Shown here: piece by piece, positions 1 to 64,000 of the stretch
How positions within the stretch are numbered: position 1 is the stretch's first letter
Layout of the letters: every line of letters begins with the position of its first letter
Assembly: GCF_001434835.1 (NCBI RefSeq)
Contig: NZ_AZDV01000026.1
Coordinates: 62,001-126,000 of the forward strand
Direction: 5' to 3'
Source: Levilactobacillus acidifarinae DSM 19394 = JCM 15949
GTDB taxonomy: Bacteria > Bacillota > Bacilli > Lactobacillales > Lactobacillaceae
DNA length: 64,000 bases
Made by a program: the position numbers and the translations under genes
The notes under the pieces: generated by a model
What the model saw: only the letters and a program-made list of their open reading frames with translations
What the model was told of the DNA's origin: nothing
The model's database searches: none

Positions 1-1123
1 TCATTGGGAAGACGGCGAAACCACGTTGGTTCCGGAAGACGAATTACCGTTACGCCTGCCGGCCGCTAAGCAACTCGAACCTTCGGGAACGGGTGAAAGC
101 CCACTGGCAAACCTGGATGACTGGGTTAACGTCGTGGATCAGAACGGTCGTAAGGGGAAACGCGAAACTAACACCATGCCACAATGGGCTGGGAGTTCGT
201 GGTACTTCTTACGGTACGTTGATCCGCACAACGACAAGATGATTGCCGATCCGGCTAAGCTGAAGTACTGGATGCCCGTCGACCTCTATATCGGGGGTGC
301 CGAACACGCCGTGCTGCATCTATTGTACGCGCGGTTCTGGCACAAGTTCCTGTATGACCTCGGCGTAGTGCCGACCAAGGAACCGTTCCAGAAGTTGGTT
401 AACCAGGGGATGATCTTGGGGACCAACCACGAAAAGATGTCCAAGTCGAAGGGCAACGTGATCAACCCCGACGAAATCGTCGAACAACACGGGGCCGATA
501 CCTTGCGGCTGTACGAAATGTTCATGGGGCCGTTAGAGGCTTCCAAACCATGGAGTACGGAAGGTATCAACGGCTCACGGCGTTGGTTGGATCGCGTTTG
601 GCGCTTATTGATCGATGACAACAACCACTTACGTGATCGCGTCACCATGATCAACGACAATCAACTGGACAAGATCTACAACCAGACCGTTAAGACCGTG
701 ACGGAAGACATCGAAGCGATGCGCTTCAACGTGGCGATTTCTCAATTGATGGTCTTCGTCAATGAAGCTTACAAGATGGACAGCCTACCGTTAATTTACA
801 TGGAAGGCTTCGTCAAGTTGATTTCGCCAATCGTGCCGCATATCGCCGAAGAGTTGTGGTCCTTGATGGGTCACGACGACACGATTGCCTACGCGAAGTG
901 GCCGACTTACGACCCGAAACAATTGGTCGAAGACGTTGTTGAGCTGGTGGTTCAGGTCAACGGTAAGGTCAGAGCGCACCTGAAGGTCGCAAAGGACGCC
1001 GACAAGGACAGCATCGAACAGGCTGCTTTAGCGGACGACACGGTCAAGACCCACGTGGCTGGCAAGACCATCAGCAAGGTCATCGTGGTGCCGGGTAAGT
1101 TGGTCAACATCGTGGCAAACTAA
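1..1123 (+). CDS. leuS: Leucyl-tRNA synthetase, C-terminal part (truncated by window start)
   Basis: Charges tRNA-Leu with leucine in the cytoplasm. The frame is open from base 2, so the 5' part lies outside the window; about 374 codons remain. The class I signature KMSKS is visible at about nt 434-448 ([10 protein letters not shown]), preceded by the catalytic-core segment with WYFLRYVDP and [19 protein letters not shown], which is typical of LeuRS. The anticodon-binding helical domain and the small C-terminal domain ([12 protein letters not shown]) follow to the stop. A strong hairpin terminator follows directly, so this is the last gene of its transcript. The internal TTG at nt 26 is not a start. 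Assignment is firm. Confidence 0.97.
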
Positions 1124-1137
1124 AAACTAAGCTAAAA

Positions 1138-1186
1138 TAAAATCCCACGGTTACCGAAGGACGCTCCGGTAACCGTGGGATTTTTG
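1138..1186 (+). terminator. Rho-independent terminator after leuS (bidirectional)
   Basis: Arms 1140-1155 and 1168-1183 are perfectly complementary over 16 bases (AAATCCCACGGTTACC with its complement), followed by a T run. The A run on the left side lets it also serve the converging small gene on the minus strand. Confidence 0.95.
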
Positions 1187-1189
1187 ACG

Positions 1190-1315
1190 TTATTTTGTCG
1201 CTGGCTTGGGCGTTGGTCGGTTGGGACCAAAGAAGCTCGTCAGTTGCTTGGCCTGGGATCGGCGGGTTGAATTGAACGGTAACTCGCGGGTCGGAATCGT
1301 GGTCGTTTGGCTCAT
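1190..1315 (-). CDS. Small hypothetical protein, 41 aa
   Basis: A 41-codon reading frame starting with ATG at 1315 (MSQTTTIPTRELPFNSTRR... ending PKPATK). It is basic and rich in Thr, Pro, Ser and Arg, with no membrane segment. It is supported by a strong ribosome-binding site (GAGGAGG, about 7 bases before the ATG), by a TATACT-type -10 (1357-1362 on the minus strand) and by the shared terminator downstream. The family is not recognised. A real gene is more likely than chance because of the position of the RBS, but conservation is untested. Confidence 0.6.
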   Translation of the reverse strand: MSQTTTIPTRELPFNSTRRSQAKQLTSFFGPNRPTPKPATK

Positions 1316-1436
1316 CGTTAAGACCTCCTCAGCAAAAGTAGTCATGATTGCTGATTAGTATAGCCGATGAGTCGCGCAACGGCTAGCAATTTGCTTTTGG
1401 CACTGACCGCCCAACGAAACAGTACCCGTGAGGTGA

Positions 1437-2207
1437 CTAGCGGCGCCGGTGCCGTACAAAGGTAAAGAAGTGTAACAAACCCGCCAGTAACACGTAGAAG
1501 ATCACCACGAAACTGACGTAGGTCAACCAGAACTTGCCCGGCGTAAAGACCCCGAACCACCAGGCCTGCAAGCCCATGGTGACTAGCGCCATGGCGGCAA
1601 TCATGACGAAGAGCAATATGTAACGTTTCAAGGTATTATCATCCTTTCGCGGTCGGTGAGCGATTTTGTGCCCCCAGCGGGTACATTCGGCCAGTTTTTC
1701 CGGTCGAGGGGTTTCCGTGCCCCAGGTGCCGGTCCCGACGAATTCGCCCACCTTGATCAGGCCGGCGCCGGTTAAGACTCGGTCGATGGTGACGAAGGTC
1801 TGGTCGGTGATGCCGGTAAAGAAATTGTCCCAAGAACTGATAAAGCAGGTGGTCATACTCAGGTAATGCTTGTTCTGGTACTTGCCCGGTAGGGTGTCAC
1901 CCACCGAGTTCATCCGGACTAGGCGAAACCGCATACAATCGAAAAATTGTTTCATCACGCCCGGCAGGCCGCCCCAGTATGTGGGCGCGCAAATAATCCA
2001 AAAATCACTGGCCGCTAATTTGGCCTCCAGCGTATCCAGGGCCGGACACGGCTGGTCGGGTGTGTCCGGGTAAATCTCGTAGTCCCGTAAAAAGACCGTT
2101 TCAACTTGCGCGTCGGCGGGTAAGGCGGCCAGTACGGCTTTTAGGTAACCGGCCGTGATGCCCGTTTGTTCGTGACTGCCTAGTAAGGCTAGATAACGCA
2201 AGGTCAT
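1437..2207 (-). CDS. NADPH-dependent FMN reductase / flavodoxin-fold protein with C-terminal membrane tail
   Basis: 256 aa from ATG 2207, chosen because an upstream extension would run through an intergenic stretch; a run of G just before the ATG serves as a weak RBS. Residues 1-180 look like the flavodoxin-like NAD(P)H oxidoreductase family: N-terminal beta strand (MTLRYLALLGS), an FMN-phosphate-type loop, and the family motif APTYWGGLPGVMKQFFD. Residues about 195-256 hold two hydrophobic helices and a basic end (FFTFVRHRRR), suggesting membrane tethering with the redox domain inside the cell. Electron donor and target are unknown. The domain plus two-helix tail arrangement is less usual than the soluble form. 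Confidence 0.75.
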   Translation of the reverse strand: MTLRYLALLGSHEQTGITAGYLKAVLAALPADAQVETVFLRDYEIYPDTPDQPCPALDTLEAKLAASDFWIICAPTYWGGLPGVMKQFFDCMRFRLVRMNSVGDTLPGKYQNKHYLSMTTCFISSWDNFFTGITDQTFVTIDRVLTGAGLIKVGEFVGTGTWGTETPRPEKLAECTRWGHKIAHRPRKDDNTLKRYILLFVMIAAMALVTMGLQAWWFGVFTPGKFWLTYVSFVVIFYVLLAGLLHFFTFVRHRRR

Positions 2208-2329
2208 CCCCCCATTCGTTAAGACTGCGACTAGTCTACTACAAAAACCAGTTAAGAAGCAATTGGGGAACCCCCGTAAAGCCAGTGTTATCAGGCGATT
2301 AGCTAATTGGTGGTCCTCATAACGAGGCA

Positions 2330-2360
2330 CAAAAAAGGACCGGGTCGCCCCGGTCCTCAA
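2330..2360 (-). terminator. Terminator of the 107-aa hypothetical gene
   Basis: On the minus strand the hairpin AGGACCGGGgcgaCCCGGTCCT is followed by six T (A run on the plus strand at about 2331-2336). It separates the gene at 2369-2692 from the flavodoxin-like gene. Confidence 0.85.
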
Positions 2361-2368
2361 TCAATTTC

Positions 2369-2692
2369 TTATTGGAACAGTTCCGTGATGATGGCGAAGA
2401 ATCGGTGCCGAACCACGTCGTCTTCACCAGCCTTAGAGAATTGGTAATTCAGCAAGTGGCGGTCAAATTCACGGAAGAATACGTTGGCCATGCGGTGATA
2501 ATCACTATCACTGGTCTGGTCGATCCGCTTAAAGCTCCGCCAAGTTGCGTAGAGCAACTGATCGTCAGGGACGTCCTTTAGTTCCGGGAATCCTTGACGA
2601 ACTCGCTTGGTCATTTGAATGACTTCTTGTGCACGCTCCGGGGACATTTGCATCTTCGGGGTAGCAGTTGCTCCAGATACTGTTTGTGCCAT
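2369..2692 (-). CDS. Conserved hypothetical cytosolic protein, 107 aa
   Basis: Begins with ATG 2692 preceded by a good RBS (AAGGAGG about 8 bases upstream). The sequence is mostly helical and charged with no signal peptide or membrane segment: a disordered N-terminus (MAQTVSGATATPKMQ) and then a compact region with MTKRVRQGFPELKDVPDDQLLY and FFREFDRHLLNYQF. I do not recognise the family. It has its own terminator and stands alone between the flavodoxin-like gene and the divergent flippase gene. Function is unknown. Confidence 0.7.
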   Translation of the reverse strand: MAQTVSGATATPKMQMSPERAQEVIQMTKRVRQGFPELKDVPDDQLLYATWRSFKRIDQTSDSDYHRMANVFFREFDRHLLNYQFSKAGEDDVVRHRFFAIITELFQ

Positions 2693-2872
2693 ACTGGTCT
2701 GCCTCCTTAAAAAACGCTCAGTGTGTCTAATTTCTAACTTCCTATACTCTAGAATACCACTGTTGACGCGATTCGGTAAATTGAAGGTCGCCGGGAACCG
2801 GACTTTTCTCGGCGGATTTACTTAAGTATTACATAAAACTTAACCGGAGGCCCGGGCTTGCAAGAAAATCCC

Positions 2873-2884
2873 TATGGTATAATA
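2873..2884 (+). promoter_or_regulatory. Extended -10 promoter of the flippase gene
   Basis: TGgTATAAT (TG at 2875-2876, hexamer 2878-2883) lies about 84 bases before the start codon. The -35 is poor, which fits an extended -10 promoter. Confidence 0.6.
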
Positions 2885-2966
2885 TTGGTTTGATTACCAC
2901 GTCTTTCATGGGGGAGATCGTGGTCACTAAATTTCGAATTTTAACCAAGTGAAAGTAGGGTGTCAA

Positions 2967-4610
2967 ATGGCGGCAAAGTCTGATAATCCGGGCAACCAGA
3001 GTGTGGATGCGCAGGAACAAATGGTTGCGGGATCGGCGTGGATGACGGCAGGAAGTATTTTTTCGCGGATTTTAGGTGCGGTCTACATTATTCCCTGGAG
3101 TATTTGGTTTGGCACCTTTTTCTTACAAGGAAACGCCCTTTACGGGAAAGGGTATAACATTTACAGTTTCTTCTTAATTGCGGCGATTGCGGGGGTGCCC
3201 TCGGCGATTGCCAAACAGGTGGCCCACTATAACGCGCTAAACGAGTACGGGATCAGTGTGCGATTATACCAGCGGGGGTTGGTAATCGCCCTCGGGACCG
3301 GGGTCGCCATTGCGGCGTTAATGTTTTTCGGGGCCTCCCTGTTTACCGGGGGCGATGCCAACCTGGTGCCGGTCTTGCATTCGTTGGCCTGGGCGATCTT
3401 AATCATTCCCACGATGAGTCTGACCAGAGGGTATTTCCAAGGATTCCAGCAAATGGCGCCCTCGGCCATCTCCCAGTTTGTCGAGCAACTTGCGCGGGTG
3501 ATTTACATGCTGGTGACGGCCTTTCTGATCATGCGGGTCCTCAAGGGCAACTGGGTCACCGCCGTGGCGCAATCGACCTTAGCGGCGGCCGTCGGGGCGT
3601 TGTGTGGCCTGCTGATTTTAGGCGTATACTATTGGCGTCGCCGCGGGTATTTCCGGTCGTTAGTCCAGCATAGTAACAACCAACTAGTCGTTCCGGCGAA
3701 CCAGCTGTACCGAGAAATCGTGACCCAGGCCGTCCCATTCATCGTCCTGGGCGCCGGGATCACCATCTTCCAATTGATCGACCAGTACACCTTCGCGCCC
3801 ATCATGCACGCGGCGGGGCACTACACGGACGCCTACCTAAACGACTTGTTCGCACTGTTCGGGGTGAACGCCAACAAGATCATCATGATCACCATTTCGT
3901 TAGCCTCGGCGCTGGCAATCACGGTAGTGCCGCTACTCTCCGAGGCCTACACGCGGGGCAATAAACGCGAGATTTCAAGTCAACTGACCAACGCGTTTTT
4001 GATGTTTGAATTCGTGATGATTCCGAGTGCGTTAGGGATGTCGGCGGTCGCCCGGCCGTTAAACATCGTCTTTTACGGGCACGCGCAGGAAGCCTTAGGG
4101 GCGTCAATTTTGGCGTTCTCATCCTATCTGTCCATCATTTTGGGCCTGTACACGGTGGTGTCGGCGTTGATGCAGGGCATTTCGCAAAATAAACGGGCGG
4201 TAAAATACTTCTTGGTCGGTACCGTCGTCAAGTTCGTGGTGCAGTGGCCGTTGGTTTACTTCCTGGGGACGTTTGGTCCGTTAGTGGCGACCGGTCTTGG
4301 ATTCTTAGTCACCTGTTATCTAATTATTCATTCACTCAACTACCAATTCGGGATCAACTACGCCACGATTGCCAAACGGACCAACGGGATTTTACTCTCC
4401 TCGATCGTGACCTTTGGCTTGGCACGGGCCGTGGTTTGGGCCGGAACCTGGTTGCTAGGCGATAACCGGATCATGAGCTTTGTGGTGGTCGCCGTGGCCG
4501 CCGTTGTGGGCGGGTACTTCTACGTGTACACCATGCTCCACAGCCGCTTGGCCGACGACATCATGGGACCGCGAGTCGCGGGCTTACGCCGACGTTTACA
4601 CATTCGTTAG
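2967..4610 (+). CDS. Polysaccharide/lipid II flippase of the MATE-like MurJ/SpoVB family
   Basis: 547 aa integral membrane protein of the MOP superfamily (YtgP/SpoVB/MurJ branch). About 14 hydrophobic helices are visible, with the family's N-terminal pattern GSAWMTAGSIFSRILGAVYIIPW and the central PFIVLGAGITIFQLIDQYTF. Members move lipid-linked cell-wall or polysaccharide intermediates across the cytoplasmic membrane. ATG 2967 is preferred over GTG 2949 because GTAGGG lies 6 bases before the ATG while the GTG has no RBS. The rsuA-like gene follows after 12 bases, so the two are co-transcribed. The family is clear; which substrate is moved is not. Confidence 0.88.
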   Translation: MAAKSDNPGNQSVDAQEQMVAGSAWMTAGSIFSRILGAVYIIPWSIWFGTFFLQGNALYGKGYNIYSFFLIAAIAGVPSAIAKQVAHYNALNEYGISVRLYQRGLVIALGTGVAIAALMFFGASLFTGGDANLVPVLHSLAWAILIIPTMSLTRGYFQGFQQMAPSAISQFVEQLARVIYMLVTAFLIMRVLKGNWVTAVAQSTLAAAVGALCGLLILGVYYWRRRGYFRSLVQHSNNQLVVPANQLYREIVTQAVPFIVLGAGITIFQLIDQYTFAPIMHAAGHYTDAYLNDLFALFGVNANKIIMITISLASALAITVVPLLSEAYTRGNKREISSQLTNAFLMFEFVMIPSALGMSAVARPLNIVFYGHAQEALGASILAFSSYLSIILGLYTVVSALMQGISQNKRAVKYFLVGTVVKFVVQWPLVYFLGTFGPLVATGLGFLVTCYLIIHSLNYQFGINYATIAKRTNGILLSSIVTFGLARAVVWAGTWLLGDNRIMSFVVVAVAAVVGGYFYVYTMLHSRLADDIMGPRVAGLRRRLHIR

Positions 4611-4622
4611 GAGGAAATCAGG

Positions 4623-5324
4623 ATGAATCTGGAACACTACTTAACCGAGCATCACCAGGGGACCCGGCGACAAATCGTGCGCCTGTTGCGCCAAGAACGA
4701 GTGACCGTTAACGACGCCGTGGTGGTCACGGGACATACGACCGTCGCGAAGACGGATCGCGTCTGCGTCGACGGATTGACCGTGACGGGCCGTCAGCCGC
4801 AATACTTGGTGTTTAACCGGCCGTTAGGGTTTCAGGATGATCTGACCCCGACGACTCCCCGGAGCCTGGGCGGCCTGCTCAACGACTTCGATCGGCAGTG
4901 GCAACTCACCGCCTTAGCGGACCTACCCAAGGAGGCCACGGGGCTGGTCTTGGCCAGTGACGACCCGCACTTCTTGACCGATCTGCAACAAATCGGCTGG
5001 CCCAGCCAGCTGACCGCCCAGTTAACGGGACCGGTGGCCCCCGATTTAACGGCGGTCAAGGCTGCCGTGGCCTGGCAAGATCTAACGGTGACGCCGGATG
5101 CGGTGAGACAAACCACGACCATCGTGGGTACCACCAAGGGTGTAGCCGCCGCGGTGATCGCCCTAAGCCAATTACCGGAGCTGATCGGTCCGGTGATCCG
5201 AACGGGCGTGGGACCCTTGGCGTTACCCGGGGATTTACCCGTGGGTACCTATCGGGGGCTCTTCGCGCCGGAAATCGATGCACTGGTCGCGCCGTTAGAT
5301 GTGACAACGCGGTCTGAAGACTAA
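4623..5324 (+). CDS. RsuA/RluB-like pseudouridine synthase, probably catalytically degenerate
   Basis: 233 aa. N-terminal S4 RNA-binding domain (residues 1-60; LTEHHQGTRRQIVRLLRQERVTVN) and a pseudouridine-synthase fold (YLVFNRPLG about residue 60; ATGLVLASDD about residue 107). In RsuA enzymes the catalytic segment reads GRLDxxTxGL; here the aligned segment is ADLPKEATGL, so the catalytic Asp position holds Pro and the preceding Arg is also lost. The protein may bind rRNA without modifying it, or use another residue. It is preceded by an AGGAGG RBS and lies in an operon with the flippase. Domain assignment is good; activity is doubtful. Confidence 0.8.
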   Translation: MNLEHYLTEHHQGTRRQIVRLLRQERVTVNDAVVVTGHTTVAKTDRVCVDGLTVTGRQPQYLVFNRPLGFQDDLTPTTPRSLGGLLNDFDRQWQLTALADLPKEATGLVLASDDPHFLTDLQQIGWPSQLTAQLTGPVAPDLTAVKAAVAWQDLTVTPDAVRQTTTIVGTTKGVAAAVIALSQLPELIGPVIRTGVGPLALPGDLPVGTYRGLFAPEIDALVAPLDVTTRSED

Positions 5325-5410
5325 GGGCCTGTCTTGAAAGCCCGGTCTGGAGGATTCAGCGCTTCCGAACCAACCCGCTCAGCAATGGGCTGCTAAAAAT
5401 TAAAGCATAT

Positions 5411-5452
5411 AAATCAGGGACTTCGCGAAAAACGTGAAGTCCCTGATTTTGG
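5411..5452. terminator. Bidirectional terminator between rsuA-like gene and nnrD
   Basis: A 14-bp perfect stem: AAATCAGGGACTTC (5411-5424) pairs with 5436-5449, with A and T runs on the two flanks. It serves both converging genes. Confidence 0.93.
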
Positions 5453-5474
5453 TTGAGCTGAAATTGGTGTGGCT

Positions 5475-6305
5475 CTACGCTTGGGCCTCGTGGGCCTTCA
5501 TGAAGGTGGGCAACTGTTCCGTGATCTGGTGGGGCAAAACCACGTATTGGGTCCGAGCCAATTCTTCGGCGATGGCGCTGTGGCTGTAAACGGCCGCTAA
5601 CACGGCGTCGGTGGGATTACTGAACTGGGCGAGAAACCCGCCGACCATGCCGGCGAGGGTGTCGCCCATGCCTCCGGTCGCTTGCGCGGGGGTTCCCAGT
5701 GGGTTCTCGTAGGTGCCAGTTGGCGTGTAGATCTCGGTGCGGTGGGATTTAAGCACCACCGTGGCGTGCAGGCGGTCGACCATTTGTCGGTTGGCTGCTT
5801 CGGTCTGATCGGCGATGCGAATCCCACTGATCCGTTGCCACTCCATCTGGTGGGGGGTTAAGACCAATGGCACGGCGGGCAGGGCCAACTGGTGTTCGGC
5901 GACCAGGGTGATGGCCGAACCGTCTACGACTAGGGTCTGTTGTGGGGTCACTAAAGTAAAGACCCGTTGTAAGGTGGCCAGCGCCGTGGCGTCCGTGCCT
6001 AAGCCGGGACCGATGACGATCACGTTGGCACCGGTGACTAACGAGGTGAGTAAGGCAGTGTCGTGATAGTCGGCAAACATGGCTTCGGGCAACCGGGCAT
6101 GAAGACTTCCCTGATTGCTGGGATCGGTGAGGGTGGTCACCAGCCCCGCGCCGGCGTACACGGCCGCGGCACTGGCCATGATGATGGCACCACCGAAGTT
6201 CTGGTTACCCCCAATCAAGACGATGCGTCCGTAAGTCCCCTTGTAACTATCGGCCGGACGTTGCCGAATGGTCTGCGGTAAAATTTTTGCGGTCAGGGTT
6301 TGCAT
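5475..6305 (-). CDS. nnrD: ADP-dependent NAD(P)H-hydrate dehydratase
   Basis: 276 aa. Repairs damaged NADHX/NADPHX by ATP- or ADP-dependent dehydration. Ribokinase-like fold with the family signatures: GTYGRIVLIGGNQNFGGA near the N-terminus, IGPGLGTD at about residue 100, and the ATP/ADP-site motif GGMGDTLAGMVGGFL at about 210. There is no fused NnrE epimerase domain, so this is the short, stand-alone form. ATG 6305 is chosen because AAAGGAG lies 8 bases upstream; a TTG eight codons earlier falls before that RBS. Divergently transcribed from pepV, sharing the 6306-6446 control region. Confidence 0.93.
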   Translation of the reverse strand: MQTLTAKILPQTIRQRPADSYKGTYGRIVLIGGNQNFGGAIIMASAAAVYAGAGLVTTLTDPSNQGSLHARLPEAMFADYHDTALLTSLVTGANVIVIGPGLGTDATALATLQRVFTLVTPQQTLVVDGSAITLVAEHQLALPAVPLVLTPHQMEWQRISGIRIADQTEAANRQMVDRLHATVVLKSHRTEIYTPTGTYENPLGTPAQATGGMGDTLAGMVGGFLAQFSNPTDAVLAAVYSHSAIAEELARTQYVVLPHQITEQLPTFMKAHEAQA

Positions 6306-6337
6306 CCTGAGGACTCCTTTCGGTTTCAAGTAGTTTC

Positions 6338-6391
6338 AGTATAGCATGATTGAAAAGTTACAGTGAAAACGTTCTCTTGGTATGCTAAAAT
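6338..6391. promoter_or_regulatory. Divergent nnrD/pepV control region with a cre-like site
   Basis: On the minus strand an extended -10 TGcTATACT (hexamer 6338-6343) serves nnrD. On the plus strand TGcTAAAAT (hexamer 6386-6391) serves pepV. Between them TGAAAACGTTCTCT (6364-6377) matches 13 of 14 positions of the CcpA cre consensus TGWAANCGNTNWCA, so carbon-catabolite control of one or both genes is plausible. Binding has not been shown. Confidence 0.6.
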
Positions 6392-6446
6392 GAGGGATAA
6401 GTAACCTGCGGCACGGTCCGCAAGATATCAGTGAGGAGGCTCAATC

Positions 6447-7847
6447 ATGGCAATTGATTGGCAAAAATTAGCACAGCACTACCGCGACGCTTACCTGGCG
6501 GATCTGAAAACGTTAGTCGGCATCGACAGTTCGCGTGACGACTCGCAGGCCACGGCTGACTACCCGTTAGGTCCCGGGCCCGCCAAGGCGTTGATCGCCT
6601 TTTTAGACCTAGCTAAACGCGATGGGTTTACGGTTAAAAATTTAGATAATTTAGTGGGTTACGTCGAGTACGGGAGCGGCGATCAGACGTTGGCCATCCT
6701 GGGACACGCCGATGTGATGCCGGCGGGGAAGGGCTGGTCAACCGACCCGTTCGAACTCACGGCTAAAGACGGCAACCTTTATGGTCGGGGAACTTCCGAC
6801 GATAAGGGCCCGGCCCTGGCCGCTTATTACGGCTTAAAAATGTTAAAGGACCAAGGCATCGACCCGAAGATGAAGATTCGGTTTATCATCGGGACCGATG
6901 AAGAAAGTGATTGGACGGGGATGACCCATTACCTCGACTTGGAACCAGCACCGACACTGGGCTTTTCACCGGACGCCGAATTCCCACTGATCAACGGCGA
7001 AAAGGGTAACGTGACCTTCGAGACCCACTTTGGCGGTCGCAACGTTGGCCCGTTCACCTTACAAACCTTCGAGTCCGGTCTGCGGATGAACATGGTGCCA
7101 CGCGACGCCGAGGTCACGGTCACGGTCCCGGATCCGGCTAAACTGAAAACCAGCTTTGACATGTTCTTAGCCCACGCACCGGTCACCGGGGACCTCACGG
7201 TTGACGGGACCACGGCGCACCTTCAAGTGGTCGGGAAGGCCGCTCACGGGATGGAACCGAAGAACGGCATCAACGCCGGAACGTATTTGGCTACCTTCCT
7301 GGGTCAGTTTGAATTTGGGGGCGACGCCGCGGACTTCCTGCACCTGATTGCCAACGACCTGCATGACGATTCCCGGGCACACCGGTTAGGTTTGAACTAC
7401 ACCGATGACGTGATGGGTGATTTGACCATGAACGTCGGAATCATGACGTTTAAGGCCGACCAGGCGGGACTGGTCAACACCAACTTCCGGTACCCGACCG
7501 GCACCGGTGCGGCGCAGATCTTAGCGGGGCTCAAACGGGCCACCGCGCAAATGACCGTCACGGTCGAACAAGGGCGCGAAATGGTGCCCCATTACGTCGA
7601 TCCGAGTGACCCGATCGTGGCCACGTTAATGGACGTTTACCGGCAACAGACCGGGGACACCACGGCCCAACCCGAGGTGGTTGGCGGGGGGACTTACGGT
7701 CGCTTGATGAAGCGGGGCGTGGCCTTCGGGGCTTTGTTCCCCGGCACGGCCGACACCATGCACCAAGCCGACGAGTTCCAACCGGAAGCCGACCTCTTGA
7801 AGGCGATGGCCATTTACGGTCAAGCAACCTACGAATTAACCAAGTAG
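6447..7847 (+). CDS. pepV: Dipeptidase PepV (M20 family, dinuclear zinc)
   Basis: 466 aa, the usual length for lactobacillal PepV. Hydrolyses dipeptides in the cytoplasm as the last step of peptide use. Zinc-site motifs of clan MH are present: LGHADVMPAG (His and the following Asp, about residue 90), GRGTSDDKGP (bridging Asp, about 115) and GTDEESDW (catalytic/ligand Glu pair, about 150), with the C-terminal GTADTMHQADE supplying the last His. The lid/dimer-like insertion spans roughly residues 185-380. The RBS GAGGAGG precedes the ATG. UspA follows 19 bases downstream, probably on the same transcript. A cre-like site upstream suggests catabolite control. Confidence 0.96.
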   Translation: MAIDWQKLAQHYRDAYLADLKTLVGIDSSRDDSQATADYPLGPGPAKALIAFLDLAKRDGFTVKNLDNLVGYVEYGSGDQTLAILGHADVMPAGKGWSTDPFELTAKDGNLYGRGTSDDKGPALAAYYGLKMLKDQGIDPKMKIRFIIGTDEESDWTGMTHYLDLEPAPTLGFSPDAEFPLINGEKGNVTFETHFGGRNVGPFTLQTFESGLRMNMVPRDAEVTVTVPDPAKLKTSFDMFLAHAPVTGDLTVDGTTAHLQVVGKAAHGMEPKNGINAGTYLATFLGQFEFGGDAADFLHLIANDLHDDSRAHRLGLNYTDDVMGDLTMNVGIMTFKADQAGLVNTNFRYPTGTGAAQILAGLKRATAQMTVTVEQGREMVPHYVDPSDPIVATLMDVYRQQTGDTTAQPEVVGGGTYGRLMKRGVAFGALFPGTADTMHQADEFQPEADLLKAMAIYGQATYELTK

Positions 7848-7866
7848 GGCCGAAGGAGGAAACGAG

Positions 7867-8370
7867 ATGGCACAACAATATCAGCGGATTTTAGTCGGTG
7901 TCGATGGGTCGCGGCCCTCGCGGCGGGCGGCGGAAAAAGCCATTGCGGTCGCGCAGCGAAACCGGGCTGAATTGGTGATTGCGGCGGTCATGAGTGGTGG
8001 CCGTTACGTGGGCTTAGGCACCACCGAAGTTGGGTTCGGGTACGTCGACCAACAGGTGATGGACGAAGCACGTCAGGAGTTCAGCGATATCGTCGATAGT
8101 TATCGGCAAAAGGCGGAAGCGGCGGGCGTTAAGAACGTTACCACGTCCGTGTACTACGGGCACGCCAAGGTCGATTTGGCCCGGACGTTACCCCAGGAGT
8201 TTGATATCGACTTGATCATGCTAGGGGCGACGGGGTCGAACGTCGTCGAACGCATGATGATGGGCTCGACGGCCAGTTACGTCGTGACCAACGCCGTGTG
8301 TGACGTGTTGGTCGTCCGGACCGACAACCACAATCGCGCCAGTAAAATTAAAGTCAATCAATTAGGTTAA
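7867..8370 (+). CDS. Universal stress protein, UspA family
   Basis: 167 aa single Usp domain. N-terminal strand YQRILVGVDGSRPSRRAAEKA and the C-terminal nucleotide-binding signature GATGSNVVERMMMGSTASYVV (G-2x-G-9x-G-S/T type), so an ATP-binding member is likely. Usp proteins are cytoplasmic stress/energy proteins; the particular role here is unknown. Strong RBS (GAAGGAGG). It follows pepV by 19 bases and is closed by a hairpin terminator, forming a two-gene unit. Confidence 0.9.
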   Translation: MAQQYQRILVGVDGSRPSRRAAEKAIAVAQRNRAELVIAAVMSGGRYVGLGTTEVGFGYVDQQVMDEARQEFSDIVDSYRQKAEAAGVKNVTTSVYYGHAKVDLARTLPQEFDIDLIMLGATGSNVVERMMMGSTASYVVTNAVCDVLVVRTDNHNRASKIKVNQLG

Positions 8371-8379
8371 GCCCCAGAT

Positions 8380-8411
8380 GGCTAAGCGTTTAGTTGCGCT
8401 TAGCCGTTTTT
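8380..8411 (+). terminator. Terminator of pepV-uspA
   Basis: Stem GGCTAAGCG (8380-8388) with CGCTTAGCC (8397-8405), then a T run. Confidence 0.92.
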
Positions 8412-8477
8412 GTGTCACAAAAATAGCGTGGCCCCGTCTTCGGGTCACGCTATATAAATTAAATAATTAAAGTCGGT

Positions 8478-8804
8478 TTAGAGACGGTGAATATCTAAAA
8501 CGCTACCGGTCTTAGCGTCGGCAATGAATTGATATTGGACCAGTTGGTCATCTTCATAGCGGGTGATGCCCCCGTAGTAGACGCGGGTCTTGACCGCGAA
8601 TTTTTGAAACGGCACGGTTTGCCGTTCAATCCAAGCCCCTTCAATGGGGGATTCTTGGCGAAATTGGCGCTTCACTTGATCCAAAATCGTATCTGGATCC
8701 AAATGGGTGAGACCGCTGAACAAGCGGGTGATGAAAATGCCCATGATGCCGCCGAGTACCCCGCCGAGACTTAATTGATAAAGTTGACCATTTTTAGCAG
8801 CCAT
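8478..8804 (-). CDS. Membrane-anchored protein with PepSY-like C-terminus, 108 aa
   Basis: ATG 8804 with a GAGG RBS. Residues 10-32 form one hydrophobic, glycine-rich helix (GGVLGGIMGIFITRLF). The C-terminal half (VYYGGITRYEDDQLVQYQFIADAKTGSVLDIHRL) has the beta pattern ending in tG.v..i typical of PepSY-type domains, but similarity is only by eye. It stands alone; an extended -10 (TGcTATACT, hexamer 8863-8868 on the minus strand) lies upstream. Function not known. Confidence 0.65.
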   Translation of the reverse strand: MAAKNGQLYQLSLGGVLGGIMGIFITRLFSGLTHLDPDTILDQVKRQFRQESPIEGAWIERQTVPFQKFAVKTRVYYGGITRYEDDQLVQYQFIADAKTGSVLDIHRL

Positions 8805-9104
8805 ACGACCGCCTCCTTAAGCAAATAGGTTATTGGGCAATGTTACCACCACTTCTGTCTTTAGTATAGCAATGATTGCGGGGAAGTTCCCGTAAAAAGC
8901 TAGAAAAAGCCGAAAAAGTTCGGTCGCCGTGGTTGGGGTGGCTGAGGGGGCACTTTAGACGCGGTGGCGACTGGTCAGAAACTGGGTGCGCCGGCGAAAG
9001 GAGTGTCAGGGTGTACGGTTGTAAACTTAAAGTTCGACAAGTTGCCTAAAAATGCTATAATGGTGGGCGTATATTTTTAAACTTAAATAAAGGAGTGTTG
9101 TTTT
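8805..9104. other. Intergenic region of 300 bp between divergent genes
   Basis: Holds the minus-strand -10 of the 108-aa gene (8863-8868) and, near the right end, the promoter of the thioredoxin-like gene. The middle (8890-9015) is G-rich on the plus strand, with no convincing gene, repeat or RNA. Confidence 0.5.
9033..9061 (+). promoter_or_regulatory. Promoter of the ytpP-ytpR unit
   Basis: Extended -10 TGcTATAAT (hexamer 9056-9061); a TTCGACA element sits at the -35 position (9033-9039). Confidence 0.7.
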
Positions 9105-9437
9105 ATGGAACAATTACCCAAGATGTCAGCGACGGAGTTAAAAGATGTTGTGAAGTCCGGCAAAACCATGCTGTTCTTCTCGGCCACCTGGTGCCCTGAT
9201 TGCACGTTCATTAAGCCCGCAATGCCGGCGATTGAAGCCGAATATCCCGATTTTAAGTTTATGGCGGTTGATCGTGACGAGAACATCGATTTAGCTGCTG
9301 AATTAAATGTTTTTGGTATTCCGAGTTTTATTGCCTACGCCGACGGTCAAGAAATTGGCCGGTTGGTAAACAAGGATCGTAAGACCCAGGCGGAAGTGGA
9401 AACGTTCATTAATTCGTTATCCACGCCTGCCGACTAA
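9105..9437 (+). CDS. ytpP: Thioredoxin-like protein, CPDC active site (YtpP-like)
   Basis: 110 aa. Thioredoxin fold with the active site WCPDC at about residues 27-31, a cis-Pro loop GIPSF at about 74 and a C-terminal helix. The Cys-Pro-Asp-Cys pair differs from CGPC of thioredoxin A, so its redox potential and partners may differ. Good RBS (AAGGAG). Located just before ytpR, sftA and murC, the same order as the Bacillus ytpP-ytpR-sftA-murC region, which supports the YtpP name. Its physiological substrate is unknown. Confidence 0.85.
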   Translation: MEQLPKMSATELKDVVKSGKTMLFFSATWCPDCTFIKPAMPAIEAEYPDFKFMAVDRDENIDLAAELNVFGIPSFIAYADGQEIGRLVNKDRKTQAEVETFINSLSTPAD

Positions 9438-9459
9438 ACCCGTTTGAAAGGATCCCGAC

Positions 9460-10101
9460 ATGTTAATTGCTAGTTACAATCCCCGTGAGTTAGGGGATAC
9501 TTTGATTGTCATCGTTGCACAAGATACGCCAGAACAGGCCCACACGGTCCGCGACGGTATCGCGCGGATTTATGATCCCGCGACCGAAAAGACCCTGGGG
9601 TACAACTTCTTAGCGGCCACCGAAATTTTACCCGCACTACAGGGCCAGGGCCAAGTGCCCCTCTCTACAGCCGACGTCGCGGCGCTAAACCAGGCGTTAG
9701 AGGCCGCCGGATTTGCTGGTGAATTGGTTGCCGAAACGCGGTCACGATTCGTGGTGGGGTACGTGAAAACGGCCACGCCACATCCCGATTCGGACCACCT
9801 GCTGGTGACCGAAACGGTGGTGGATAACGACCAGACGGTCCAAATCGTGAGTGGGTCACCGAACATGCAGGCCGACATCAAGGTGGTCGTTGCCAAGGTG
9901 GGGGCCATGATGCCCAACGGTTTGATCATCTGGCCCGGTGAGTTGCGCGGCGTGCCAAGTAACGGGATGATCTGTTCAGGACGTGAATTGGGCTTAGCGA
10001 ATGCACCCCAACGTCCTGGTGCGTTAATCTTGCCGGATGATTACCAGGTCGGTGATGACTTTGACTTCGACCGGGGTCAAACCATCTTCGTGGCCGACTA
10101 A
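9460..10101 (+). CDS. ytpR: YtpR family tRNA-binding domain protein
   Basis: 213 aa. Residues about 1-85 form the small N-terminal domain found in YtpR proteins; residues about 95-200 form an EMAP/Arc1-type tRNA-binding OB fold, with VGYVKTATPHPDSDHLLVTE, IVSGSPNM and LRGVPSNGMICSGRELG, the same motifs as the N-terminus of PheT. It probably binds structured RNA; no enzymatic activity is known. AAAGGA RBS, 22 bases after the thioredoxin-like gene, so co-transcribed with it. Confidence 0.92.
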   Translation: MLIASYNPRELGDTLIVIVAQDTPEQAHTVRDGIARIYDPATEKTLGYNFLAATEILPALQGQGQVPLSTADVAALNQALEAAGFAGELVAETRSRFVVGYVKTATPHPDSDHLLVTETVVDNDQTVQIVSGSPNMQADIKVVVAKVGAMMPNGLIIWPGELRGVPSNGMICSGRELGLANAPQRPGALILPDDYQVGDDFDFDRGQTIFVAD

Positions 10102-10147
10102 TGCGGTTATTTCAACGAAAAGACAAACTGTCTAAGAAATGTTAGGG

Positions 10148-10184
10148 AAAGCGGGTCAGGCCTTGTCGCCAACCCGTTTTTTTG
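10148..10184 (+). terminator. Probable terminator after ytpR
   Basis: Imperfect stem AGCGGGT...ACCCGTTTTTTT with a long loop and seven T. Weaker than other terminators of the window. Confidence 0.6.
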
Positions 10185-10192
10185 TGTACAAT
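10163..10192 (+). promoter_or_regulatory. Probable promoter of sftA
   Basis: TTGTCG (10163-10168), an 18-base spacer and TACAAT (10187-10192). It partly overlaps the ytpR terminator. The transcript would have a leader of about 110 bases with a small GCGTC/GACGC hairpin. Confidence 0.5.
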
Positions 10193-10308
10193 AGGGAAGA
10201 TTAGCAACGATAGCGAGTTGCCAATGGAATCGGGGAATGCGTCTTTGCGACGCCCGCTCCTCTGAAAAGATAAAACTGACGCGCACCTGGCGTCAAGGAG
10301 GATGCCAC

Positions 10309-12984
10309 ATGGAACACTATGATGGGCCGGCGTTTTACCGTAAATTTCCGGTAAAACCAACCCCTGTACAACACGAAGAACCCTTAACCCAACGGGCAGC
10401 CTCACAGGTCAAGCACCGACAGGAACGTAATGCCCGAACGCAGCGAGAAGCGGAAGCGGCGCACGCTGCGGTTAAAAACTTACAACCAACCACCACGACC
10501 AAATCACAACCAAGTCAGCCGGCTAGTGGGAGTTATCGCCCGTTTCAGGTCACCGAAATTCCCCGTCAGCTGCATTGGTCGTCCCAGCAGACCACCCCGC
10601 AACGGCAGCGTTACCAACGGTTGATCGACCGGTTACATAAGCCGTTGGCGTCGTTTTTCACCTTTGGCCAACCGGGGGAGACCGCACCGGCAAGTGAAAC
10701 GCCCACGGTGGTCTTTACACCGAGCGTCTCGTCTGCAGCGACGTCTGGGAGCACGACGAGCTTAACGGCTAGTGCGACCACGCAATTGGCGACGCCGACT
10801 AGCCAGGCGATCGCTGAGCCCGCACGTTCCGCACAGGCAAGCGAGCAGTCGGTGACTAATCAATCGGCGAAGATGAGCATCTCGACGCAACCGCCAGTGT
10901 CCGCTTCGCTGAGCGCCACCACCGTGACAACCAGTACGGTGACGGCCGCCCAATTCGTGGAACCGATCCCCACCGAGATTATTTATCCGAGTGCGTCGGC
11001 CACACGCTTAGAAGTGGCGTCGACGACCGATCCGGTGAGTGCCGCGACGAGTAGTGTGTCGGACGTTACGACGCCCACTCGGCGGCCCGTCGACTATCTG
11101 CCGGTGGGAACGCCCGTTGCGGCCCCTAAGGCGGTCAAGACGACGGCAGTAGCGGATGTTTCGGAATCAGAAAGTAAGACCAGCACCAGCGACCGGGACG
11201 TTCAACGGTTGCTGGACCGCACTGAAGAATCTACGGCGAGTGCCCCGGCAACGGGATCCAGTCAGTCGCTGAGCACCAGTCAGGCGACCGAACCCGTCAA
11301 CACCACGTCAGCCGGCGCCCCAACCAGTGCGACCGCGACGCAAGTTTCGGCGTCCGCGTCAGCGACGCCCAGTCAAACATCAGCCGCGCCGACACCGAAG
11401 GCTAAGCCCCGACGTGGGTTAGGCATGGCGTTGGGGGATATCATGCAAGAAGAGGGGAACGACCAGCGGGACCTGGCCCTCTTTGCCGACGCGCCAACGA
11501 CCGCACCAGTGACGCCGACCGAGGCGGCCCCGACCCGGGGCTATCACTTCCCGGATCTGAGCCTGTTACCGAAGCCGGTGATTCCGGACGAGGCGGCTTT
11601 AGACGAATGGATCGAACATCAAGGGGAGGTCCTCGACGCAACCCTGCAGGCCTTTCACGTGGATGCGCACGTCACCGACTGGACCGTGGGGCCCACGGTC
11701 ACCCAATTTCAAATCAGCCTCGCGCTAGGGGTCAAGGTCAATAAGATCACCAACTTAAACGATGACCTGAAACTGGCCTTAGCAGCGAAGGATATCCGGA
11801 TCGAAGCCCCAATTCCGGGCAAGACCACGGTCGGTATCGAAATTCCGAACCTGAAGTCGCGACCGGTCATGCTGTCCGAGATCCTGAATTCGACGGCCTT
11901 TAAACAGAGCGATTCCCCCCTGACCGTGGCCCTCGGGGTCGACCTCTTCGGCAAACCACAGGTCACCGACCTGCGGAAGATGCCGCACGGCTTGATTGCC
12001 GGGGCTACCGGTTCCGGGAAGAGTGTCTTCATTAATTCGTTACTGTTGTCGATCCTCTACAAGGCCAATCCGCAACAGGTCAAGTTGTTGTTGATCGACC
12101 CGAAGGCCGTGGAAATGGCGCCGTACGACGGGTTACCCCATCTGTTGGCACCGGTGATTTCCGATCCCAAGGCCGCGGCGGCCGCCCTCAAGTGGGTCGT
12201 CACCGAAATGGATCAACGTTACGAAAAACTCGCCGCTGCGGGTGTCCGCAATATCGAGCAGTTTAATGATCGGGCGGACGCCAACGACGAACCCGGTTTA
12301 AAGATGCCGTACATCGTGATCATTATCGACGAATTGGCCGATTTGATGATGATGGCGGCCAGCGAGGTTCAAGACTACATCGTGCGGATCACCCAGAAGG
12401 CCCGCGCCGCCGGCATTCATTTGCTAGTGGCCACGCAACGGCCGAGTGTCGACATCGTGACCGGGACCATCAAGAACAACATTCCCACGCGAATCGCGTT
12501 CATGGTCTCCAGTCAGATCGATTCGCGGACGATTCTGGACACCACCGGGGCCGAAAGCCTACTGGGCCGCGGCGATATGCTCTACCTGGGTAACGGGGCC
12601 AGCCAGCCGATGCGGTTGCAAGGCGCCTACGTCGAGGCCGAGGTGGATCGCGTCACCGACTTCGTCCGGACCCAGGGAAAGCCCCAATACGCGTTCGAGC
12701 CAAAAGGTTTGTTACAAAAAGAAACCAACGAAGAGAACCAAGACGAGCTCTTACCGGAAGTTTTGCAGTATATTTCCCAGGAAAAAACCGTCTCGACTTC
12801 CAAGCTTCAACGGGTCTTTTCCATCGGGTATAATCGGGCCGCTAACCTCATCGACGACCTAGAACAACGGCATTACGTCTCACCCCAACATGGGTCAAAA
12901 CCCCGTGAAGTTTACCTGACGCCGGACGATTTGGGCAAAGATCTGCCCGAACCCCATGACCAGGGTGCACCTTTTTCATCTTAA
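10309..12984 (+). CDS. sftA: Soluble FtsK/SpoIIIE-type DNA translocase (SftA)
   Basis: 891 aa ATP-driven double-stranded DNA pump acting at the division septum to clear chromosome ends. There is no N-terminal membrane domain, which together with the ytpR-sftA-murC order points to SftA (YtpS), not SpoIIIE. Residues 1-60 are charged; about 65-400 are a low-complexity Ser/Thr/Ala/Pro/Gln linker; the motor follows, with Walker A GATGSGKS at about 565 and Walker B IIIIDELADLM at about 669; a winged-helix gamma domain (about 815-870, TSKLQRVFSIGYNRAANLID) recognises the orienting DNA sequences. ATG 10309 is preceded by GGAGG; an earlier ATG at 10237 has no RBS. The linker is longer than I would expect. 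Confidence 0.92.
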   Translation: MEHYDGPAFYRKFPVKPTPVQHEEPLTQRAASQVKHRQERNARTQREAEAAHAAVKNLQPTTTTKSQPSQPASGSYRPFQVTEIPRQLHWSSQQTTPQRQRYQRLIDRLHKPLASFFTFGQPGETAPASETPTVVFTPSVSSAATSGSTTSLTASATTQLATPTSQAIAEPARSAQASEQSVTNQSAKMSISTQPPVSASLSATTVTTSTVTAAQFVEPIPTEIIYPSASATRLEVASTTDPVSAATSSVSDVTTPTRRPVDYLPVGTPVAAPKAVKTTAVADVSESESKTSTSDRDVQRLLDRTEESTASAPATGSSQSLSTSQATEPVNTTSAGAPTSATATQVSASASATPSQTSAAPTPKAKPRRGLGMALGDIMQEEGNDQRDLALFADAPTTAPVTPTEAAPTRGYHFPDLSLLPKPVIPDEAALDEWIEHQGEVLDATLQAFHVDAHVTDWTVGPTVTQFQISLALGVKVNKITNLNDDLKLALAAKDIRIEAPIPGKTTVGIEIPNLKSRPVMLSEILNSTAFKQSDSPLTVALGVDLFGKPQVTDLRKMPHGLIAGATGSGKSVFINSLLLSILYKANPQQVKLLLIDPKAVEMAPYDGLPHLLAPVISDPKAAAAALKWVVTEMDQRYEKLAAAGVRNIEQFNDRADANDEPGLKMPYIVIIIDELADLMMMAASEVQDYIVRITQKARAAGIHLLVATQRPSVDIVTGTIKNNIPTRIAFMVSSQIDSRTILDTTGAESLLGRGDMLYLGNGASQPMRLQGAYVEAEVDRVTDFVRTQGKPQYAFEPKGLLQKETNEENQDELLPEVLQYISQEKTVSTSKLQRVFSIGYNRAANLIDDLEQRHYVSPQHGSKPREVYLTPDDLGKDLPEPHDQGAPFSS

Positions 12985-13040
12985 AATGAATAGTCCTCAC
13001 CTCCTTTAAGGGACGAGTTCTTTTATGGGGGTGGGGGATA

Positions 13041-13049
13041 TGCTAAAAT
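13041..13049 (+). promoter_or_regulatory. Extended -10 promoter of murC
   Basis: TGcTAAAAT, hexamer 13044-13049, about 74 bases before the murC start; no good -35. Confidence 0.5.
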
Positions 13050-13122
13050 AAATGAAGAGCGACTCGTCAGGAACTTTAGGTATTGGAGTTGAACCGAGTT
13101 GAGTAGAAAAGAGGATCATTTA

Positions 13123-14454
13123 ATGGATAACGCAACGGTGTACCATTTTGTCGGAATTAAAGGATCAGGGATGAGTGCCCTCGCCCTGATTTTACATGAT
13201 AAGGGTTTTAAGGTTCAGGGGTCAGATATCACGCAGTATACGTTTACCCAACGCGGGTTGGAACAGGCGAAGATCAAGGTTATGCCTTTCGACGAAGCCA
13301 ACATCCACGAGGGCTTGACGGTGATCGCGGGGAACTCCTTTACGGATGACCATCCCGAAATCAAGAAGGCTCGCGAAATGGGCCTGCCCGTCTACCGTTA
13401 CCACGAATTCTTAGGTCACCTGATCGAAGGCTACACCAGTATCGGGGTGGCCGGGGCTCACGGGAAGACCAGTACCACGGGTCTGTTATCCCACGTCTTA
13501 AGTGGCGTGGCACCGACGTCTTACCTGATTGGTGATGGAACCGGGAAGGGCACGCCGAACGCGCGGTTCTTCGTCTACGAAGCCGACGAATACCGGCGGC
13601 ACTTCCTGGCCACCAAGCCAGACTACGCCATCATGACCAACATCGACTTCGATCACCCCGACTATTACAAGGGAATCGACGACGTCTACAGCGCCTTTGA
13701 AACCTGGTCTAATCAGGTCAAGAAGGGCATCTTTGCCTGGGGCGACGATCCCGAATTGCGGAAGCTCAAGACCGACGTACCGGTGTACTACTACGGGACC
13801 AAGGATCGCGACGACTTCCAAGCCAAGAACATCAAGCGCTCGACCACGGGTTCGAACTTTGACGTTTACCATGACGGTGAACTCTTAGGCAACTTTGAAA
13901 TTCACTTGTACGGCGAACACAACGTACTGAACAGTTTGGCCGTCATCGCCGTGGCCTACTTTGAAAAGGTCAACATGGACGAAATCAAACACGAATTAGC
14001 CGATTTCAAGGGCGTTAAGCGTCGGTTCACCGAACGGAAGATGGCCGACATGACCATCATCGACGACTACGCGCACCATCCATCCGAAATTAAGGCCACG
14101 TTGGACGCTGCCCGGCAAAAGTATCCGGACAAGGAAATTATTGCCGTCTTCCAGCCACATACGTTTAGCCGGACGATTGCCTTGATGGACGACTTTGCCA
14201 AGAGCCTGAACTTAGCGGATAAGGTTTACCTGACCAACATCTTCAGTTCCGCGCGGGAAAGTCACGGGGCCGTGTCCAGTAAGGACCTTGCCGCCAAGAT
14301 CACTAAGGGTGGCGAGATCCTGACGGTCGACAACATGTCGCCGTTACTGGATTATCACGATGCCGTGGTGGTCTTCATGGGTGCCGGTGACGTGCAGAAG
14401 TACGAACGGTCTTACGAAGAATTACTGAGTCATTTATCACTGAAAAACAACTAA
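13123..14454 (+). CDS. murC: UDP-N-acetylmuramate--L-alanine ligase
   Basis: 443 aa. Adds the first L-Ala to UDP-MurNAc in cytoplasmic peptidoglycan precursor synthesis. N-terminal Rossmann domain [14 protein letters not shown]; Mur-ligase P-loop [12 protein letters not shown] at about residue 111; central [10 protein letters not shown] and [11 protein letters not shown]-terminal ligase domain with [10 protein letters not shown] and [12 protein letters not shown] 13123 is preferred because GAGGA lies upstream and the family starts near here; a TTG eight codons earlier is possible. It follows sftA as in Bacillus but has its own promoter and terminator. Confidence 0.96.
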
Positions 14455-14466
14455 AGTTAACTGACG

Positions 14467-14494
14467 AAGGGATGGCTACGGCCGTCCCTTTTTT
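14467..14494 (+). terminator. Terminator of murC
   Basis: AAGGGA-t-GGC hairpin with GCC-g-TCCCTT around a TACG loop, followed by T6. Confidence 0.9.
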
Positions 14495-14579
14495 AGTGGC
14501 GTGTCCGGCGCCCAGTTTAACTAATTTTGACCAATAACGATGACTTTCAGATAGATTATTGGCCCTTTGTGAATAGATT

Positions 14580-14588
14580 TGGTAGAAT
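14580..14588 (+). promoter_or_regulatory. Extended -10 promoter of the BI-1 gene
   Basis: TGgTAGAAT (hexamer 14583-14588). The 80-base leader downstream carries a small ACTGG/CCAGT hairpin near 14613-14630. Confidence 0.5.
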
Positions 14589-14669
14589 ATATCTTAGTAA
14601 ATTTAAAGAGTGGTTACTGGTTTACCCAGTAGCTAAGTCGGGAATTGATTTGAAAGAAGGAGCGCTTTT

Positions 14670-15365
14670 ATGAACAATTTTCAACAACAGCCCCGTGAAA
14701 CGATTAATACCCAAGTCGGCCTGAACGCCTTTTTGACCCGGATGTTCGGTTGGATGGGGGCTTCAGTCTTAGTATCCGCCTTGACGGCCTACCTGATGGT
14801 GGCTAGCAATGTGCGGTTAGGTAGTGGGGGCATGTTAGTTGCCTTGATTGCTTGGTTTATCTTACCGTTTGTGATCTCGGGTCAGTCCATGAAGCGGCCA
14901 ACCACCGCCATCGTGGGGTTGATGGTCTACGCGGTCTTGACCGGAGCGGTCGTGTCGATGTACGCCTACGTGTACACCGGTGCCGCGATGGCCGGAGCGT
15001 TCGTTTCCAGTGCCGCCGTGTTCTTAACCATGGCGACCATCGGGTTAACGACCAAGCGTGACTTATCCCGGATCGGGACGCAAGCCACGGCCGCGTTGAT
15101 CGGGTTGATCGTCGCCATGATCATCAACATGTTCTTGCGGAGTAGCATGATTGCGTTGATCTTCTCGTTTATCGCCGTGATTATCTTTGCGGCCTTGACC
15201 GCGTGGGATACGCAGAAAATGCAAAAGATGTACTTACAATACGGTGATCAGGTGTCCATGACGGGGCTCGCCATTAACGGGGCCTTACAATTGTACTTGG
15301 ACTTCGTCAACCTGTTCTTACAACTGTTACAAATCTTCGGGATCTTTGGTGGCAGCCGCGACTAA
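14670..15365 (+). CDS. Bax inhibitor-1 / YccA family membrane protein
   Basis: 231 aa with seven hydrophobic helices, the BI-1 family layout. The N-terminus has LNAFLTRMFGWMGASVLVSAL; the C-terminal part has AALTAWDTQKMQKMYLQYGD, where the conserved Asp of the pH-sensing pair lies, and ends with ALQLYLDFVNLFLQLLQIFG, typical of bacterial BI-1 (YetJ/YccA). Bacterial homologues conduct calcium in a pH-dependent manner or interact with FtsH; the role here is inferred only at family level. AAGGAG RBS, single-gene unit with its own terminator. Confidence 0.92.
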   Translation: MNNFQQQPRETINTQVGLNAFLTRMFGWMGASVLVSALTAYLMVASNVRLGSGGMLVALIAWFILPFVISGQSMKRPTTAIVGLMVYAVLTGAVVSMYAYVYTGAAMAGAFVSSAAVFLTMATIGLTTKRDLSRIGTQATAALIGLIVAMIINMFLRSSMIALIFSFIAVIIFAALTAWDTQKMQKMYLQYGDQVSMTGLAINGALQLYLDFVNLFLQLLQIFGIFGGSRD

Positions 15366-15398
15366 GGTTCACTAAGCCCGTTGAAACGAAGTGTTAGG

Positions 15399-15427
15399 AG
15401 TCCTGGCCGCGTGCCGGGACTTTTTTT
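15399..15427 (+). terminator. Terminator of the BI-1 gene
   Basis: AGTCCTGGC pairs with GCCGGGACT (one T-G pair) around a short loop, followed by a T run. Confidence 0.88.
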
Positions 15428-15470
15428 GTGGGGCAGCACCTAGGTTTTGTTTCGGGTTTGCCCGTTTTTT

Positions 15471-15479
15471 TGGTAAAAT
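15471..15479 (+). promoter_or_regulatory. Extended -10 promoter of polA
   Basis: TGgTAAAAT, hexamer 15474-15479, about 55 bases before the polA start. Confidence 0.5.
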
Positions 15480-15533
15480 AGAGCCAGAATATGCGAACGC
15501 GACGGCGGTTAAGTTGCGTGAAAGGAGCCCATT

Positions 15534-18191
15534 ATGGCGGAGAAACGATTATTATTGATCGACGGGAACAGTGTGGCCTTTAAGGCATTTTTTGCCTTGT
15601 ATAATTCCCTGAGCCGGTTTACCAACGGTGAGGGATTACACACCAATGCCATTTACGGCTTCAATACGATGCTAGAAACCATGTTAGATAACGTTAATCC
15701 AACTCACGTGCTGGTAGCCTTTGATGCCGGCAAGGTGACGTTTCGGACTAAAATGTACGATAATTACAAGGGCGGCCGGGCCAAGACGGCCCCGGAACTC
15801 TCCGAACAATTTCCCTACCTAAGGGACCTCTTAACGGCCCGGGGCATTAAGACCTACGAGTTGCCCGACTACGAAGCCGACGACATCATTGGAACCACGG
15901 CCAAGCGTGCCGAGAAAGCCGGTTTCACGACCACGATTGTGACCGGGGACCGGGACCTGACCCAACTGGCCGACGAGCGCACCACGGTGGCGATTTCGAA
16001 AAAGGGCGTTAGCGAGATCGAACGCTACACCCCGGCCTACGTCAAGGAAAAGCTGGGCGTCACGCCCGAACAGATCATTGATATCAAGGGGCTTAGGGGC
16101 GACACGTCCGACAACTATCCCGGTGTGACCGGCGTGGGGCCGAAACGGGCTGTCGACCTGATCGACAAGTACGGCAGCGTCGAAGGGGTTTACGACCACA
16201 TCGACGAAATCACCGCCAAGAAGCTTAAGGAACACTTGGTTGAAGATCACGCTAACGCCGTTTTGTCGAAAAAATTAGCGACGATCAACCGCGACGCACC
16301 GGTGGACCTGACGCTAGACGATTTGGTCTACAACGGCCCCGACATGGACGCGTTGGTGGCTTTTTATCAACAAATGGACTTCCGGAAGTTCCTTCAGGGT
16401 CTGTCCGTGGACGGCGAAACGCCCAGTGCCTTACCCGGCTTGGCGGACATCGCCTACACCGAGTTAACAGCGGACAACCTCAATAGCGTTCAGTTGGACG
16501 GGGAGTGTGCCTTCTACCTGGAAATGGACGGGGACAATTACCACCTGGCCGAGTTTGCCGGGTTCGTGATTGGTGCTCAGGATCACTGGTGGGTCAGTCG
16601 CGACGTGCGGTTGTTACAACAGGAACCACTGAAAGGGTATCTGGAAGACGCACAACGGCCTAAGCAGGTCTTTGACGCCAAGCGGACCTACGTGGGCTTA
16701 AACCGGCTGAACATCACCTTAACCGGGGTCGACGGGGACCTACTATTGGCCTCGTATCTGTTGAACACCTACGATAACAGTAACGACCTGGGCCGCGTGG
16801 CCGCCGAACACGGTTACGATCAGGTGGAGACCGACGAAGACGTCTACGGCCGGGGCGCTAAACGCGCGATTCCGGACGACGATCCCGTCTTCTTCAGTCA
16901 TCTCGCGCGCAAGGCCCGCGCCATCGAACACCTCAAGGCGCAACTTTTCAAGGATCTGGAGACTAACGACCAGGTTAAACTGTACCGGGAGATCGAACTG
17001 CCGATGGCCTTCGTGTTGGCCCGGATGGAAATTGCCGGGATCACGGTGGATGCCGGGGAGCTCGAAGCCATGGGCAGCAAGTTTAGCGAGCAGTTGGCCG
17101 AAATCGAACAAACGATTTATAACGAGGCCGGTGAAGAATTCAATATCGGCTCACCCAAGCAACTGGGCCACATCCTGTTTGAAAAGATGGGATTGCCGGT
17201 CATCAAGAAGACCAAGACCGGGTACTCCACGGCCGTGGGCGTCTTGGAGAAACTGGCGGCTGATGCGCCAATCGCCGAGAATATCTTGAAGTACCGCAAG
17301 ATTGCCAAGATCCAGTCGACCTACGTGGAAGGGCTGTTAAAGGTGATCCACCCCGACGACCACAAGGTCCACACCCGTTACCTGCAGACGCTGACCCAGA
17401 CCGGGCGGCTGTCGTCCGTGGACCCGAACTTACAAAACATTCCGGTTCGTAGCGAGGAAGGCAAGGCGATTCGTAAGGCCTTTATTCCGCGGCACCCGGG
17501 CTGGCAGATTTTCTCGTCCGACTACTCGCAGATTGAACTGCGGGTGTTGGCCCACATGAGTCACGACGCCAACATGCAGGAAGCCTTCAGGGAAGGCCAA
17601 GACATTCACGCCGCCACCGCCCGGCGGATCTTTAAGCTGGGACCCGATGAAGAGGTCACGCCGAACATTCGGCGGCAAGCTAAGGCGGTCAACTTTGGGA
17701 TCGTCTACGGCATCAGTGATTTTGGGTTGTCCCAAAACATTGGCATTCCCCGCAAACAAGCAAAACAATTTATTGACACCTACTTCGAGGAATATCCGGG
17801 CGTTAAGGCCTACACGGAACGGATGGTTCAACTGGCCCACGAACAGGGCTACGTCGAGACCATCGCGCACCGCCGGCGGTACTTACCGGACATCAATTCC
17901 CGTAACTTTAACCAACGGTCCTTTGCCGAACGGACGGCCATGAACACGCCGATCCAGGGGAGTGCGGCGGACATCATCAAGATTGCGATGATCCGGATGG
18001 AAGACGCCATTAAGGACTTGCAGGCCACCATGCTGTTACAGGTCCACGATGAACTGATCTTCGAGGCGCCCGCTGAAGAAATGGCGACGTTAGAAAAACT
18101 GGTCCCGAAGATCATGGATTCGGCCGTGCCACTGGAGATTCCGTTAAAGGTCGACAGCCATTACGGGCCGACCTGGTACGACGTGAAGTAG
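15534..18191 (+). CDS. polA: DNA polymerase I
   Basis: 885 aa, full length. Fills gaps and removes RNA primers. Residues 1-300 form the 5'-3' flap nuclease (LLIDGNSVAFKAFFAL, YEADDIIGT, TGDRDLTQL, IKGLRGDTSDNYPGV). Residues about 310-470 are the vestigial 3'-5' exonuclease domain: the segment aligning with the DTET motif reads FYLEMD, so proofreading is probably absent, as in other Firmicutes. The polymerase domain has motif A DYSQIELRVLAHMS, motif B RRQAKAVNFGIVYG and motif C LQVHDELIFEAP. First gene of a run polA-mutM-coaE-nrdR-dnaB-dnaI with short gaps, a repair and replication operon. Confidence 0.97.
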   Translation: MAEKRLLLIDGNSVAFKAFFALYNSLSRFTNGEGLHTNAIYGFNTMLETMLDNVNPTHVLVAFDAGKVTFRTKMYDNYKGGRAKTAPELSEQFPYLRDLLTARGIKTYELPDYEADDIIGTTAKRAEKAGFTTTIVTGDRDLTQLADERTTVAISKKGVSEIERYTPAYVKEKLGVTPEQIIDIKGLRGDTSDNYPGVTGVGPKRAVDLIDKYGSVEGVYDHIDEITAKKLKEHLVEDHANAVLSKKLATINRDAPVDLTLDDLVYNGPDMDALVAFYQQMDFRKFLQGLSVDGETPSALPGLADIAYTELTADNLNSVQLDGECAFYLEMDGDNYHLAEFAGFVIGAQDHWWVSRDVRLLQQEPLKGYLEDAQRPKQVFDAKRTYVGLNRLNITLTGVDGDLLLASYLLNTYDNSNDLGRVAAEHGYDQVETDEDVYGRGAKRAIPDDDPVFFSHLARKARAIEHLKAQLFKDLETNDQVKLYREIELPMAFVLARMEIAGITVDAGELEAMGSKFSEQLAEIEQTIYNEAGEEFNIGSPKQLGHILFEKMGLPVIKKTKTGYSTAVGVLEKLAADAPIAENILKYRKIAKIQSTYVEGLLKVIHPDDHKVHTRYLQTLTQTGRLSSVDPNLQNIPVRSEEGKAIRKAFIPRHPGWQIFSSDYSQIELRVLAHMSHDANMQEAFREGQDIHAATARRIFKLGPDEEVTPNIRRQAKAVNFGIVYGISDFGLSQNIGIPRKQAKQFIDTYFEEYPGVKAYTERMVQLAHEQGYVETIAHRRRYLPDINSRNFNQRSFAERTAMNTPIQGSAADIIKIAMIRMEDAIKDLQATMLLQVHDELIFEAPAEEMATLEKLVPKIMDSAVPLEIPLKVDSHYGPTWYDVK

Positions 18192-18210
18192 GCGGAAAGA
18201 AGGAAACAGT

Positions 18211-19071
18211 ATGCCAGAATTACCAGAAGTGGAAACGGTTCGACGGGGACTGACCCAGTTAGTCGCGGGGGCCACCATCGACCACGTGGAGGTTTTTTAT
18301 CCCAAGATGGTCACGCCGGAACCGGAAGTCTTTACGGCCGAACTGATTGGCCGCAAAATTGAAAAAATCGATCGGCGGGGCAAGTACCTGCTGTTTCGGT
18401 TTAGTGGAAACCTGACGATGGTGTCGCATCTGCGGATGGAAGGCAAGTACGACGTCCAACCGGAAGGCAGTCCCGTGACCAAGCACACCCACGTGATCTT
18501 TCACCTGACCGATGAACGGGAATTACGGTACACGGATACCCGGAAATTTGGGCGGATGCGCCTGTTAAAGACCGGTACGGAGGCCGAAGCCCTGCCATCG
18601 TTGGCTAAGATGGGCCCGGAACCCACGGCCGACACCTTAACGCTAACCTACATGCAAAAAATCTTCGGTAAATCCCATAAGATCATTAAGCCGTTTTTGT
18701 TGGATCAATCCCGGATCGCGGGGTTGGGCAACATTTACGCCGATGAAGTCTTGTGGTTAGCCAAGATCAACCCGTTAACGCCAGTGGATACGGTCACCGA
18801 CGACCAATTGGAAACGTTGCGGCAGGCCATCATTGCCGAAATCAAGAAGGCCATTGCCGGGCACGGCACCACCGTGCACTCCTTTTCCACGGCTTTCGGG
18901 GAAGCCGGGCAATTTCAAAATGACCTGCACGTGTATGGTCGCGAGGGCGAACCCTGTGAGCGTTGTGGCACCGAGATCGTGAAGATCAAGGTCGCCCAGC
19001 GGGGCACGCACTATTGCCCGCACTGTCAACCATTACCGCCATCGGCTGAGGGGATGTTCGATGATGACTAG
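18211..19071 (+). CDS. mutM: Formamidopyrimidine-DNA glycosylase (Fpg/MutM)
   Basis: 286 aa bifunctional glycosylase/AP lyase removing 8-oxoguanine and formamidopyrimidines. The N-terminal PELPEVETVRRGL gives the catalytic Pro and Glu just after the initiator Met. The helix-two-turn-helix segment is SRIAGLGNIYADEVLW, and the C-terminal zinc finger has four Cys (CERCG...CPHCQ). Starts 19 bases after polA with an AAGAAGGA RBS and overlaps coaE by 11 bases, so translation of the two is probably coupled. Confidence 0.97.
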   Translation: MPELPEVETVRRGLTQLVAGATIDHVEVFYPKMVTPEPEVFTAELIGRKIEKIDRRGKYLLFRFSGNLTMVSHLRMEGKYDVQPEGSPVTKHTHVIFHLTDERELRYTDTRKFGRMRLLKTGTEAEALPSLAKMGPEPTADTLTLTYMQKIFGKSHKIIKPFLLDQSRIAGLGNIYADEVLWLAKINPLTPVDTVTDDQLETLRQAIIAEIKKAIAGHGTTVHSFSTAFGEAGQFQNDLHVYGREGEPCERCGTEIVKIKVAQRGTHYCPHCQPLPPSAEGMFDDD

Positions 19072-19663
19072 AGTCTGGGGTTTGACCGGAGGAATTGCCA
19101 CCGGGAAATCGACCGTGAGTGCTTGGTTACGACAAGCCGGTATTCCGATCATCGATGCGGACTTGATTACCCGTGACGTGGAAGCGCCCGGGACGTTGGG
19201 GCTCGAAAAAATTGCGGCGGCCTTTGGAGACGACTACCTCCAAGCTAACGGTACGTTGGACCGGCGACGTTTGGGCCAATTGGTCTTTAACGATCCAGCC
19301 CAGCTAGCCCGTTTAACGGCGATTACCACGCCGCTGATTCAAGCCGAAATTCGCCGGCAACTTGCCGCGTATCGCCACCGAGAGGCCCCCTTAGTCGTGG
19401 TGGATGCCCCGACGCTGTTTGAGGTGGGGTACCTACAAGATTGGGTCGACCAGATCATGGTCGTGGCCACCACGCCCGCGCAACAAAAGCAGCGGTTGAT
19501 GGCCAGAAATGGGTTGTCCGCCGCCGAGGCTCAGGCCCGAATCGACCGGCAATGGCCGATTGATCGCAAGGTGGCGGCCGCGGATACGGTGATCGACAAT
19601 CGCGGTGACATTACCCAAACGCATCAACAAGTGGTAAAATGGCTTGACGCGAACAAATTTTAA
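19061..19663 (+). CDS. coaE: Dephospho-CoA kinase
   Basis: 200 aa. Last step of coenzyme A synthesis, phosphorylating the ribose 3' hydroxyl of dephospho-CoA. P-loop GLTGGIATGKSTV at residues 6-18, DADLITRDVE substrate segment, and the lid region with RLMARNGLSAAEAQARI. ATG 19061 is chosen for its spacing to GAGGGGA, with an alternative ATG one codon later. Overlaps mutM by 11 bases; the mutM-coaE pairing is common in Firmicutes. Confidence 0.95.
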   Translation: MMTRVWGLTGGIATGKSTVSAWLRQAGIPIIDADLITRDVEAPGTLGLEKIAAAFGDDYLQANGTLDRRRLGQLVFNDPAQLARLTAITTPLIQAEIRRQLAAYRHREAPLVVVDAPTLFEVGYLQDWVDQIMVVATTPAQQKQRLMARNGLSAAEAQARIDRQWPIDRKVAAADTVIDNRGDITQTHQQVVKWLDANKF

Positions 19664-19698
19664 AAAATAGACTTTAACATCAAATGAGGTGACCAATT

Positions 19699-20199
19699 AT
19701 GCAGTGTCCGCACTGTCATCACAATGGCTCCCGGGTCGTCGATAGTCGTCCCACCGACGACGGCCGGGTGATTCGTCGCCGTCGGGAGTGCGAGAGCTGC
19801 GGCTTTCGGTTCACGACGTTCGAGCGCGTGGAAGTGACCCCGTTACTGGTGATCAAGAAAAACGGGACGCGCGAAGAATTTAACCGCGAAAAGATTTTAC
19901 GGGGGATTATCCGCTCCGCCGAGAAACGACCGGTGGGGATGGATGCCATGACCTCGATCGTTGACGAGGTGGAAAATAAGATTCGGGCCTTAGGGGTCAA
20001 TGAAATCTCCAGTCAGGTGATTGGCGAATACGTCATGAACCGACTGGTCGACGTGGATGAAATCGCCTATATCCGGTTTGCTAGTGTTTACCGGCAATTT
20101 AAGGATACCGGGGTGTTCTTCAACGAATTGAAGGATATTTTGGATAAGGATAAACTCAAAGAAAATCACCACAAAAAGGGGCAAAGCGAGGCGAAGTAG
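19699..20199 (+). CDS. nrdR: Transcriptional repressor NrdR
   Basis: 166 aa. Zinc-ribbon ([17 protein letters not shown]... CESCGFRF, two Cys pairs) followed by an ATP-cone domain ([20 protein letters not shown]). It senses dATP/ATP and represses ribonucleotide reductase genes, none of which is in this window. GAGGTGA RBS. It sits directly upstream of dnaB (3-base gap), the usual Firmicutes arrangement linking nucleotide supply and replication initiation. Confidence 0.96.
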
Positions 20200-20202
20200 G
20201 CA

Positions 20203-21588
20203 ATGGAGGATTCTTGGCACCAATTAAGTCCCAAAACGGGCTTTGAGGTCCGCTTAGCCGATCGCCTCACGGAACAAAGCTGGCAGACGTTAAGCCAGTT
20301 GTACCAACCCGTGATTGGACCGCTGGCCGCTGGAGCGTTTAGCGGTCTCTTTTGGTTACCGCAACGCGACCACTTACACCGCCATGCGGTGCTTTTGGCC
20401 ACGCTGGGCGTCGATCTGGCCCACTTTTACGACGCGCGGGTCCGGTTAGAAGCCACGGGGCTGCTAACGACCACGGTGACGCAGGCCAGTGACCTGACCA
20501 CGTTTACCTATACGTTGCACGCGCCGTTGTTGCCGGCGGCCTTCTTTAACGACGATCTGTTGAGCGTGCAACTCTTAGACGCCGTGGGGGAGGACTTTTA
20601 TCAGGAACTAGTCACCCAAAATACGCCGGCGGTCGCCCCTACCGACGGCCAAGACATTACCAAGACCTTTCTGGACGTGTTCCAGGTGGTCGGTGGGGAA
20701 CTCAAACAGTTGCCGAAAGCAATAACGGCTAGTCGTCAACATTTACCGGCGACCCCGACAACCCCTAAACTGGGCGCGGCCCCGACGGATTTTGACTGGC
20801 AATTGCTGGGACAAATCCTGGAACATTCCTACGTCGACGCAACGGCGTTACAGGTGCACCGTCAACTCTTCTTGACGGAACACGTGACCTACGGCATCGA
20901 TGAACCCACCATGGCACGATTTATCGGGGAGGCCACTAATTTGGCGACCAATCAGTTCAACGCGGAGCAGTTTAAACGGTTGATTGCCCAGCAGTTCGGC
21001 CAACAACACCGCGGCCAAAGTGCTACGACCGCCGCGACACCGGCCGCAACAACGCCCACGGCCAAGACCAGTCAGGCAGAGCGGGCGTTGATCCAGGTCG
21101 CCACGGCGACCCCACCGGTCAACTTTTTGCAGGCCATCAAGAAACAAACGGGGGGCTTCATCACGGACGGGGAACAACGCATCGTCCGGGATTTGGTCGG
21201 GCGGCAGCTGTTTCCCACCAGCGTCTTGAATTTGATGATCTACCACGTGCTGGTCGATGAGGATCGGCCCACGTTGAATAAAAACCTACTCGACACGATT
21301 GCCAACGATTGGAGCAAGGCGGGCATTCAAACGCCGGCGCAAGCCATCGCGAAAATTCGGGACCGGCAAAAGGCCGCCCAGCAGCCGAAATCCCGCCGGA
21401 CGGGAAATCGGCGCAACGGGGGGACCCCGACCGTCAGAGAAACGCTACCGGATTGGGCGAAGAAACCAACGACGGCTAACCCGACACCGACGGGGAAGCC
21501 GGCTCAGTATACGGCGCAACAGAAACAAGAACTGGCGGAACGCATTGCCCGGTTCAAACAGCGCCGTGAAGGAAAGGAGGAGTCCTAA
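20203..21588 (+). CDS. dnaB: Replication initiation / membrane attachment protein DnaB
   Basis: 461 aa. Gram-positive DnaB (not the helicase), which works with DnaD and DnaI to load the replicative helicase at the origin and PriA forks. The N-terminal winged-helix-like region starts PKTGFEVRLADRLTEQSWQTLSQLYQPVIGPLA. A Thr/Ala-rich linker lies at about residues 270-300, and a DnaB/DnaD C-terminal helical domain (LQAIKKQTGGFITDGEQRIVRDLV, then LPDWAKK) follows. The C-terminal tail is basic. Short gap to nrdR and 1-base overlap with dnaI (TAATG), indicating translational coupling. Confidence 0.93.
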   Translation: MEDSWHQLSPKTGFEVRLADRLTEQSWQTLSQLYQPVIGPLAAGAFSGLFWLPQRDHLHRHAVLLATLGVDLAHFYDARVRLEATGLLTTTVTQASDLTTFTYTLHAPLLPAAFFNDDLLSVQLLDAVGEDFYQELVTQNTPAVAPTDGQDITKTFLDVFQVVGGELKQLPKAITASRQHLPATPTTPKLGAAPTDFDWQLLGQILEHSYVDATALQVHRQLFLTEHVTYGIDEPTMARFIGEATNLATNQFNAEQFKRLIAQQFGQQHRGQSATTAATPAATTPTAKTSQAERALIQVATATPPVNFLQAIKKQTGGFITDGEQRIVRDLVGRQLFPTSVLNLMIYHVLVDEDRPTLNKNLLDTIANDWSKAGIQTPAQAIAKIRDRQKAAQQPKSRRTGNRRNGGTPTVRETLPDWAKKPTTANPTPTGKPAQYTAQQKQELAERIARFKQRREGKEES

Positions 21589-22514
21589 TGGAAGATATCA
21601 GTAAGACCATGCAGGAAATGATGAGTAAGCGTCACCTGAATCATAACTACCGTCAGTTGATGGACCAAGCGTTTGCGGATCCGGAGGTCACGGCCTTTAT
21701 TCAGACCAACCAAGCCGACCTCGCGGAGGACGTCTTGGCCCGTTCGGCCTCTAAGATCTACGAGTTCGTCACGGAGCGTGATAAGGTCAGACAGGGCGGC
21801 CAGACGTTTGCGGCGGGGTACGAACCCCGGCTAATCGTCGCCAACCACCTGCTCGATGTCGCCTACGTGCCGACCGCGGCCACCATGGAAAAACAGGCTC
21901 AGCAGCAATTGCAACGCCGGGTCCGCGCCATTGCGATGCCCAAGGACATTCGCAATGCCGAACTGGATAATTTTGATAACGATAACGATCGTATGGAAGC
22001 GTTGATGGCCGCCACGGAGTTCATTGATAACTACGAAAACAGCCCCCATCACCGGCACCAGGCGTTATATCTCTCGGGAAGTTTTGGTGTGGGGAAGACC
22101 TACCTTTTAGCGGCGGTCGCCAATCAATTGGCCGCCGACGGGTTTTCCAGTACGCTCGTTCACTTTCCGAGCTTTGCGGTCGAAATGAAAAACGCCATCG
22201 CCAAAAACGGGGTTGGTGATAAACTGGATGCCATCAAAAAAGCCCCCATCCTGATGATCGACGATATTGGCGCCGACGCTATGTCCGCGTGGGTTCGAGA
22301 CGACGTATTGGGTGTGATCCTGGAGTACCGGATGCAAGAGGAACTGCCGACGTTTTTCAGTTCGAACTTCTCCATGGCCCAACTGGAAAACGAACACCTG
22401 CGGATCTCTACGCGCGGGGATGACGAGCCCCTAAAGGCCCAACGGCTCATGCAACGAATTCGGTTCTTGGCGCGAGAAATCGTTATGGTGGGGGCTAATC
22501 GCCGACCACAATAA
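21588..22514 (+). CDS. dnaI: Primosomal protein DnaI (helicase loader)
   Basis: 308 aa AAA+ ATPase loading the replicative helicase with DnaB and DnaD. Walker A GSFGVGKTYLLAAV at about residue 165; Walker B ILMIDDIGAD at about 222; sensor region FFSSNFS; arginine finger region RLMQRIRFLARE. The N-terminal helicase-binding domain aligns with the family, but no cysteine is seen anywhere in the protein, whereas the Bacillus DnaI N-domain has a Cys/His zinc site; the zinc site therefore appears lost. GGAGG RBS inside the end of dnaB. Confidence 0.94.
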   Translation: MEDISKTMQEMMSKRHLNHNYRQLMDQAFADPEVTAFIQTNQADLAEDVLARSASKIYEFVTERDKVRQGGQTFAAGYEPRLIVANHLLDVAYVPTAATMEKQAQQQLQRRVRAIAMPKDIRNAELDNFDNDNDRMEALMAATEFIDNYENSPHHRHQALYLSGSFGVGKTYLLAAVANQLAADGFSSTLVHFPSFAVEMKNAIAKNGVGDKLDAIKKAPILMIDDIGADAMSAWVRDDVLGVILEYRMQEELPTFFSSNFSMAQLENEHLRISTRGDDEPLKAQRLMQRIRFLAREIVMVGANRRPQ

Positions 22515-22530
22515 AAATGACGACTTATCC

Positions 22531-22559
22531 TTGACAAGGACTAGCCACGAGTGTTTAAT
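22531..22559 (+). promoter_or_regulatory. Promoter of the thrS T-box leader
   Basis: TTGACA (22531-22536), 17-base spacer, TTTAAT (22554-22559). It begins 17 bases after the dnaI stop. Confidence 0.88.
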
Positions 22560-22565
22560 AGACGT

Positions 22566-22818
22566 TGAAGCAACAAATGCTTAGACAAGAGACACGATTT
22601 TAGCGGTGCCGTTTCCAGGAAGAGGGAGCCTTGATTGGAAGTTCCCTTAAACGCCCGTTAGAATTACCGCTCTGGTAGCAGTCGGAAGGAAATTTCCGGC
22701 CGGTTCGTTCCGTTATCGACGACTAGAGTTCACGGGGGCGTAGTCTCCGTGAAGAAGATCGGGTGGAACCACGTTATTGACGTCCCCAGTGTCCTTAATT
22801 GGATGCTGGGGACTTTTT
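22566..22818 (+). ncRNA. T-box riboswitch, threonine type
   Basis: The leader has the T-box layout: Stem I, a specifier loop with ACC (Thr codon, in GAATTACCGCTC near 22662-22673), the conserved antiterminator sequence GGGTGGAACCACG (22761-22773) whose TGGA bulge would pair with an uncharged tRNA acceptor end with discriminator U, and a competing terminator hairpin at 22782-22818 (GTCCCCAG ... CTGGGGAC, T5). Uncharged tRNA-Thr should allow readthrough into thrS. Confidence 0.95.
22782..22818 (+). terminator. T-box terminator of thrS
   Basis: GTCCCCAG-tg-TCC pairs with GGA-tg-CTGGGGAC, followed by T5. Conditional on tRNA-Thr charging. Confidence 0.93.
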
Positions 22819-22857
22819 GCGTCGACACTCAAATATAGAAAAGGGAGATCAGATATT

Positions 22858-24846
22858 ATGGCAGATATTTCAATTAAATTCCCTGATGGCAAGGTTCAAT
22901 CCTTTGCCGAAGGAACGACGCCGGAAGACGTTGCCAAGTCCATTTCAATCAGTTTAGCAAAAAAGGCCGTTGCCGCTAAGTATAACGGTGACTTGGTCGA
23001 CTACCTGACCCCACTCAAGGGCGACGGCGAAATCGAAATCGTAACGAAGAGTGACGCGGATGGGCTAGTTGTTTTACGGAACACCGCTGCCGCTTTGCTC
23101 CGGATTGCGTTAAAGAAAGACTTTCCCGGCATTCGTTTAGGGGCCGCCAGTGCTGAAGACGACGGGTTCTACGTGGATACCGACAAGGACGACCAACAAG
23201 TCAGCGCCGACGAATTAGACGCTTTGGCCGTGGTCATTGAAAAGTTAGCCAAGGATAAGTTAGCCATCAAGCGGATTGCCTTAAGCAAGGATGACGCCTT
23301 AGCCCAAGCCAAGGACGATCCTTTCACGACCGACTTGATCAAGGCCGTGGCCGGCGACCAAGTCCCATTCCTACAAATTGGGGACTACCAAGTCTTAAGT
23401 GACGGTGCCCAACTCGCCAACACCGGTGATGTGAAGCACTTCAAGCTCTTGTCCGTTGCTGGTGCTTACTGGCAAGGCAAGTCCTCGAACCCCATGCTCC
23501 AACGGATTTACGGGACCGTCTTCTTCAAGGATGGCGAATTAAAGGACGACTTGGCTAAGCGCCAAGAAGCCCGCGAACGGGATCACCGGGTGATCGGGAA
23601 CCAATTGGATCTGTTCTTCGTTGATCCGAAGGTCGGCGCCGGCTTACCTTACTGGATGCCAAACGGGGCTACGATTCGGCGGACCATCGAACGGTACATC
23701 ATCGACAAGGAAGTCGCTAACGGGTACCAACACGTTTACACGCCAGTGCTAGCTAACTTGGATCTGTACAAGCAATCCGGTCACTGGGCTCACTACCGCG
23801 AAGACATGTTCCCACCAATGGACATGGGTGATGGCGAAATGTTGGAATTGCGGCCGATGAACTGCCCAAGTCACATTCAGATTTACAACCACCACATCCG
23901 GTCTTACCGGGAATTACCATTACGGATCGCTGAACTTGGGATGATGCACCGTTACGAAAAGTCCGGTGCCCTGAGTGGGTTACAACGGGTTCGGGAAATG
24001 ACGTTAAACGATGGGCACACCTTCGTGGCGCCAGACCAAATCCAAGACGAATTTAAGCGAATCTTGAACTTGATGGTCCAAGTCTACGCGGACTTTGACA
24101 TCAACGATTACACTTTCCGGTTGAGTTACCGTGATCCGAAGAACACCGAAAAGTACTTTGATGATGACGAGATGTGGAACAAGGCCCAACACATGTTGAA
24201 GGGTGCCATGGACGACCTGGGCTTGGATTACGTCGAAGCCGAAGGGGAAGCCGCCTTCTACGGTCCTAAGTTGGACGTGCAAACCAAGACGGCCATGGGG
24301 AACGAAGAAACGTTATCCACTATCCAATTGGACTTCATGTTGCCAGAACGCTTTGACTTACACTACATCGGTGCCGATGGTGAAGAACACCGTCCAGTCA
24401 TGATTCACCGTGGCTTGGTTTCCACGATGGAACGATTCACCGCTTACCTGACCGAAATCTACAAGGGGGCCTTCCCAACCTGGTTGGCACCTAAGCAAGT
24501 CACGATCATCCCGGTTTCCGAAGAAAAGCACGGGGCTTACGCCGATAAGTTGGCTGCCGAAATGAAGGCTGCTGATATTCGGGTCAACGTCGACAAGCGG
24601 GGCGAAAAGATGGGTTACCTCATCCGAGACGCTCAGACGCACAAGATTCCGTACACCCTGGTTGTTGGGGAACAAGAAATGGCCAACGACAGTGTGTCCG
24701 TGCGGAAGTACGGGGAAGACGACGCCGTTTCTATGAGCAGTGACGCCTTCATGAAGGAAATCTTGGCCGACATCGCTTCTTACAGTCGTGAAGGCGATGC
24801 TAAGGGTGAAGAACGTAAAGTTGAAAAGAAGTTAGACCAAGACTAA
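22858..24846 (+). CDS. thrS: Threonyl-tRNA synthetase
   Basis: 662 aa. TGS domain (residues 1-62, [17 protein letters not shown]), the second additional domain with editing role (about 65-240; the HxxxH motif of bacterial enzymes is not obvious in this copy), class II catalytic core (motif 2 area [10 protein letters not shown] and [13 protein letters not shown]; motif 3 [11 protein letters not shown]) and anticodon-binding domain ([21 protein letters not shown]). ATG 22858 follows AAGGGAG; an in-frame ATG at 22777 lies inside the terminator and is rejected. Expression is controlled by the T-box upstream. Confidence 0.97.
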
Positions 24847-24974
24847 AAAAAGTCTAGAGTCAGTCAAAAAAGTGTGAGTTTGATTGTTAGGGCGTCAACC
24901 GTTTCTCTGCCAGGCTAAACGGTGGGCCGCCGGAACAATTAAAGCCTTAGTCGCTGTAAACCCCTAAAAGGTGG

Positions 24975-25003
24975 TTGACAAGCTCAATCGATCCTGATAT
25001 GAT
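24975..25003 (+). promoter_or_regulatory. Promoter of infC-rpmI-rplT
   Basis: TTGACA (24975-24980), 17-base spacer, TATGAT (24998-25003); near-consensus and strong. The preceding 24847-24974 shows no gene or other clear element. Confidence 0.93.
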
Positions 25004-25009
25004 GGTTGA

Positions 25010-25180
25010 GTTGAGAAATTAAGCAGAGGCTACCGCTTCTCGCCTAGTGACCCCATGTTGCTGGGCTGGATATGCACGTTAATTCCATCTTTTAGATTGG
25101 AATTTCTTGCGGGAGCCGTTTGATTTTCATCAAAGGTTCCCGCATTTTTTGTCTCATGTGATTCTCAAGATTATTTTGGA
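25010..25180 (+). ncRNA. L20-type autoregulatory leader of infC-rpmI-rplT
   Basis: A structured leader of about 180 bases between a strong promoter and infC. It contains an AATTCCA/TGGAATT hairpin (25081-25104) and a full intrinsic terminator (GCGGGA-g-CC...GG-TTCCCGC, T6; 25108-25150). In Firmicutes ribosomal protein L20 binds such leaders and promotes termination; here the assignment rests on position and structure. Confidence 0.8.
25108..25150 (+). terminator. Leader terminator before infC
   Basis: Long hairpin ending in a T run, 40 bases before the infC start. Likely regulated attenuator. Confidence 0.9.
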
Positions 25181-25191
25181 GGTGGATTACC

Positions 25192-25710
25192 ATAGCAAAC
25201 GACACGATTGTCAACGAGGGGATTCGCGCACGCGAAGTCCGGTTGATTGCCGACAACGGTGACCAATTAGGAATCAAGTCCAAGCGAGATGCATTGCAGA
25301 TCGCCGAAGACGCCAACCTCGATTTAGTTTTGGTTGCACCGAAAGCCAAGCCACCAGTAGCCAAAGTCATGGACTACGGGAAATACCGGTTCGAGTTGCA
25401 GAAAAAGCAACGCGAAGCGCGTAAGAAACAAAAAGTGGTCAGTGTTAAGGAAGTTCGCTTGAGTCCTACCATTGATACCAACGACTTTAACTTTAAGTTG
25501 AAGAACGCTAAGAAGTTCTTGACTAAGGGTGAAAAGGTGCGGGTATCGATTCGGTTTAAGGGTCGGGCAATTACCCATAAAGACATTGGTCGCGAAGTGT
25601 TGAACCGGATGGCGCAGGAAACTGCTGACGTCGCAACGGTTGAACAACGGCCAAAGATGGACGGCCGGAGCATGTTCCTGATGCTTTCGCCCATCGCTGA
25701 GAAAAAGTAA
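25192..25710 (+). CDS. infC: Translation initiation factor IF-3 with non-AUG start
   Basis: 172 aa from ATA 25192. Binds the 30S subunit and checks initiator tRNA/start-codon pairing. Standard sequence: [54 protein letters not shown]-like segment, [13 protein letters not shown]. No ATG/GTG/TTG lies at the expected N-terminus. GGAGG (25178-25182) is 9 bases before ATA ([10 protein letters not shown]...), matching the Bacillus start (AUU followed by SKD). ATT at 25186 is in frame but only 3 bases from the RBS. A rare start lets IF-3 repress its own translation. TTG 25243 would remove 17 conserved residues. Confidence 0.93.
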
Positions 25711-25764
25711 GGATTGATGCGGTAATCACTTGCGATTACCGACACAAGGAGGATATTTCGTACT

Positions 25765-25959
25765 ATGCCAAAGATGAAGACCAACCGTGCTGCAGCCAAG
25801 CGTTTTAAAGTAACTGCTAAGGGCGGAATCAAGAGTGCCAATGCTTACACGTCTCACCGTTTCCACGGTAAGACCAAGAAGCAACGCCGGAACCTTCGTG
25901 GGACCCGGATGATGGACCAAACGACCATCAAGACTTACCGGAGTTTATTACAAAAGTAA
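25765..25959 (+). CDS. rpmI: 50S ribosomal protein L35
   Basis: 64 aa, highly basic. Family sequence [20 protein letters not shown] and [16 protein letters not shown]. Large-subunit protein. AAGGAGG RBS, 54 bases after infC in the conserved infC-rpmI-rplT order. Confidence 0.98.
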
Positions 25960-26033
25960 TTCGGTCGTTAAAATTTCGGGTTGACGAGTTAATCGTCGCC
26001 ATAATGTTTGAATTGATTTAGGAGGAAAAGATT

Positions 26034-26393
26034 ATGCCACGAGTTAAAGGCGGTACTGTTACACGCGCACGTCGTAAGAAAGTTTTAAAGTTAGCTAAGG
26101 GTTACCGGGGTTCCAAGCACCGTTTGTTTAAGGTTGCTAAGGACCAAGTGATGAAGGGCCGTCAATACGCATTCCGTGACCGGAAAGCGACTAAGCGGAA
26201 CTTCCGTCAACTTTGGATTGCCCGGATCAACGCCGCAGCCCGGATCAACGGTCTGAGCTACAGCAAGTTGATGCACGGTTTGAAGTTAGCCAACATTGAC
26301 GTTAACCGGAAGATGTTAGCCGACTTAGCAGTGAACGATGCTGCTGCCTTCAAGGCCTTAGCTGACCAAGCTAAGGACGCATTGGCTGCTTAA
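26034..26393 (+). CDS. rplT: 50S ribosomal protein L20
   Basis: 119 aa. [26 protein letters not shown] at the start and [21 protein letters not shown] in the globular part are diagnostic. It is an early 23S rRNA-binding assembly protein and the presumed regulator of its own operon through the leader upstream of infC. AGGAGG RBS; closed by a hairpin terminator. Confidence 0.98.
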
Positions 26394-26406
26394 TTCAGTT
26401 AATGAG

Positions 26407-26443
26407 AAAAAGACTTCGCTGGCGATCAGCGGGGTCTTTTTTA
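26407..26443 (+). terminator. Terminator of infC-rpmI-rplT
   Basis: AAAAAGAC-tt-CGCTG pairs with CAGCG-gg-GTCTTTTTT. Confidence 0.93.
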
Positions 26444-26535
26444 ATAAGGTGGACCACCCCTAAAGCACGGAGCGGGTGGTGAACCACACCGGGTCCGGTG
26501 AAGGGGTCGGAGTGGTAAAATCCGTTGAGATTGCG

Positions 26536-26541
26536 TATAAT
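26536..26541 (+). promoter_or_regulatory. -10 element of the yqeG operon
   Basis: TATAAT 43 bases before the yqeG start. The -35 (about 26513) is poor. Confidence 0.55.
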
Positions 26542-26583
26542 ATAGTGCTAGATATTATTGGGACGAAGGGAGGAGTCACCCGC

Positions 26584-27126
26584 ATGGTTGCTGGATTAAA
26601 ACCCACGTGGATGGTTACCAACATTTATGATTTGACCCCTAAAGACTTACGAGCCCAGGGGGTGCGGGCGGTTTTGACGGATTTGGATAACACGCTGATT
26701 GCGTGGAATAATCCGGACGGAACACCCGAGCTTCGTCATTGGTTGAACTTATTAGAATTAGCGGGGATTCAGGTGATTGTGGTGTCCAACAACAGTCGCC
26801 AACGGGTCGACCGCGCGGTGGCCCCGTTTCGGTTACCCTACATTCACCGGGCGTTAAAGCCCTTTGCGTGGGGCTTGAAACGGGCATTACGCCGTTGGCA
26901 TTTTCGCCGTGATGAGGTCATTATGGTTGGCGATCAAATCATGACGGACGTCTGGGCGGCTAACCGCAGCGGCATTCGCAGCGTGTTGGTCCAACCCATC
27001 TTGAAGTCGGACGCTTGGATTACCAAGGGCAACCGGCTAATCGAAAAATTTGTGATGTGGCGGTTACGCCACGTCTACCCAGAATTAACTTGGCAGGAGG
27101 ATTTGAATGAACGAAAAGCACATTGA
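26584..27126 (+). CDS. yqeG: YqeG family HAD IIIA-type phosphatase
   Basis: 180 aa. HAD superfamily: motif I AVLTDLDNTLIAWN (nucleophile and acid Asp), motif II VIVVSNNS, motif III Lys in LKPFAWGLKRALR and motif IV VGDQIMTDVWAANRSG. The family includes eukaryotic phosphatidylglycerophosphate phosphatases, but the bacterial substrate is not settled. ATG 26584 follows GGGAGGAG; an earlier in-frame start lies upstream of the promoter. Overlaps yqeH by 20 bases: translation coupled. Confidence 0.93.
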   Translation: MVAGLKPTWMVTNIYDLTPKDLRAQGVRAVLTDLDNTLIAWNNPDGTPELRHWLNLLELAGIQVIVVSNNSRQRVDRAVAPFRLPYIHRALKPFAWGLKRALRRWHFRRDEVIMVGDQIMTDVWAANRSGIRSVLVQPILKSDAWITKGNRLIEKFVMWRLRHVYPELTWQEDLNERKAH

Positions 27127-28252
27127 CCCCGTATTAGTTGACGGGGAACCCTTACGGTGTATTGGGTGTGGCGCCATGCTCCAAACGACGGACAAAACGG
27201 CGCCGGGCTATACGCCCCAATCGGCGTTAGACAAGGGCCTGGAAACGGAAACCCAAGAAGTGTATTGCCAACGCTGTTTTCGGCTGCGGCACTACAACGA
27301 AATCGTGCCCGTTGGCTTGACCGACGATGATTTCTTGCAGTTACTGACCCAGATTCAGGACGCCAACGCCCTGATCGTTTACGTGGTGGATATTTTTGAC
27401 TTCAACGGGAGTCTGATTCCAGGACTACACCGGTTCGTCGGGGAAAACCCAGTCCTGTTAGTCGGTAACAAGGAAGACTTGATGCCGAGCTCACTCAAGC
27501 GCGGTAAGTTACAGGACTGGTTACGTCAACGTGCGAACGAGGCGGGCTTACGGCCCATCGATGTGACGTTACTGAGTGCCAAGACCAACCAATCCGTCGA
27601 CGATTTACTTAAAAAGATCGACAAGTACCGGGGCGACCGCGACGTCTACGTGGTTGGGGTCACCAACGTGGGGAAATCCACGTTAATTAATCAAATTATC
27701 CGGCAAAACACCGGCGTTAAGGACCTCATCACCACGTCACGGTTCCCCGGGACCACGTTGGATAAGATTGAATTGCCACTGGATGACGACCACGTGTTAG
27801 TGGACACCCCCGGGATCATTCAAAACCAACAAATGGCGCACTTCTTGACGGGCAAGGACCTGAAGATTGTGACGCCCCAAAAGGCGATCAAGCCCAAGGT
27901 GTACCAGTTAAACGACCAACAAACACTCTTTTTGGGTGGGGTCGGCCGGTTTGATTACAACCAGGGGCCGAAGACGGGCTTTACGGCCTACTTCGAAAAT
28001 AACCTGTACCTGCACCGGACTAAGTTGGCCAATGCCGATGACTTCTACGCGCGGCAACGGGGCGACTTATTGACGCCGCCGGTAGCGGATAACACGGATT
28101 TCCCACCGTTAGTCGCTCATCCCTTCAAGACCACGGTCAAGAGTGACCTAGTCTTTGAAGGGTTAGGATGGATTACCGTGCCCGCCGGGGTCAACGTGAC
28201 CGGTTGGGCCCCCGAAGGCGTTGGGGTGTTGTTACGCCGAGCAATGATTTAA
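27107..28252 (+). CDS. yqeH: Ribosome biogenesis GTPase YqeH
   Basis: 381 aa, circularly permuted GTPase needed for 30S assembly. N-terminal zinc finger (CIGC ... CQRC, residues 15-60), then GTPase motifs in permuted order: G4 VGNKEDL (about 117), G5 LLSAKTN (about 160), G1 GVTNVGKSTLIN (about 184), G3 DTPGI (about 235). A C-terminal RNA-binding region follows. AGGAGG RBS inside the end of yqeG. The next gene is yhbY; the aroE gene found between them in Bacillus is absent here. Confidence 0.96.
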   Translation: MNEKHIDPVLVDGEPLRCIGCGAMLQTTDKTAPGYTPQSALDKGLETETQEVYCQRCFRLRHYNEIVPVGLTDDDFLQLLTQIQDANALIVYVVDIFDFNGSLIPGLHRFVGENPVLLVGNKEDLMPSSLKRGKLQDWLRQRANEAGLRPIDVTLLSAKTNQSVDDLLKKIDKYRGDRDVYVVGVTNVGKSTLINQIIRQNTGVKDLITTSRFPGTTLDKIELPLDDDHVLVDTPGIIQNQQMAHFLTGKDLKIVTPQKAIKPKVYQLNDQQTLFLGGVGRFDYNQGPKTGFTAYFENNLYLHRTKLANADDFYARQRGDLLTPPVADNTDFPPLVAHPFKTTVKSDLVFEGLGWITVPAGVNVTGWAPEGVGVLLRRAMI

Positions 28253-28272
28253 TATATATGGAGGAAACTAAT

Positions 28273-28581
28273 TTGTTACGAGGTAAGCAGAAACACTACT
28301 TACGGGCACAAGCCCATAGTTTACGGCCCATCTTTTCCGTGGGCAAGAACGGTCTCAACGAAACTTGGTTGGACCAACTGACCGGGGCGCTGGAAAAGCG
28401 GGAATTGATCAAGATCAATCTGCAACAAAGCGCCGAGGTGACGGTGGCGGATACCAAAGCCTACATTGAAGGCAACACCGATATTCAAGTCGTGCAGACG
28501 ATTGGTCGGGTGCTGGTTTTGTACCGGCCCGCGACGGACGCCGACAACCAACGCTTTTCACCAGTGGTTGAAGATATGTAG
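28273..28581 (+). CDS. yhbY: CRM-domain ribosome assembly RNA-binding protein YhbY
   Basis: 102 aa. CRM domain with LRGKQKHYLRAQAHSL, the GxxG loop in VGKNGLNETWL, and REL IKINLQQ-type strand. Binds pre-50S particles. The start is TTG 28273, which has GGAGG (28260-28264) exactly 8 bases upstream; ATG 28258 overlaps that RBS and is rejected. Follows yqeH by 20 bases and precedes nadD by 14, within the yqeG operon. Confidence 0.93.
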   Translation: MLRGKQKHYLRAQAHSLRPIFSVGKNGLNETWLDQLTGALEKRELIKINLQQSAEVTVADTKAYIEGNTDIQVVQTIGRVLVLYRPATDADNQRFSPVVEDM

Positions 28582-28595
28582 GGAGGTTTGACAGC

Positions 28596-29228
28596 GTGGT
28601 TAAGATTTCAGAACGGACGAGTACGCAAACGGTGACCCAGATGACGGCCACTGCGAAGAAACGCCGCATTGGAATTTTAGGGGGGACCTTCAATCCGCCA
28701 CACCTGGGACACCTGGTGATTGCGGATCAAGTGGCCACCCAATTAGGGTTAGACAAGGTGCTGTTTATGCCCGATGCCGAGCCACCCCACGTTGATCGGA
28801 AACTCACGATTCCCGCGGCCGATAGAGTGGCGATGGTCAAGGCGGCCATTGCGGATAATCCGCGGTTCGACCTGGAACTAACCGAGGTGCAACGGGGTGG
28901 GTTGAGCTATAGCTACGATACCATGTTGCAGTTGACGCAGCAGCATCCCGAAAATCAGTACTACTTCATCATCGGCGGGGACATGGTGGCTTACCTACCG
29001 AAATGGCACCGCATCGATGAGCTGGTCAAGCTGGTTCAATTCGTGGGGGTCTGCCGCCAAGGCTACGCCCACGAATCACCGTATCCGGTGCTCTGGGTCG
29101 ACGTGCCCAACATTGGCATTAGTTCGACCATGATTCGGCAACGAGTCCGTAACGGCCAGTCCGTGCGGTATCTGGTGCCGACCATGGTGGATTTATATAT
29201 AAAGGAGCATCTGTTATATCGTGACTGA
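28596..29228 (+). CDS. nadD: Nicotinate-nucleotide adenylyltransferase
   Basis: 210 aa. Makes deamido-NAD from nicotinate mononucleotide and ATP. Nucleotidyltransferase motifs GILGGTFNPPHLGHL (residues 26-40) and C-terminal ISSTMIRQRVRNGQSVRYLVP. The first 23 residues before the family core are a polar extension. Starts with GTG (GGGAGG 9 bases upstream); a later start within the extension cannot be excluded. Overlaps yqeK by 8 bases. Confidence 0.95.
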   Translation: MVKISERTSTQTVTQMTATAKKRRIGILGGTFNPPHLGHLVIADQVATQLGLDKVLFMPDAEPPHVDRKLTIPAADRVAMVKAAIADNPRFDLELTEVQRGGLSYSYDTMLQLTQQHPENQYYFIIGGDMVAYLPKWHRIDELVKLVQFVGVCRQGYAHESPYPVLWVDVPNIGISSTMIRQRVRNGQSVRYLVPTMVDLYIKEHLLYRD

Positions 29229-29826
29229 GATGACCTATACGCACCACCTGTTTCCCGGGACGCGGGCGGACTTATTAGCACGCTTACGTGAGCAGCTCAA
29301 TGACAGTCGTTACCAACACGTGTTACGTGTGGAAGCCACGGCGATGGCGTTGGCCCGGGCCAATGACGTTGATTTGGAGAAGGCCAGCATCGCGGGGTTG
29401 ATCCACGACTACGCCAAGCAACGGCCGGATCAGGACTTTATCGACGCGATTCACCGCTACGATTTAGACCCCGCACTACTAGCCTATGGCAATCCCATCT
29501 GGCACGGGGTGGTGGGGGCCGAATTGATTAAGCGCGAATTGCACATTACCGACGAGGATATTTTAAACGCGACGCGGCATCACACCACCGGTGCCGCTTA
29601 TATGACCCCACTGGAGCAGATCGTGTACATGGCCGATTTCATCGAACCGGCGCGCGATTTCCCCGGGGTGGAGCAAGCCCGGCAGTTGACCGCCGACAAG
29701 CTCGGTTTAGGTGTGGCGTATCAAGCCAAGCACACGCTAGAATATCTCATTCATAGCGGCAAGGTCGTTTACCCGAAGTCACTCGTGACGTACAATGCTT
29801 GGATTCAACGCTACCCGAACGTTTGA
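29221..29826 (+). CDS. yqeK: HD-domain protein YqeK (Ap4A hydrolase family)
   Basis: 201 aa. HD hydrolase: first ligand in YQHVLRVEATAMALA, HD pair in GLIHDYAKQRPD, then HGVVGAELI and the C-terminal ATRHHTTG motif. Members are symmetrical diadenosine tetraphosphate hydrolases; next to nadD the role may be in nucleotide turnover. GTG 29221 overlaps the nadD end; AAGGAG lies just upstream. Confidence 0.93.
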   Translation: MTEMTYTHHLFPGTRADLLARLREQLNDSRYQHVLRVEATAMALARANDVDLEKASIAGLIHDYAKQRPDQDFIDAIHRYDLDPALLAYGNPIWHGVVGAELIKRELHITDEDILNATRHHTTGAAYMTPLEQIVYMADFIEPARDFPGVEQARQLTADKLGLGVAYQAKHTLEYLIHSGKVVYPKSLVTYNAWIQRYPNV

Positions 29827-29844
29827 GAGGAGAACAACACTTAT

Positions 29845-30204
29845 ATGGAAAGTAAAGCATTACTAGAAATTGCGGTCAAAGCCGCTGAAAGCAAGCGGGC
29901 CGAAAACATCGTGGCCTTAGACATGCAAAAGGTGAGCCTGATGGCCGACTACTTCCTGATCATGGAAGCCAACTCGAGTCGCCAGGTCAAGGCGATTGCT
30001 GACGAAATCAACGATAAGTTGGCCGAAAATGGGGCCACGGTTCGCGATATCGAAGGCAAGAGTGATGCCAGTTGGATCTTACTGGACTTAGGTGACGTGG
30101 TCATTCACGTCTTCCAGAAGGAACAACGGGCCCACTACAACCTCGAAAAGCTCTGGTCCGACGCGCCGCTCGTCGACCTGAGTGCTTGGGTGGAAGAGGC
30201 TTGA
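29845..30204 (+). CDS. rsfS: Ribosomal silencing factor RsfS
   Basis: 119 aa. Binds L14 and blocks joining of ribosomal subunits in stationary phase. Family motifs: KRAENIVALDMQKVS-like strand, ADYFLIMEANSSRQVKAIADEI, EGKSDASWILLDLGDVVIHVF and the C-terminal YNLEKLWSDAP. GAGAGGAG RBS. The stop overlaps the TTG start of the next gene (TTGA). Confidence 0.96.
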   Translation: MESKALLEIAVKAAESKRAENIVALDMQKVSLMADYFLIMEANSSRQVKAIADEINDKLAENGATVRDIEGKSDASWILLDLGDVVIHVFQKEQRAHYNLEKLWSDAPLVDLSAWVEEA

Positions 30205-30944
30205 TTTACCAGTCCTTCGCACAACTTTACGACGACTTATTCGATCCAGCCATGTACACGCAGTGGCTGGATTTTGTCGCCTCACGAATCGATCCAACTA
30301 GCGGCGAGTTGTTGGATCTGGCTTGTGGGAGCGGCCGGTTGGGCGTGCAATTGGCCCAAAAGGGGTATCAGGTCAGCGGCTTGGACCTGTCCGAAGAGAT
30401 GTTGGCGTTAGCCGCTAAGCACGCGCAGGAAGCCGACGTGACCTTCCCTCTGATGGCTGGTGACATGTTGGACCTCAGTGCCATCGGGCAGTACCAGACG
30501 GTGACCTGTTTTGCCGATTCATTCTGTTATCTGCCGGATCTGGACGCCGTGACGCAGGCCTTCACGCAGGTTCACGACCACCTCAACGTGGGGGGGAAGT
30601 TCCTGTTTGACGTGATCACGCCCCACCAGACCGACGACGTGTACCCGGGGTACATGTACAACTACGTCGACGACCACCGGGCCTTCATCTGGACCAGCTA
30701 CGGCATTGAGGACGAAGCCCACGCGGTCGACCACGACCTGACCTTCTTTATTCAGGATGTGGCTGATGACGCTTACCGGAAGGTCACGGAGCTGCATCAC
30801 GAACGGACCTACCTGCTACCGGACTACCGTAAGGCGTTGCGGTTGGCGGGATTGACGTTGAACCGGGTCAGCGCGGACTTTGGTCACGCCGAAGTCGACG
30901 ATCAGACTACCCGCTGGTTCTTCGAGGTCACGCGGGAGGCGTAA
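30201..30944 (+). CDS. yqeM: Class I SAM-dependent methyltransferase (YqeM-like)
   Basis: 247 aa. Starts at TTG 30201 (MIYQSFAQLYDDLFDPAMY), the usual start for this family; GGAAGAGG lies just upstream and the TTGA overlap with rsfS implies reinitiation. SAM-binding motif I LLDLACGSGRLGVQLA at about residue 40, motif II GLDLSEEML, then GDMLDL. The substrate is not known. Same position after rsfS as yqeM in Bacillus. Confidence 0.88.
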   Translation: MIYQSFAQLYDDLFDPAMYTQWLDFVASRIDPTSGELLDLACGSGRLGVQLAQKGYQVSGLDLSEEMLALAAKHAQEADVTFPLMAGDMLDLSAIGQYQTVTCFADSFCYLPDLDAVTQAFTQVHDHLNVGGKFLFDVITPHQTDDVYPGYMYNYVDDHRAFIWTSYGIEDEAHAVDHDLTFFIQDVADDAYRKVTELHHERTYLLPDYRKALRLAGLTLNRVSADFGHAEVDDQTTRWFFEVTREA

Positions 30945-30946
30945 GC

Positions 30947-32095
30947 ATGACGTTACAAGCGGCGGGCATCATTGCCGAATACAATCCGTTTCATAACGGC
31001 CACGCCGATCAGATTCGCCGGGTTAAAGCCACAACCGGCGCCGACGCCGTGGTCGTGGCGTTAAGTGGTAACTGGGTCCAACGGGGTGAACCGGCCTTAC
31101 TGGACAAGTGGCAACGGGCGCAACTGGCTTTGGCAGGCGGCGCCGACCTGATTGTCGAGCTTCCCACGGCCAGTGCCCTGCAGCCGGCCCATTTATTTGC
31201 GGCGGGTGGGGTGCGGCTTTTAAGCGCACTGAGCTGTCGCTGGTTGGCTTTTGGGACCGAACACCCGGACCTCGATTACGAGCGCTTGATGGCGCATTTA
31301 CCCACGGATCCGGTGACGTTTAAACGCTTCGATCAGACCTACGCCACGTTGTTTCAGGGGTATCTGCGCGACCAAACGGGGATCACCCTGAACGCGGCCA
31401 ACGATATCCTGGGTTTCTTCTACGCGCTGGCGAACCGGCGACAGGGCGACCCATTGACTTTGGTGCCGTTGAGTCGGCGGGGCAGTCAGCATAACGACTC
31501 AACGATTGGGGCGGATAGTCAGTTTGCCAGTGCCACGGCGATCCGTACGGCGGCCTTGGCGGGTGATTGGTCGCTTGTGGCACCCGTGGTACCCACAGCG
31601 ACCCTCACGGCCTTACAAGCGACACAGTTGATCAGCTGGGCCGATTTCTGGCCGTTGCTGCGGTATCAACTAATCAGTAGTGACGTGGCGGATCTGGGTC
31701 AGCTCTATCAGTTGACGGAAGGGGTCGAGTACCGCTTGAAGAAAGCGGCGTTAACGGCCACCAGCTTTACTACCTTCATGCACGCCGTGAAAACTAAGCG
31801 TTACACCTACACGCGCCTGCAGCGGCAGGCGGCGTCAGTCCTTTTACAAACGAAACCGACCGAGATGTTGACTGGACCGCGGTATTTGCGGGTTCTCGGC
31901 TATAGTCCGGTCGGCCAAAAATATTTACATCAAATTAAAAAGCACGTGAGTTTACCGTTAGTCAGCAGAGCAGACCGGGATTGGCAGCGGGGCGTCGGCG
32001 CCCTAGACACTCGCGTCGGCACCTTGCGGACCCTGATCACCGGCATCGACCAAGACGATGGTCGAATCCCGGTGAAGTTTCCGCTTTCTGAATGA
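30947..32095 (+). CDS. tmcAL: tRNA(Met) cytidine acetate ligase (TmcAL)
   Basis: 382 aa. Forms N4-acetylcytidine at the wobble base of elongator tRNA-Met from acetate and ATP. The N-terminal nucleotidyltransferase signature IIAEYNPFHNGHADQI, GNWVQRGEPALLDKW and LIVELPTASALQPA are characteristic of YlbM/TmcAL. Starts 2 bases after the methyltransferase stop with GGGAGG inside that gene's end. Last gene of the yqeG operon. Confidence 0.93.
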   Translation: MTLQAAGIIAEYNPFHNGHADQIRRVKATTGADAVVVALSGNWVQRGEPALLDKWQRAQLALAGGADLIVELPTASALQPAHLFAAGGVRLLSALSCRWLAFGTEHPDLDYERLMAHLPTDPVTFKRFDQTYATLFQGYLRDQTGITLNAANDILGFFYALANRRQGDPLTLVPLSRRGSQHNDSTIGADSQFASATAIRTAALAGDWSLVAPVVPTATLTALQATQLISWADFWPLLRYQLISSDVADLGQLYQLTEGVEYRLKKAALTATSFTTFMHAVKTKRYTYTRLQRQAASVLLQTKPTEMLTGPRYLRVLGYSPVGQKYLHQIKKHVSLPLVSRADRDWQRGVGALDTRVGTLRTLITGIDQDDGRIPVKFPLSE

Positions 32096-32112
32096 CTATC
32101 AAGGAAATTCCC

Positions 32113-32141
32113 TTGACATCATTTCGCTTGACAGGTATAAT
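32113..32141 (+). promoter_or_regulatory. Perfect consensus promoter of yceD-rpmF
   Basis: TTGACA (32113-32118), 17-base spacer, TATAAT (32136-32141): exact match to the sigma-A consensus. A partial dyad TCAAGG/CCTTGA (32099-32116) overlaps the -35. Confidence 0.96.
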
Positions 32142-32168
32142 TTATCACGTTGCATTGGAGGGATAACG

Positions 32169-32723
32169 ATGAAATGGTCGTTGACCGAATTACGTAAGAC
32201 TCACCGGAGTGAACCGTTAGCCTTCGAGGAAACTTTGGATCTCAAAGCAGACTTAATGGCGCGGTACGGCGACGAGGTCTTGGACCTCACGCCCGTGAAA
32301 GCCAAGGGCCTGGTGTCCGTGGTTTCCGAAGGGGACGTCGTGGTGGTCGCTCAGATTAAGGCCACCCTGACCGTTCCGTCGAGCCGGTCGTTAGCACCGG
32401 TGACCTTACCAGTCGATTTTCAGATGACTGAGTATTACGTATCGGACGCTGCCGCCACACAGCGGTTTGAAAAAACCGACGTGGTGATGGTGGTTCCCGA
32501 CGACGTTATCGATTTCGATAAGGCTGTCGGTGATAACCTCATTTTGCAGATTCCGATGCACATTCTGTCCGATACCGAAAAGCAAGGTGCCGCGATGCCG
32601 GAAGGCACTGGCTGGCAAGTTGTCAGCGAGGCGGACCTCGCGAAGGTTGAGGCGGAAAATCAAACTGTTGATCCACGTCTTGCAAAGCTCAAAGACTTCT
32701 TCCCTGATCAGGATGATAAGTAG
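32169..32723 (+). CDS. yceD: YceD family protein (DUF177)
   Basis: 184 aa. Acidic protein almost always encoded just before rpmF; the family has been linked to 23S rRNA/50S processing, but its mechanism is not known. Conserved elements: the start KWSLTELRK, GLVSVVSEGDVVVVAQIKATLTVP and the C-terminal VDPRLAKLKDFF. GGAGGG RBS. Co-transcribed with rpmF from a consensus promoter. Confidence 0.92.
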   Translation: MKWSLTELRKTHRSEPLAFEETLDLKADLMARYGDEVLDLTPVKAKGLVSVVSEGDVVVVAQIKATLTVPSSRSLAPVTLPVDFQMTEYYVSDAAATQRFEKTDVVMVVPDDVIDFDKAVGDNLILQIPMHILSDTEKQGAAMPEGTGWQVVSEADLAKVEAENQTVDPRLAKLKDFFPDQDDK

Positions 32724-32787
32724 TCACTTTGTAAGCCTTAAAAATTTTTTCACTAGTGGATAATTTTAATTAAAGGAGGTGTTTTCT

Positions 32788-32976
32788 TTGGCTGTACCAG
32801 CACGGAAAACGTCTAAGACGAAAAAGCGTATGCGTCGGGGTCACATTAAGTTGAATGTCCCTGGTTTGACACCATGCCCAAACTGTGGTGAACTTCGTAA
32901 GTCACACATGGTTTGCCCTAGCTGTGGCTTCTACGATGGCCGTCAGGTCGTTGCAAAGGCAACTGCAAACAACTAA
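32788..32976 (+). CDS. rpmF: 50S ribosomal protein L32
   Basis: 62 aa beginning [18 protein letters not shown] after the initiator. The start is TTG 32788, set by AAGGAGG 8 bases upstream; GTG 32779 overlaps the RBS. Carries a zinc site CPNC...CPSC, the zinc-containing form of L32. Terminator follows. Confidence 0.97.
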
Positions 32977-32985
32977 ACCTAAATG

Positions 32986-33027
32986 AAAAAACTCCTATGA
33001 AGTCCGCGGCTTCTAGGAGTTTTTTTG
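32986..33027 (+). terminator. Terminator of yceD-rpmF
   Basis: AAAAAACTCCTA and TAGGAGTTTTTTT arms with an inner GAAG/CTTC pairing. Confidence 0.95.
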
Positions 33028-33137
33028 TGGTTTAAACCGCTGGTGGCAGAGGCGACGGGGAGTTTCCCCTTGACTTCGAGTGGCCTTTAAGGCGTAAGCT
33101 AGGAGGTATTCAGAACAGAAGTAGGGGGCATTTAACA

Positions 33138-33995
33138 ATGACTAAAACAATTCGCCGTTGGATAATCGGCATCATCCTGGCACTAGTGGTGATTTTGGGC
33201 GGTATCGGGGTTTGGCGCCAGCAACGGGCGCAACAGTACCGTCAGGCCATGACGCCGACGTTTTTCTTCCACGGGGGTGGCAGTAGTTACCACGCCGAGG
33301 AGCACATGGTGAACGCCGCGAAACGCGCCGGGGTGACGACCACCGTGATTCGCGCCATGGTGGATCGGCAGGGCCACGTGCGCTTAGTGGGGCAGATTCC
33401 CCGTTCGGCCCGTAATCCGATCGTAGAAGTTAATTACGCCAATAACGCGGAACTCGATTACGTCAAGCACGGTCAGTGGGCGACCAACGTGGTGCGGGCG
33501 GTGGCGCAACGGTATCCGTTTAAGACCATGAACATGGTCGGCCATTCGCTGGGGAACATCTCGTTGATTTACTATTCTCTGCAGAATGATCAAAACGTCA
33601 AAATGCCCAAGCTGGTCAAGCAGGTCGACATCGCCGGGCATTTTGCGGGATTAAACTTTAGTCGGGTACCGGCGGCGATTCGGCAACCGGCCGGGTTAAA
33701 ATTAGCGCCTAACGGTAAACCTAACCGGATGAACGCCACGTACCGCCAGATGACGCAGTTGCGGCACACGCTGCCAACTAACCAGCTGCGGGTCTTAAAC
33801 CTCTATGGCAACATTGGCGGTCACACCGACGGGACGGTGCCGAACGTTTCGTCGTTAGCGTTGAAGTACCTGGTGGCTGACCGGGAGAAGTCGTATACGG
33901 AAAAGCAATTTACGGGGCAGCTCGCCCGGCACAGTAAGCTACACAGTAACCCGCAGGTCGATCGGACCATGATTCAGTTCCTGTGGGGGAAGTAA
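33138..33995 (+). CDS. Alpha/beta hydrolase (DUF915-type), membrane-anchored or secreted
   Basis: 285 aa. Residues 6-25 form a hydrophobic signal anchor (IIGIILALVVILGGIGVW), so the enzyme acts outside the membrane. Nucleophile elbow VGHSLGNISLIYY (Ser at about residue 136), oxyanion segment PTFFFHGGGSSYHAEE near residue 40 and a catalytic-His region near the end (LARHSKLHSNPQVD). This pattern fits the lactobacillal DUF915 cell-surface hydrolases, whose substrate is unknown. The nearest RBS-like sequence is AGGGGG. Single gene with its own terminator. Confidence 0.85.
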   Translation: MTKTIRRWIIGIILALVVILGGIGVWRQQRAQQYRQAMTPTFFFHGGGSSYHAEEHMVNAAKRAGVTTTVIRAMVDRQGHVRLVGQIPRSARNPIVEVNYANNAELDYVKHGQWATNVVRAVAQRYPFKTMNMVGHSLGNISLIYYSLQNDQNVKMPKLVKQVDIAGHFAGLNFSRVPAAIRQPAGLKLAPNGKPNRMNATYRQMTQLRHTLPTNQLRVLNLYGNIGGHTDGTVPNVSSLALKYLVADREKSYTEKQFTGQLARHSKLHSNPQVDRTMIQFLWGK

Positions 33996-34013
33996 GTCTG
34001 ACTAGAATTACGC

Positions 34014-34053
34014 AAAACGGCTAAGGGGACCGCCGTCTCCTTAGTCGTTTTTA
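34014..34053 (+). terminator. Terminator of the hydrolase gene
   Basis: AAAACGGCTAAGG pairs with CCTTAGTCGTTTTT (one G-T pair). Confidence 0.88.
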
Positions 34054-34239
34054 AGTTACACCGATGATCTCAGCCCTGTTCAAGGAATCAGCGGCAGCCG
34101 AGCCCGTGGCAGCTCGGCTAACATTAGGACGCTATTCTGAATTTTGCGTCCCATTACGAAAAAAGGTGGTGCAACCTCGGAAATTTTGCTAACATAATAG
34201 GGGGTTAACTTAATAATTAGATTTTCGGAGGAGAATGAG

Positions 34240-35121
34240 TTGAAAAAGAAACAGTTAAAGGCTTGGACATTGATGGCAACTGCGTTGGGAGTCACCTTGA
34301 TTAGCAGCGAATTAGGATTTCAGGGAATTCCTTTTAATACGGCTAATCATGAGAACGTAGCTAAGGCGAGTGGGGTCACGACCATCTGGCAAAGCCAGTT
34401 TGAACGAGATATAGCGGCCGTGCGGGACGCCGCGGATCTTAGCTGTCCGTGGATTCGTCAGACCCTGAACATCACCAATATTAACGCTATTCGAGATAAC
34501 GGGATTAATGCTTACGCTGCCGGGGATATTGAGTCTGATACCTTTGACAGTGTCTTTGCGGCATATTCGGAATCGCTAAACAATGCCTATTCACAGATTG
34601 AATATAATCAAGATAAGCAAGGCCTTATGTCTCTTTATCAGTACTTTCGTTCGCGGTTTTCTGCCCGGGATCAGGCGACCTTGGAGCGGGATTTAGCCAC
34701 CGTTGAATCGGATGAGGACTGGGACGACCAGGCGACCGATTTAGCCGCCTTTGCGGATGACCTTTCGGGAGCTTTTGAAAATTATGCTCGCGACGTCAGT
34801 CATTTAGAAGATGATACTAAGCCGGTCGCCGTCACGCCCAATAAACCCGCATCGACGGCTACCCCACGGTTAGCTAGTGGTCGAATCTATCACAAGAATT
34901 CGCGGCAGGTCCGATTTGTTAACGGCCGGGTGGGGGCCAAGGTCACCTTAAAGAACCGGCAGCACCAGATCGTTAAACGGGTGACCATCAAGAAGGGAAC
35001 CTTCACGGTTAAACTGACGAAGAAACAGGCTAAGGCGCTCAACCGGGGTGGCAAGTACTTCACGTATACCGTTCAGGAAAAGCATCACCGGACTTACACC
35101 CTTAAATACGCGATCCGTTAA
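34240..35121 (+). CDS. Secreted hypothetical protein with signal peptide and basic C-terminal domain
   Basis: 293 aa. TTG start with GGAGGAG 7 bases upstream. Signal peptide KKKQLKAWTLMATALGVTLISS at the N-terminus, cleavage expected between residues 25 and 45. Residues about 45-190 are acidic and helical (RDAADLSCPWIRQTLN, ATVESDEDWDDQATDL); a Thr/Pro linker at about 195-210; then a basic domain of about 80 residues (GRIYHKNSRQVRFVNGRVGA ... TYTLKYAIR) that may bind cell wall. No sortase motif. The codon use is clearly more AT-rich than that of its neighbours, suggesting later acquisition. Family not recognised. Confidence 0.8.
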   Translation: MKKKQLKAWTLMATALGVTLISSELGFQGIPFNTANHENVAKASGVTTIWQSQFERDIAAVRDAADLSCPWIRQTLNITNINAIRDNGINAYAAGDIESDTFDSVFAAYSESLNNAYSQIEYNQDKQGLMSLYQYFRSRFSARDQATLERDLATVESDEDWDDQATDLAAFADDLSGAFENYARDVSHLEDDTKPVAVTPNKPASTATPRLASGRIYHKNSRQVRFVNGRVGAKVTLKNRQHQIVKRVTIKKGTFTVKLTKKQAKALNRGGKYFTYTVQEKHHRTYTLKYAIR

Positions 35122-35132
35122 GACGTTTGACG

Positions 35133-35162
35133 ACCGATAACTGATGAAGTTATCGGTTTTTT
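35133..35162 (+). terminator. Terminator of the secreted-protein gene
   Basis: Perfect 10-bp stem ACCGATAACT/AGTTATCGGT with T6. Confidence 0.93.
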
Positions 35163-35282
35163 GTCGAAATTGGATTGGGGAGATTGACCGTTTAACGGGG
35201 GAACGATTAGTCCGGGGTACCGGTTAAACCAGAAGCTTAATCGATGGGTAGCCATTAGTTATTTTTAATTAAAAGAACTACA

Positions 35283-35318
35283 AAAAATCCCAACGAGTAC
35301 GTTACTCGCTGGGATTTG
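35283..35318 (-). terminator. Terminator of the alcohol dehydrogenase gene
   Basis: AAATCCCA-a-CGAGT pairs with ACTCG-c-TGGGATTT; T-rich on the minus strand. Confidence 0.92.
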
Positions 35319-35343
35319 TGAAACTTATGTTTTTAATTAGGGT

Positions 35344-36360
35344 TTACTTCGTGAAATCAACAACCATCCGGCCAACAATGGAGTTAGCTTTCATTTCGTC
35401 GATGATATTGTTAACTTCGTCCAAACGACGGGTCTTAACAATTGGGTGAACTAAGCCTTCAGCCCCGAATTGGAAGGTTTCGGCTAAGTCTTGACGGGTC
35501 CCCACTAAGGATCCTTGAACGGAGATGCCATCCAAGACCGTCTTCGCGATGTTTAATTGCATGTCACCTTGTGGTAAGGCCACGGCAACTAACTTCCCAT
35601 CGGGACGCAAAGCGTTTACGGATTGGGTGAAGGCGTCTGGGGTAACGGCCGTGATTTGCGCGTTGTTGACACCGCCGACCTTCTTTTGAATCTGTTCAGC
35701 GACGTCACCGTCGTGCCGGTTGATCAGCACTTCAGCGCCGTCCTTCTTAGCAGCAGCTAATTTGTCAGGGTTCCCATCAACGGCAACGACGTGAGCACCA
35801 AAGACGTTGTGGGCGTATTGAACGGCTAAGTTCCCTAAGCCCCCACAGCCGACAACTTCAACCCATTGGCCAGGCTTCGTTTCACCGACCTTCAAGGCCT
35901 TGTACATGGTCACACCGGCACAGGTTAAGGAAGTGGCTTCAACTGGGTCCAAGCCTTCTGGGACCTTAACGGCGTAGTTGGCGTCAACGATACATTCTTC
36001 GGCCATGGCACCATCAACGGTGAACCCGGAGTTTTGAACGTTGCGGCAAAGCGTTTCGCGGCCGGTCAAGCAGTATTCACAGTGGCCACAGCCCTTGAAG
36101 AACCAAGCGATGGAAACCCGGTCGCCGATCTTCAAGTTGTCAACGTCGTCGGCAACTTGGATAACTTTCCCAACACCTTCGTGACCAATGATCCGGCCAG
36201 GTTGCTTACCGAAGTCACCGGCAGCAACGTGCAGGTCGGTGTGACATAACCCACAGTATTCCATCTTAACTAAGGCTTCACCGTGAGTAATTGGGCGGAG
36301 CGTAACATCCTTAATATCAACGTAACCATCAACAGAATCGCGAATAACAGCAGCTTTCAT
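35344..36360 (-). CDS. adhP: Zinc-dependent alcohol dehydrogenase (AdhP type)
   Basis: 338 aa cytoplasmic medium-chain dehydrogenase, NAD(H)-linked, interconverting aldehydes and primary alcohols. Catalytic zinc ligands: Cys in [10 protein letters not shown], His in GHEGVGKV. Structural zinc site: four Cys in [19 protein letters not shown]-binding motif [14 protein letters not shown]. Preferred codons are used strongly, suggesting high expression during heterofermentative ethanol formation (inference). AAAGGGG RBS. Divergent from the two-component system with a 400-bp region between. Confidence 0.95.
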
Positions 36361-36761
36361 GAAAAGAACCCCTTTTCTTTTTTGTCTACAATCCCAGTAT
36401 ACTTAAAAAGTGAGCAAATACAAGTGAAAAAATGAACAAAAACTAAAAATATTTAGGCAGCATGACCAATTAGGGGCCACACTATCCCGGAACAAAGGGA
36501 GTTGAGCTTCCTTTCTTGTGAAAGAAACCGATTTCTAACTTTTCATAAACTTTTTTAAAAACGGATACAACCGGTTGCATTTCAGCCGGGTTGCTCAATA
36601 ATTACGTGGAGGGAGTTTCTCACAGGAAGGTCAGGCAAAAGCCGCACAATTAGGAAGAAATATGATAAAATTAAATATTGGAATGAATCACGGTTGTTCG
36701 CGAGCTAGCAAGTCTGAGCCCGGTGAACACAGCTAAATCGCCCTAGAGGAGTTAAAGAGTA
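36361..36761. other. 400-bp divergent control region between adhP and the two-component system
   Basis: Minus strand: TATACT -10 (36396-36401) and TTGTAT -35 (36418-36423) for adhP, 16-base spacer. Near 36566-36579 lies the dyad TACAACCGGTTGCA, similar to LacI/CcpA-type operators but a poor cre match. AT-rich 36640-36680 has a TATGAT (36661-36666) that may be the response-regulator -10. No gene was found. Confidence 0.55.
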
Positions 36762-37444
36762 ATGAGTCGAATTTTAATTATTGAAGATGAAAAGAATCTG
36801 GCCCGCTTCGTTGAGCTGGAACTCAAGCATGAAGGTTACGAAACCAGCGTTCAGTTTAACGGTCGGACGGGCTTAGAAGCCGCCCTATCGCAAGACTTTG
36901 ACGTGATTTTGTTAGATTTGATGTTGCCCGAATTAAACGGGATCGAAGTGGCCCGGCGCGTGCGCGAAGTCAAGAGTACGCCCATCATCATGATGACGGC
37001 CCGCGACTCCGTGATTGACCGGGTTTCCGGCTTGGATCACGGGGCCGACGACTACATCGTCAAGCCGTTTGCCATTGAAGAACTGTTGGCCCGCGTGCGG
37101 GCCCTGTTACGCCGGATTCACCTGGAAGGCGAACAGAAGAACACCAAGCAGACCACGGTGAAGTTTAAGGACTTGACAATCGAAAAGGAAAACCGGATTG
37201 TCCGGCGCGGTGACGACGTGATCAACCTGACTAAGCGAGAATACGAACTCCTATTGGCCTTGATGGAAAACGTCAACGTGGTCTTAGCCCGGGACGTCTT
37301 ATTAACCAAGGTTTGGGGTTACGAATCCGAAGTCGAAACTAACGTAGTGGACGTGTACGTCCGGTACCTTCGCAACAAAATTGATGTCCCTGGCCAGAAG
37401 AGCTACATTCAGACGGTCCGGGGGACAGGGTACGTGATGCGGTC

Positions 37445-37448
<4 letters not shown>
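36762..37448 (+). CDS. OmpR-family response regulator (ArlR/CsrR-like)
   Basis: 228 aa. Receiver domain residues 1-115: acidic pair IIEDEKN, phosphoacceptor Asp in VILLDLMLPELNG (about 52), Thr in MMTARDS and Lys in DDYIVKPFAIEELL. A winged-helix DNA-binding domain follows at about 130-228 (REYELLLALMEN, VDVYVRYLRNKID, TVRGTGYVMRS). The sequence is of the ArlR/CsrR type, which controls envelope and stress functions; target genes are unknown. GAGG RBS. Overlaps the sensor kinase gene by 4 bases (GTGA). Confidence 0.93.
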
Positions 37449-39067
<1,619 letters not shown>

Positions 39068-39078
39068 GGGTCATCATT

Positions 39079-39112
39079 AAGAGTCTGGGACAAAAGTCTC
39101 AGGCTCTTTTGT
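39079..39112 (+). terminator. Terminator-like hairpin after the kinase, part of the dispersed repeat
   Basis: AAGAGTCTGGGAC pairs with GTCTCAGGCTCTT around AAAA, T4 follows. It is the left end of repeat copy A. Confidence 0.75.
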
Positions 39113-39252
39113 GCGCCGAATATTCGGTGTTGAAACGTGCGCCAAAAGGCTGCTGATTCCGCTGAACTCCGTAAGCCAGGCTCAGGATTGTCCATCTTAC
39201 GACGTTCATGCTCGCCAGCAAATCGCCCTTTGTCGCACTCTGTTTTGACAAG
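39083..39252 (+). repeat. Dispersed intergenic repeat, copy A
   Basis: About 170 bases homologous to the reverse complement of 56485-56666. Shared blocks include GTCTGGGAC, AAAGTCTCAG, CCGAATAT, TTGAAACGTGCGC, CAGGATT, CTTACGA and CATGCTCGCCAGC. Copy A contains a 12-bp palindrome CCGAATATTCGG and a CGTAAG/CTTACG stem. It shows no convincing protein; an 86-codon minus-strand frame across it is not retained in copy B. Confidence 0.85.
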
Positions 39253-39272
39253 TTCGCGGTTTTCCGGTAGAG
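39244..39272 (+). promoter_or_regulatory. Promoter of the leader ORF and efflux transporter
   Basis: TTGACA (39244-39249), 17-base spacer, TAGAGT (39267-39272). The expected start of transcription (about 39279) coincides with a hairpin. Confidence 0.7.
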
Positions 39273-39276
39273 TAAG

Positions 39277-39322
39277 ACCTCAGAAATGAGGTGACACCAT
39301 GAATTACAACCAGATTCTGGTG
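39277..39322 (+). promoter_or_regulatory. Two consecutive RNA hairpins covering the RBS and start of a leader ORF
   Basis: Hairpin 1: ACCTCA-GAAA-TGAGGT (39277-39292) is capped by a GNRA tetraloop and hides the GAGGTGA RBS. Hairpin 2: CACCA-t-GAAT (39295-39304) pairs with ATTC-TGGTG (39314-39322) and hides the ATG at 39299. Structures were read by eye; energies were not computed. Confidence 0.55.
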
Positions 39323-39364
39323 TGCGTGGCCGTAGATGGCCCAGGACGTTTTTCCGCAAATTAA
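39299..39364 (+). CDS. 21-aa leader ORF or UspA-like remnant before the efflux gene
   Basis: ATG 39299 with RBS GAGGTGA 4 bases upstream; peptide MNYNQILVCVAVDGPGRFSAN, stop TAA 39362-39364, 20 bases before the transporter start. The peptide resembles the first strand of universal stress proteins (YxxILVAVDG), so it may be a decayed UspA gene start. Alternatively it is a regulatory leader peptide: it lies between promoter and transporter, with RBS and start both in hairpins. No decision is possible from sequence alone. Confidence 0.45.
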   Translation: MNYNQILVCVAVDGPGRFSAN

Positions 39365-39384
39365 CTTTTAAAGGAGAAATTGTT

Positions 39385-40593
39385 GTGAGAAACGTCCAGA
39401 AGAAAGCCCCGACCCGATTATTAATTATCGTGTTGGTGGGTTTTCCGCAAATCAGTGAATCAATTTTTACGCCGGTCTTGCCGGCTTTAAGTCAAGCCAT
39501 GGCGGTCAGTGCCAGTCAGATCCAGTGGACCATGAGTAGTTACTTCGTGGCCTTCGCCGTGGGGGTCCTGTGGTGGGGCCAACTGGCCGACCGCATCGGC
39601 CGCCGTCCCGCCATGTTAGGTGGTGTCGGGCTCTACCTATTGGGAAATCTCGGTTTATTACTGAGCCCCAGCTTTGGCTGGTTACTCGGTTTTCGGTTGC
39701 TCCAGGCCTTTGGCGCCAGCGCCGGGTCCGTGGTGACCCAGACCATCATGCGCGAAAGTTTTACGGGCATCGTGGGCGCCAGAATTTTTGCCCAGACCAG
39801 TGCGGCCATGGCACTGGCCCCGGCGTTGGGCCCGTTGATCGGGGGCCTGATGCAGACGCTGGGCGGCTACTCGGCCGTCTTCGGCACGTTGGTCGTCATG
39901 GCCAGCGCCGTTTTAAGCTATAGCGCCTTGCGGTTACCGGAAACGCGACCGAGTCAAGTGGCCCCGGCGACCAGCCGGCAGTGGCCAATCGTGCAGCGCT
40001 TACTGGGCGATCCGGTGGTCTGGGGCTACGGCATCCTGATCGGGGGCATCAACGGCATTCTGTTTAGCTATTACGCCGAGGCCCCGTTCATCTTTGAAAC
40101 CCACTTTCAGTTTAGTGCGCTGGCTTACGGGGCCCTGGGCCTAAGTATCGCCGCGGCGAGCTTGAGTGGCGCACTGCTGGTGAGCCGGTTACTCAACCGG
40201 TGGACGCCGGAACAGATCATTGTCGGTGGCTTGCTACTGAGCTGTGGGGCGGCCCTGTTGTTGTGGGTTGCAGCGGCTTGGGACTTAGCCTTTGGCATGG
40301 TCGGCGGGTTCTTCCTGGTCTTTTTGGGCCTGAACATCGCGCTACCCAACGCCCTGAACCGGGCCTTGATCGGCTACGAAGCCGTCATGGGGAGTGCGAG
40401 TGGTTGGTTTAGACTGGGGTATTACTTGCTGGTCAGTGCGCTGACCTACGGTATGAGCCTCCTGCACAGTGTCTCGATTCAACGGCTGCCCCTGTATTGC
40501 CTGGTGTTATGCGTGGGCATGGGGTGTGCTTACGGCGGGTTAGTGCAACGAACGCAAGCCCGGCGCCAGGGAGTCACCGACGCAACTAATTAA
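39385..40593 (+). CDS. MFS drug-efflux transporter, Bcr/CflA-like
   Basis: 402 aa with about 12 hydrophobic helices. Major facilitator motif A WGQLADRIGRRPAMLGG follows the second helix; the first helix region GFPQISESIFTPVLPAL and ALAPALGPLIGGLMQT (antiporter motif C-like) match the proton-driven Bcr/CflA multidrug group. Likely exports small toxic compounds; the substrate is unknown. GTG 39385 is chosen because AAAGGAG lies 8 bases upstream. It is preceded by a structured leader with a 21-codon ORF, suggesting control by attenuation (inference). Confidence 0.87.
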   Translation: MRNVQKKAPTRLLIIVLVGFPQISESIFTPVLPALSQAMAVSASQIQWTMSSYFVAFAVGVLWWGQLADRIGRRPAMLGGVGLYLLGNLGLLLSPSFGWLLGFRLLQAFGASAGSVVTQTIMRESFTGIVGARIFAQTSAAMALAPALGPLIGGLMQTLGGYSAVFGTLVVMASAVLSYSALRLPETRPSQVAPATSRQWPIVQRLLGDPVVWGYGILIGGINGILFSYYAEAPFIFETHFQFSALAYGALGLSIAAASLSGALLVSRLLNRWTPEQIIVGGLLLSCGAALLLWVAAAWDLAFGMVGGFFLVFLGLNIALPNALNRALIGYEAVMGSASGWFRLGYYLLVSALTYGMSLLHSVSIQRLPLYCLVLCVGMGCAYGGLVQRTQARRQGVTDATN

Positions 40594-40651
40594 TACACTT
40601 ATAAAATGGGAGACTCAGCTCGGCATCACGGGTTGAGGCTTCGTTAAACGC

Positions 40652-40694
40652 AAAAACACCGGCAGCCGCTTAAATGCGGTTGTCGGTGTTTTTT
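40652..40694. terminator. Bidirectional terminator between the MFS gene and yidC
   Basis: AAAAACACCGgCAgCCGC pairs with GCGGttGtCGGTGTTTTTT; A and T runs on both flanks. Confidence 0.93.
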
Positions 40695-40703
40695 GGTTAA
40701 CAT

Positions 40704-41615
40704 TTAGTGATTGTGATGTTGCTGTTTACCGGCGTTGCGGTTCCGATTACGGTTCTGATCGTGCACCTCAGCGGCCGTGACCTGTTTAACTTCTGGCTTG
40801 ACGGGTTCGGGAATGACGGGGGCCGGTTGGTCTTTCATCTTTTCCTTGATCTCGCGGCGAATCCGGGGCCGGTAGAAGTTGATGATCAACGTTTGCAGGC
40901 AGGCGAACAACCCACCCACGAAGAAGTACAACCCTAATCCGGCGGGGGAACTCATGGTGAAGAACAGGATCATCACGGGTGACATCAGCAGGGTGTAGCG
41001 CATCTGCTTCTTCTGGTCCGCGGGCATTCCCAACATGGACAGGTACCCTTGCAGCAGGTAGGACAGGAAGGACAGTAACGCTAAGATCCAACTGGCTTTC
41101 CCCAAGGGAATGTTCATGAAGACGGCCTTAGACAATTCGGGAGAGTAGCGAATGGCGGCGTACAACGCGGCGAAGATCGGCATCTGAATCAACAGTGGTA
41201 AACAGCCGATCCCCCCGGTCATACTAATCCCGTTGTTGCGGTAGAGGGCCATCATGGCCTGACTAGCCGCGGCCTGTTCCTCGGGCGTCTTGGCGGCCTT
41301 TTGTTGCTTCTGTAAGGCGGTCATCTGGGGCCGAACCATGGAGATCTTTTCTTGTTGAACGGTCGCGCTACGCATCTGCTTGACCATCAGTGGTAAGAGG
41401 ACCATCCGGACGATCACGGTCAGGATGATGATGGCCCAGCCGTAGCTGTTGCCAAAGATGTTGGCTAACCAGTCCATGACGTGTTGTCCGGGAACTGCTA
41501 AGTAGTCGTAAACGAAACCGTAGGGCTTACCGTTTTTGGTCTGCACACAGCCACTAAGGACCAGGGCGAGGCTCGCTAAGGCGGCGGTCACCGAAACTTT
41601 CTTGGAGATTTTCAT
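40704..41615 (-). CDS. yidC: Membrane protein insertase YidC2 (Oxa1 family lipoprotein)
   Basis: 303 aa. Inserts and folds membrane proteins. Lipoprotein signal with lipobox LVLSGC (Cys about residue 23), then five transmembrane segments. The hydrophilic-groove Arg is in IVRMVLLPLMVKQMRS, and the conserved GGIGCLPLLIQMPIFAALYAAI and PAGLGLYFFVGG segments are present. The C-terminal tail is basic and ends in a His/Asn-rich stretch (RNRNRNAGKQQHHNH), as expected for YidC2 forms that contact ribosomes. It is not linked to rnpA here, so it is probably the second YidC paralogue. Confidence 0.95.
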   Translation of the reverse strand: MKISKKVSVTAALASLALVLSGCVQTKNGKPYGFVYDYLAVPGQHVMDWLANIFGNSYGWAIIILTVIVRMVLLPLMVKQMRSATVQQEKISMVRPQMTALQKQQKAAKTPEEQAAASQAMMALYRNNGISMTGGIGCLPLLIQMPIFAALYAAIRYSPELSKAVFMNIPLGKASWILALLSFLSYLLQGYLSMLGMPADQKKQMRYTLLMSPVMILFFTMSSPAGLGLYFFVGGLFACLQTLIINFYRPRIRREIKEKMKDQPAPVIPEPVKPEVKQVTAAEVHDQNRNRNRNAGKQQHHNH

Positions 41616-41725
41616 ATGTTTTTCTGAACCCCTTTATCAATTTAACGATGGGCCCGGGTTCCCCCGGACTCATGCGGCGTCAACGCCGTGAACAACCAAC
41701 ATCTTACTTGATTTGGCGGCCTTTT

Positions 41726-42004
41726 TCAAATAATTATTGAAAAGTCGGCGAATCGGTGGAAGGGCAGGTCGGTCACGTCAAAGGCCACGACCTTGATCCA
41801 GGGGGACAATTGGGGATGTTGCAGGTGGCGGCGAAAGTTTGCTAACGCATCGGTCGCTCCACTCGCGGTGATGGCGACCTGACCGGTACCCAAGTTCTGT
41901 ACGGTGCCGGTCACGCCTAACCGGTCGGCCAGTTGTTTGGCCGTCCAGCGAAAGCCCACGCCCTGGACACGACCCGAGATTAAATAACGTTGTGTTTGCA
42001 CCAA
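41726..42004 (-). CDS. acyP: Acylphosphatase
   Basis: 92 aa from TTG 42004 (AAAGAGG upstream; GTG one codon later is an alternative). Hydrolyses carboxyl-phosphate bonds such as acetyl or carbamoyl phosphate. Family motif SGRVQGVGFRWTAKQLA supplies the catalytic Arg, and GTVQNLGTGQV the catalytic Asn. Usually a cytosolic protein of this size. Divergent from the trmH-type gene. Confidence 0.93.
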   Translation of the reverse strand: MVQTQRYLISGRVQGVGFRWTAKQLADRLGVTGTVQNLGTGQVAITASGATDALANFRRHLQHPQLSPWIKVVAFDVTDLPFHRFADFSIII

Positions 42005-42070
42005 CGGAGACCTCTTTTCGAAAAACTTTAGTCCCATCATACAGCGACCGTCCCGGTGTGCCTAGGAATA

Positions 42071-42079
42071 TGGTAAAAT
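42071..42079 (+). promoter_or_regulatory. Extended -10 promoter of the trmH-family gene
   Basis: TGgTAAAAT, hexamer 42074-42079, 33 bases before the start codon. Confidence 0.5.
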
Positions 42080-42111
42080 TAGGCTAAATTTGAAAACGGG
42101 AGTAACTAGCG

Positions 42112-42882
42112 GTGAAAGAAAAAATTACATCAAGTCAAAACAAACGCGTCAAGCAGTGGCGGGCCTTGACCACCAAAAAGGGTCGCAAGCAGGCCCAAAC
42201 TTACCTATTAGAAGGGTGGCATCTGGTCCAGGAGGCCATTCAGGCCCGCCACCCCTTAACGGCGATCCTGGGAACGGCCGACCAACTGGCGGCGCACGCC
42301 GACGTCTTGCCGGCCGACGTTGACCAATTCGAACTGACGGACAGCATCGCTAAGACCATCGGGGATGCTAACACGCCCCAGGGGATCTTTGCCACGGTGC
42401 CCATCACTGCCACGGCCCCGGTCGACCCGCAAACGGTTCAGGGCGGCTGGCTATTTTTGGATCAGGTCCAAGACCCGGGGAATATCGGGACCATGGTCCG
42501 GACGGCGGATGCGGCGGGCTTGACCGGCGTAGTCTTTGGCTTGGGCAGTGCGAGTCGCTACCTGCCGAAAGTGTTACGGTCGATGCAGGGCAGTCAATTT
42601 CACATTCAACTCGTTGAAGCCGACCTGCACGATTGGATTCAAACGTTCACGGCCCGGCACCTGCCGGTCTACGGCACCAACTTAGACCCACAAGCCCAAG
42701 ACTACCGTAACGTGGACCCGGTCACGACGGGAGCCGTCGTGATGGGCAACGAAGGCAACGGGATGGCCCCAGACCTCCAACGCTTGACCACCCGGAACCT
42801 CTACATTCCCATCAAGGGTCAAGCGGAGTCGTTGAACGTGGCGGTCGCGGCCGGAATCGTGATGTTTCGGTTGTTTGGCTGA
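42112..42882 (+). CDS. TrmH-family (SPOUT) RNA 2'-O-methyltransferase
   Basis: 256 aa. N-terminal substrate-binding domain (SSQNKRVKQWRALTTKKGRK and YLLEGWHLVQEAI) and C-terminal knotted SPOUT domain with motif 1 QDPGNIGTMVRTADAAG, motif 2 VVMGNEGNGM and motif 3 IPIKGQAESLNVAVAAGI. Methylates a ribose in rRNA or tRNA; the exact site cannot be told from sequence. Starts at GTG 42112 with GGGAG upstream. Next to acyP in opposite direction, a common arrangement in lactobacilli. Confidence 0.92.
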   Translation: MKEKITSSQNKRVKQWRALTTKKGRKQAQTYLLEGWHLVQEAIQARHPLTAILGTADQLAAHADVLPADVDQFELTDSIAKTIGDANTPQGIFATVPITATAPVDPQTVQGGWLFLDQVQDPGNIGTMVRTADAAGLTGVVFGLGSASRYLPKVLRSMQGSQFHIQLVEADLHDWIQTFTARHLPVYGTNLDPQAQDYRNVDPVTTGAVVMGNEGNGMAPDLQRLTTRNLYIPIKGQAESLNVAVAAGIVMFRLFG

Positions 42883-42925
42883 ACGTTAAGAAAGGGTTAA
42901 TCCCTCGTAAAATAGAACATTTTCA

Positions 42926-42953
42926 TTGCAATTTGGTGAAAAGTCAGTATGAT
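42926..42953 (+). promoter_or_regulatory. Promoter of the HD-domain gene
   Basis: TTGCAA (42926-42931), 16-base spacer, TATGAT (42948-42953). Confidence 0.75.
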
Positions 42954-43012
42954 ATAGGGTAATTAAAGCATAGTGAGAGAATCGCAAATTTTAAATGAAA
43001 AGGAAGCATTCT

Positions 43013-43510
43013 ATGACCAAACTGACTTGGCGTGATGACCCTGAATATCTTGCACTTGTTTCTGATTTGTTGGCGCAGGAACCCGTTCAACGACTGGCGA
43101 ACTACACCCAACATCACCATTCAAACCGCTTGGATCACTCCATTTCGGTTTCCTACAACAGTTATTTGATTGCTAAGAAACTGCATTTAAATACCCGGGC
43201 CACGGCGCGGGGCGGGTTGTTGCACGATTTGTTTTATTACGACTGGCGCACCACGAAGTTTAACCTGGGCTCCCACGCCTTTATCCATCCACGCGTGGCG
43301 TTACGGAACGCCGAAAAATTAACGGATTTAAGCCCGATGGAAAAGGATATTATTTTAAAGCACATGTGGGGGGCTACGCTGGCGGTGCCTAAATACCGTG
43401 AAAGCATGATCGTTTCGTTAGTGGATGATTACGAAGCCGTTCACGAATTTTCGGGACCGGCTCGCCAACATGTGCACACGTGGTGGGCTAAGCTGACGCC
43501 CAACGCTTAA
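43013..43510 (+). CDS. HD-domain phosphohydrolase, uncharacterised
   Basis: 165 aa. Metal-dependent HD domain: first His in RLDHSISVSYNSYLIAKK, HD pair in GGLLHDLFYYDW, then HPRVALRNAEKL and LKHMWG. The substrate is unknown, possibly a nucleotide. ATG 43013 has AAGGAAG 6 bases upstream; ATG 42995 lacks an RBS. It is followed by an HxlR regulator and the pheST leader; the relation to these is not clear. Confidence 0.85.
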   Translation: MTKLTWRDDPEYLALVSDLLAQEPVQRLANYTQHHHSNRLDHSISVSYNSYLIAKKLHLNTRATARGGLLHDLFYYDWRTTKFNLGSHAFIHPRVALRNAEKLTDLSPMEKDIILKHMWGATLAVPKYRESMIVSLVDDYEAVHEFSGPARQHVHTWWAKLTPNA

Positions 43511-43549
43511 GCAAGAACGACACACCTTAACGGCAAAGGAGGCGAAGAG

Positions 43550-43918
43550 ATGATGCAAATGATGTCTACTCAGGGGACCGACGCTACCGTTGACTTTACC
43601 CTGTGTCCCCGGTTTGAACGGACCTTTTCTTTCCTAGGCAAGAAGTGGAACGGCTTGATCATCGACGTCCTCTTACAGGAAGGACCCCAACGATTTCGGG
43701 ATCTGGCGCATAAAGTACCGCGTTGTAGTGACCGGGTGTTGGTCGAACGACTCAAGGAACTGGAAGAAAACGGCGTCATCGTCCGCCAGACGTTCCCGGA
43801 TAACGCGTTGATCGAATACGAATTGACACAGAAGGGTCAGGAGCTCCAAAGCGTCATGACGGCGGTGCACGCGTGGTCCGATAAATGGTCGTGTTCGCCG
43901 ACACCGGCCGAGAAGTAG
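43550..43918 (+). CDS. HxlR-family winged-helix transcriptional regulator
   Basis: 122 aa. The HxlR pattern is clear: FERTFSFLGKKWNGLIIDVLLQEGPQRFRDLAHKVPRCSDRVLVERLKELEENGVIVRQ, with a conserved Cys early (TLCPRFERTF, about residue 20) and a second in PRCSD that could sense redox or electrophiles, as in HypR/YodB-type members. The target gene is not evident; the upstream HD gene lies 39 bases away. AAGGAGG RBS. The T-box promoter overlaps its stop codon. Confidence 0.9.
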   Translation: MMQMMSTQGTDATVDFTLCPRFERTFSFLGKKWNGLIIDVLLQEGPQRFRDLAHKVPRCSDRVLVERLKELEENGVIVRQTFPDNALIEYELTQKGQELQSVMTAVHAWSDKWSCSPTPAEK

Positions 43919-43947
43919 TTGACAGGTTTCGCGAAAACCGGTAACCT
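43919..43947 (+). promoter_or_regulatory. Promoter of the pheST T-box leader
   Basis: TTGACA (43919-43924) directly after the HxlR stop codon, 17-base spacer, TAACCT (43942-43947). Confidence 0.75.
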
Positions 43948-43953
43948 TAAACC

Positions 43954-44218
43954 GAGTTCAATAGCTAAAAACGATGATAGAAAAGTAGTAACCGGGCCGT
44001 TTTGTCAGGGAGGGTTTTCCACGACTGGAAGGAAACCTCAAAACGGACTCAGTGAATTCAGTTCTTGAGTTGTGGTCGGGAATTACGTACCGTAATGAAT
44101 GACCCACCGGTGAATGACCGTTATCATGTCTGAGTGTAGTGACGCTAGTCGTCGCTGAATCAGGGTGGTACCGCGAAGCGTTTCGTCCCTCTTAATTGAG
44201 TGACGGGGCGTTTTTTTT
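43954..44218 (+). ncRNA. T-box riboswitch, phenylalanine type
   Basis: A T-box leader before pheST. Specifier TTC (Phe) in GTGAATTCAGTTC near 44052-44064; antiterminator core GGGTGGTACCGCG (44163-44175), in which TGGT pairs with a tRNA end of discriminator A, as expected for tRNA-Phe. Competing terminator at 44179-44218 ends in T8. Uncharged tRNA-Phe should turn on pheST. Confidence 0.95.
44179..44218 (+). terminator. T-box terminator of pheST
   Basis: CGTTTCGTCCCTC pairs with GAGTGACGGGGCG (several G-T pairs), then T8. Confidence 0.9.
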
Positions 44219-44264
44219 ATGGCTTCCGCCCATCGTTGGTATGAGAAGAAATGGAGGATGAAAC

Positions 44265-45311
44265 ATGTCGTTAAAGGATAGACTCACCGAGCTGCGCCAA
44301 AAGGGCTTGACGGATATTCAACAATCTGGCGACCTGAAGGATGTTAATCAGATCCGGGTCAGCTTGTTAGGGAAAAAGGGACCCATCACCGAAGTGTTAC
44401 GGGGAATGCGCGACTTAGATGCTAGTGAACGGCCCAAGGTTGGGGCGTTCGCTAACGAAGTGCGCGATGACCTGACCAACGCGTTAACTAAACGGCGCGA
44501 AGAATTGGAAAACGCCGTGCTCAACGCGCGGTTAGCCAAGGAAGCCCTGGATGTCACGTTACCGGGAACGCCGGTGGCCAAGGGTGAACCTCACGTGATC
44601 CAACAAATTATCGATCAAATTGAAGACCTATTTTTGGGCATGGGCTACCAGGTCTTAAGTGGTCCGGAAGTCGAAGAAGACAAGTACAACTTCGAAATGA
44701 TGAACCTACCCAAGAACCATCCCGCCCGCGATATGCAGGATACGTTCTACATCACCAAGGAAATCTTGATGCGCACGCAGACCTCGCCGATGCAGGCCCG
44801 GACGCTGGAAAAGCACGACTTTAGCCAGGGCCCGTTAAAGATGATCTCCCCCGGGGTGGTTTACCGGCGCGATACCGATGACCCGACCCACTCCCACCAA
44901 TTCCATCAAGTGGAAGGGCTGGTCATCGACAAACACATCACCATGGCCGATTTGAAGGGGACCCTACAAGTCCTGGCCCACGAACTCTTCGGTGACAAGT
45001 TCGACGTGCGGCTACGGCCGAGTTACTTCCCGTTCACGGAACCATCCGTGGAAGCCGACATCACCTGCTTCAACTGTGGCGGTAAGGGCTGTAACGTCTG
45101 CAAGAACACCGGTTGGATCGAAGTCCTAGGGGCCGGCATGGTCCACCCGAACGTCTTGAAGATGGCCGGCGTGGATCCCGACGTTTACGGCGGTTTCGCC
45201 TTTGGGGTCGGACCCGACCGGTTTGCGATGCTGAAGTACGGGGTGGACGACATTCGGAACTTCTACTTAAACGATGTGCGTTTCCTCACCCAATTCACGA
45301 AGAAAGGATAA
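44265..45311 (+). CDS. pheS: Phenylalanyl-tRNA synthetase alpha subunit
   Basis: 348 aa. N-terminal coiled coil (residues 1-90), class II core with motif 2 region [19 protein letters not shown], a Cys cluster [17 protein letters not shown] characteristic of many Firmicutes PheS, and motif 3 [14 protein letters not shown]. Forms an alpha2-beta2 enzyme with PheT. GGAGGA RBS; pheT follows after 9 bases. Controlled by the phenylalanine T-box. Confidence 0.97.
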
Positions 45312-45320
45312 CCGCCAACT

Positions 45321-47732
45321 ATGAAGATTTCATACAACTGGATTAAAGAGTATCTCGATTTAGACGTTTCCGCCGTTGACTTGGCGGAAAAAATTGAACG
45401 GACTTCCGTGGAAGTCGACAGCGTCGTGAAACCTAGCGACGGGCTGAAGAAGATCGTGGTCGGCCACGTCTTAAGCGTCAAGGCCCATCCCGATTCCGAC
45501 CATTTACACATTTGTGAGATCGACGTCGGGGATGACGAACCTTCTCAAATCGTGTGTGGGGCACCGAACATTGCTGAAGGGCAAAATGTGATCGTGGCCT
45601 TACCGGGGTCCCGAATCGCTGATAACGTGAAGATCAAGCGTTCCAAGATGCGCGGGGTCGAATCCGACGGCATGGTGTGTGCCTTACAGGAAATCGGCTT
45701 CCCCGAAGAGGTCGTCCCGAAGGCTTACGTCGACGGTATCTACGTTTTACCCGCCGACGCGCAACCGGGATCTCCCGTCTTCGACATTTTAGGCATGAAC
45801 GATAGCTTAATCGATCTGGACGTGACGCCCAACCGCGGGGACATGTTGAGTCTAAACGGGACGTTACGCGACTTGGCCGCCATTTACGACCGGCCCGTGA
45901 CGTTAGACACGCCGCACGTGACCGAAGCTGGCGAGGCCATCGACAGCCAACTGAGCCTGCACGTCGACGACAGTTTATCTCCGCAATACCGGATGCGCTT
46001 AGTGCGCGATATCAAGCTAGCACCCAGCCCAATGTGGTTACAGGTGCACCTGTGGAACGCCGGGTTACGGCCAATCAACAACGTGGTGGACATCACCAAC
46101 TACATCATGTTGAAGTACGGCCAACCCTTACACGCCTTCGACTACGACAAGTTCAGTGGTCAAGACGTTTACGTGCGGACCGCCAAGGCCGGGGAAACCC
46201 TGACCACCTTAGACGAAAACGACCACGAGTTGGACCCAACGGACATCGTGATTGCCGACAGCCAGGCGCCAATCGCCTTGGCCGGGGTCATGGGGGGCTT
46301 ATCCACGGCCATCAGTGATCAGACCGTCACGGTTGCCATCGAAGCCGCCGTGTTCGAACACGACCACATCCGTAAGGCCGCCCAACGGCATCACCTGCAC
46401 ACCGACGCTTCCCAACGGTTCGAACGGGGGGTCAACCAGGCCGGGGTCCAAGACGCCTTGGACGCCGCCGCTCAGATGTTAAACGACCTGGCAGCCGGGA
46501 CGGTGCAGACCGGGACGGCCGTGGGCAGTAACCACCAGCCCGAAGCTGCCGTGATCCCGTTGACCTTGACGCACGTGAACGCCGTGCTCGGGACCGACTT
46601 GACCATGGACCAGGTCAGCCACATCTTAGAAACGCTAGGCTTCACCGTTAAGGTTGCCGGAGATGACCTGACCGTCACGGTGCCGATTCGCCGTAACGAC
46701 ATTCACATCCCGGCCGACTTACTCGAAGAAATTGCGCGGATCTACGGTTACGATAACTTACCTGTCACGTTACCAACGGGTCGAATGACCCAGGGCCGTT
46801 TGACGCCGGCGCAACGCTTGATGCGCGCCACGCGCAAATCGTTGGAAGGCTTAGGCTTGAACCAGGCCATTTCCTACGCGTTGACCACCGAAGACAAGGC
46901 GCAGATGTTCTTGACCCATCCGGACAGTCAACTGACCAAGCTGGCTTGGCCGATGAGCGTCGACCACGCCGTTTTACGGATGAATATGGTCACCGGGTTG
47001 TTAGACGATATCGCCTACAACACCGCTCGGAAGGTTAAAGACGTAGCCTTGTACGAACAGGGGCGGGTCTTCTACCGTCAAGAGGGTCAGGACCGGCCGG
47101 CCGAAGAAGAACACATTGCCGGGGCCATCACGGGCCAACTCGTTCCCGCCGCTTGGAACCAACCGGCCCAAGACGTGGACTTCTACCAATTGAAGGGCAT
47201 CGTGGCGGCTTACCTGCAAGACATGGCGGTTAAGGGCGACGTGACCTACGAACCTAACACCGAGATGCCGGAAATGCACCCGGGTCGGACCGCGGACATT
47301 TTAATCCACGGTCACAAGATCGGGTTCATGGGTCAGGTCCATCCGACGATTGCCAAGCGCTTCAAGATTGGGGCGACCTACGTCTTTGACCTGAACCTGC
47401 AAGCCATCATCGACATGCCGAAGCAAGAAAACCAATACGACGTGATCTCACGCTACCCAGCGATTACCCGCGACATTGCGATGTTGGTGGCCGATGACGT
47501 GACCAACGAACAGGTTGTTGCGTTGATCGAACGCCGCGGCGGGGCTTACCTGCAGTCCGTGAAGTTGTTCGACGTGTACGACGGGGTGAAGGTACCGAAG
47601 GGCAAGAAGTCTTTGGCCTACACCTTGACGTATCAGGACAAGCACGCCACGTTGGTCGACGATGCGGTGACCCAAGCCTTTGAAAAGGTCACGAAACGCT
47701 TACAGGACGAATTGGACGCTGAAATTCGTTAA
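45321..47732 (+). CDS. pheT: Phenylalanyl-tRNA synthetase beta subunit
   Basis: 803 aa. EMAP-type tRNA-binding OB fold (residues about 40-150; VKAHPDSDHLHICEIDVGDD), B3/B4 editing domain (about 205-390), B5 domain, catalytic-like core and C-terminal ferredoxin-fold anticodon domain (YPAITRDIAMLVADDV...). Full length. AAGGA RBS. Followed by a terminator. Confidence 0.97.
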   Translation: MKISYNWIKEYLDLDVSAVDLAEKIERTSVEVDSVVKPSDGLKKIVVGHVLSVKAHPDSDHLHICEIDVGDDEPSQIVCGAPNIAEGQNVIVALPGSRIADNVKIKRSKMRGVESDGMVCALQEIGFPEEVVPKAYVDGIYVLPADAQPGSPVFDILGMNDSLIDLDVTPNRGDMLSLNGTLRDLAAIYDRPVTLDTPHVTEAGEAIDSQLSLHVDDSLSPQYRMRLVRDIKLAPSPMWLQVHLWNAGLRPINNVVDITNYIMLKYGQPLHAFDYDKFSGQDVYVRTAKAGETLTTLDENDHELDPTDIVIADSQAPIALAGVMGGLSTAISDQTVTVAIEAAVFEHDHIRKAAQRHHLHTDASQRFERGVNQAGVQDALDAAAQMLNDLAAGTVQTGTAVGSNHQPEAAVIPLTLTHVNAVLGTDLTMDQVSHILETLGFTVKVAGDDLTVTVPIRRNDIHIPADLLEEIARIYGYDNLPVTLPTGRMTQGRLTPAQRLMRATRKSLEGLGLNQAISYALTTEDKAQMFLTHPDSQLTKLAWPMSVDHAVLRMNMVTGLLDDIAYNTARKVKDVALYEQGRVFYRQEGQDRPAEEEHIAGAITGQLVPAAWNQPAQDVDFYQLKGIVAAYLQDMAVKGDVTYEPNTEMPEMHPGRTADILIHGHKIGFMGQVHPTIAKRFKIGATYVFDLNLQAIIDMPKQENQYDVISRYPAITRDIAMLVADDVTNEQVVALIERRGGAYLQSVKLFDVYDGVKVPKGKKSLAYTLTYQDKHATLVDDAVTQAFEKVTKRLQDELDAEIR

Positions 47733-47751
47733 AGTTCGTTAAAAACCGGTG

Positions 47752-47788
47752 AAAACGCGGGCGGTCCTCCGGGATCGTGCGCGTTTTT
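47752..47788 (+). terminator. Terminator of pheST
   Basis: AAAACGCG...CGCGTTTTT with inner CG/CG and TCC/GGA pairs. Confidence 0.88.
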
Positions 47789-47855
47789 AGCGATTTAAAA
47801 GATTACATTTTTGTCAAAGTGGGTCTTGCCGGTTTTCGTCAGCCTCGAAGTTCTG

Positions 47856-47861
47856 TATAAT
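47856..47861 (+). promoter_or_regulatory. -10 element of mltG
   Basis: TATAAT 35 bases before the TTG start of mltG; -35 not clear. Confidence 0.6.
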
Positions 47862-47895
47862 GTAGAAGACTATGGCATAGAACGGAGGAAAAAAG

Positions 47896-49032
47896 TTGGA
47901 TAATGGCACGGATCCTACGCCTACTCGTCAATCTAAGAGCCCCAAACGTAGTTCGTTTGGTCGCCGGATCATGGTGGGTGTGGCCAGTTTATTAGTCATT
48001 TTAGCAGTGGCGATTGGTATTTTTGGGTATCAGTATTTCCAGTCGGCCTTAAAACCCTTAGACACCAGCAACGAAAACGTGGTGCAGGTGCACGTCCCGA
48101 TGGGGGCCACGTCGAATAAGATCGGGCAGATCTTACAAGATAAAAAGGTGGTTAAGAGTGGGATGGTCTTTAACTACTACGTCAAGTCCCACAAGTTCAC
48201 GAACTTTCGGGCGGGCTACTACCAGTTAAAGCCGTCGATGACGCTCAATACGATCGCCAAGCGGTTACAACTCGGGGGGTCGGCCGAACCGATTCAGAGT
48301 ACGGCCGGTAAAGTCCTAGTTCGTGAAGGGGAGACGGTCGACCAATTGGCCACCGAGATTCCGGTGCAAACGGACTTCACCAAGAAGGAATTCTTGAGCT
48401 TGATGAAGGACCAGACCTTCTTTAACCAGTTGGCCGCCCGCTACCCGCAATTACTGAGCTCGGCCAAGCAAGCCAAAAACGTGCGCTACCGCTTAGAAGG
48501 TTACCTGGCGCCCGCCACGTATCAGGCCGGTAAGAAGATGACGTTGAAGCAACTGATCACGTCGATGGTGGCCAAGACCGACCAGAACTTACAGCCCAGT
48601 TATAAGACCATTAAGAAGCAAAAGCTCACCGTCCAGGAGACGTTGACGCTGGCTTCGTTGGTCGAACGCGAAGGGGTCAGCCAGACCGACCGTGATAAGA
48701 TCGCCGGGGTCTTCTTGAACCGGATCGACGCTAACATGGCCTTGCAGTCCGATATCGCCGTCCAATACGCGTTGAAGACCACCAAGAAGAACCTGACCTA
48801 TAAGGATTTGAAGGTCAAATCGCCGTATAACCTGTACGTTCACACGGGTTACGGCCCCGGACCGTTCGATAGTCCGAGTGTGTCTTCCGTGAAGGCGGTG
48901 CTGCACCCCGCGGCTCGGAGCAAGAATTACTACTACTTCATTGCAAATACCAAGACCGGGAAGGTGTACTTCTCGACCACGTATGACCAGCATCAATCAT
49001 TAACCAGTTCATTAGCAAGCGATAATAAGTAA
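47896..49032 (+). CDS. mltG: Endolytic murein transglycosylase MltG (YceG-like)
   Basis: 378 aa. Cuts nascent peptidoglycan strands at the membrane and sets glycan length. Short cytoplasmic N-terminus, one transmembrane helix (about residues 27-48, MVGVASLLVILAVAIGIFGY), a LysM-like subdomain, and the YceG catalytic domain with the Glu motif ASLVEREGVSQTDRDKIAGV and the conserved YNLYVHTGYGPGPF. TTG start with GGAGG upstream. The next gene udk starts close behind. Confidence 0.95.
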   Translation: MDNGTDPTPTRQSKSPKRSSFGRRIMVGVASLLVILAVAIGIFGYQYFQSALKPLDTSNENVVQVHVPMGATSNKIGQILQDKKVVKSGMVFNYYVKSHKFTNFRAGYYQLKPSMTLNTIAKRLQLGGSAEPIQSTAGKVLVREGETVDQLATEIPVQTDFTKKEFLSLMKDQTFFNQLAARYPQLLSSAKQAKNVRYRLEGYLAPATYQAGKKMTLKQLITSMVAKTDQNLQPSYKTIKKQKLTVQETLTLASLVEREGVSQTDRDKIAGVFLNRIDANMALQSDIAVQYALKTTKKNLTYKDLKVKSPYNLYVHTGYGPGPFDSPSVSSVKAVLHPAARSKNYYYFIANTKTGKVYFSTTYDQHQSLTSSLASDNK

Positions 49033-49044
49033 AGGATGGCGACA

Positions 49045-49719
49045 GTGTTGGCAGATAAGAAACGACCAATCATCATTGGGGTAACCGGGGGTTCCGGCAG
49101 TGGGAAGACGACCGTTAGTCGGGCCATCTTCAATCAATTAGTGGGACACTCCATCATGATCTTACAGCAGGATTCCTACTACAAGGACCAAGCGGAAATG
49201 ACCATGGAAGAACGTAAGGCGGTCAACTACGACCATCCCTTGACGTTTGATACGGATCTGTTGATCGACCAGTTAAAACAATTGCTTCGTTACGAACCCA
49301 TCGAAAAACCCGTTTACGATTACAACCTGTTCACGCGAAGTGACGAGACGATTCACCAGGAACCCCGCGACGTCATTATCCTGGAAGGGATTTTGATCTT
49401 GGATGACGAACGGCTCCGCGACCTGATGGACATCAAGGTCTTTGTCGACACGGACGACGATATTCGCATCATTCGGCGGATTCAACGGGACATGAACGAA
49501 CGGGACCGGTCCTTAGAGTCCGTGATCGGTCAGTACCTCAAGACGGTCAAGCCCATGTACCACCAATTCGTGGAACCCACGAAGCGTTACGCCGACATTA
49601 TCGTTCCCGAGGGGGGCGAAAACCAGGTGGCCATCGACCTGCTGGTGACTAAGATTCGGGCAATTTTGGAAGCGCACGGGAACAAAGAAGTCTTTGACAA
49701 TCAAGATACCACCATTTAA
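49045..49719 (+). CDS. udk: Uridine kinase
   Basis: 224 aa. Phosphorylates uridine/cytidine in pyrimidine salvage. P-loop [17 protein letters not shown] near residue 12, [21 protein letters not shown], and [22 protein letters not shown] 49045 is preferred because AAAGGA (49031-49036) is 8 bases upstream; ATG 49036 overlaps that RBS, and TTG 49048 is a further option. Lies 12 bases after mltG; the mltG-udk-greA order is conserved in lactobacilli. Confidence 0.95.
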
Positions 49720-49814
49720 GATGGGGGAGTCAGCTCTGACGCGTTCACGTCAGACACGTGACGGGAGACAACCGTTAACTCAAAAAAATTAAAGTTGTAA
49801 AAGGGGTGGCCATT

Positions 49815-50291
49815 GTGGCAGAAGACAAGATGTATCCAATGACTGAAGAAGGTAAGGAAAAGCTTCAGACGGAACTGGAAGACTTAAAGATGGTTCAACG
49901 GCCTAAGGTCATTGACCGGATCAAGATTGCCCGGTCATACGGGGACCTTTCGGAAAACTCCGAATACGAATCCGCCAAGGACGAACAAAGTATGTTAGAA
50001 ACCCGGATCAGCACGGTAGAACGCATGCTCCAATACGCCCAAATCATCGATAACGATGGCACGGATAAGGATGAAATTACCGTGGGGAAGAAAGTAACCT
50101 TTAAGGAACTTCCCGACGAAGATCCCGAAGAGTACACCATCGTGGGGGCGGCAGAAGCCGATCCAATGGCGGGGAAGATCTCGAACGACTCACCGATTGC
50201 CAAGGGCCTGTTAGGGCACCGCGTGGGGGAAAACGTTACTTTCCCAACGCCGGGTGGCGACATGACCGTCGAAGTCTTAAAAGTTGAATAA
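49815..50291 (+). CDS. greA: Transcription elongation factor GreA
   Basis: 158 aa. Rescues backtracked RNA polymerase by stimulating transcript cleavage. N-terminal coiled coil with the acidic tip ([20 protein letters not shown]) and C-terminal FKBP-like domain ([20 protein letters not shown]). GTG 49815 lies 8 bases after AAGGGG; GTG 49806 overlaps this RBS. 95 bases after udk; the gap holds a TCTGACG/CGTCAGA hairpin without a T run. Confidence 0.96.
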
Positions 50292-50307
50292 GCGCGATTA
50301 ACGCGTA

Positions 50308-50336
50308 AGGGGTCGGCCAGGGTGCCGGCCCTTTTT
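50308..50336 (+). terminator. Terminator of greA
   Basis: AGGGGTCGGC pairs with GCCGGCCCT (one G-T pair), T5 follows. Confidence 0.9.
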
Positions 50337-50358
50337 GGTTCCGTTATTTTATAATGCT

Positions 50359-50388
50359 ATCAATTTAATTGTTAACAATTAAATTGAT
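50359..50388. promoter_or_regulatory. 30-bp perfect AT-rich palindrome (probable operator)
   Basis: The half site ATCAATTTAATTGTT is followed directly by its exact reverse complement. It ends 9 bases before the -35 of the HesB-fold gene. No T run follows, so it is not a terminator. Probably the binding site of a dimeric repressor or activator; the regulator is unknown. Confidence 0.7.
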
Positions 50389-50397
50389 GTATTCCGC

Positions 50398-50427
50398 TTG
50401 TCAAACCGCCCCTAAACATGGTATAAA
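50398..50427 (+). promoter_or_regulatory. Promoter of the HesB-fold gene
   Basis: TTGTCA (50398-50403), 18-base spacer, TATAAA (50422-50427). Confidence 0.7.
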
Positions 50428-50474
50428 GGAAACTGAAAACGGATTCACAGTCTGGTTAAGAGGAGCATAAAACT

Positions 50475-50777
50475 ATGAAGATTACGGTAACGGATGCAGC
50501 AAGCAAGTGGTTCCGCGAAGAAATGGGCATGACGGGACGGGGAATTCGCTTCTTTGGCAAGGTCTACGGGAAAACGCCCGTGCACCAAGGCTTCTCGTTG
50601 GGGATGACCCCCGACGATGCGCCCCGTGATCCCGTGGTCACCGAAAAAAAGGACGACGTGACCTACTACATTACTGAAGGTGACGAGTGGTTCTTCGTGG
50701 GGTACGACCTTACGGTGGACTATGATCCCAAGACGGACGGTCCGACCTACATCTATACGGAAAATGGCGAACTTTAG
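50475..50777 (+). CDS. HesB/IscA-fold (YneR-like) protein without cysteines
   Basis: 100 aa. N-terminal KITVTDAASKWFREEMG and the beta-rich core RFFGKVYG...GFSLGM, VTYYITEGDEWFFVGYDLTVDYDP match the HesB-like/YneR group of the iron-sulfur biosynthesis fold. No Cys is present, so the three Cys that hold Fe-S or iron in IscA are missing; the function may differ. GAGGAG RBS. It stands alone with its own promoter, the adjacent palindrome and a strong terminator. Confidence 0.85.
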   Translation: MKITVTDAASKWFREEMGMTGRGIRFFGKVYGKTPVHQGFSLGMTPDDAPRDPVVTEKKDDVTYYITEGDEWFFVGYDLTVDYDPKTDGPTYIYTENGEL

Positions 50778-50784
50778 AACAAAC

Positions 50785-50819
50785 AAAAACGCGAGTACAT
50801 TTGCTGTACTCGCGTTTTT
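50785..50819. terminator. Bidirectional terminator between HesB-fold gene and yfhO
   Basis: Perfect 14-bp stem AAAAACGCGAGTAC / GTACTCGCGTTTTT, 7-base loop. Confidence 0.95.
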
Positions 50820-50839
50820 ACGTGTTTGGAAACGTGAGA

Positions 50840-53473
50840 TTAACGCCGCCGACGGACAATCACCAGCCACCAACCGCAAACCAGTAGCAACGTAACACCA
50901 CTGATTAGCAGTCCTAAGTTTAAGAACGGCGGCCAGTAGGCCAGGGTCACGTGATTGGTGCCGCGGCGCAGCTTAACGGCGGTAAACATGTCCACCGTCT
51001 TGTAGGTCTTGGCCGCATGACCGTTTACGGTCGCGTGCCAACCTTGAGAATACGGAATGGACGTGTTGAGCACCTGCCGGTTCGCGGTGGCCGTGACGGT
51101 GCCGCTAAACTTGCGGTCCGACTGTTGTGATAAACGCCACGGGTGTTCTTTCAGTTGGGTGGTGGCCTGCTTTAAGCGGGTGGTGTCCAACCGGTACAGC
51201 GTGAAGTTTTGTAACCACAGGGAGCCCTTCTTGAGCTGAATGGTCAGCTTAATGGTCTGGCCCTTCGCGTGGTCGGCGGCACTGACGATGATCGTATTCC
51301 GGTAGGTCGGGTATTGGGCTAACGACTTCCCGTTTAAGGTGAAGGTCGCGTTTTGCGGATTGACCGTGGAGCCCATGGTCAGGTAGTAGGCCGCGTTGTC
51401 TTGCGGCTTAAAGGATAACGTGATACTACCGGGCTTTAACAGGTCCTTCTTCTGTAGCATGGCCCCGGTGATCTTGCTTTGCTGGTTGATGTTTTGGAAG
51501 GCGACCTGACTAAAGTTCTGTGCCGTGAACAGGTGCTGATCCTGGGCGTTGCCGGTCAGCGCGGCCAACCAGTTCGCCTGATACTGGGCGGGATCGGCCG
51601 TGGTATCCTTTAACGACAGGATCTGATTGCTGGCTGCGTAGCCCATGGGTAGGGCGTAGGGGTTTTGGTAGCGCGTGGCCCAGTGATCCTGGCCCACGAT
51701 GCGGTAATCGGCCAGGTCGGCCTTGTTACTGGAGGCGGGCAGCATGCTGGACCCGCTCAAAGCGCCGGACAGTTGCTTGTCCTTGAAGTAGTACTTCATG
51801 TTGAGCAGCGAATCGGTCAGCAGCGTCCCGTTACTGTATTCGACGAACCCGTCACCGTCGGGCACCCCGATGTGGCCCATAAACGTCGGCGTGGCTTTCG
51901 GTAGCGCCGAGGAGAAGACGGACCCACCGTTAAAGCCGGTCTGAAAGGCATCGCCCTTGGTTCGCAGGAAGGTTTTCCCGATGCGATAAAAGCCCTTATC
52001 GGCCTGTTGGGTCTTGTTGACCAACCGTTGAAGTTCGGCGGTGTAGTTACCGTATTCGGACTGGGAAACGTAGCTAATGTTGTTTAAGTCTAAATACGCG
52101 TTAGCCGTGACTTCCGTAACCCCGATGACGAAGATCATCAACGGGTAGGTCCAGTGTTTTTTGAACGGGAAGGTGGTCAGCATTAGGGCGAAGATCACGA
52201 ACAGGATGCCTAACCAGAACTGGTTGGGTTTCAGATACTTAAAGGTCTTGAGGTTGGTTTCCACGTAGTAGCACCCCAGCGCGACCACTAACGTCACCAG
52301 TCCGATGGCGATGGGCCCGGGCCGAAAGTCGAGCGTGAGCGTCTGCGCGGCTAACCAGATGAGCCAAAAACAAATGACAAACGAGAAGCGGTAGGGGTAC
52401 CAGACGGGAAATTGGCCCGCGTGCCACAGTAAGTCTAAGGGTTGGACACAAGTCGAGAGGGCCAGAAAGATGGTCACGATGCCGGCCGCTAGCCGACTCC
52501 GTAAGGCCACGCGCCGATCAACGAAGAAGAACAGCGCCCCTAATAGGGCTAACGCCCCGATAAAGATGTTGGCGGGACCGTTGGGCATCTGGTCGAAGTT
52601 AAAGGCCCCCAGGAAGAACTTGGAGAGCGTCTTTAACGGGAACAGCTCGAAGCGCCACTTGAAGGTTTGCACGGTGTATTGGGCCTTACTTTGCGTCAAC
52701 GACCACCAGGTGGGCAGTAAGACCGCGGCCGCTAGTGCGCCGCTGATCAGCGAGGCCACCGCGAAACGCCCCGTTTGAGCGGCGAAGCGTCGCCAGGTCG
52801 TAAACTTGTCGGCGGCCAGCCAGATAAAGGCCAGGACGAGAAACAAGCAGATCATGTACGCCATGTAGTAGTTGACGACTAGCATGATGGGTAGCCAGAT
52901 GATGTAGGGTTTCCAGTGGCCGGTCGTCATTAATTGCATGAGGCCGTAGAAAATCAACGGTAAAAAGATCAGCGCGTCGAGCCACATGATGTTGAGTTGG
53001 TTGGCGATGGCCCAGCCCATCAGCGCGTAGGCTGTGGCAAAGGTGATGGCCATCAGACCGTCTTGCTTGGTGACCTTAAGTAAGAGCCACGCAAAGCTGA
53101 GTCCGGCCAACCCGTATTTCAGGACGGTAATCAGAAAAATCCCACTGGTCAGTGAGCCACCCGGGAAAAATAATAAGAGCAGATTCAACGGACTTAGTAA
53201 GTAGTAGGCCCAGTTACCGACCATTTCGCCGCCGAGGCCGTTACTAAACGAGTAAAAAATGGCACTCGGGTCATGCAGAATGGTTCGGCGTAGGTACGCA
53301 AAGAAATCCACGTATTGTTGTCCTAAATCGACGGTGAGCAAGCTGCTCGACCCAAAGGGGGCCATCTGCCGGTAGGCAAAGTAGACCGTCATAATGATTA
53401 AAGGCGTGAGAAAGGCCCCCCATAACGTCCACTGTTTAGACGTTAGGACCCAACGTCGTTTCTTTTTTGGCAA
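50840..53473 (-). CDS. yfhO: YfhO-family membrane protein (GT-C-type glycosyltransferase)
   Basis: 877 aa. About 13 transmembrane helices in the first 500 residues, then an extracellular beta-rich domain of about 350 residues, and a last helix with a basic tail (LLISGVTLLLVCGWWLVIVRRRR). The first loop contains DLGQQYVDFFAYLRR, the Asp-containing loop of GT-C enzymes. Bacillus YfhO is implicated in adding sugars to lipoteichoic acid from undecaprenyl-linked donors; the same is inferred here. TTG 53473 is chosen because GAGGTGG lies 9 bases upstream; a TTG at 53488 precedes this RBS. Monocistronic. Confidence 0.88.
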   Translation of the reverse strand: MPKKKRRWVLTSKQWTLWGAFLTPLIIMTVYFAYRQMAPFGSSSLLTVDLGQQYVDFFAYLRRTILHDPSAIFYSFSNGLGGEMVGNWAYYLLSPLNLLLLFFPGGSLTSGIFLITVLKYGLAGLSFAWLLLKVTKQDGLMAITFATAYALMGWAIANQLNIMWLDALIFLPLIFYGLMQLMTTGHWKPYIIWLPIMLVVNYYMAYMICLFLVLAFIWLAADKFTTWRRFAAQTGRFAVASLISGALAAAVLLPTWWSLTQSKAQYTVQTFKWRFELFPLKTLSKFFLGAFNFDQMPNGPANIFIGALALLGALFFFVDRRVALRSRLAAGIVTIFLALSTCVQPLDLLWHAGQFPVWYPYRFSFVICFWLIWLAAQTLTLDFRPGPIAIGLVTLVVALGCYYVETNLKTFKYLKPNQFWLGILFVIFALMLTTFPFKKHWTYPLMIFVIGVTEVTANAYLDLNNISYVSQSEYGNYTAELQRLVNKTQQADKGFYRIGKTFLRTKGDAFQTGFNGGSVFSSALPKATPTFMGHIGVPDGDGFVEYSNGTLLTDSLLNMKYYFKDKQLSGALSGSSMLPASSNKADLADYRIVGQDHWATRYQNPYALPMGYAASNQILSLKDTTADPAQYQANWLAALTGNAQDQHLFTAQNFSQVAFQNINQQSKITGAMLQKKDLLKPGSITLSFKPQDNAAYYLTMGSTVNPQNATFTLNGKSLAQYPTYRNTIIVSAADHAKGQTIKLTIQLKKGSLWLQNFTLYRLDTTRLKQATTQLKEHPWRLSQQSDRKFSGTVTATANRQVLNTSIPYSQGWHATVNGHAAKTYKTVDMFTAVKLRRGTNHVTLAYWPPFLNLGLLISGVTLLLVCGWWLVIVRRRR

Positions 53474-53488
53474 TGTTAGCCACCTCAA

Positions 53489-53953
53489 TCTTTAGAAATT
53501 ATAAAAGGTTCTAAGTGAACCTGTACATTTGGCTTTCAATTATCTAGAATAGCATAGAATCCGGTAAGGACCTACCAACGGCAGTTTACAACTTGTTAAA
53601 ATCGCTGATTGCTTTCGGCAGATAAAGGGCCGTCAGCGGCAGCACCCGGGTCACCCCGGCTCGAAGTGGTGACCGACCAGTCGCTAACTCATCTTGATCA
53701 GGGAGAGTTGGTAAGGTCGGTGGGCAATCCGAACGGGGACGGCGAAGCTAAAGATTCAGTTAAGCTTCACCCAACCAGGGTTCTGGAGCCGGAGTTTGCG
53801 CAAAGTCGCTCACCAAATTACCTTTTCTGCGCCCAGTTAAGGGTGAGCGATTAGGCCGAGACCTAAAGATTTTGATTAAATTCCGACGGCAGGATAGTGG
53901 ACTTTGTCGAAGTTTGGTAAAATAGGAGCAGTACAATAAGGAGCAGAGCTGTT
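53489..53953. other. 465-bp intergenic region with structured segment, unknown function
   Basis: No supported gene. From about 53600 to 53860 several inverted repeats occur: GGTCACC/GGTGACC (near 53650-53676), GAAGCT/AAGCTTC (near 53743-53770), TCGCTCACC/GGTGAGCGA (near 53806-53850). This could be an undescribed structured RNA on either strand or a decayed element. An extended -10 TGgTAAAAT (hexamer 53918-53923) at the right end is the likely promoter of the penicillin-binding protein gene. Confidence 0.5.
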
Positions 53954-56065
53954 GTGAAGAATTTTTATAATCGCGTTAGTAACCGCAACCGGCAATCGCG
54001 GGGCCCACAAAAGTCCTCGATTCCGTTCCGGTTAAACTTTCTTTTCATTATTGTTGCCCTGTTATTTGCGGCGCTAATCGGTCAGTTAGCGTATCTGCAA
54101 GTGATTCATGGTGCGCAATTCAAGGCGGTCGTGAACCAAACGGATACGACCATTGAAACCACTAACGTCCAACGGGGGATGATTTATGATTCCAACGGGA
54201 AGGTCTTAGTCGGTAACCAGGCCCACCAGGCCATTGCGTATACCAAGGGCGTCAACGTCTTATCCACGGATATGTATTCGATTGCCAACCGGCTCGGAAA
54301 GTATTTAACGGTCTCGACCGGTACTTTGACGCCGCGACAATCGATCGACTATTATTTGACCAATACCAAGAATTTGGCCGCCGTGGAGAAGAAGATTCCG
54401 AACATCAAGCAGTATTCGGCGACGGAACGGTATAATAAGGCGTTGAGTTATTTGGAAAACGACTCGGGCTTTAAATTGACCGCGACGCAGAAGAATGCGG
54501 CCGAAATCTTCGCCAAGATGAGTGGCGCCTACGCGTTGTCGACCACCTACATCAAGGATTCCAACGTTTCCAGTCAAGAAATTGCGCAGATTGGGGAACA
54601 TTTATCCGAGATGCCGGGAATCAAGGTCAGCACCAGTTGGTCCCGGAATTACCCGAACGGTGAATCGATCAAGTCGATCATCGGGACGGTGTCTTCCGAA
54701 AAGACGGGGCTGCCAAGTGACGAAATCAACCAACTGTTAGCTCAGGGGTATTCTCGAAACGATAGTGTGGGCCAGTCCTACCTGGAGAAGGAATATGAGT
54801 CCGTCTTGCGCGGAACCAAGGCCGAAAAGCAGGTTGAAGTGGCCGGGAACAACACCATTACCAAGGAAGTTAAGAAGTACGGTGGTCAGAAGGGGGATAA
54901 CCTCCAATTGACCATTAATTCGACCTTCCAGTCCCAGCTTCAGAAGTTGGTCCGTTCGGCGGAATCTAACGCCGGCGGGTATTCTACGGGAACCTACGCG
55001 GTCGTGATGAACCCCAATACCGGGGCCGTCATTGGGATCGCCGGGGTTGACCGGGATCCGTCGACCGGGAAACTGACCGAAAACGCCTTAGGGACCATCA
55101 ACAGTGACATCGTCATGGGGTCCGTGGTCAAAGGGGCCATGGTCTCCGGGGCGTTAATGTCGGGGGTCATCACACCCGAGAACAATACGTTGACCGATGA
55201 AGTGATTAACATCGGGGGCGTTAAGAAGTCTTCCTGGTTCAACCACAGCGGGAGTGCCAACATTTCGGTGGACGCACCAACCGCTTTGGAAGTGTCGTCT
55301 AACTCCTACATGATGCAACTGGCCATGAAGGAAGCCGGGTTTAAGTATTCGGCGGGGGCGGCGCTCAACATGAGCACCAAGGCCTTTAGCATCGAACGGG
55401 GCTACTTTAACCAGTTCGGGTTGGGGGTTAAGACCGGGATTGACCTACCGGGCGAAAGCACCGGCTTGGAAGGGTCCAGTTCACGGACCAACATCGGGAG
55501 TGCCTTGGACTTGTCCTTTGGGAACTACGACGCCTACACGACCATGCAGGTGGCGCAGTACATGTCCACGGTGGCCAACGGGGGAACCCGGATCGCGCCA
55601 CACGTGGTTCAAGCCATCCGGGGGACCACGTCCGATGGGAAGCTAGGAACGGTGAAGTCCACGGTCACGCCGAAGGTCCTAAACACCATCGACATGACGG
55701 CCGCCCAGAAGAAACTGGTCAAAGAGGGGCTCTATGACGTGGTTCATGGGACCAACACCTACAAGACCGGGGCCGAGTTGGCGTCGATCTCGCCGGGAAT
55801 TTCCGCCAAGACGGGGACTGCCGAAACCTACTACAAGGGGCATTCGACGGTCACGTTGAGTCTGGCCTCCTACGCGCCATCGAACGATCCGCAAGTGGTC
55901 GTCGCGTTAGCCATGCCTAACTTGAGTACCAGCGATGAAGACAACAACATGAAGCTGGCTAAGCAGATTTATGCGGCCTACTGGAAGACGGTGCAGTCAA
56001 CGTCGACGTTGACGAACCCAACCAAGGCCACGACGGCGGGTTCTGCCCAGAATACGGCGGGTTAA
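53954..56065 (+). CDS. Penicillin-binding protein 2 transpeptidase (PBP2B/FtsI type)
   Basis: 703 aa class B PBP making peptide cross-links, probably at the septum. Short cytoplasmic basic start, transmembrane helix at about residues 28-50 (LNFLFIIVALLFAALIGQLAYL), dimerisation/pedestal domain (about 60-300) and transpeptidase domain with SxxK SVVK (about 390), SxN SSN (about 447) and KTG in AKTGTAE (about 617). The C-terminal tail is Thr/Ser-rich with no PASTA domain visible. GTG start; GGAGCAG upstream. Followed by rpmG with its own promoter. Confidence 0.93.
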   Translation: MKNFYNRVSNRNRQSRGPQKSSIPFRLNFLFIIVALLFAALIGQLAYLQVIHGAQFKAVVNQTDTTIETTNVQRGMIYDSNGKVLVGNQAHQAIAYTKGVNVLSTDMYSIANRLGKYLTVSTGTLTPRQSIDYYLTNTKNLAAVEKKIPNIKQYSATERYNKALSYLENDSGFKLTATQKNAAEIFAKMSGAYALSTTYIKDSNVSSQEIAQIGEHLSEMPGIKVSTSWSRNYPNGESIKSIIGTVSSEKTGLPSDEINQLLAQGYSRNDSVGQSYLEKEYESVLRGTKAEKQVEVAGNNTITKEVKKYGGQKGDNLQLTINSTFQSQLQKLVRSAESNAGGYSTGTYAVVMNPNTGAVIGIAGVDRDPSTGKLTENALGTINSDIVMGSVVKGAMVSGALMSGVITPENNTLTDEVINIGGVKKSSWFNHSGSANISVDAPTALEVSSNSYMMQLAMKEAGFKYSAGAALNMSTKAFSIERGYFNQFGLGVKTGIDLPGESTGLEGSSSRTNIGSALDLSFGNYDAYTTMQVAQYMSTVANGGTRIAPHVVQAIRGTTSDGKLGTVKSTVTPKVLNTIDMTAAQKKLVKEGLYDVVHGTNTYKTGAELASISPGISAKTGTAETYYKGHSTVTLSLASYAPSNDPQVVVALAMPNLSTSDEDNNMKLAKQIYAAYWKTVQSTSTLTNPTKATTAGSAQNTAG

Positions 56066-56128
56066 ACGCCTGTAAAGTAATTTTCCTTAACATTATTTGG
56101 ATAAGGGCTGGTAATTATGGCCGATTAA

Positions 56129-56137
56129 TGGTAATAT
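56129..56137 (+). promoter_or_regulatory. Extended -10 promoter of rpmG
   Basis: TGgTAATAT, hexamer 56132-56137, 55 bases before rpmG. Confidence 0.55.
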
Positions 56138-56191
56138 ATTACGAGTTAAGGCTCAAGCCTGTAATTCTGAACAAGTTGGGAGGTTACCCAC

Positions 56192-56341
56192 ATGCGTGTC
56201 CACATCACTTTAGAATGTACGGAATGCCACGAACGCAATTACTTATCCAGCAAGAACCGGCGTAATAACCCGGACCGGGTAGAATTCAAGAAATACTGCC
56301 CTCGCGAACGGAAAGTAACGTTGCATCGTGAAACTAAGTAA
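56192..56341 (+). CDS. rpmG: 50S ribosomal protein L33
   Basis: 49 aa ([20 protein letters not shown] ... KVTLHRETK). The first zinc pair CTEC is present, but the second pair is CPRE, leaving one Cys, so this is an intermediate between zinc-binding and zinc-free forms; other copies may exist elsewhere in the genome. GGGAGG RBS 7 bases upstream. Short terminator behind. Identification is firm. Confidence 0.96.
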
Positions 56342-56342
56342 G

Positions 56343-56374
56343 AGGTACGGGCGAAAGTCCGCACCTTTTTTTGT
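56343..56374 (+). terminator. Terminator of rpmG
   Basis: AGGT-a-CGG pairs with CCG-c-ACCT, then T7. Confidence 0.85.
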
Positions 56375-56484
56375 GCTAATTTTTACCGGTCAGCTACTCC
56401 CGTCAGCGGCCGGTCATTAAAACCTGAGAACCGGTCCCGCCAAGTCAGTTGCTATTCTTACGGGAGCCGGGTAATATCGAAGAT
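56375..56484. other. Intergenic segment between rpmG and repeat copy B
   Basis: GC-rich with three CCGGTC words and a CTCCCG/CGGGAG inverted pair (56396-56466). No gene or recognisable element. Confidence 0.4.
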
Positions 56485-56666
56485 AAAGTGACAAGAGTGG
56501 GCTAAAAGGCGATTAGCTGGCGAGCATGGACAACGGTTCGTAAGGCGGATAATCCTGAACCTGGATTATCTGACTTACGGGGTTAAGCGAAACCAGCTGC
56601 CTTTGAGCGCACGTTTCAATACTAGATATTCGGAGAACAAAAAGTTCTGAGACTTTGGTCCCAGAC
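56485..56666 (-). repeat. Dispersed intergenic repeat, copy B (inverse orientation)
   Basis: The reverse complement aligns along its length with 39083-39252. Differences are spread evenly. The stem CGTAAG/CTTACG is kept and in copy B extends with an inner GATAATCC/GGATTATC pairing, the arms lying at about 56539-56578. The GTCTGGGAC...GTCTCAG hairpin end faces the downstream gene fthC. Confidence 0.85.
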
Positions 56667-56698
56667 CCGTGCCATAATTTTTTAAGGAGGTGGCGGAC

Positions 56699-57238
56699 AT
56701 GGAAAAAGCCCCATTACGCCAACAAACGATTCAGGCATTAAGCCAGCTGCCGGCCGACCAACGACAAGCAGCCAGTGAGCGGCTCTATCAAGCCCTGTGG
56801 GCCTTACCCCAGTGGCAGGCCGCCCAAACGATTGCGACAACTTTAAGTAGCGCCATTGAGCTCAATACGCAGCCCATTATTGCCCGGGCGCAGGCGGAAG
56901 GTAAAACGGTGGCGGTCCCGCAGACGCTGCCCCATCGGCAGATGGCTTTTCGCCCGTTAACGGCCGATACGACGCTAGTGACCACCAAGTTTGGCTTACA
57001 GGAACCGCAGGACGGGCCGGTCATTGCCCCAGCGGACTTTGATTTGATCGTGGTCCCCGGACTTAAATTTGCGACTACGGGGGAACGCTTGGGCTTTGGG
57101 GGCGGGTACTATGACCGCTACTTACCCCAAACGACGGGGTATAAGGTGGCGTTAGCGCTGCCGGCCCAGCAGGCCGTTCGGCCCACGTGGCCGGTCGAGG
57201 CGTTTGACGTGTTATTAGACGCGGTACTTAACGGATAA
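56699..57238 (+). CDS. fthC: 5-formyltetrahydrofolate cyclo-ligase
   Basis: 179 aa. ATP-dependent conversion of 5-formyl-THF to 5,10-methenyl-THF. The signature GERLGFGGGYYDRYL lies near the C-terminus (about 123-137) with PGLKFATT before it; the N-terminus lacks obvious membrane parts. ATG 56699 is 8 bases after AAGGAGG; GTG 56690 overlaps that RBS. Followed after 16 bases by the rhomboid gene, a common pair in Firmicutes. Confidence 0.93.
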   Translation: MEKAPLRQQTIQALSQLPADQRQAASERLYQALWALPQWQAAQTIATTLSSAIELNTQPIIARAQAEGKTVAVPQTLPHRQMAFRPLTADTTLVTTKFGLQEPQDGPVIAPADFDLIVVPGLKFATTGERLGFGGGYYDRYLPQTTGYKVALALPAQQAVRPTWPVEAFDVLLDAVLNG

Positions 57239-57254
57239 CGAGGGGAGTTTTTTG

Positions 57255-57935
57255 GTGACAAATTGGCAGCGACGCATTCGGCAACTCGACCAGGCCCCGT
57301 TTATCACGGTTGGGTTGATTGCCATCATGGTTTTGGTCTATCTGGCCATGACCTTAGCCGGCGGAAGCACGAACATCAACGTGTTGATCACGTTTGGGGC
57401 TAAGGTCAACGCGCTGATTCAGCAGGGTCAGTGGTGGCGCTTAATTACGCCGATTTTCTTACACATCGGGTTTACCCACATCCTGATGAACATGATCACG
57501 TTATACTTCGTGGGGATTCAATTGGAGGCCGCTTTCGGTCATTTACGGTACTTAGGCATTTTCCTGTTAGCCGGTGTGGGGGGCAACATCGCCAGTTTTT
57601 GTTTCTCCGATAGTTTATCGGCCGGGGCCAGTACCGCCATCTTCGGGCTCTTTGGGGCCTTTCTGATGTTGGGTGAATCGTTCTGGCAAAACGCGGTGAT
57701 TCGGCAGTTAGCCAACACGTTTTTAGCGTTTATCGTGATGAACCTGGCGTTTGACCTCTTTACCCCGGGCATTGATTTAGCGGGCCATATCGGGGGCCTG
57801 GTGGCCGGTTTCTTGGCGGCTTACTTGATGGGCGTGCCAAGAATTGGTAAAGTTAACCTGGTGAAACGGCTCATCGCTACCGTGGTGTTGATTGGCGGCT
57901 TCGTTTGGTTAGTACTTCACGGAATGGCGCAGTAA
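57255..57935 (+). CDS. Rhomboid family intramembrane serine protease
   Basis: 226 aa with 6-7 transmembrane helices. Conserved FLHIGFTHILMNMITLYFVG (HxxxN motif in the second helix), catalytic Ser in SAGASTAIFGLFGAF (GxS, about residue 122) and catalytic His in DLAGHIGGLVAGF (about 178). Cleaves membrane proteins within the bilayer; no substrate is known here. GTG 57255 gives 7 bases to AGGGGAG; TTG 57252 is one codon earlier. Part of the fthC-rhomboid-yqgQ-glcK unit, the same order as in other Firmicutes. Confidence 0.94.
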   Translation: MTNWQRRIRQLDQAPFITVGLIAIMVLVYLAMTLAGGSTNINVLITFGAKVNALIQQGQWWRLITPIFLHIGFTHILMNMITLYFVGIQLEAAFGHLRYLGIFLLAGVGGNIASFCFSDSLSAGASTAIFGLFGAFLMLGESFWQNAVIRQLANTFLAFIVMNLAFDLFTPGIDLAGHIGGLVAGFLAAYLMGVPRIGKVNLVKRLIATVVLIGGFVWLVLHGMAQ

Positions 57936-57978
57936 TTTTGCAAAATGTATCGTGCAATTTGACGGAGGTTGTGGCACA

Positions 57979-58209
57979 ATGAGAACGTTATATGATGTTC
58001 AGCAGCTACTTAAAAACTTTGGTATTTATGTGTACGTCGGCAAGCGTATGTGGGACATTGAGGTCATGGCGTTGGAATTAGATCACCTGCGGCAAGCAAA
58101 GGTGGTCGACGAACCAACCTTCGTTCAGGCCAAATTGGTTCTCACGCATGAACACCGAATCGAGGAACAACGGGCAAAAGATCAGCACCAATCCATTGGA
58201 GGGATTTAG
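57979..58209 (+). CDS. yqgQ: YqgQ family protein (DUF910)
   Basis: 76 aa small cytosolic helical protein: RTLYDVQQLLKNFGIYVYVGKR and ELDHLRQAKVVDEPTF are family-typical. It is nearly always found between a rhomboid gene and glucokinase. Function unknown. ATG 57979 with GGAGG upstream. 4 bases before the glcK start. Confidence 0.9.
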   Translation: MRTLYDVQQLLKNFGIYVYVGKRMWDIEVMALELDHLRQAKVVDEPTFVQAKLVLTHEHRIEEQRAKDQHQSIGGI

Positions 58210-58213
58210 AATT

Positions 58214-59185
58214 ATGGCACGGAATTTAATTGGGATCGATTTAGGTGGGACCACCACCAAGATGGCCTTTATTGCGGTCGACGGGGAAATCCTGGCGAAG
58301 TGGAGTATTCCGACGGATACCAACGACGACGGCAGCCACATTATTCCAAACATCATTAAATCAATCAACGAGCACATCACGAGCTCAGAATTTAGCAAGG
58401 CCGATTTCTTAGGCATTGGCATGGGTGTCCCCGGTCCGGTCGATATTGAAAATGGAACCGTTCTCTTTGCAGTCAACCTGAACTGGAAGACGCGTCAACG
58501 GGTCCGCGACCAGATCCAAGAAGGACTGGGCTTACAATTCGTGTTGGACAACGATGCGAACGTCGCCTCACTCGGAGAATACTGGAAGGGTGCCGGCGAG
58601 AAGGACGAAGACGTGGTCTTTGTGACCTTAGGTACCGGTGTCGGTGGTGGGGTCATCGCCGGTGGCCGGCTGTTACACGGGGTCAACGGTGGAGCCGGAG
58701 AACTCGGCCACGTGACCGTTCAACCGAACGGGTACCTGTGTAACTGTGGGAAGCGCGGTTGTCTCGAACAATACGCATCCGCTACGGGGATCGTTCACGT
58801 GGCTGCCGACATGGCCAAGGACTTCTTGGGCACGTCGCGGTTAAAGGAAATGGAAGATAATCAGGAAAGCATCACGTCCAAGATGATCTTCTACTTGGCC
58901 GATAACGGCGACATCTTAGCCAACCAGGTGGTCGATCGGGTGACCTACTACCTCGGGTTAGCCCTGGCCAACGTGGCCAACATCTTGAACCCAGCGAACA
59001 TCATTATCGGCGGGGGCGTTTCTAACGCGGGGAACACGTTGTTACAACCAACGACGCGTTACTTCCAGGAAAACGCTTTTCCTGCTGCCCGGGACACGAC
59101 CAAGTTGCGGTTAGCGCAACTGGGGAACGATGCCGGGGTAATCGGGGCCGCTTCGTTAGCGTTACGGTTCCAAAAAACTAATTAA
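58214..59185 (+). CDS. glcK: Glucokinase, ROK family
   Basis: 323 aa. Phosphorylates glucose with ATP. N-terminal ATP site IGIDLGGTTTKMAF, sugar-binding region VLDNDANVASLGEYWKGAG, TLGTGVGGGVIAGG, ELGHVTV and the ROK zinc motif CNCGKRGCLEQYASATGI. GGAGGG RBS. In an operon with yqgQ and a rhodanese-like gene. Confidence 0.96.
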   Translation: MARNLIGIDLGGTTTKMAFIAVDGEILAKWSIPTDTNDDGSHIIPNIIKSINEHITSSEFSKADFLGIGMGVPGPVDIENGTVLFAVNLNWKTRQRVRDQIQEGLGLQFVLDNDANVASLGEYWKGAGEKDEDVVFVTLGTGVGGGVIAGGRLLHGVNGGAGELGHVTVQPNGYLCNCGKRGCLEQYASATGIVHVAADMAKDFLGTSRLKEMEDNQESITSKMIFYLADNGDILANQVVDRVTYYLGLALANVANILNPANIIIGGGVSNAGNTLLQPTTRYFQENAFPAARDTTKLRLAQLGNDAGVIGAASLALRFQKTN

Positions 59186-59216
59186 GCACTAGCTGTTAAG
59201 GAAGGACGATTTTGTT

Positions 59217-59627
59217 TTGGTAATTGCAGTTTCCGGGTGGACAATTTATACCATCATCTTGATTTTAATTTTAGTAGGTTGGGGCGGTTGGCAGCTCAGT
59301 ACCATTCTGCGCCGTAACCGTGTCGCCACGCTTATCGACGAAAAGACCTTTCAGGAAGGCATGCGGAAGGCCCAAGTCATTGATTTACGGGAAAAGAAGG
59401 ATTTTGATGCTGGTCACATTTTGGGTGCCCGGAACATTCCTTTTTCCACGTTTGCGGCTTATCACACTCAGTTGCGGCCGGACTTACCGGTTTACCTCTA
59501 TGATCAGGGGAAATCGCTGAGTACCCGGGCCGCCATCACGCTGGGGAAGGACGACTTTAAGGAAATCTATATCTTAAAGACCGGCTACGCGCGTTGGGAA
59601 GGTAAAACCAAAAAAACGAAGTATTAA
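59217..59627 (+). CDS. Membrane-anchored rhodanese-like protein lacking the active-site Cys
   Basis: 136 aa. One transmembrane helix at about residues 8-26 (TIYTIILILILVGWGGW), then a rhodanese domain (AQVIDLREKKDFDAGHILGARNIPFSTF). The loop that normally begins with the catalytic Cys reads YLYDQGKSLSTRAA: Asp in place of Cys, so sulfur transfer is unlikely and the domain may only bind. TTG 59217 after GGAAGGA. Last gene of the glcK operon, as in related species. Confidence 0.88.
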   Translation: MVIAVSGWTIYTIILILILVGWGGWQLSTILRRNRVATLIDEKTFQEGMRKAQVIDLREKKDFDAGHILGARNIPFSTFAAYHTQLRPDLPVYLYDQGKSLSTRAAITLGKDDFKEIYILKTGYARWEGKTKKTKY

Positions 59628-59632
59628 TCGTC

Positions 59633-59678
59633 AAAAAAGGGATCATCACCGTGGGTTAAACGGGGATGATCCCTTTTT
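59633..59678. terminator. Bidirectional terminator of glcK operon and the DUF3042 gene
   Basis: AAAAAGGGATCATC pairs with GATGATCCCTTTTT, inner CCG/CGG. Confidence 0.95.
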
Positions 59679-59686
59679 CGTTAGGC

Positions 59687-59866
59687 CTAGTAGCCGTGGT
59701 GAGCGGAATGGCTCTTCCGGTTAGCCTTTTTGCGGTTTTCTTCGAACCGGGATTCTTGATCTTCGATCGGTTGAACGACCTTTTTCTTAAAGGAGAACAC
59801 GGCGCCGGCAACGGCACTGGCGGTGGCGACTACGCCGAAGAGAAAACCCTTGGTAAAATGTTTCAT
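59687..59866 (-). CDS. DUF3042 family small protein, 59 aa
   Basis: A 59-codon gene, MKHFTKGFLFGVVATASAVA then GAVFSFKKKVVQPIEDQESR and a basic, His-rich end (KKANRKSHSAHHGY). This matches the DUF3042 microprotein of lactobacilli. A short hydrophobic helix (residues 8-25) suggests membrane attachment. RBS AAAGGGG precedes the ATG by 11 bases. A plus-strand frame across this region is a shadow. Function unknown. Confidence 0.88.
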   Translation of the reverse strand: MKHFTKGFLFGVVATASAVAGAVFSFKKKVVQPIEDQESRFEENRKKANRKSHSAHHGY

Positions 59867-60048
59867 GGTCAGAAGACCCCTTTCATTGAGAGACTTAGTT
59901 ATCCGCTTCCATTATGCAAGGTTCTTAGAAAAATAGCTAGTGATTTAGCTTTGAGCGGCGGAAAAGTTAAGGGGCACGGCGATTTCCTCGGCACGGGAAG
60001 AAAACCTATGGTAACCTTAGCTTAGCAGTTAACGAGGAGCGACGAATT

Positions 60049-60966
60049 ATGGAAAAAGTGTTAGCCATCGTGGGCCCGACGGCGGTTGGTAAGACCGCCC
60101 TGGCCATCGCCTTGGCCCAAGAATTTAACGGGGAGATCATCTCCGGGGACTCCATGCAGGTTTACCGGCATCTAGATATCGGGACGGCCAAGGCCACCCC
60201 GGCCGAGCAGCAACAGGCCCCGCATCACTTGATCGACGTGTGTGACGTCACGCAACAGTTCACCGTGGCCCAGTTTGTGGCCGCGGCCCGGCCACTGATC
60301 ACGGCAATCACGGCTCGCGGACACCTCCCGATCATCGCCGGGGGCACCGGCTTTTATTTGCAGGCCCTCTTCGACGGTTTGGCGCTGGGAGCCGCCGCAC
60401 CCGGTGATCCCGCACTCCGGGCGCAACTGCGCGCCGAAGCCACGGCCCACGGCCCACAGGCTCTGTGGGAACGGTTACGCGACCAGGACCCGGTGGCCGC
60501 CGCGAAGATTCCGCCGACCAACGTTCGCCGTACCGTACGCGCGTTAGAAGTTATCCAGGTCACGGGGCAACTCTTCTCCCATCAGGCGAACGGGGGACCC
60601 ACCTATGATGAACGCTACTTAGCCTTGACGACCGATCGGCAATTGCTCTATCGGCGAATTAACACCCGGGTGGACGGGATGGTGCAAAGTGGTCTACTTG
60701 ACGAAGTTCGGTGGTTGGCCCAACAAGGAGGGGCCGATTTACCGGCCGCTAGCGGCATCGGTTACCGTGAATTACTGCCGGTTCTGGCACAGCCCGACCG
60801 ACTACCAGCGGCGATTGAGCGGGTGAAACAGGACTCCCGGCACTACGCTAAGCGACAATTAACCTGGTTCAAACACCAGACGACCGCGGTTTGGTACGAT
60901 TTGGTGCAGCACCCAACGCAACGCCAGGAAATCGATCAGTGGGTCGCCCAGTGGTTGGCCCATTAG
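60049..60966 (+). CDS. miaA: tRNA dimethylallyltransferase
   Basis: 305 aa. Adds the isopentenyl group to A37 of UNN-reading tRNAs. P-loop GPTAVGKTALAIALA, GDSMQVYRHLDIGTAKATP, DVCDVTQQFTVAQF, GGTGFYLQALFDGL and NVRRTVRALEVI all fit. Many GC-rich codons. GAGGAG RBS. Upstream of glnR-glnA as in other Firmicutes. Confidence 0.96.
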   Translation: MEKVLAIVGPTAVGKTALAIALAQEFNGEIISGDSMQVYRHLDIGTAKATPAEQQQAPHHLIDVCDVTQQFTVAQFVAAARPLITAITARGHLPIIAGGTGFYLQALFDGLALGAAAPGDPALRAQLRAEATAHGPQALWERLRDQDPVAAAKIPPTNVRRTVRALEVIQVTGQLFSHQANGGPTYDERYLALTTDRQLLYRRINTRVDGMVQSGLLDEVRWLAQQGGADLPAASGIGYRELLPVLAQPDRLPAAIERVKQDSRHYAKRQLTWFKHQTTAVWYDLVQHPTQRQEIDQWVAQWLAH

Positions 60967-61007
60967 TTCTTACGATTAACTAAAGATTGGCAAAATTCCG
61001 CCGTAGA

Positions 61008-61024
61008 TGTCACAAAAGGTAACA
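61008..61024. promoter_or_regulatory. GlnR box
   Basis: TGTCACAAAAGGTAACA matches the GlnR/TnrA consensus TGTNAN7TNACA exactly. It sits 7 bases before the -35 of glnR, so GlnR autoregulation under nitrogen excess is expected. Confidence 0.92.
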
Positions 61025-61031
61025 TCCTAGC

Positions 61032-61059
61032 TTGACTCCCTTCGGTGGCGTGGTATGAT
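61032..61059 (+). promoter_or_regulatory. Promoter of glnR-glnA
   Basis: TTGACT (61032-61037), 16-base spacer, TATGAT (61054-61059). Confidence 0.85.
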
Positions 61060-61087
61060 ATCGGTATAGTTGAAGGGGGCCGGTAGG

Positions 61088-61474
61088 TTGAAAGGAAAAG
61101 AACTCCGGCGGTCACTGGCTGTTTTGCCGATTGGGACCGTGATGAAATTAACGAGTCTCACGGCCCGGCAGATTCGCTACTACGAAGCACAAGGGCTAGT
61201 GACCCCACAACGTAACGACGGCAATCGACGGATGTATTCGCTAAACGACGTTGACCGGTTGTTGGAAATTAAGGATTACCTCGATGATGGGGTGAACGTG
61301 GCGGGCATCAAAGCCATTTACGACCAACAGGCCAAGGCCGCCGCCGCCCGTAAAGCGGCGCAGGAACGCCCGCTAACGGATGCGGACGTCCGGCGGATCT
61401 TGCAGGATGAATTCATTCGGCAAGGCGGCTTGGGGCACACCCCAAACGGCTTGGATCAACGCCGACCTCTGTAG
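61088..61474 (+). CDS. glnR: MerR-family nitrogen repressor GlnR
   Basis: 128 aa. MerR-type DNA-binding domain: VMKLTSLTARQIRYYEAQGLVTPQRNDGNRRMYSLNDVDRL, then a short regulatory C-terminus (LGHTPNGLDQRRPL) that contacts feedback-inhibited glutamine synthetase in the Bacillus system. TTG 61088 is set by AAGGGGG 8 bases upstream; an earlier TTG at 61070 precedes the RBS. Autoregulated by the box at 61008. Operon with glnA. Confidence 0.94.
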   Translation: MKGKELRRSLAVLPIGTVMKLTSLTARQIRYYEAQGLVTPQRNDGNRRMYSLNDVDRLLEIKDYLDDGVNVAGIKAIYDQQAKAAAARKAAQERPLTDADVRRILQDEFIRQGGLGHTPNGLDQRRPL

Positions 61475-61517
61475 CAATGGATATTTGGGCATAAAATTTT
61501 GATAGGGAGCGATTTGC

Positions 61518-62858
61518 ATGGCAAAAGCGGCATTCACCAAGGACGATATTCGCCAGATGGCCAAGGATGAAGACGTGAAGTTCTTACGGTTGATGTTTAC
61601 GGACTTATTCGGCACCATCAAGAACGTGGAAGTTCCAATTAGTCAATTAGGAAAATTATTGGATAACAAGCTCATGTTTGATGGGTCGTCCATCGACGGC
61701 TTCGTGCGGATTGAAGAAAGTGACATGTACCTTTATCCGGACTTATCCACGTGGATGATCTTCCCGTGGAGTACGGAAAGAGGCAAAATTGCGCGGGTCA
61801 TCTGTGAAGTTTACACGCCGGACGGCAAGCCGTTTGAAGGCGACCCCAGAAACAACTTGATTCGGGTCTTAGCCGACATGCGTAAGGCCGGGTTTACCGA
61901 CTTTAACATCGGTCCGGAACCGGAATTTTTCTTATTCAAGATGGATGAAAACGGCAAGCCGACGACGGAATTGAACGATAAGGGAAGCTACTTCGACATG
62001 GCCCCGATGGACTTGGGTGAAAACTGTCGCCGGGAAATCGTCTTGACCCTAGAAGAAATGGGCTTTGACGTGGAAGCGGCGCACCATGAAGTAGCCCCGG
62101 GCCAACACGAAATCGACTTTAAGTACGCCGACGCTCTAGCGGCTGCGGATAACATTCAGACCTTTAAGCTGGTGGTCAAGACCATCGCTCGGAAGTACGG
62201 TCTGTACGCGACCTTCATGCCCAAACCGTTAGCCGGCATCAACGGGTCGGGGATGCACTTGAACATGTCACTGTTCCACGATAAGGGCAACGCCTTTTAC
62301 GATGAGAAGGGGAACATGCAGCTGTCCGAAGACGCGTTCCACTTCCTGGGTGGGTTATTGAAGCACGCCCGGAGCTTTACGGCCATCTGCAACCCGATCG
62401 TCAACAGTTACAAGCGCTTAGTTCCCGGCTACGAAGCTCCCGTTTACGTGGCGTGGTCCGGGTCTAACCGCTCCCCACTGATTCGGGTCCCAAGTTCGCG
62501 GGGCTTATCCACGCGACTTGAATTACGGAGTGTCGACCCGGCCGCCAACCCTTACTTGGCGATTGCGGCAGTCTTGGAAGCCGGCTTGGATGGGTTACGC
62601 AACAAGTTAGCGCCCCAAGAAGCCGTGGACCGCAACATTTACCGGATGGATGCCGAAGAACGGCAAGAAAACCACATCACCAACCTGCCGGATACGTTGC
62701 ACAACGCGTTGAAGGACTTGGCGGCTGACGAGGTCATGCGTAACGCGATGGGCCACCACCTCTACCAAAGCTTTATCGAAGCCAAGAATTTGGAATACAA
62801 TTCTTACCGGACGCAAGTTTCCGAATGGGAACGCGACCAGTACCTGGAACTGTACTAA
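61518..62858 (+). CDS. glnA: Glutamine synthetase, type I
   Basis: 446 aa, GSI-alpha length. Makes glutamine from glutamate and ammonium. [20 protein letters not shown] (beta-grasp with substrate loop), [24 protein letters not shown] (metal ligands), [39 protein letters not shown], and the Glu flap region. No adenylylation Tyr motif of the beta type is evident, so regulation is likely by feedback and GlnR. GGGAGCG RBS. Confidence 0.97.
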
Positions 62859-62911
62859 ACGCCGTGATGCCACCGTCAAGGGTCACAGATTTAACTGAAA
62901 CTGAGTTGACC

Positions 62912-62947
62912 AACCGTTGGGAGCCTTAGGGTTTCCAACGGTTTTTT
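62912..62947 (+). terminator. Terminator of glnR-glnA
   Basis: AACCGTTGG-gag-CC pairs with GG-gtt-TCCAACGGTT, then T6. Confidence 0.9.
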
Positions 62948-63101
62948 GGCGGCCGGCGCGGCATTAAAGTGATTATAAAAAAAGTGTTGTTTTTAACCAA
63001 AATTCGCGCAAACTGCTTTATTCTCCGCGTTTTTTTGGTAACATAAACGTATAACCAATGTTCACGGCAGTGCCTAAGAACACGAGAATGAGGGATAATT
63101 C

Positions 63102-63980
63102 ATGGAAAATCAAGAACAGCAAGCAAGTGCTGCCGACGTCTTAACCCAGGCAATCGCCAACAAACTCGATTACTTGAGCACGTTACAGGCAGCGGTTCAA
63201 CATGGTGACGACCGGCAAGTGTACGAGTTACTCGACCAGGCCCGTTACTATCAAGAAATCAAAAAAACCCGCGCCGCAAGAACCGTTAACCATTTGGCCG
63301 AACTGGTCGATAACATTCACCCCCAGATCAGCCACTATTTAAGCGATAACCTGATTGACTACTTAGGCCACGTTTACCCGTTCTTCTACTACGAAGAATA
63401 CACGACCGGTCGCTTCCACATTTACTTTGGGAACTGGTGGGATCGGCGGTTATTCGGAGATCTGGACGTGGTCAGTGTCCGCTTTAACTTCGACCAAACC
63501 GAATATCAGAAATTACAACAATCGTTTGAACTGGAAGCCCAACACCAACGGTTAAACACCGCCAGAATCGAACAGATTTCCAGTGAAAGTGAAGCCTTAC
63601 AGAAGCTCATGGACGCACAGTCCGTCCGGGACAACCAAAAGACCCAGCTCCGCGAGCAACTCAAGGAAAACAGTCAGAAGAGTAGCATGCCGTGGGATAC
63701 CAGTAAGATCAAGGACGAACGGCAACAAATCGTGGACCAACTGACCGAACTGGCCGATCAGGACGAAAAGGCCCTAAACGCCCACAAGGCCATCAAGGAA
63801 AACGATGACAAGATTTTGGTACTGTCCAAGGAAGACACCATCTTGAACTACGAAAAGCAGAGTATTCGGGATGCCTTTGACGACTTCGAACATTTCGAAG
63901 CGCACAACCAAAGCCTCTATGCGGACTACCTGAACAGCCTGATTGGCAAGAGTGAAGGCGGGGTGAAGACGAATGATTAA
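63102..63980 (+). CDS. Conserved hypothetical coiled-coil protein
   Basis: 292 aa. Residues 1-75 helical; 75-130 a compact aromatic-rich part (YPFFYYEEYTTGRFHIYFGNWWD); from about 140 on a long charged coiled coil (QKLQQSFELEAQHQRLNTARIEQISS ... KDERQQIVDQLTELADQDEKAL). It is acidic and cytosolic. Similar lactobacillal proteins have been called SbcC-like because of the coiled coil, but no ATPase motif is seen, so that label is not supported. ATG 63102 has a weak GAGGGA RBS. The next reading frame overlaps its stop. Confidence 0.75.
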   Translation: MENQEQQASAADVLTQAIANKLDYLSTLQAAVQHGDDRQVYELLDQARYYQEIKKTRAARTVNHLAELVDNIHPQISHYLSDNLIDYLGHVYPFFYYEEYTTGRFHIYFGNWWDRRLFGDLDVVSVRFNFDQTEYQKLQQSFELEAQHQRLNTARIEQISSESEALQKLMDAQSVRDNQKTQLREQLKENSQKSSMPWDTSKIKDERQQIVDQLTELADQDEKALNAHKAIKENDDKILVLSKEDTILNYEKQSIRDAFDDFEHFEAHNQSLYADYLNSLIGKSEGGVKTND

Positions 63981-64000
63981 CGAAAACGATCCGTCAACCT
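63973..64000 (+). CDS. Start of a downstream gene (truncated by window end)
   Basis: ATG 63973 overlaps the previous gene by 8 bases; only MINENDPST is visible. GGCGGGGTG lies upstream as a possible RBS. Too short to identify; probably co-transcribed with the coiled-coil gene. Confidence 0.4.

Follow-up and report, generated by a model that had tools for sequence, protein, structure and literature searches.

A 30-bp perfect palindrome stands upstream of hesB1, the gene for a small HesB-fold protein, in the window (the whole 64-kb stretch of DNA that was analysed), and it is real, beyond what chance produces. On the evidence of its sequence it is very probably a genuine operator of a kind already known. 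We consider it likely that it is the operator of the one close OhrR-type regulator encoded in this genome, with the reduced regulator repressing hesB1 and oxidation releasing it (Table 1).

Table 1 Features of the hesB1 region in the window and the basis for each assignment.
Feature	Position	Strand	Basis
30-bp perfect palindrome, proposed OhrR-type MarR operator	50359..50388	no strand	sequence, shuffles, motif at the regulator's own promoter
Left 11-bp repeat CAATTTAATTG, OhrR-box core	50361..50371	no strand	sequence and box consensus
Right 11-bp repeat CAATTAAATTG, OhrR-box core	50376..50386	no strand	sequence and box consensus
-35-like TTGTCA of promoter P2	50398..50403	+	inferred promoter; CTTGYCA conserved in most relatives
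-10-like TATAAA of promoter P2	50422..50427	+	inferred promoter
TGAAAACGGATTCA, conserved element from the predicted transcription start	50434..50447	+	conservation in hesB1 leaders
hesB1, 100-aa cysteine-free HesB-fold protein, YneR/PdhI-like	50475..50777	+	sequence, homologues, model fold comparison

A perfect palindrome upstream of hesB1

The palindrome, ATCAATTTAATTGTTAACAATTAAATTGAT, is made of two 15-base halves and is laid out as CAATTTAATTG-TTAA-CAATTAAATTG, that is, as two 11-bp CAATTWAATTG repeats flanking TTAA. Its nearest competitor among the perfect palindromes of the window has 9-base halves. Shuffling gave halves of at most 12 bases, both when the 64 kb were shuffled 40 times with dinucleotides preserved and when the surrounding 61 nt were shuffled 20000 times. 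These values bear out the initial annotation, a reading of the letters alone, which had called a chance origin very unlikely; it had also placed the palindrome 9 bases before a -35 element, and positions 50389-50397 do separate it from TTGTCA. Elsewhere in the 2.9-Mb genome, no further match to the 30 bp was found at up to 3 mismatches.

An OhrR-box-like motif before an OhrR-type regulator gene

In PMC6034001, the B. subtilis OhrR box is given as TACAATTNAATTGTA, and each half of the palindrome agrees with 11 of its 14 specified letters, the inner 11 bp being complete. The initial annotation, which saw no match to the Fur/PerR, cre, GlnR or NrdR consensus, had left this box out of consideration. 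A doubled-box site was also found 25 nt before the gene of a MarR-family regulator that lies outside the window (G000:C2:728557-729033; 159 aa, with a cysteine at position 14). This arrangement is general in Levilactobacillus: the motif occurs 25–27 nt before the regulator start in 34 of 35 genomes, and ATTGTATACAAT is present inside the box at 34 of the 35 ohrR promoters, the exception being a partial site of 9.0 bits. Every one of the 35 genomes has one orthologue of the regulator at 81% identity or more.

Across an alignment of 13 proteins, two of them paralogues at ~40% identity, Cys14, Y28 and Y39 do not vary; we take Cys14 to be the reactive N-terminal cysteine, and Y28 and Y39 to be the accompanying conserved tyrosines, of OhrR. 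The closest solved structures are 5hlg/5hlh/5hli (presumably the protein AbfR), 4hbl, OhrR, MgrA and SarZ (E 1e-30 to 2e-22). The best NCBIfam match of the regulator is the curated OhrR model NF052638, at 116.7 bits and so under its 200-bit cut-off. The classical OhrR target is the gene of an OsmC/Ohr peroxidase, and no site within 5 mismatches was present at the three OsmC loci of the genome. Because of this sub-threshold score and the absence of a site at the OsmC loci, we call the regulator OhrR-type rather than OhrR.

A second OhrR-like gene (~40–50% identity) stands beside a RecQ-like gene in several species and was preceded by the same motif in both loci read (L238, L248). One regulator gene of Latilactobacillus curvatus, from the plasmid collection, is preceded by ACAATATAATT-type repeats.

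Distribution of the motif in the genome, the genus and the family

With up to 3 mismatches, the doubled box occurs at five places in the window's genome as against one for a reversed-pattern control, and these places include the regulator promoter, a second HesB-fold gene (hesB2; PF01521, E 7e-27) and an NADH-oxidase-like gene. Looser patterns approach noise in this genome (6 matches versus 5 in the control; 22 versus 18 at up to 2 mismatches), and from them we cite only places before redox genes that are also seen in relatives. Weaker sites, with 2 or 3 mismatches, are carried by glutathione-reductase-like and NADH-oxidase-like promoters. Two further matches are left out of the proposed targets, one at a greA2-like gene (L036; ~330 nt from the gene) and one at an Spx-like gene (L193; ~200 nt).

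HesB promoters were scored with a weight matrix derived from ohrR sites only (19 distinct sequences and their reverse complements), with shuffles as the null and their 99% level as the threshold. By this measure 30 of 35 hesB2 promoters and 15 of 35 hesB1 promoters exceed the threshold, and 11 of the 35 hesB1 promoters score below zero. The best hesB1 match lies 85–89 nt before the ATG in 21 of the 35, with 8 of these 21 under the 99% level. No hesB1 site scores higher than that of the window, with 29.7 bits against a largest null value of 14.9. The initial annotation had looked to near relatives for conservation of the palindrome, and on this point the outcome is divided: perfect symmetry is confined to this genome, whereas in its two closest relatives, whose HesB proteins are 99% and 98% identical, the corresponding position has a weaker copy, of 17.8 and 7.5 bits respectively.

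Across the genus, ATTGTNNACAATTNAATT was found at 103 places with at most one mismatch, versus 10 for the reversed pattern. Its 41 exact places comprise 34 at ohrR, two that are the window palindrome read both ways and five others, namely one at hesB1, two at hesB2, one at a glutathione-reductase-like gene and one at a gene for a secreted protein. We inspected 24 further loci, a hand-picked subset of the places. In nine of them the site lies in front of, or is flanked by, genes for regulators or redox proteins: OhrR-like paralogues (two loci), glutathione-reductase-like proteins (two loci) and, at one locus each, glutathione peroxidase, pyruvate oxidase, an NADH-dehydrogenase-like protein (~210 nt off, a divergent gene being nearer), an NADH-oxidase-like protein and a nitroreductase. 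The other 15 sites precede genes for secreted or surface proteins, transporters, others or nothing recognisable.

Exact or one-mismatch sites occur before secreted- or surface-protein-like genes at several loci (L228, L220, L243, L241, L250, L252, L256, L192), and the surface-like genes scanned include those of MucBP/LRR proteins, of proteins with a KxYKxGKxW signal and of a Matrixin-like protease. Such sites are either chance matches or an unexpected branch of the regulon.

In the family, the exact 19-mer ATTGTNNACAATTNAATTG is found in 13 of 161 genomes and 4 of 40 genera (reversed control, one place), so this exact form is rare. Outside Levilactobacillus it occupies seven places, four of them upstream of OhrR-type MarR genes. 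In two of the four, from two genomes of another genus, it stands 30 nt before the gene and at least 23 bp are identical to the window (TTTAATTGTTAACAATTAAATTG); in the other two it occupies the interval that separates the OhrR-type MarR gene from a divergent gene for a membrane protein. The remaining places have downstream of them a PF01521 gene, a pyruvate oxidase gene and an alpha/beta hydrolase gene, one each. The initial annotation had proposed a search for a matching regulator gene near other copies, and these four places supply one. In the plasmid collection, at least 279 records match the regulator (E limit 1e-20) and 8 match the HesB1 protein, while the 701-nt promoter region had no match there.

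The hesB1 promoter and the proposed mode of regulation

The two boxes of the predicted promoter P2 are separated by 18 bases, and the palindrome spans about -75 to -46 relative to the predicted P2 start, with its centre ~60 bp upstream. In many relatives a YATAAT overlaps the right half-site of the hesB1 promoter, which suggests a weak upstream promoter, P1, beneath the operator; no good -35 for P1 was seen in the window's lineage. Downstream, TGAAANCGN(A/G)T(T/A)CA is present in the hesB1 leaders of all 35 genomes of the genus (exact in 29), and no element of the TGAAAACGGATTCA type was found in hesB2 or ohrR upstream regions. The TGAAAACGGATTCA element also occurs in one Secundilactobacillus leader and is partly symmetric (TGAANNCGNNTTCA); perhaps it is a second operator or a leader element. 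Separately, an AGTTWGTGAAA or TTGTGAAA block, which to our eye resembles half a Rex site, lies near OhrR-type sites in several promoters (hesB1 of many relatives; L037 at ~1463; L228/L220/L243) and is absent from the window's own hesB1.

Under the proposed mechanism, the reduced regulator would bind the doubled CAATTWAATTG box and repress, and it would let go once Cys14 is oxidised, whether by peroxide or under aeration, so that the HesB-fold gene would be induced. The ohrR site overlaps the spacer and -10 of its core promoter (TTGCTA-17-TACAAT, assigned by eye) and the hesB2 site directly follows the -10 TATAAA, positions that fit repression. At hesB1, in contrast to the core-covering site at ohrR, the palindrome sits upstream of the -35, and repression there might work by covering the region above the -35, or by covering P1.

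The least secure part of this mechanism is whether binding represses or activates. Related thiol-switch MarR proteins can be activators at some promoters, and the same regulator could conceivably activate hesB1 from about -60 of P2. The distance of the site centre from the predicted P2 start and the retention of the position relative to P2 in 21 of 35 species speak for activation, but the motif lies over the core promoter at ohrR and abuts the -10 at hesB2, both repression-type positions, and the YATAAT across the right half-site in many relatives also argues against it; we regard activation as unlikely.

The identity of the regulator bears on the argument as well. Another dimeric protein, a different MarR member or one from another family, might bind the palindrome, its likeness to ohrR sites then being a convergence of AT-rich dyads. 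G+C-poor dyads do readily resemble one another, most species have a stronger site at ohrR than at hesB1, and 24 MarR-type matches in the genome exceed the Pfam cut-off. Yet among the 28 loci with a MarR match, the motif is present at the regulator's own locus only; a matrix built from ohrR sites only places the window site far above its best null; and the at least 23 identical bp in two genomes of another genus stand directly before an OhrR-type gene. A different regulator is improbable in our judgement. That the palindrome is an RNA hairpin, a terminator remnant or a chance palindrome with no protein partner is very hard to sustain, since, although its RNA form has a folding energy of -13.1 kcal/mol (z -5.8) and it follows a terminator-like site of greA, the copy in a near relative (L003) retains the motif and folds no better than shuffles (z -0.14), no T-run follows the palindrome, a promoter lies downstream and a half of 15 exceeds the shuffle maximum.

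HesB1 resembles the pyruvate dehydrogenase inhibitor YneR

The gene hesB1, whose neighbours are greA and a YfhO gene, is present in all 35 Levilactobacillus genomes. Its nearest named homologue is in L. zymae DSM 19395 (99% protein identity; the window's own record was possibly excluded), and homologues at 60–66% identity occur in Lentilactobacillus and Secundilactobacillus. The Secundilactobacillus similis homologue has an apparent one-base frame slip near codon 11 (L179 2481-2515), which reflects either a sequencing error or a decayed gene.

HesB-fold proteins are usually assigned to Fe-S assembly. The description of this one as a HesB-fold protein without cysteines proved correct: there is no cysteine in its 100 aa, and the best model is HesB/IscA-like. 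The cysteine count is likewise zero in 12 aligned homologues, and the Pfam Fe-S_biosyn score of HesB1 (22.8) is under the cut-off of 26.3. The conserved cysteines expected of an A-type Fe-S carrier are absent.

A search of HesB1 against the PDB by sequence gave nothing useful. One of five AlphaFold models was confident (pLDDT 85; the other four, 38–47), and its best structural match is B. subtilis YneR (Foldseek E 2e-9, Z 14.5), with an rmsd of 1.6 over 90 residues and 38% identity, the YneR entry being an integrative model. Z scores against SufA and IscA are 10.2 and 10.1. HesB1 is also 33% identical to the product of a YneR-like gene of B. amyloliquefaciens. By its modelled fold, then, HesB1 is YneR-like.

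According to PMC10090944, YneR is PdhI, an inhibitor of B. subtilis pyruvate dehydrogenase (PDH) E1, whose overexpression impairs growth on pyruvate, and changes at R30 and Y31 abolish the effect. These two residues align with K29 and V30 of HesB1, which has a Tyr at 31, and the loop G28-H37 containing K29, V30 and Tyr31 is invariant in 12 aligned proteins. Inhibition of pyruvate dehydrogenase by HesB1 is plausible from this modelled likeness. A motif scan of the window and of the loci then examined found no PDH genes.

Implications for the oxygen response of lactobacilli

We tentatively suggest, as a possibility short of an expectation, that an OhrR-type regulator which senses peroxide or oxygen governs a PdhI-like PDH inhibitor, and that pyruvate oxidase belongs to the same regulon in some relatives. 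If so, oxidant sensing would retune the pyruvate node via a protein brake on PDH plus Pox synthesis, and a PdhI-type protein would gain a regulatory input, of which we found no description in the literature searched. Likewise, the partial listings and passages of that literature contained nothing that connects OhrR or the palindrome motif with a gene of the HesB-fold or YneR kind.

According to PMC9963975, oxygen raises both the expression and the activity of pdh in L. brevis ATCC 367; this statement indicates that the genus has PDH and disfavours a simple model in which PDH is off under oxygen. Possibly, the PDH brake is co-induced with pdh under oxygen. Published oxygen responses, as far as the excerpts go, fit the proposed regulon: pox, npr, gshR, ohrA and ohrR are oxygen-induced in L. 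buchneri (PMC4521753), and the oxygen-response proteins of L. rhamnosus include OhrR, Pox, Npr, Nox and a 10.5-kDa Fe-S_biosyn protein (PMC9963975).

The target gene adds interest beyond that of the palindrome alone. What was an orphan palindrome can now be tested as part of a thiol-switch regulon of lactobacilli used in food fermentation, and a cysteine-free HesB-fold protein gains a candidate regulator and a candidate PdhI-like activity.

Comparison with known systems

The initial annotation had suggested a specific, undescribed regulatory unit. Its specificity is upheld by copies at the genes of one regulator family, the HesB-fold gene included; the unit is, on the other hand, not undescribed, as it matches both the OhrR box and a motif of L. 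plantarum. With the B. subtilis OhrR box the window palindrome has in common the inner CAATTNAATTG, complete in both halves, and the setting, an AT-rich inverted repeat that also stands before a gene whose OhrR-type product has an N-terminal cysteine. It differs from that box in its outer letters and, at hesB1, in its place upstream of the -35. The regulator itself has its best solved-structure relatives among the one-cysteine MarR regulators OhrR, MgrA, SarZ and the protein of 5hlg/5hlh/5hli.

In L. plantarum, oxygen-induced genes have agTTGTGCACAAtttaatt in common, and the MarR protein Lp_0889 was hypothesised to be its regulator by comparison with B. subtilis OhrR (PMC3389018, in part). The window site shares 15 of the 19 letters of this motif and departs from it at both central letters. 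Unlike the L. plantarum motif, the window copy is perfectly symmetric, and no HesB-fold gene is among the targets named in the available part of that paper; pyruvate oxidase, NADH oxidase and glutathione reductase are kinds of target found in both. As for HesB1, it has its fold in common with the HesB/IscA/SufA Fe-S carriers and lacks the cysteines with which they hold the cluster, while the YneR-like gene of B. amyloliquefaciens sits beside plsY and hesB1 beside greA and the YfhO gene.
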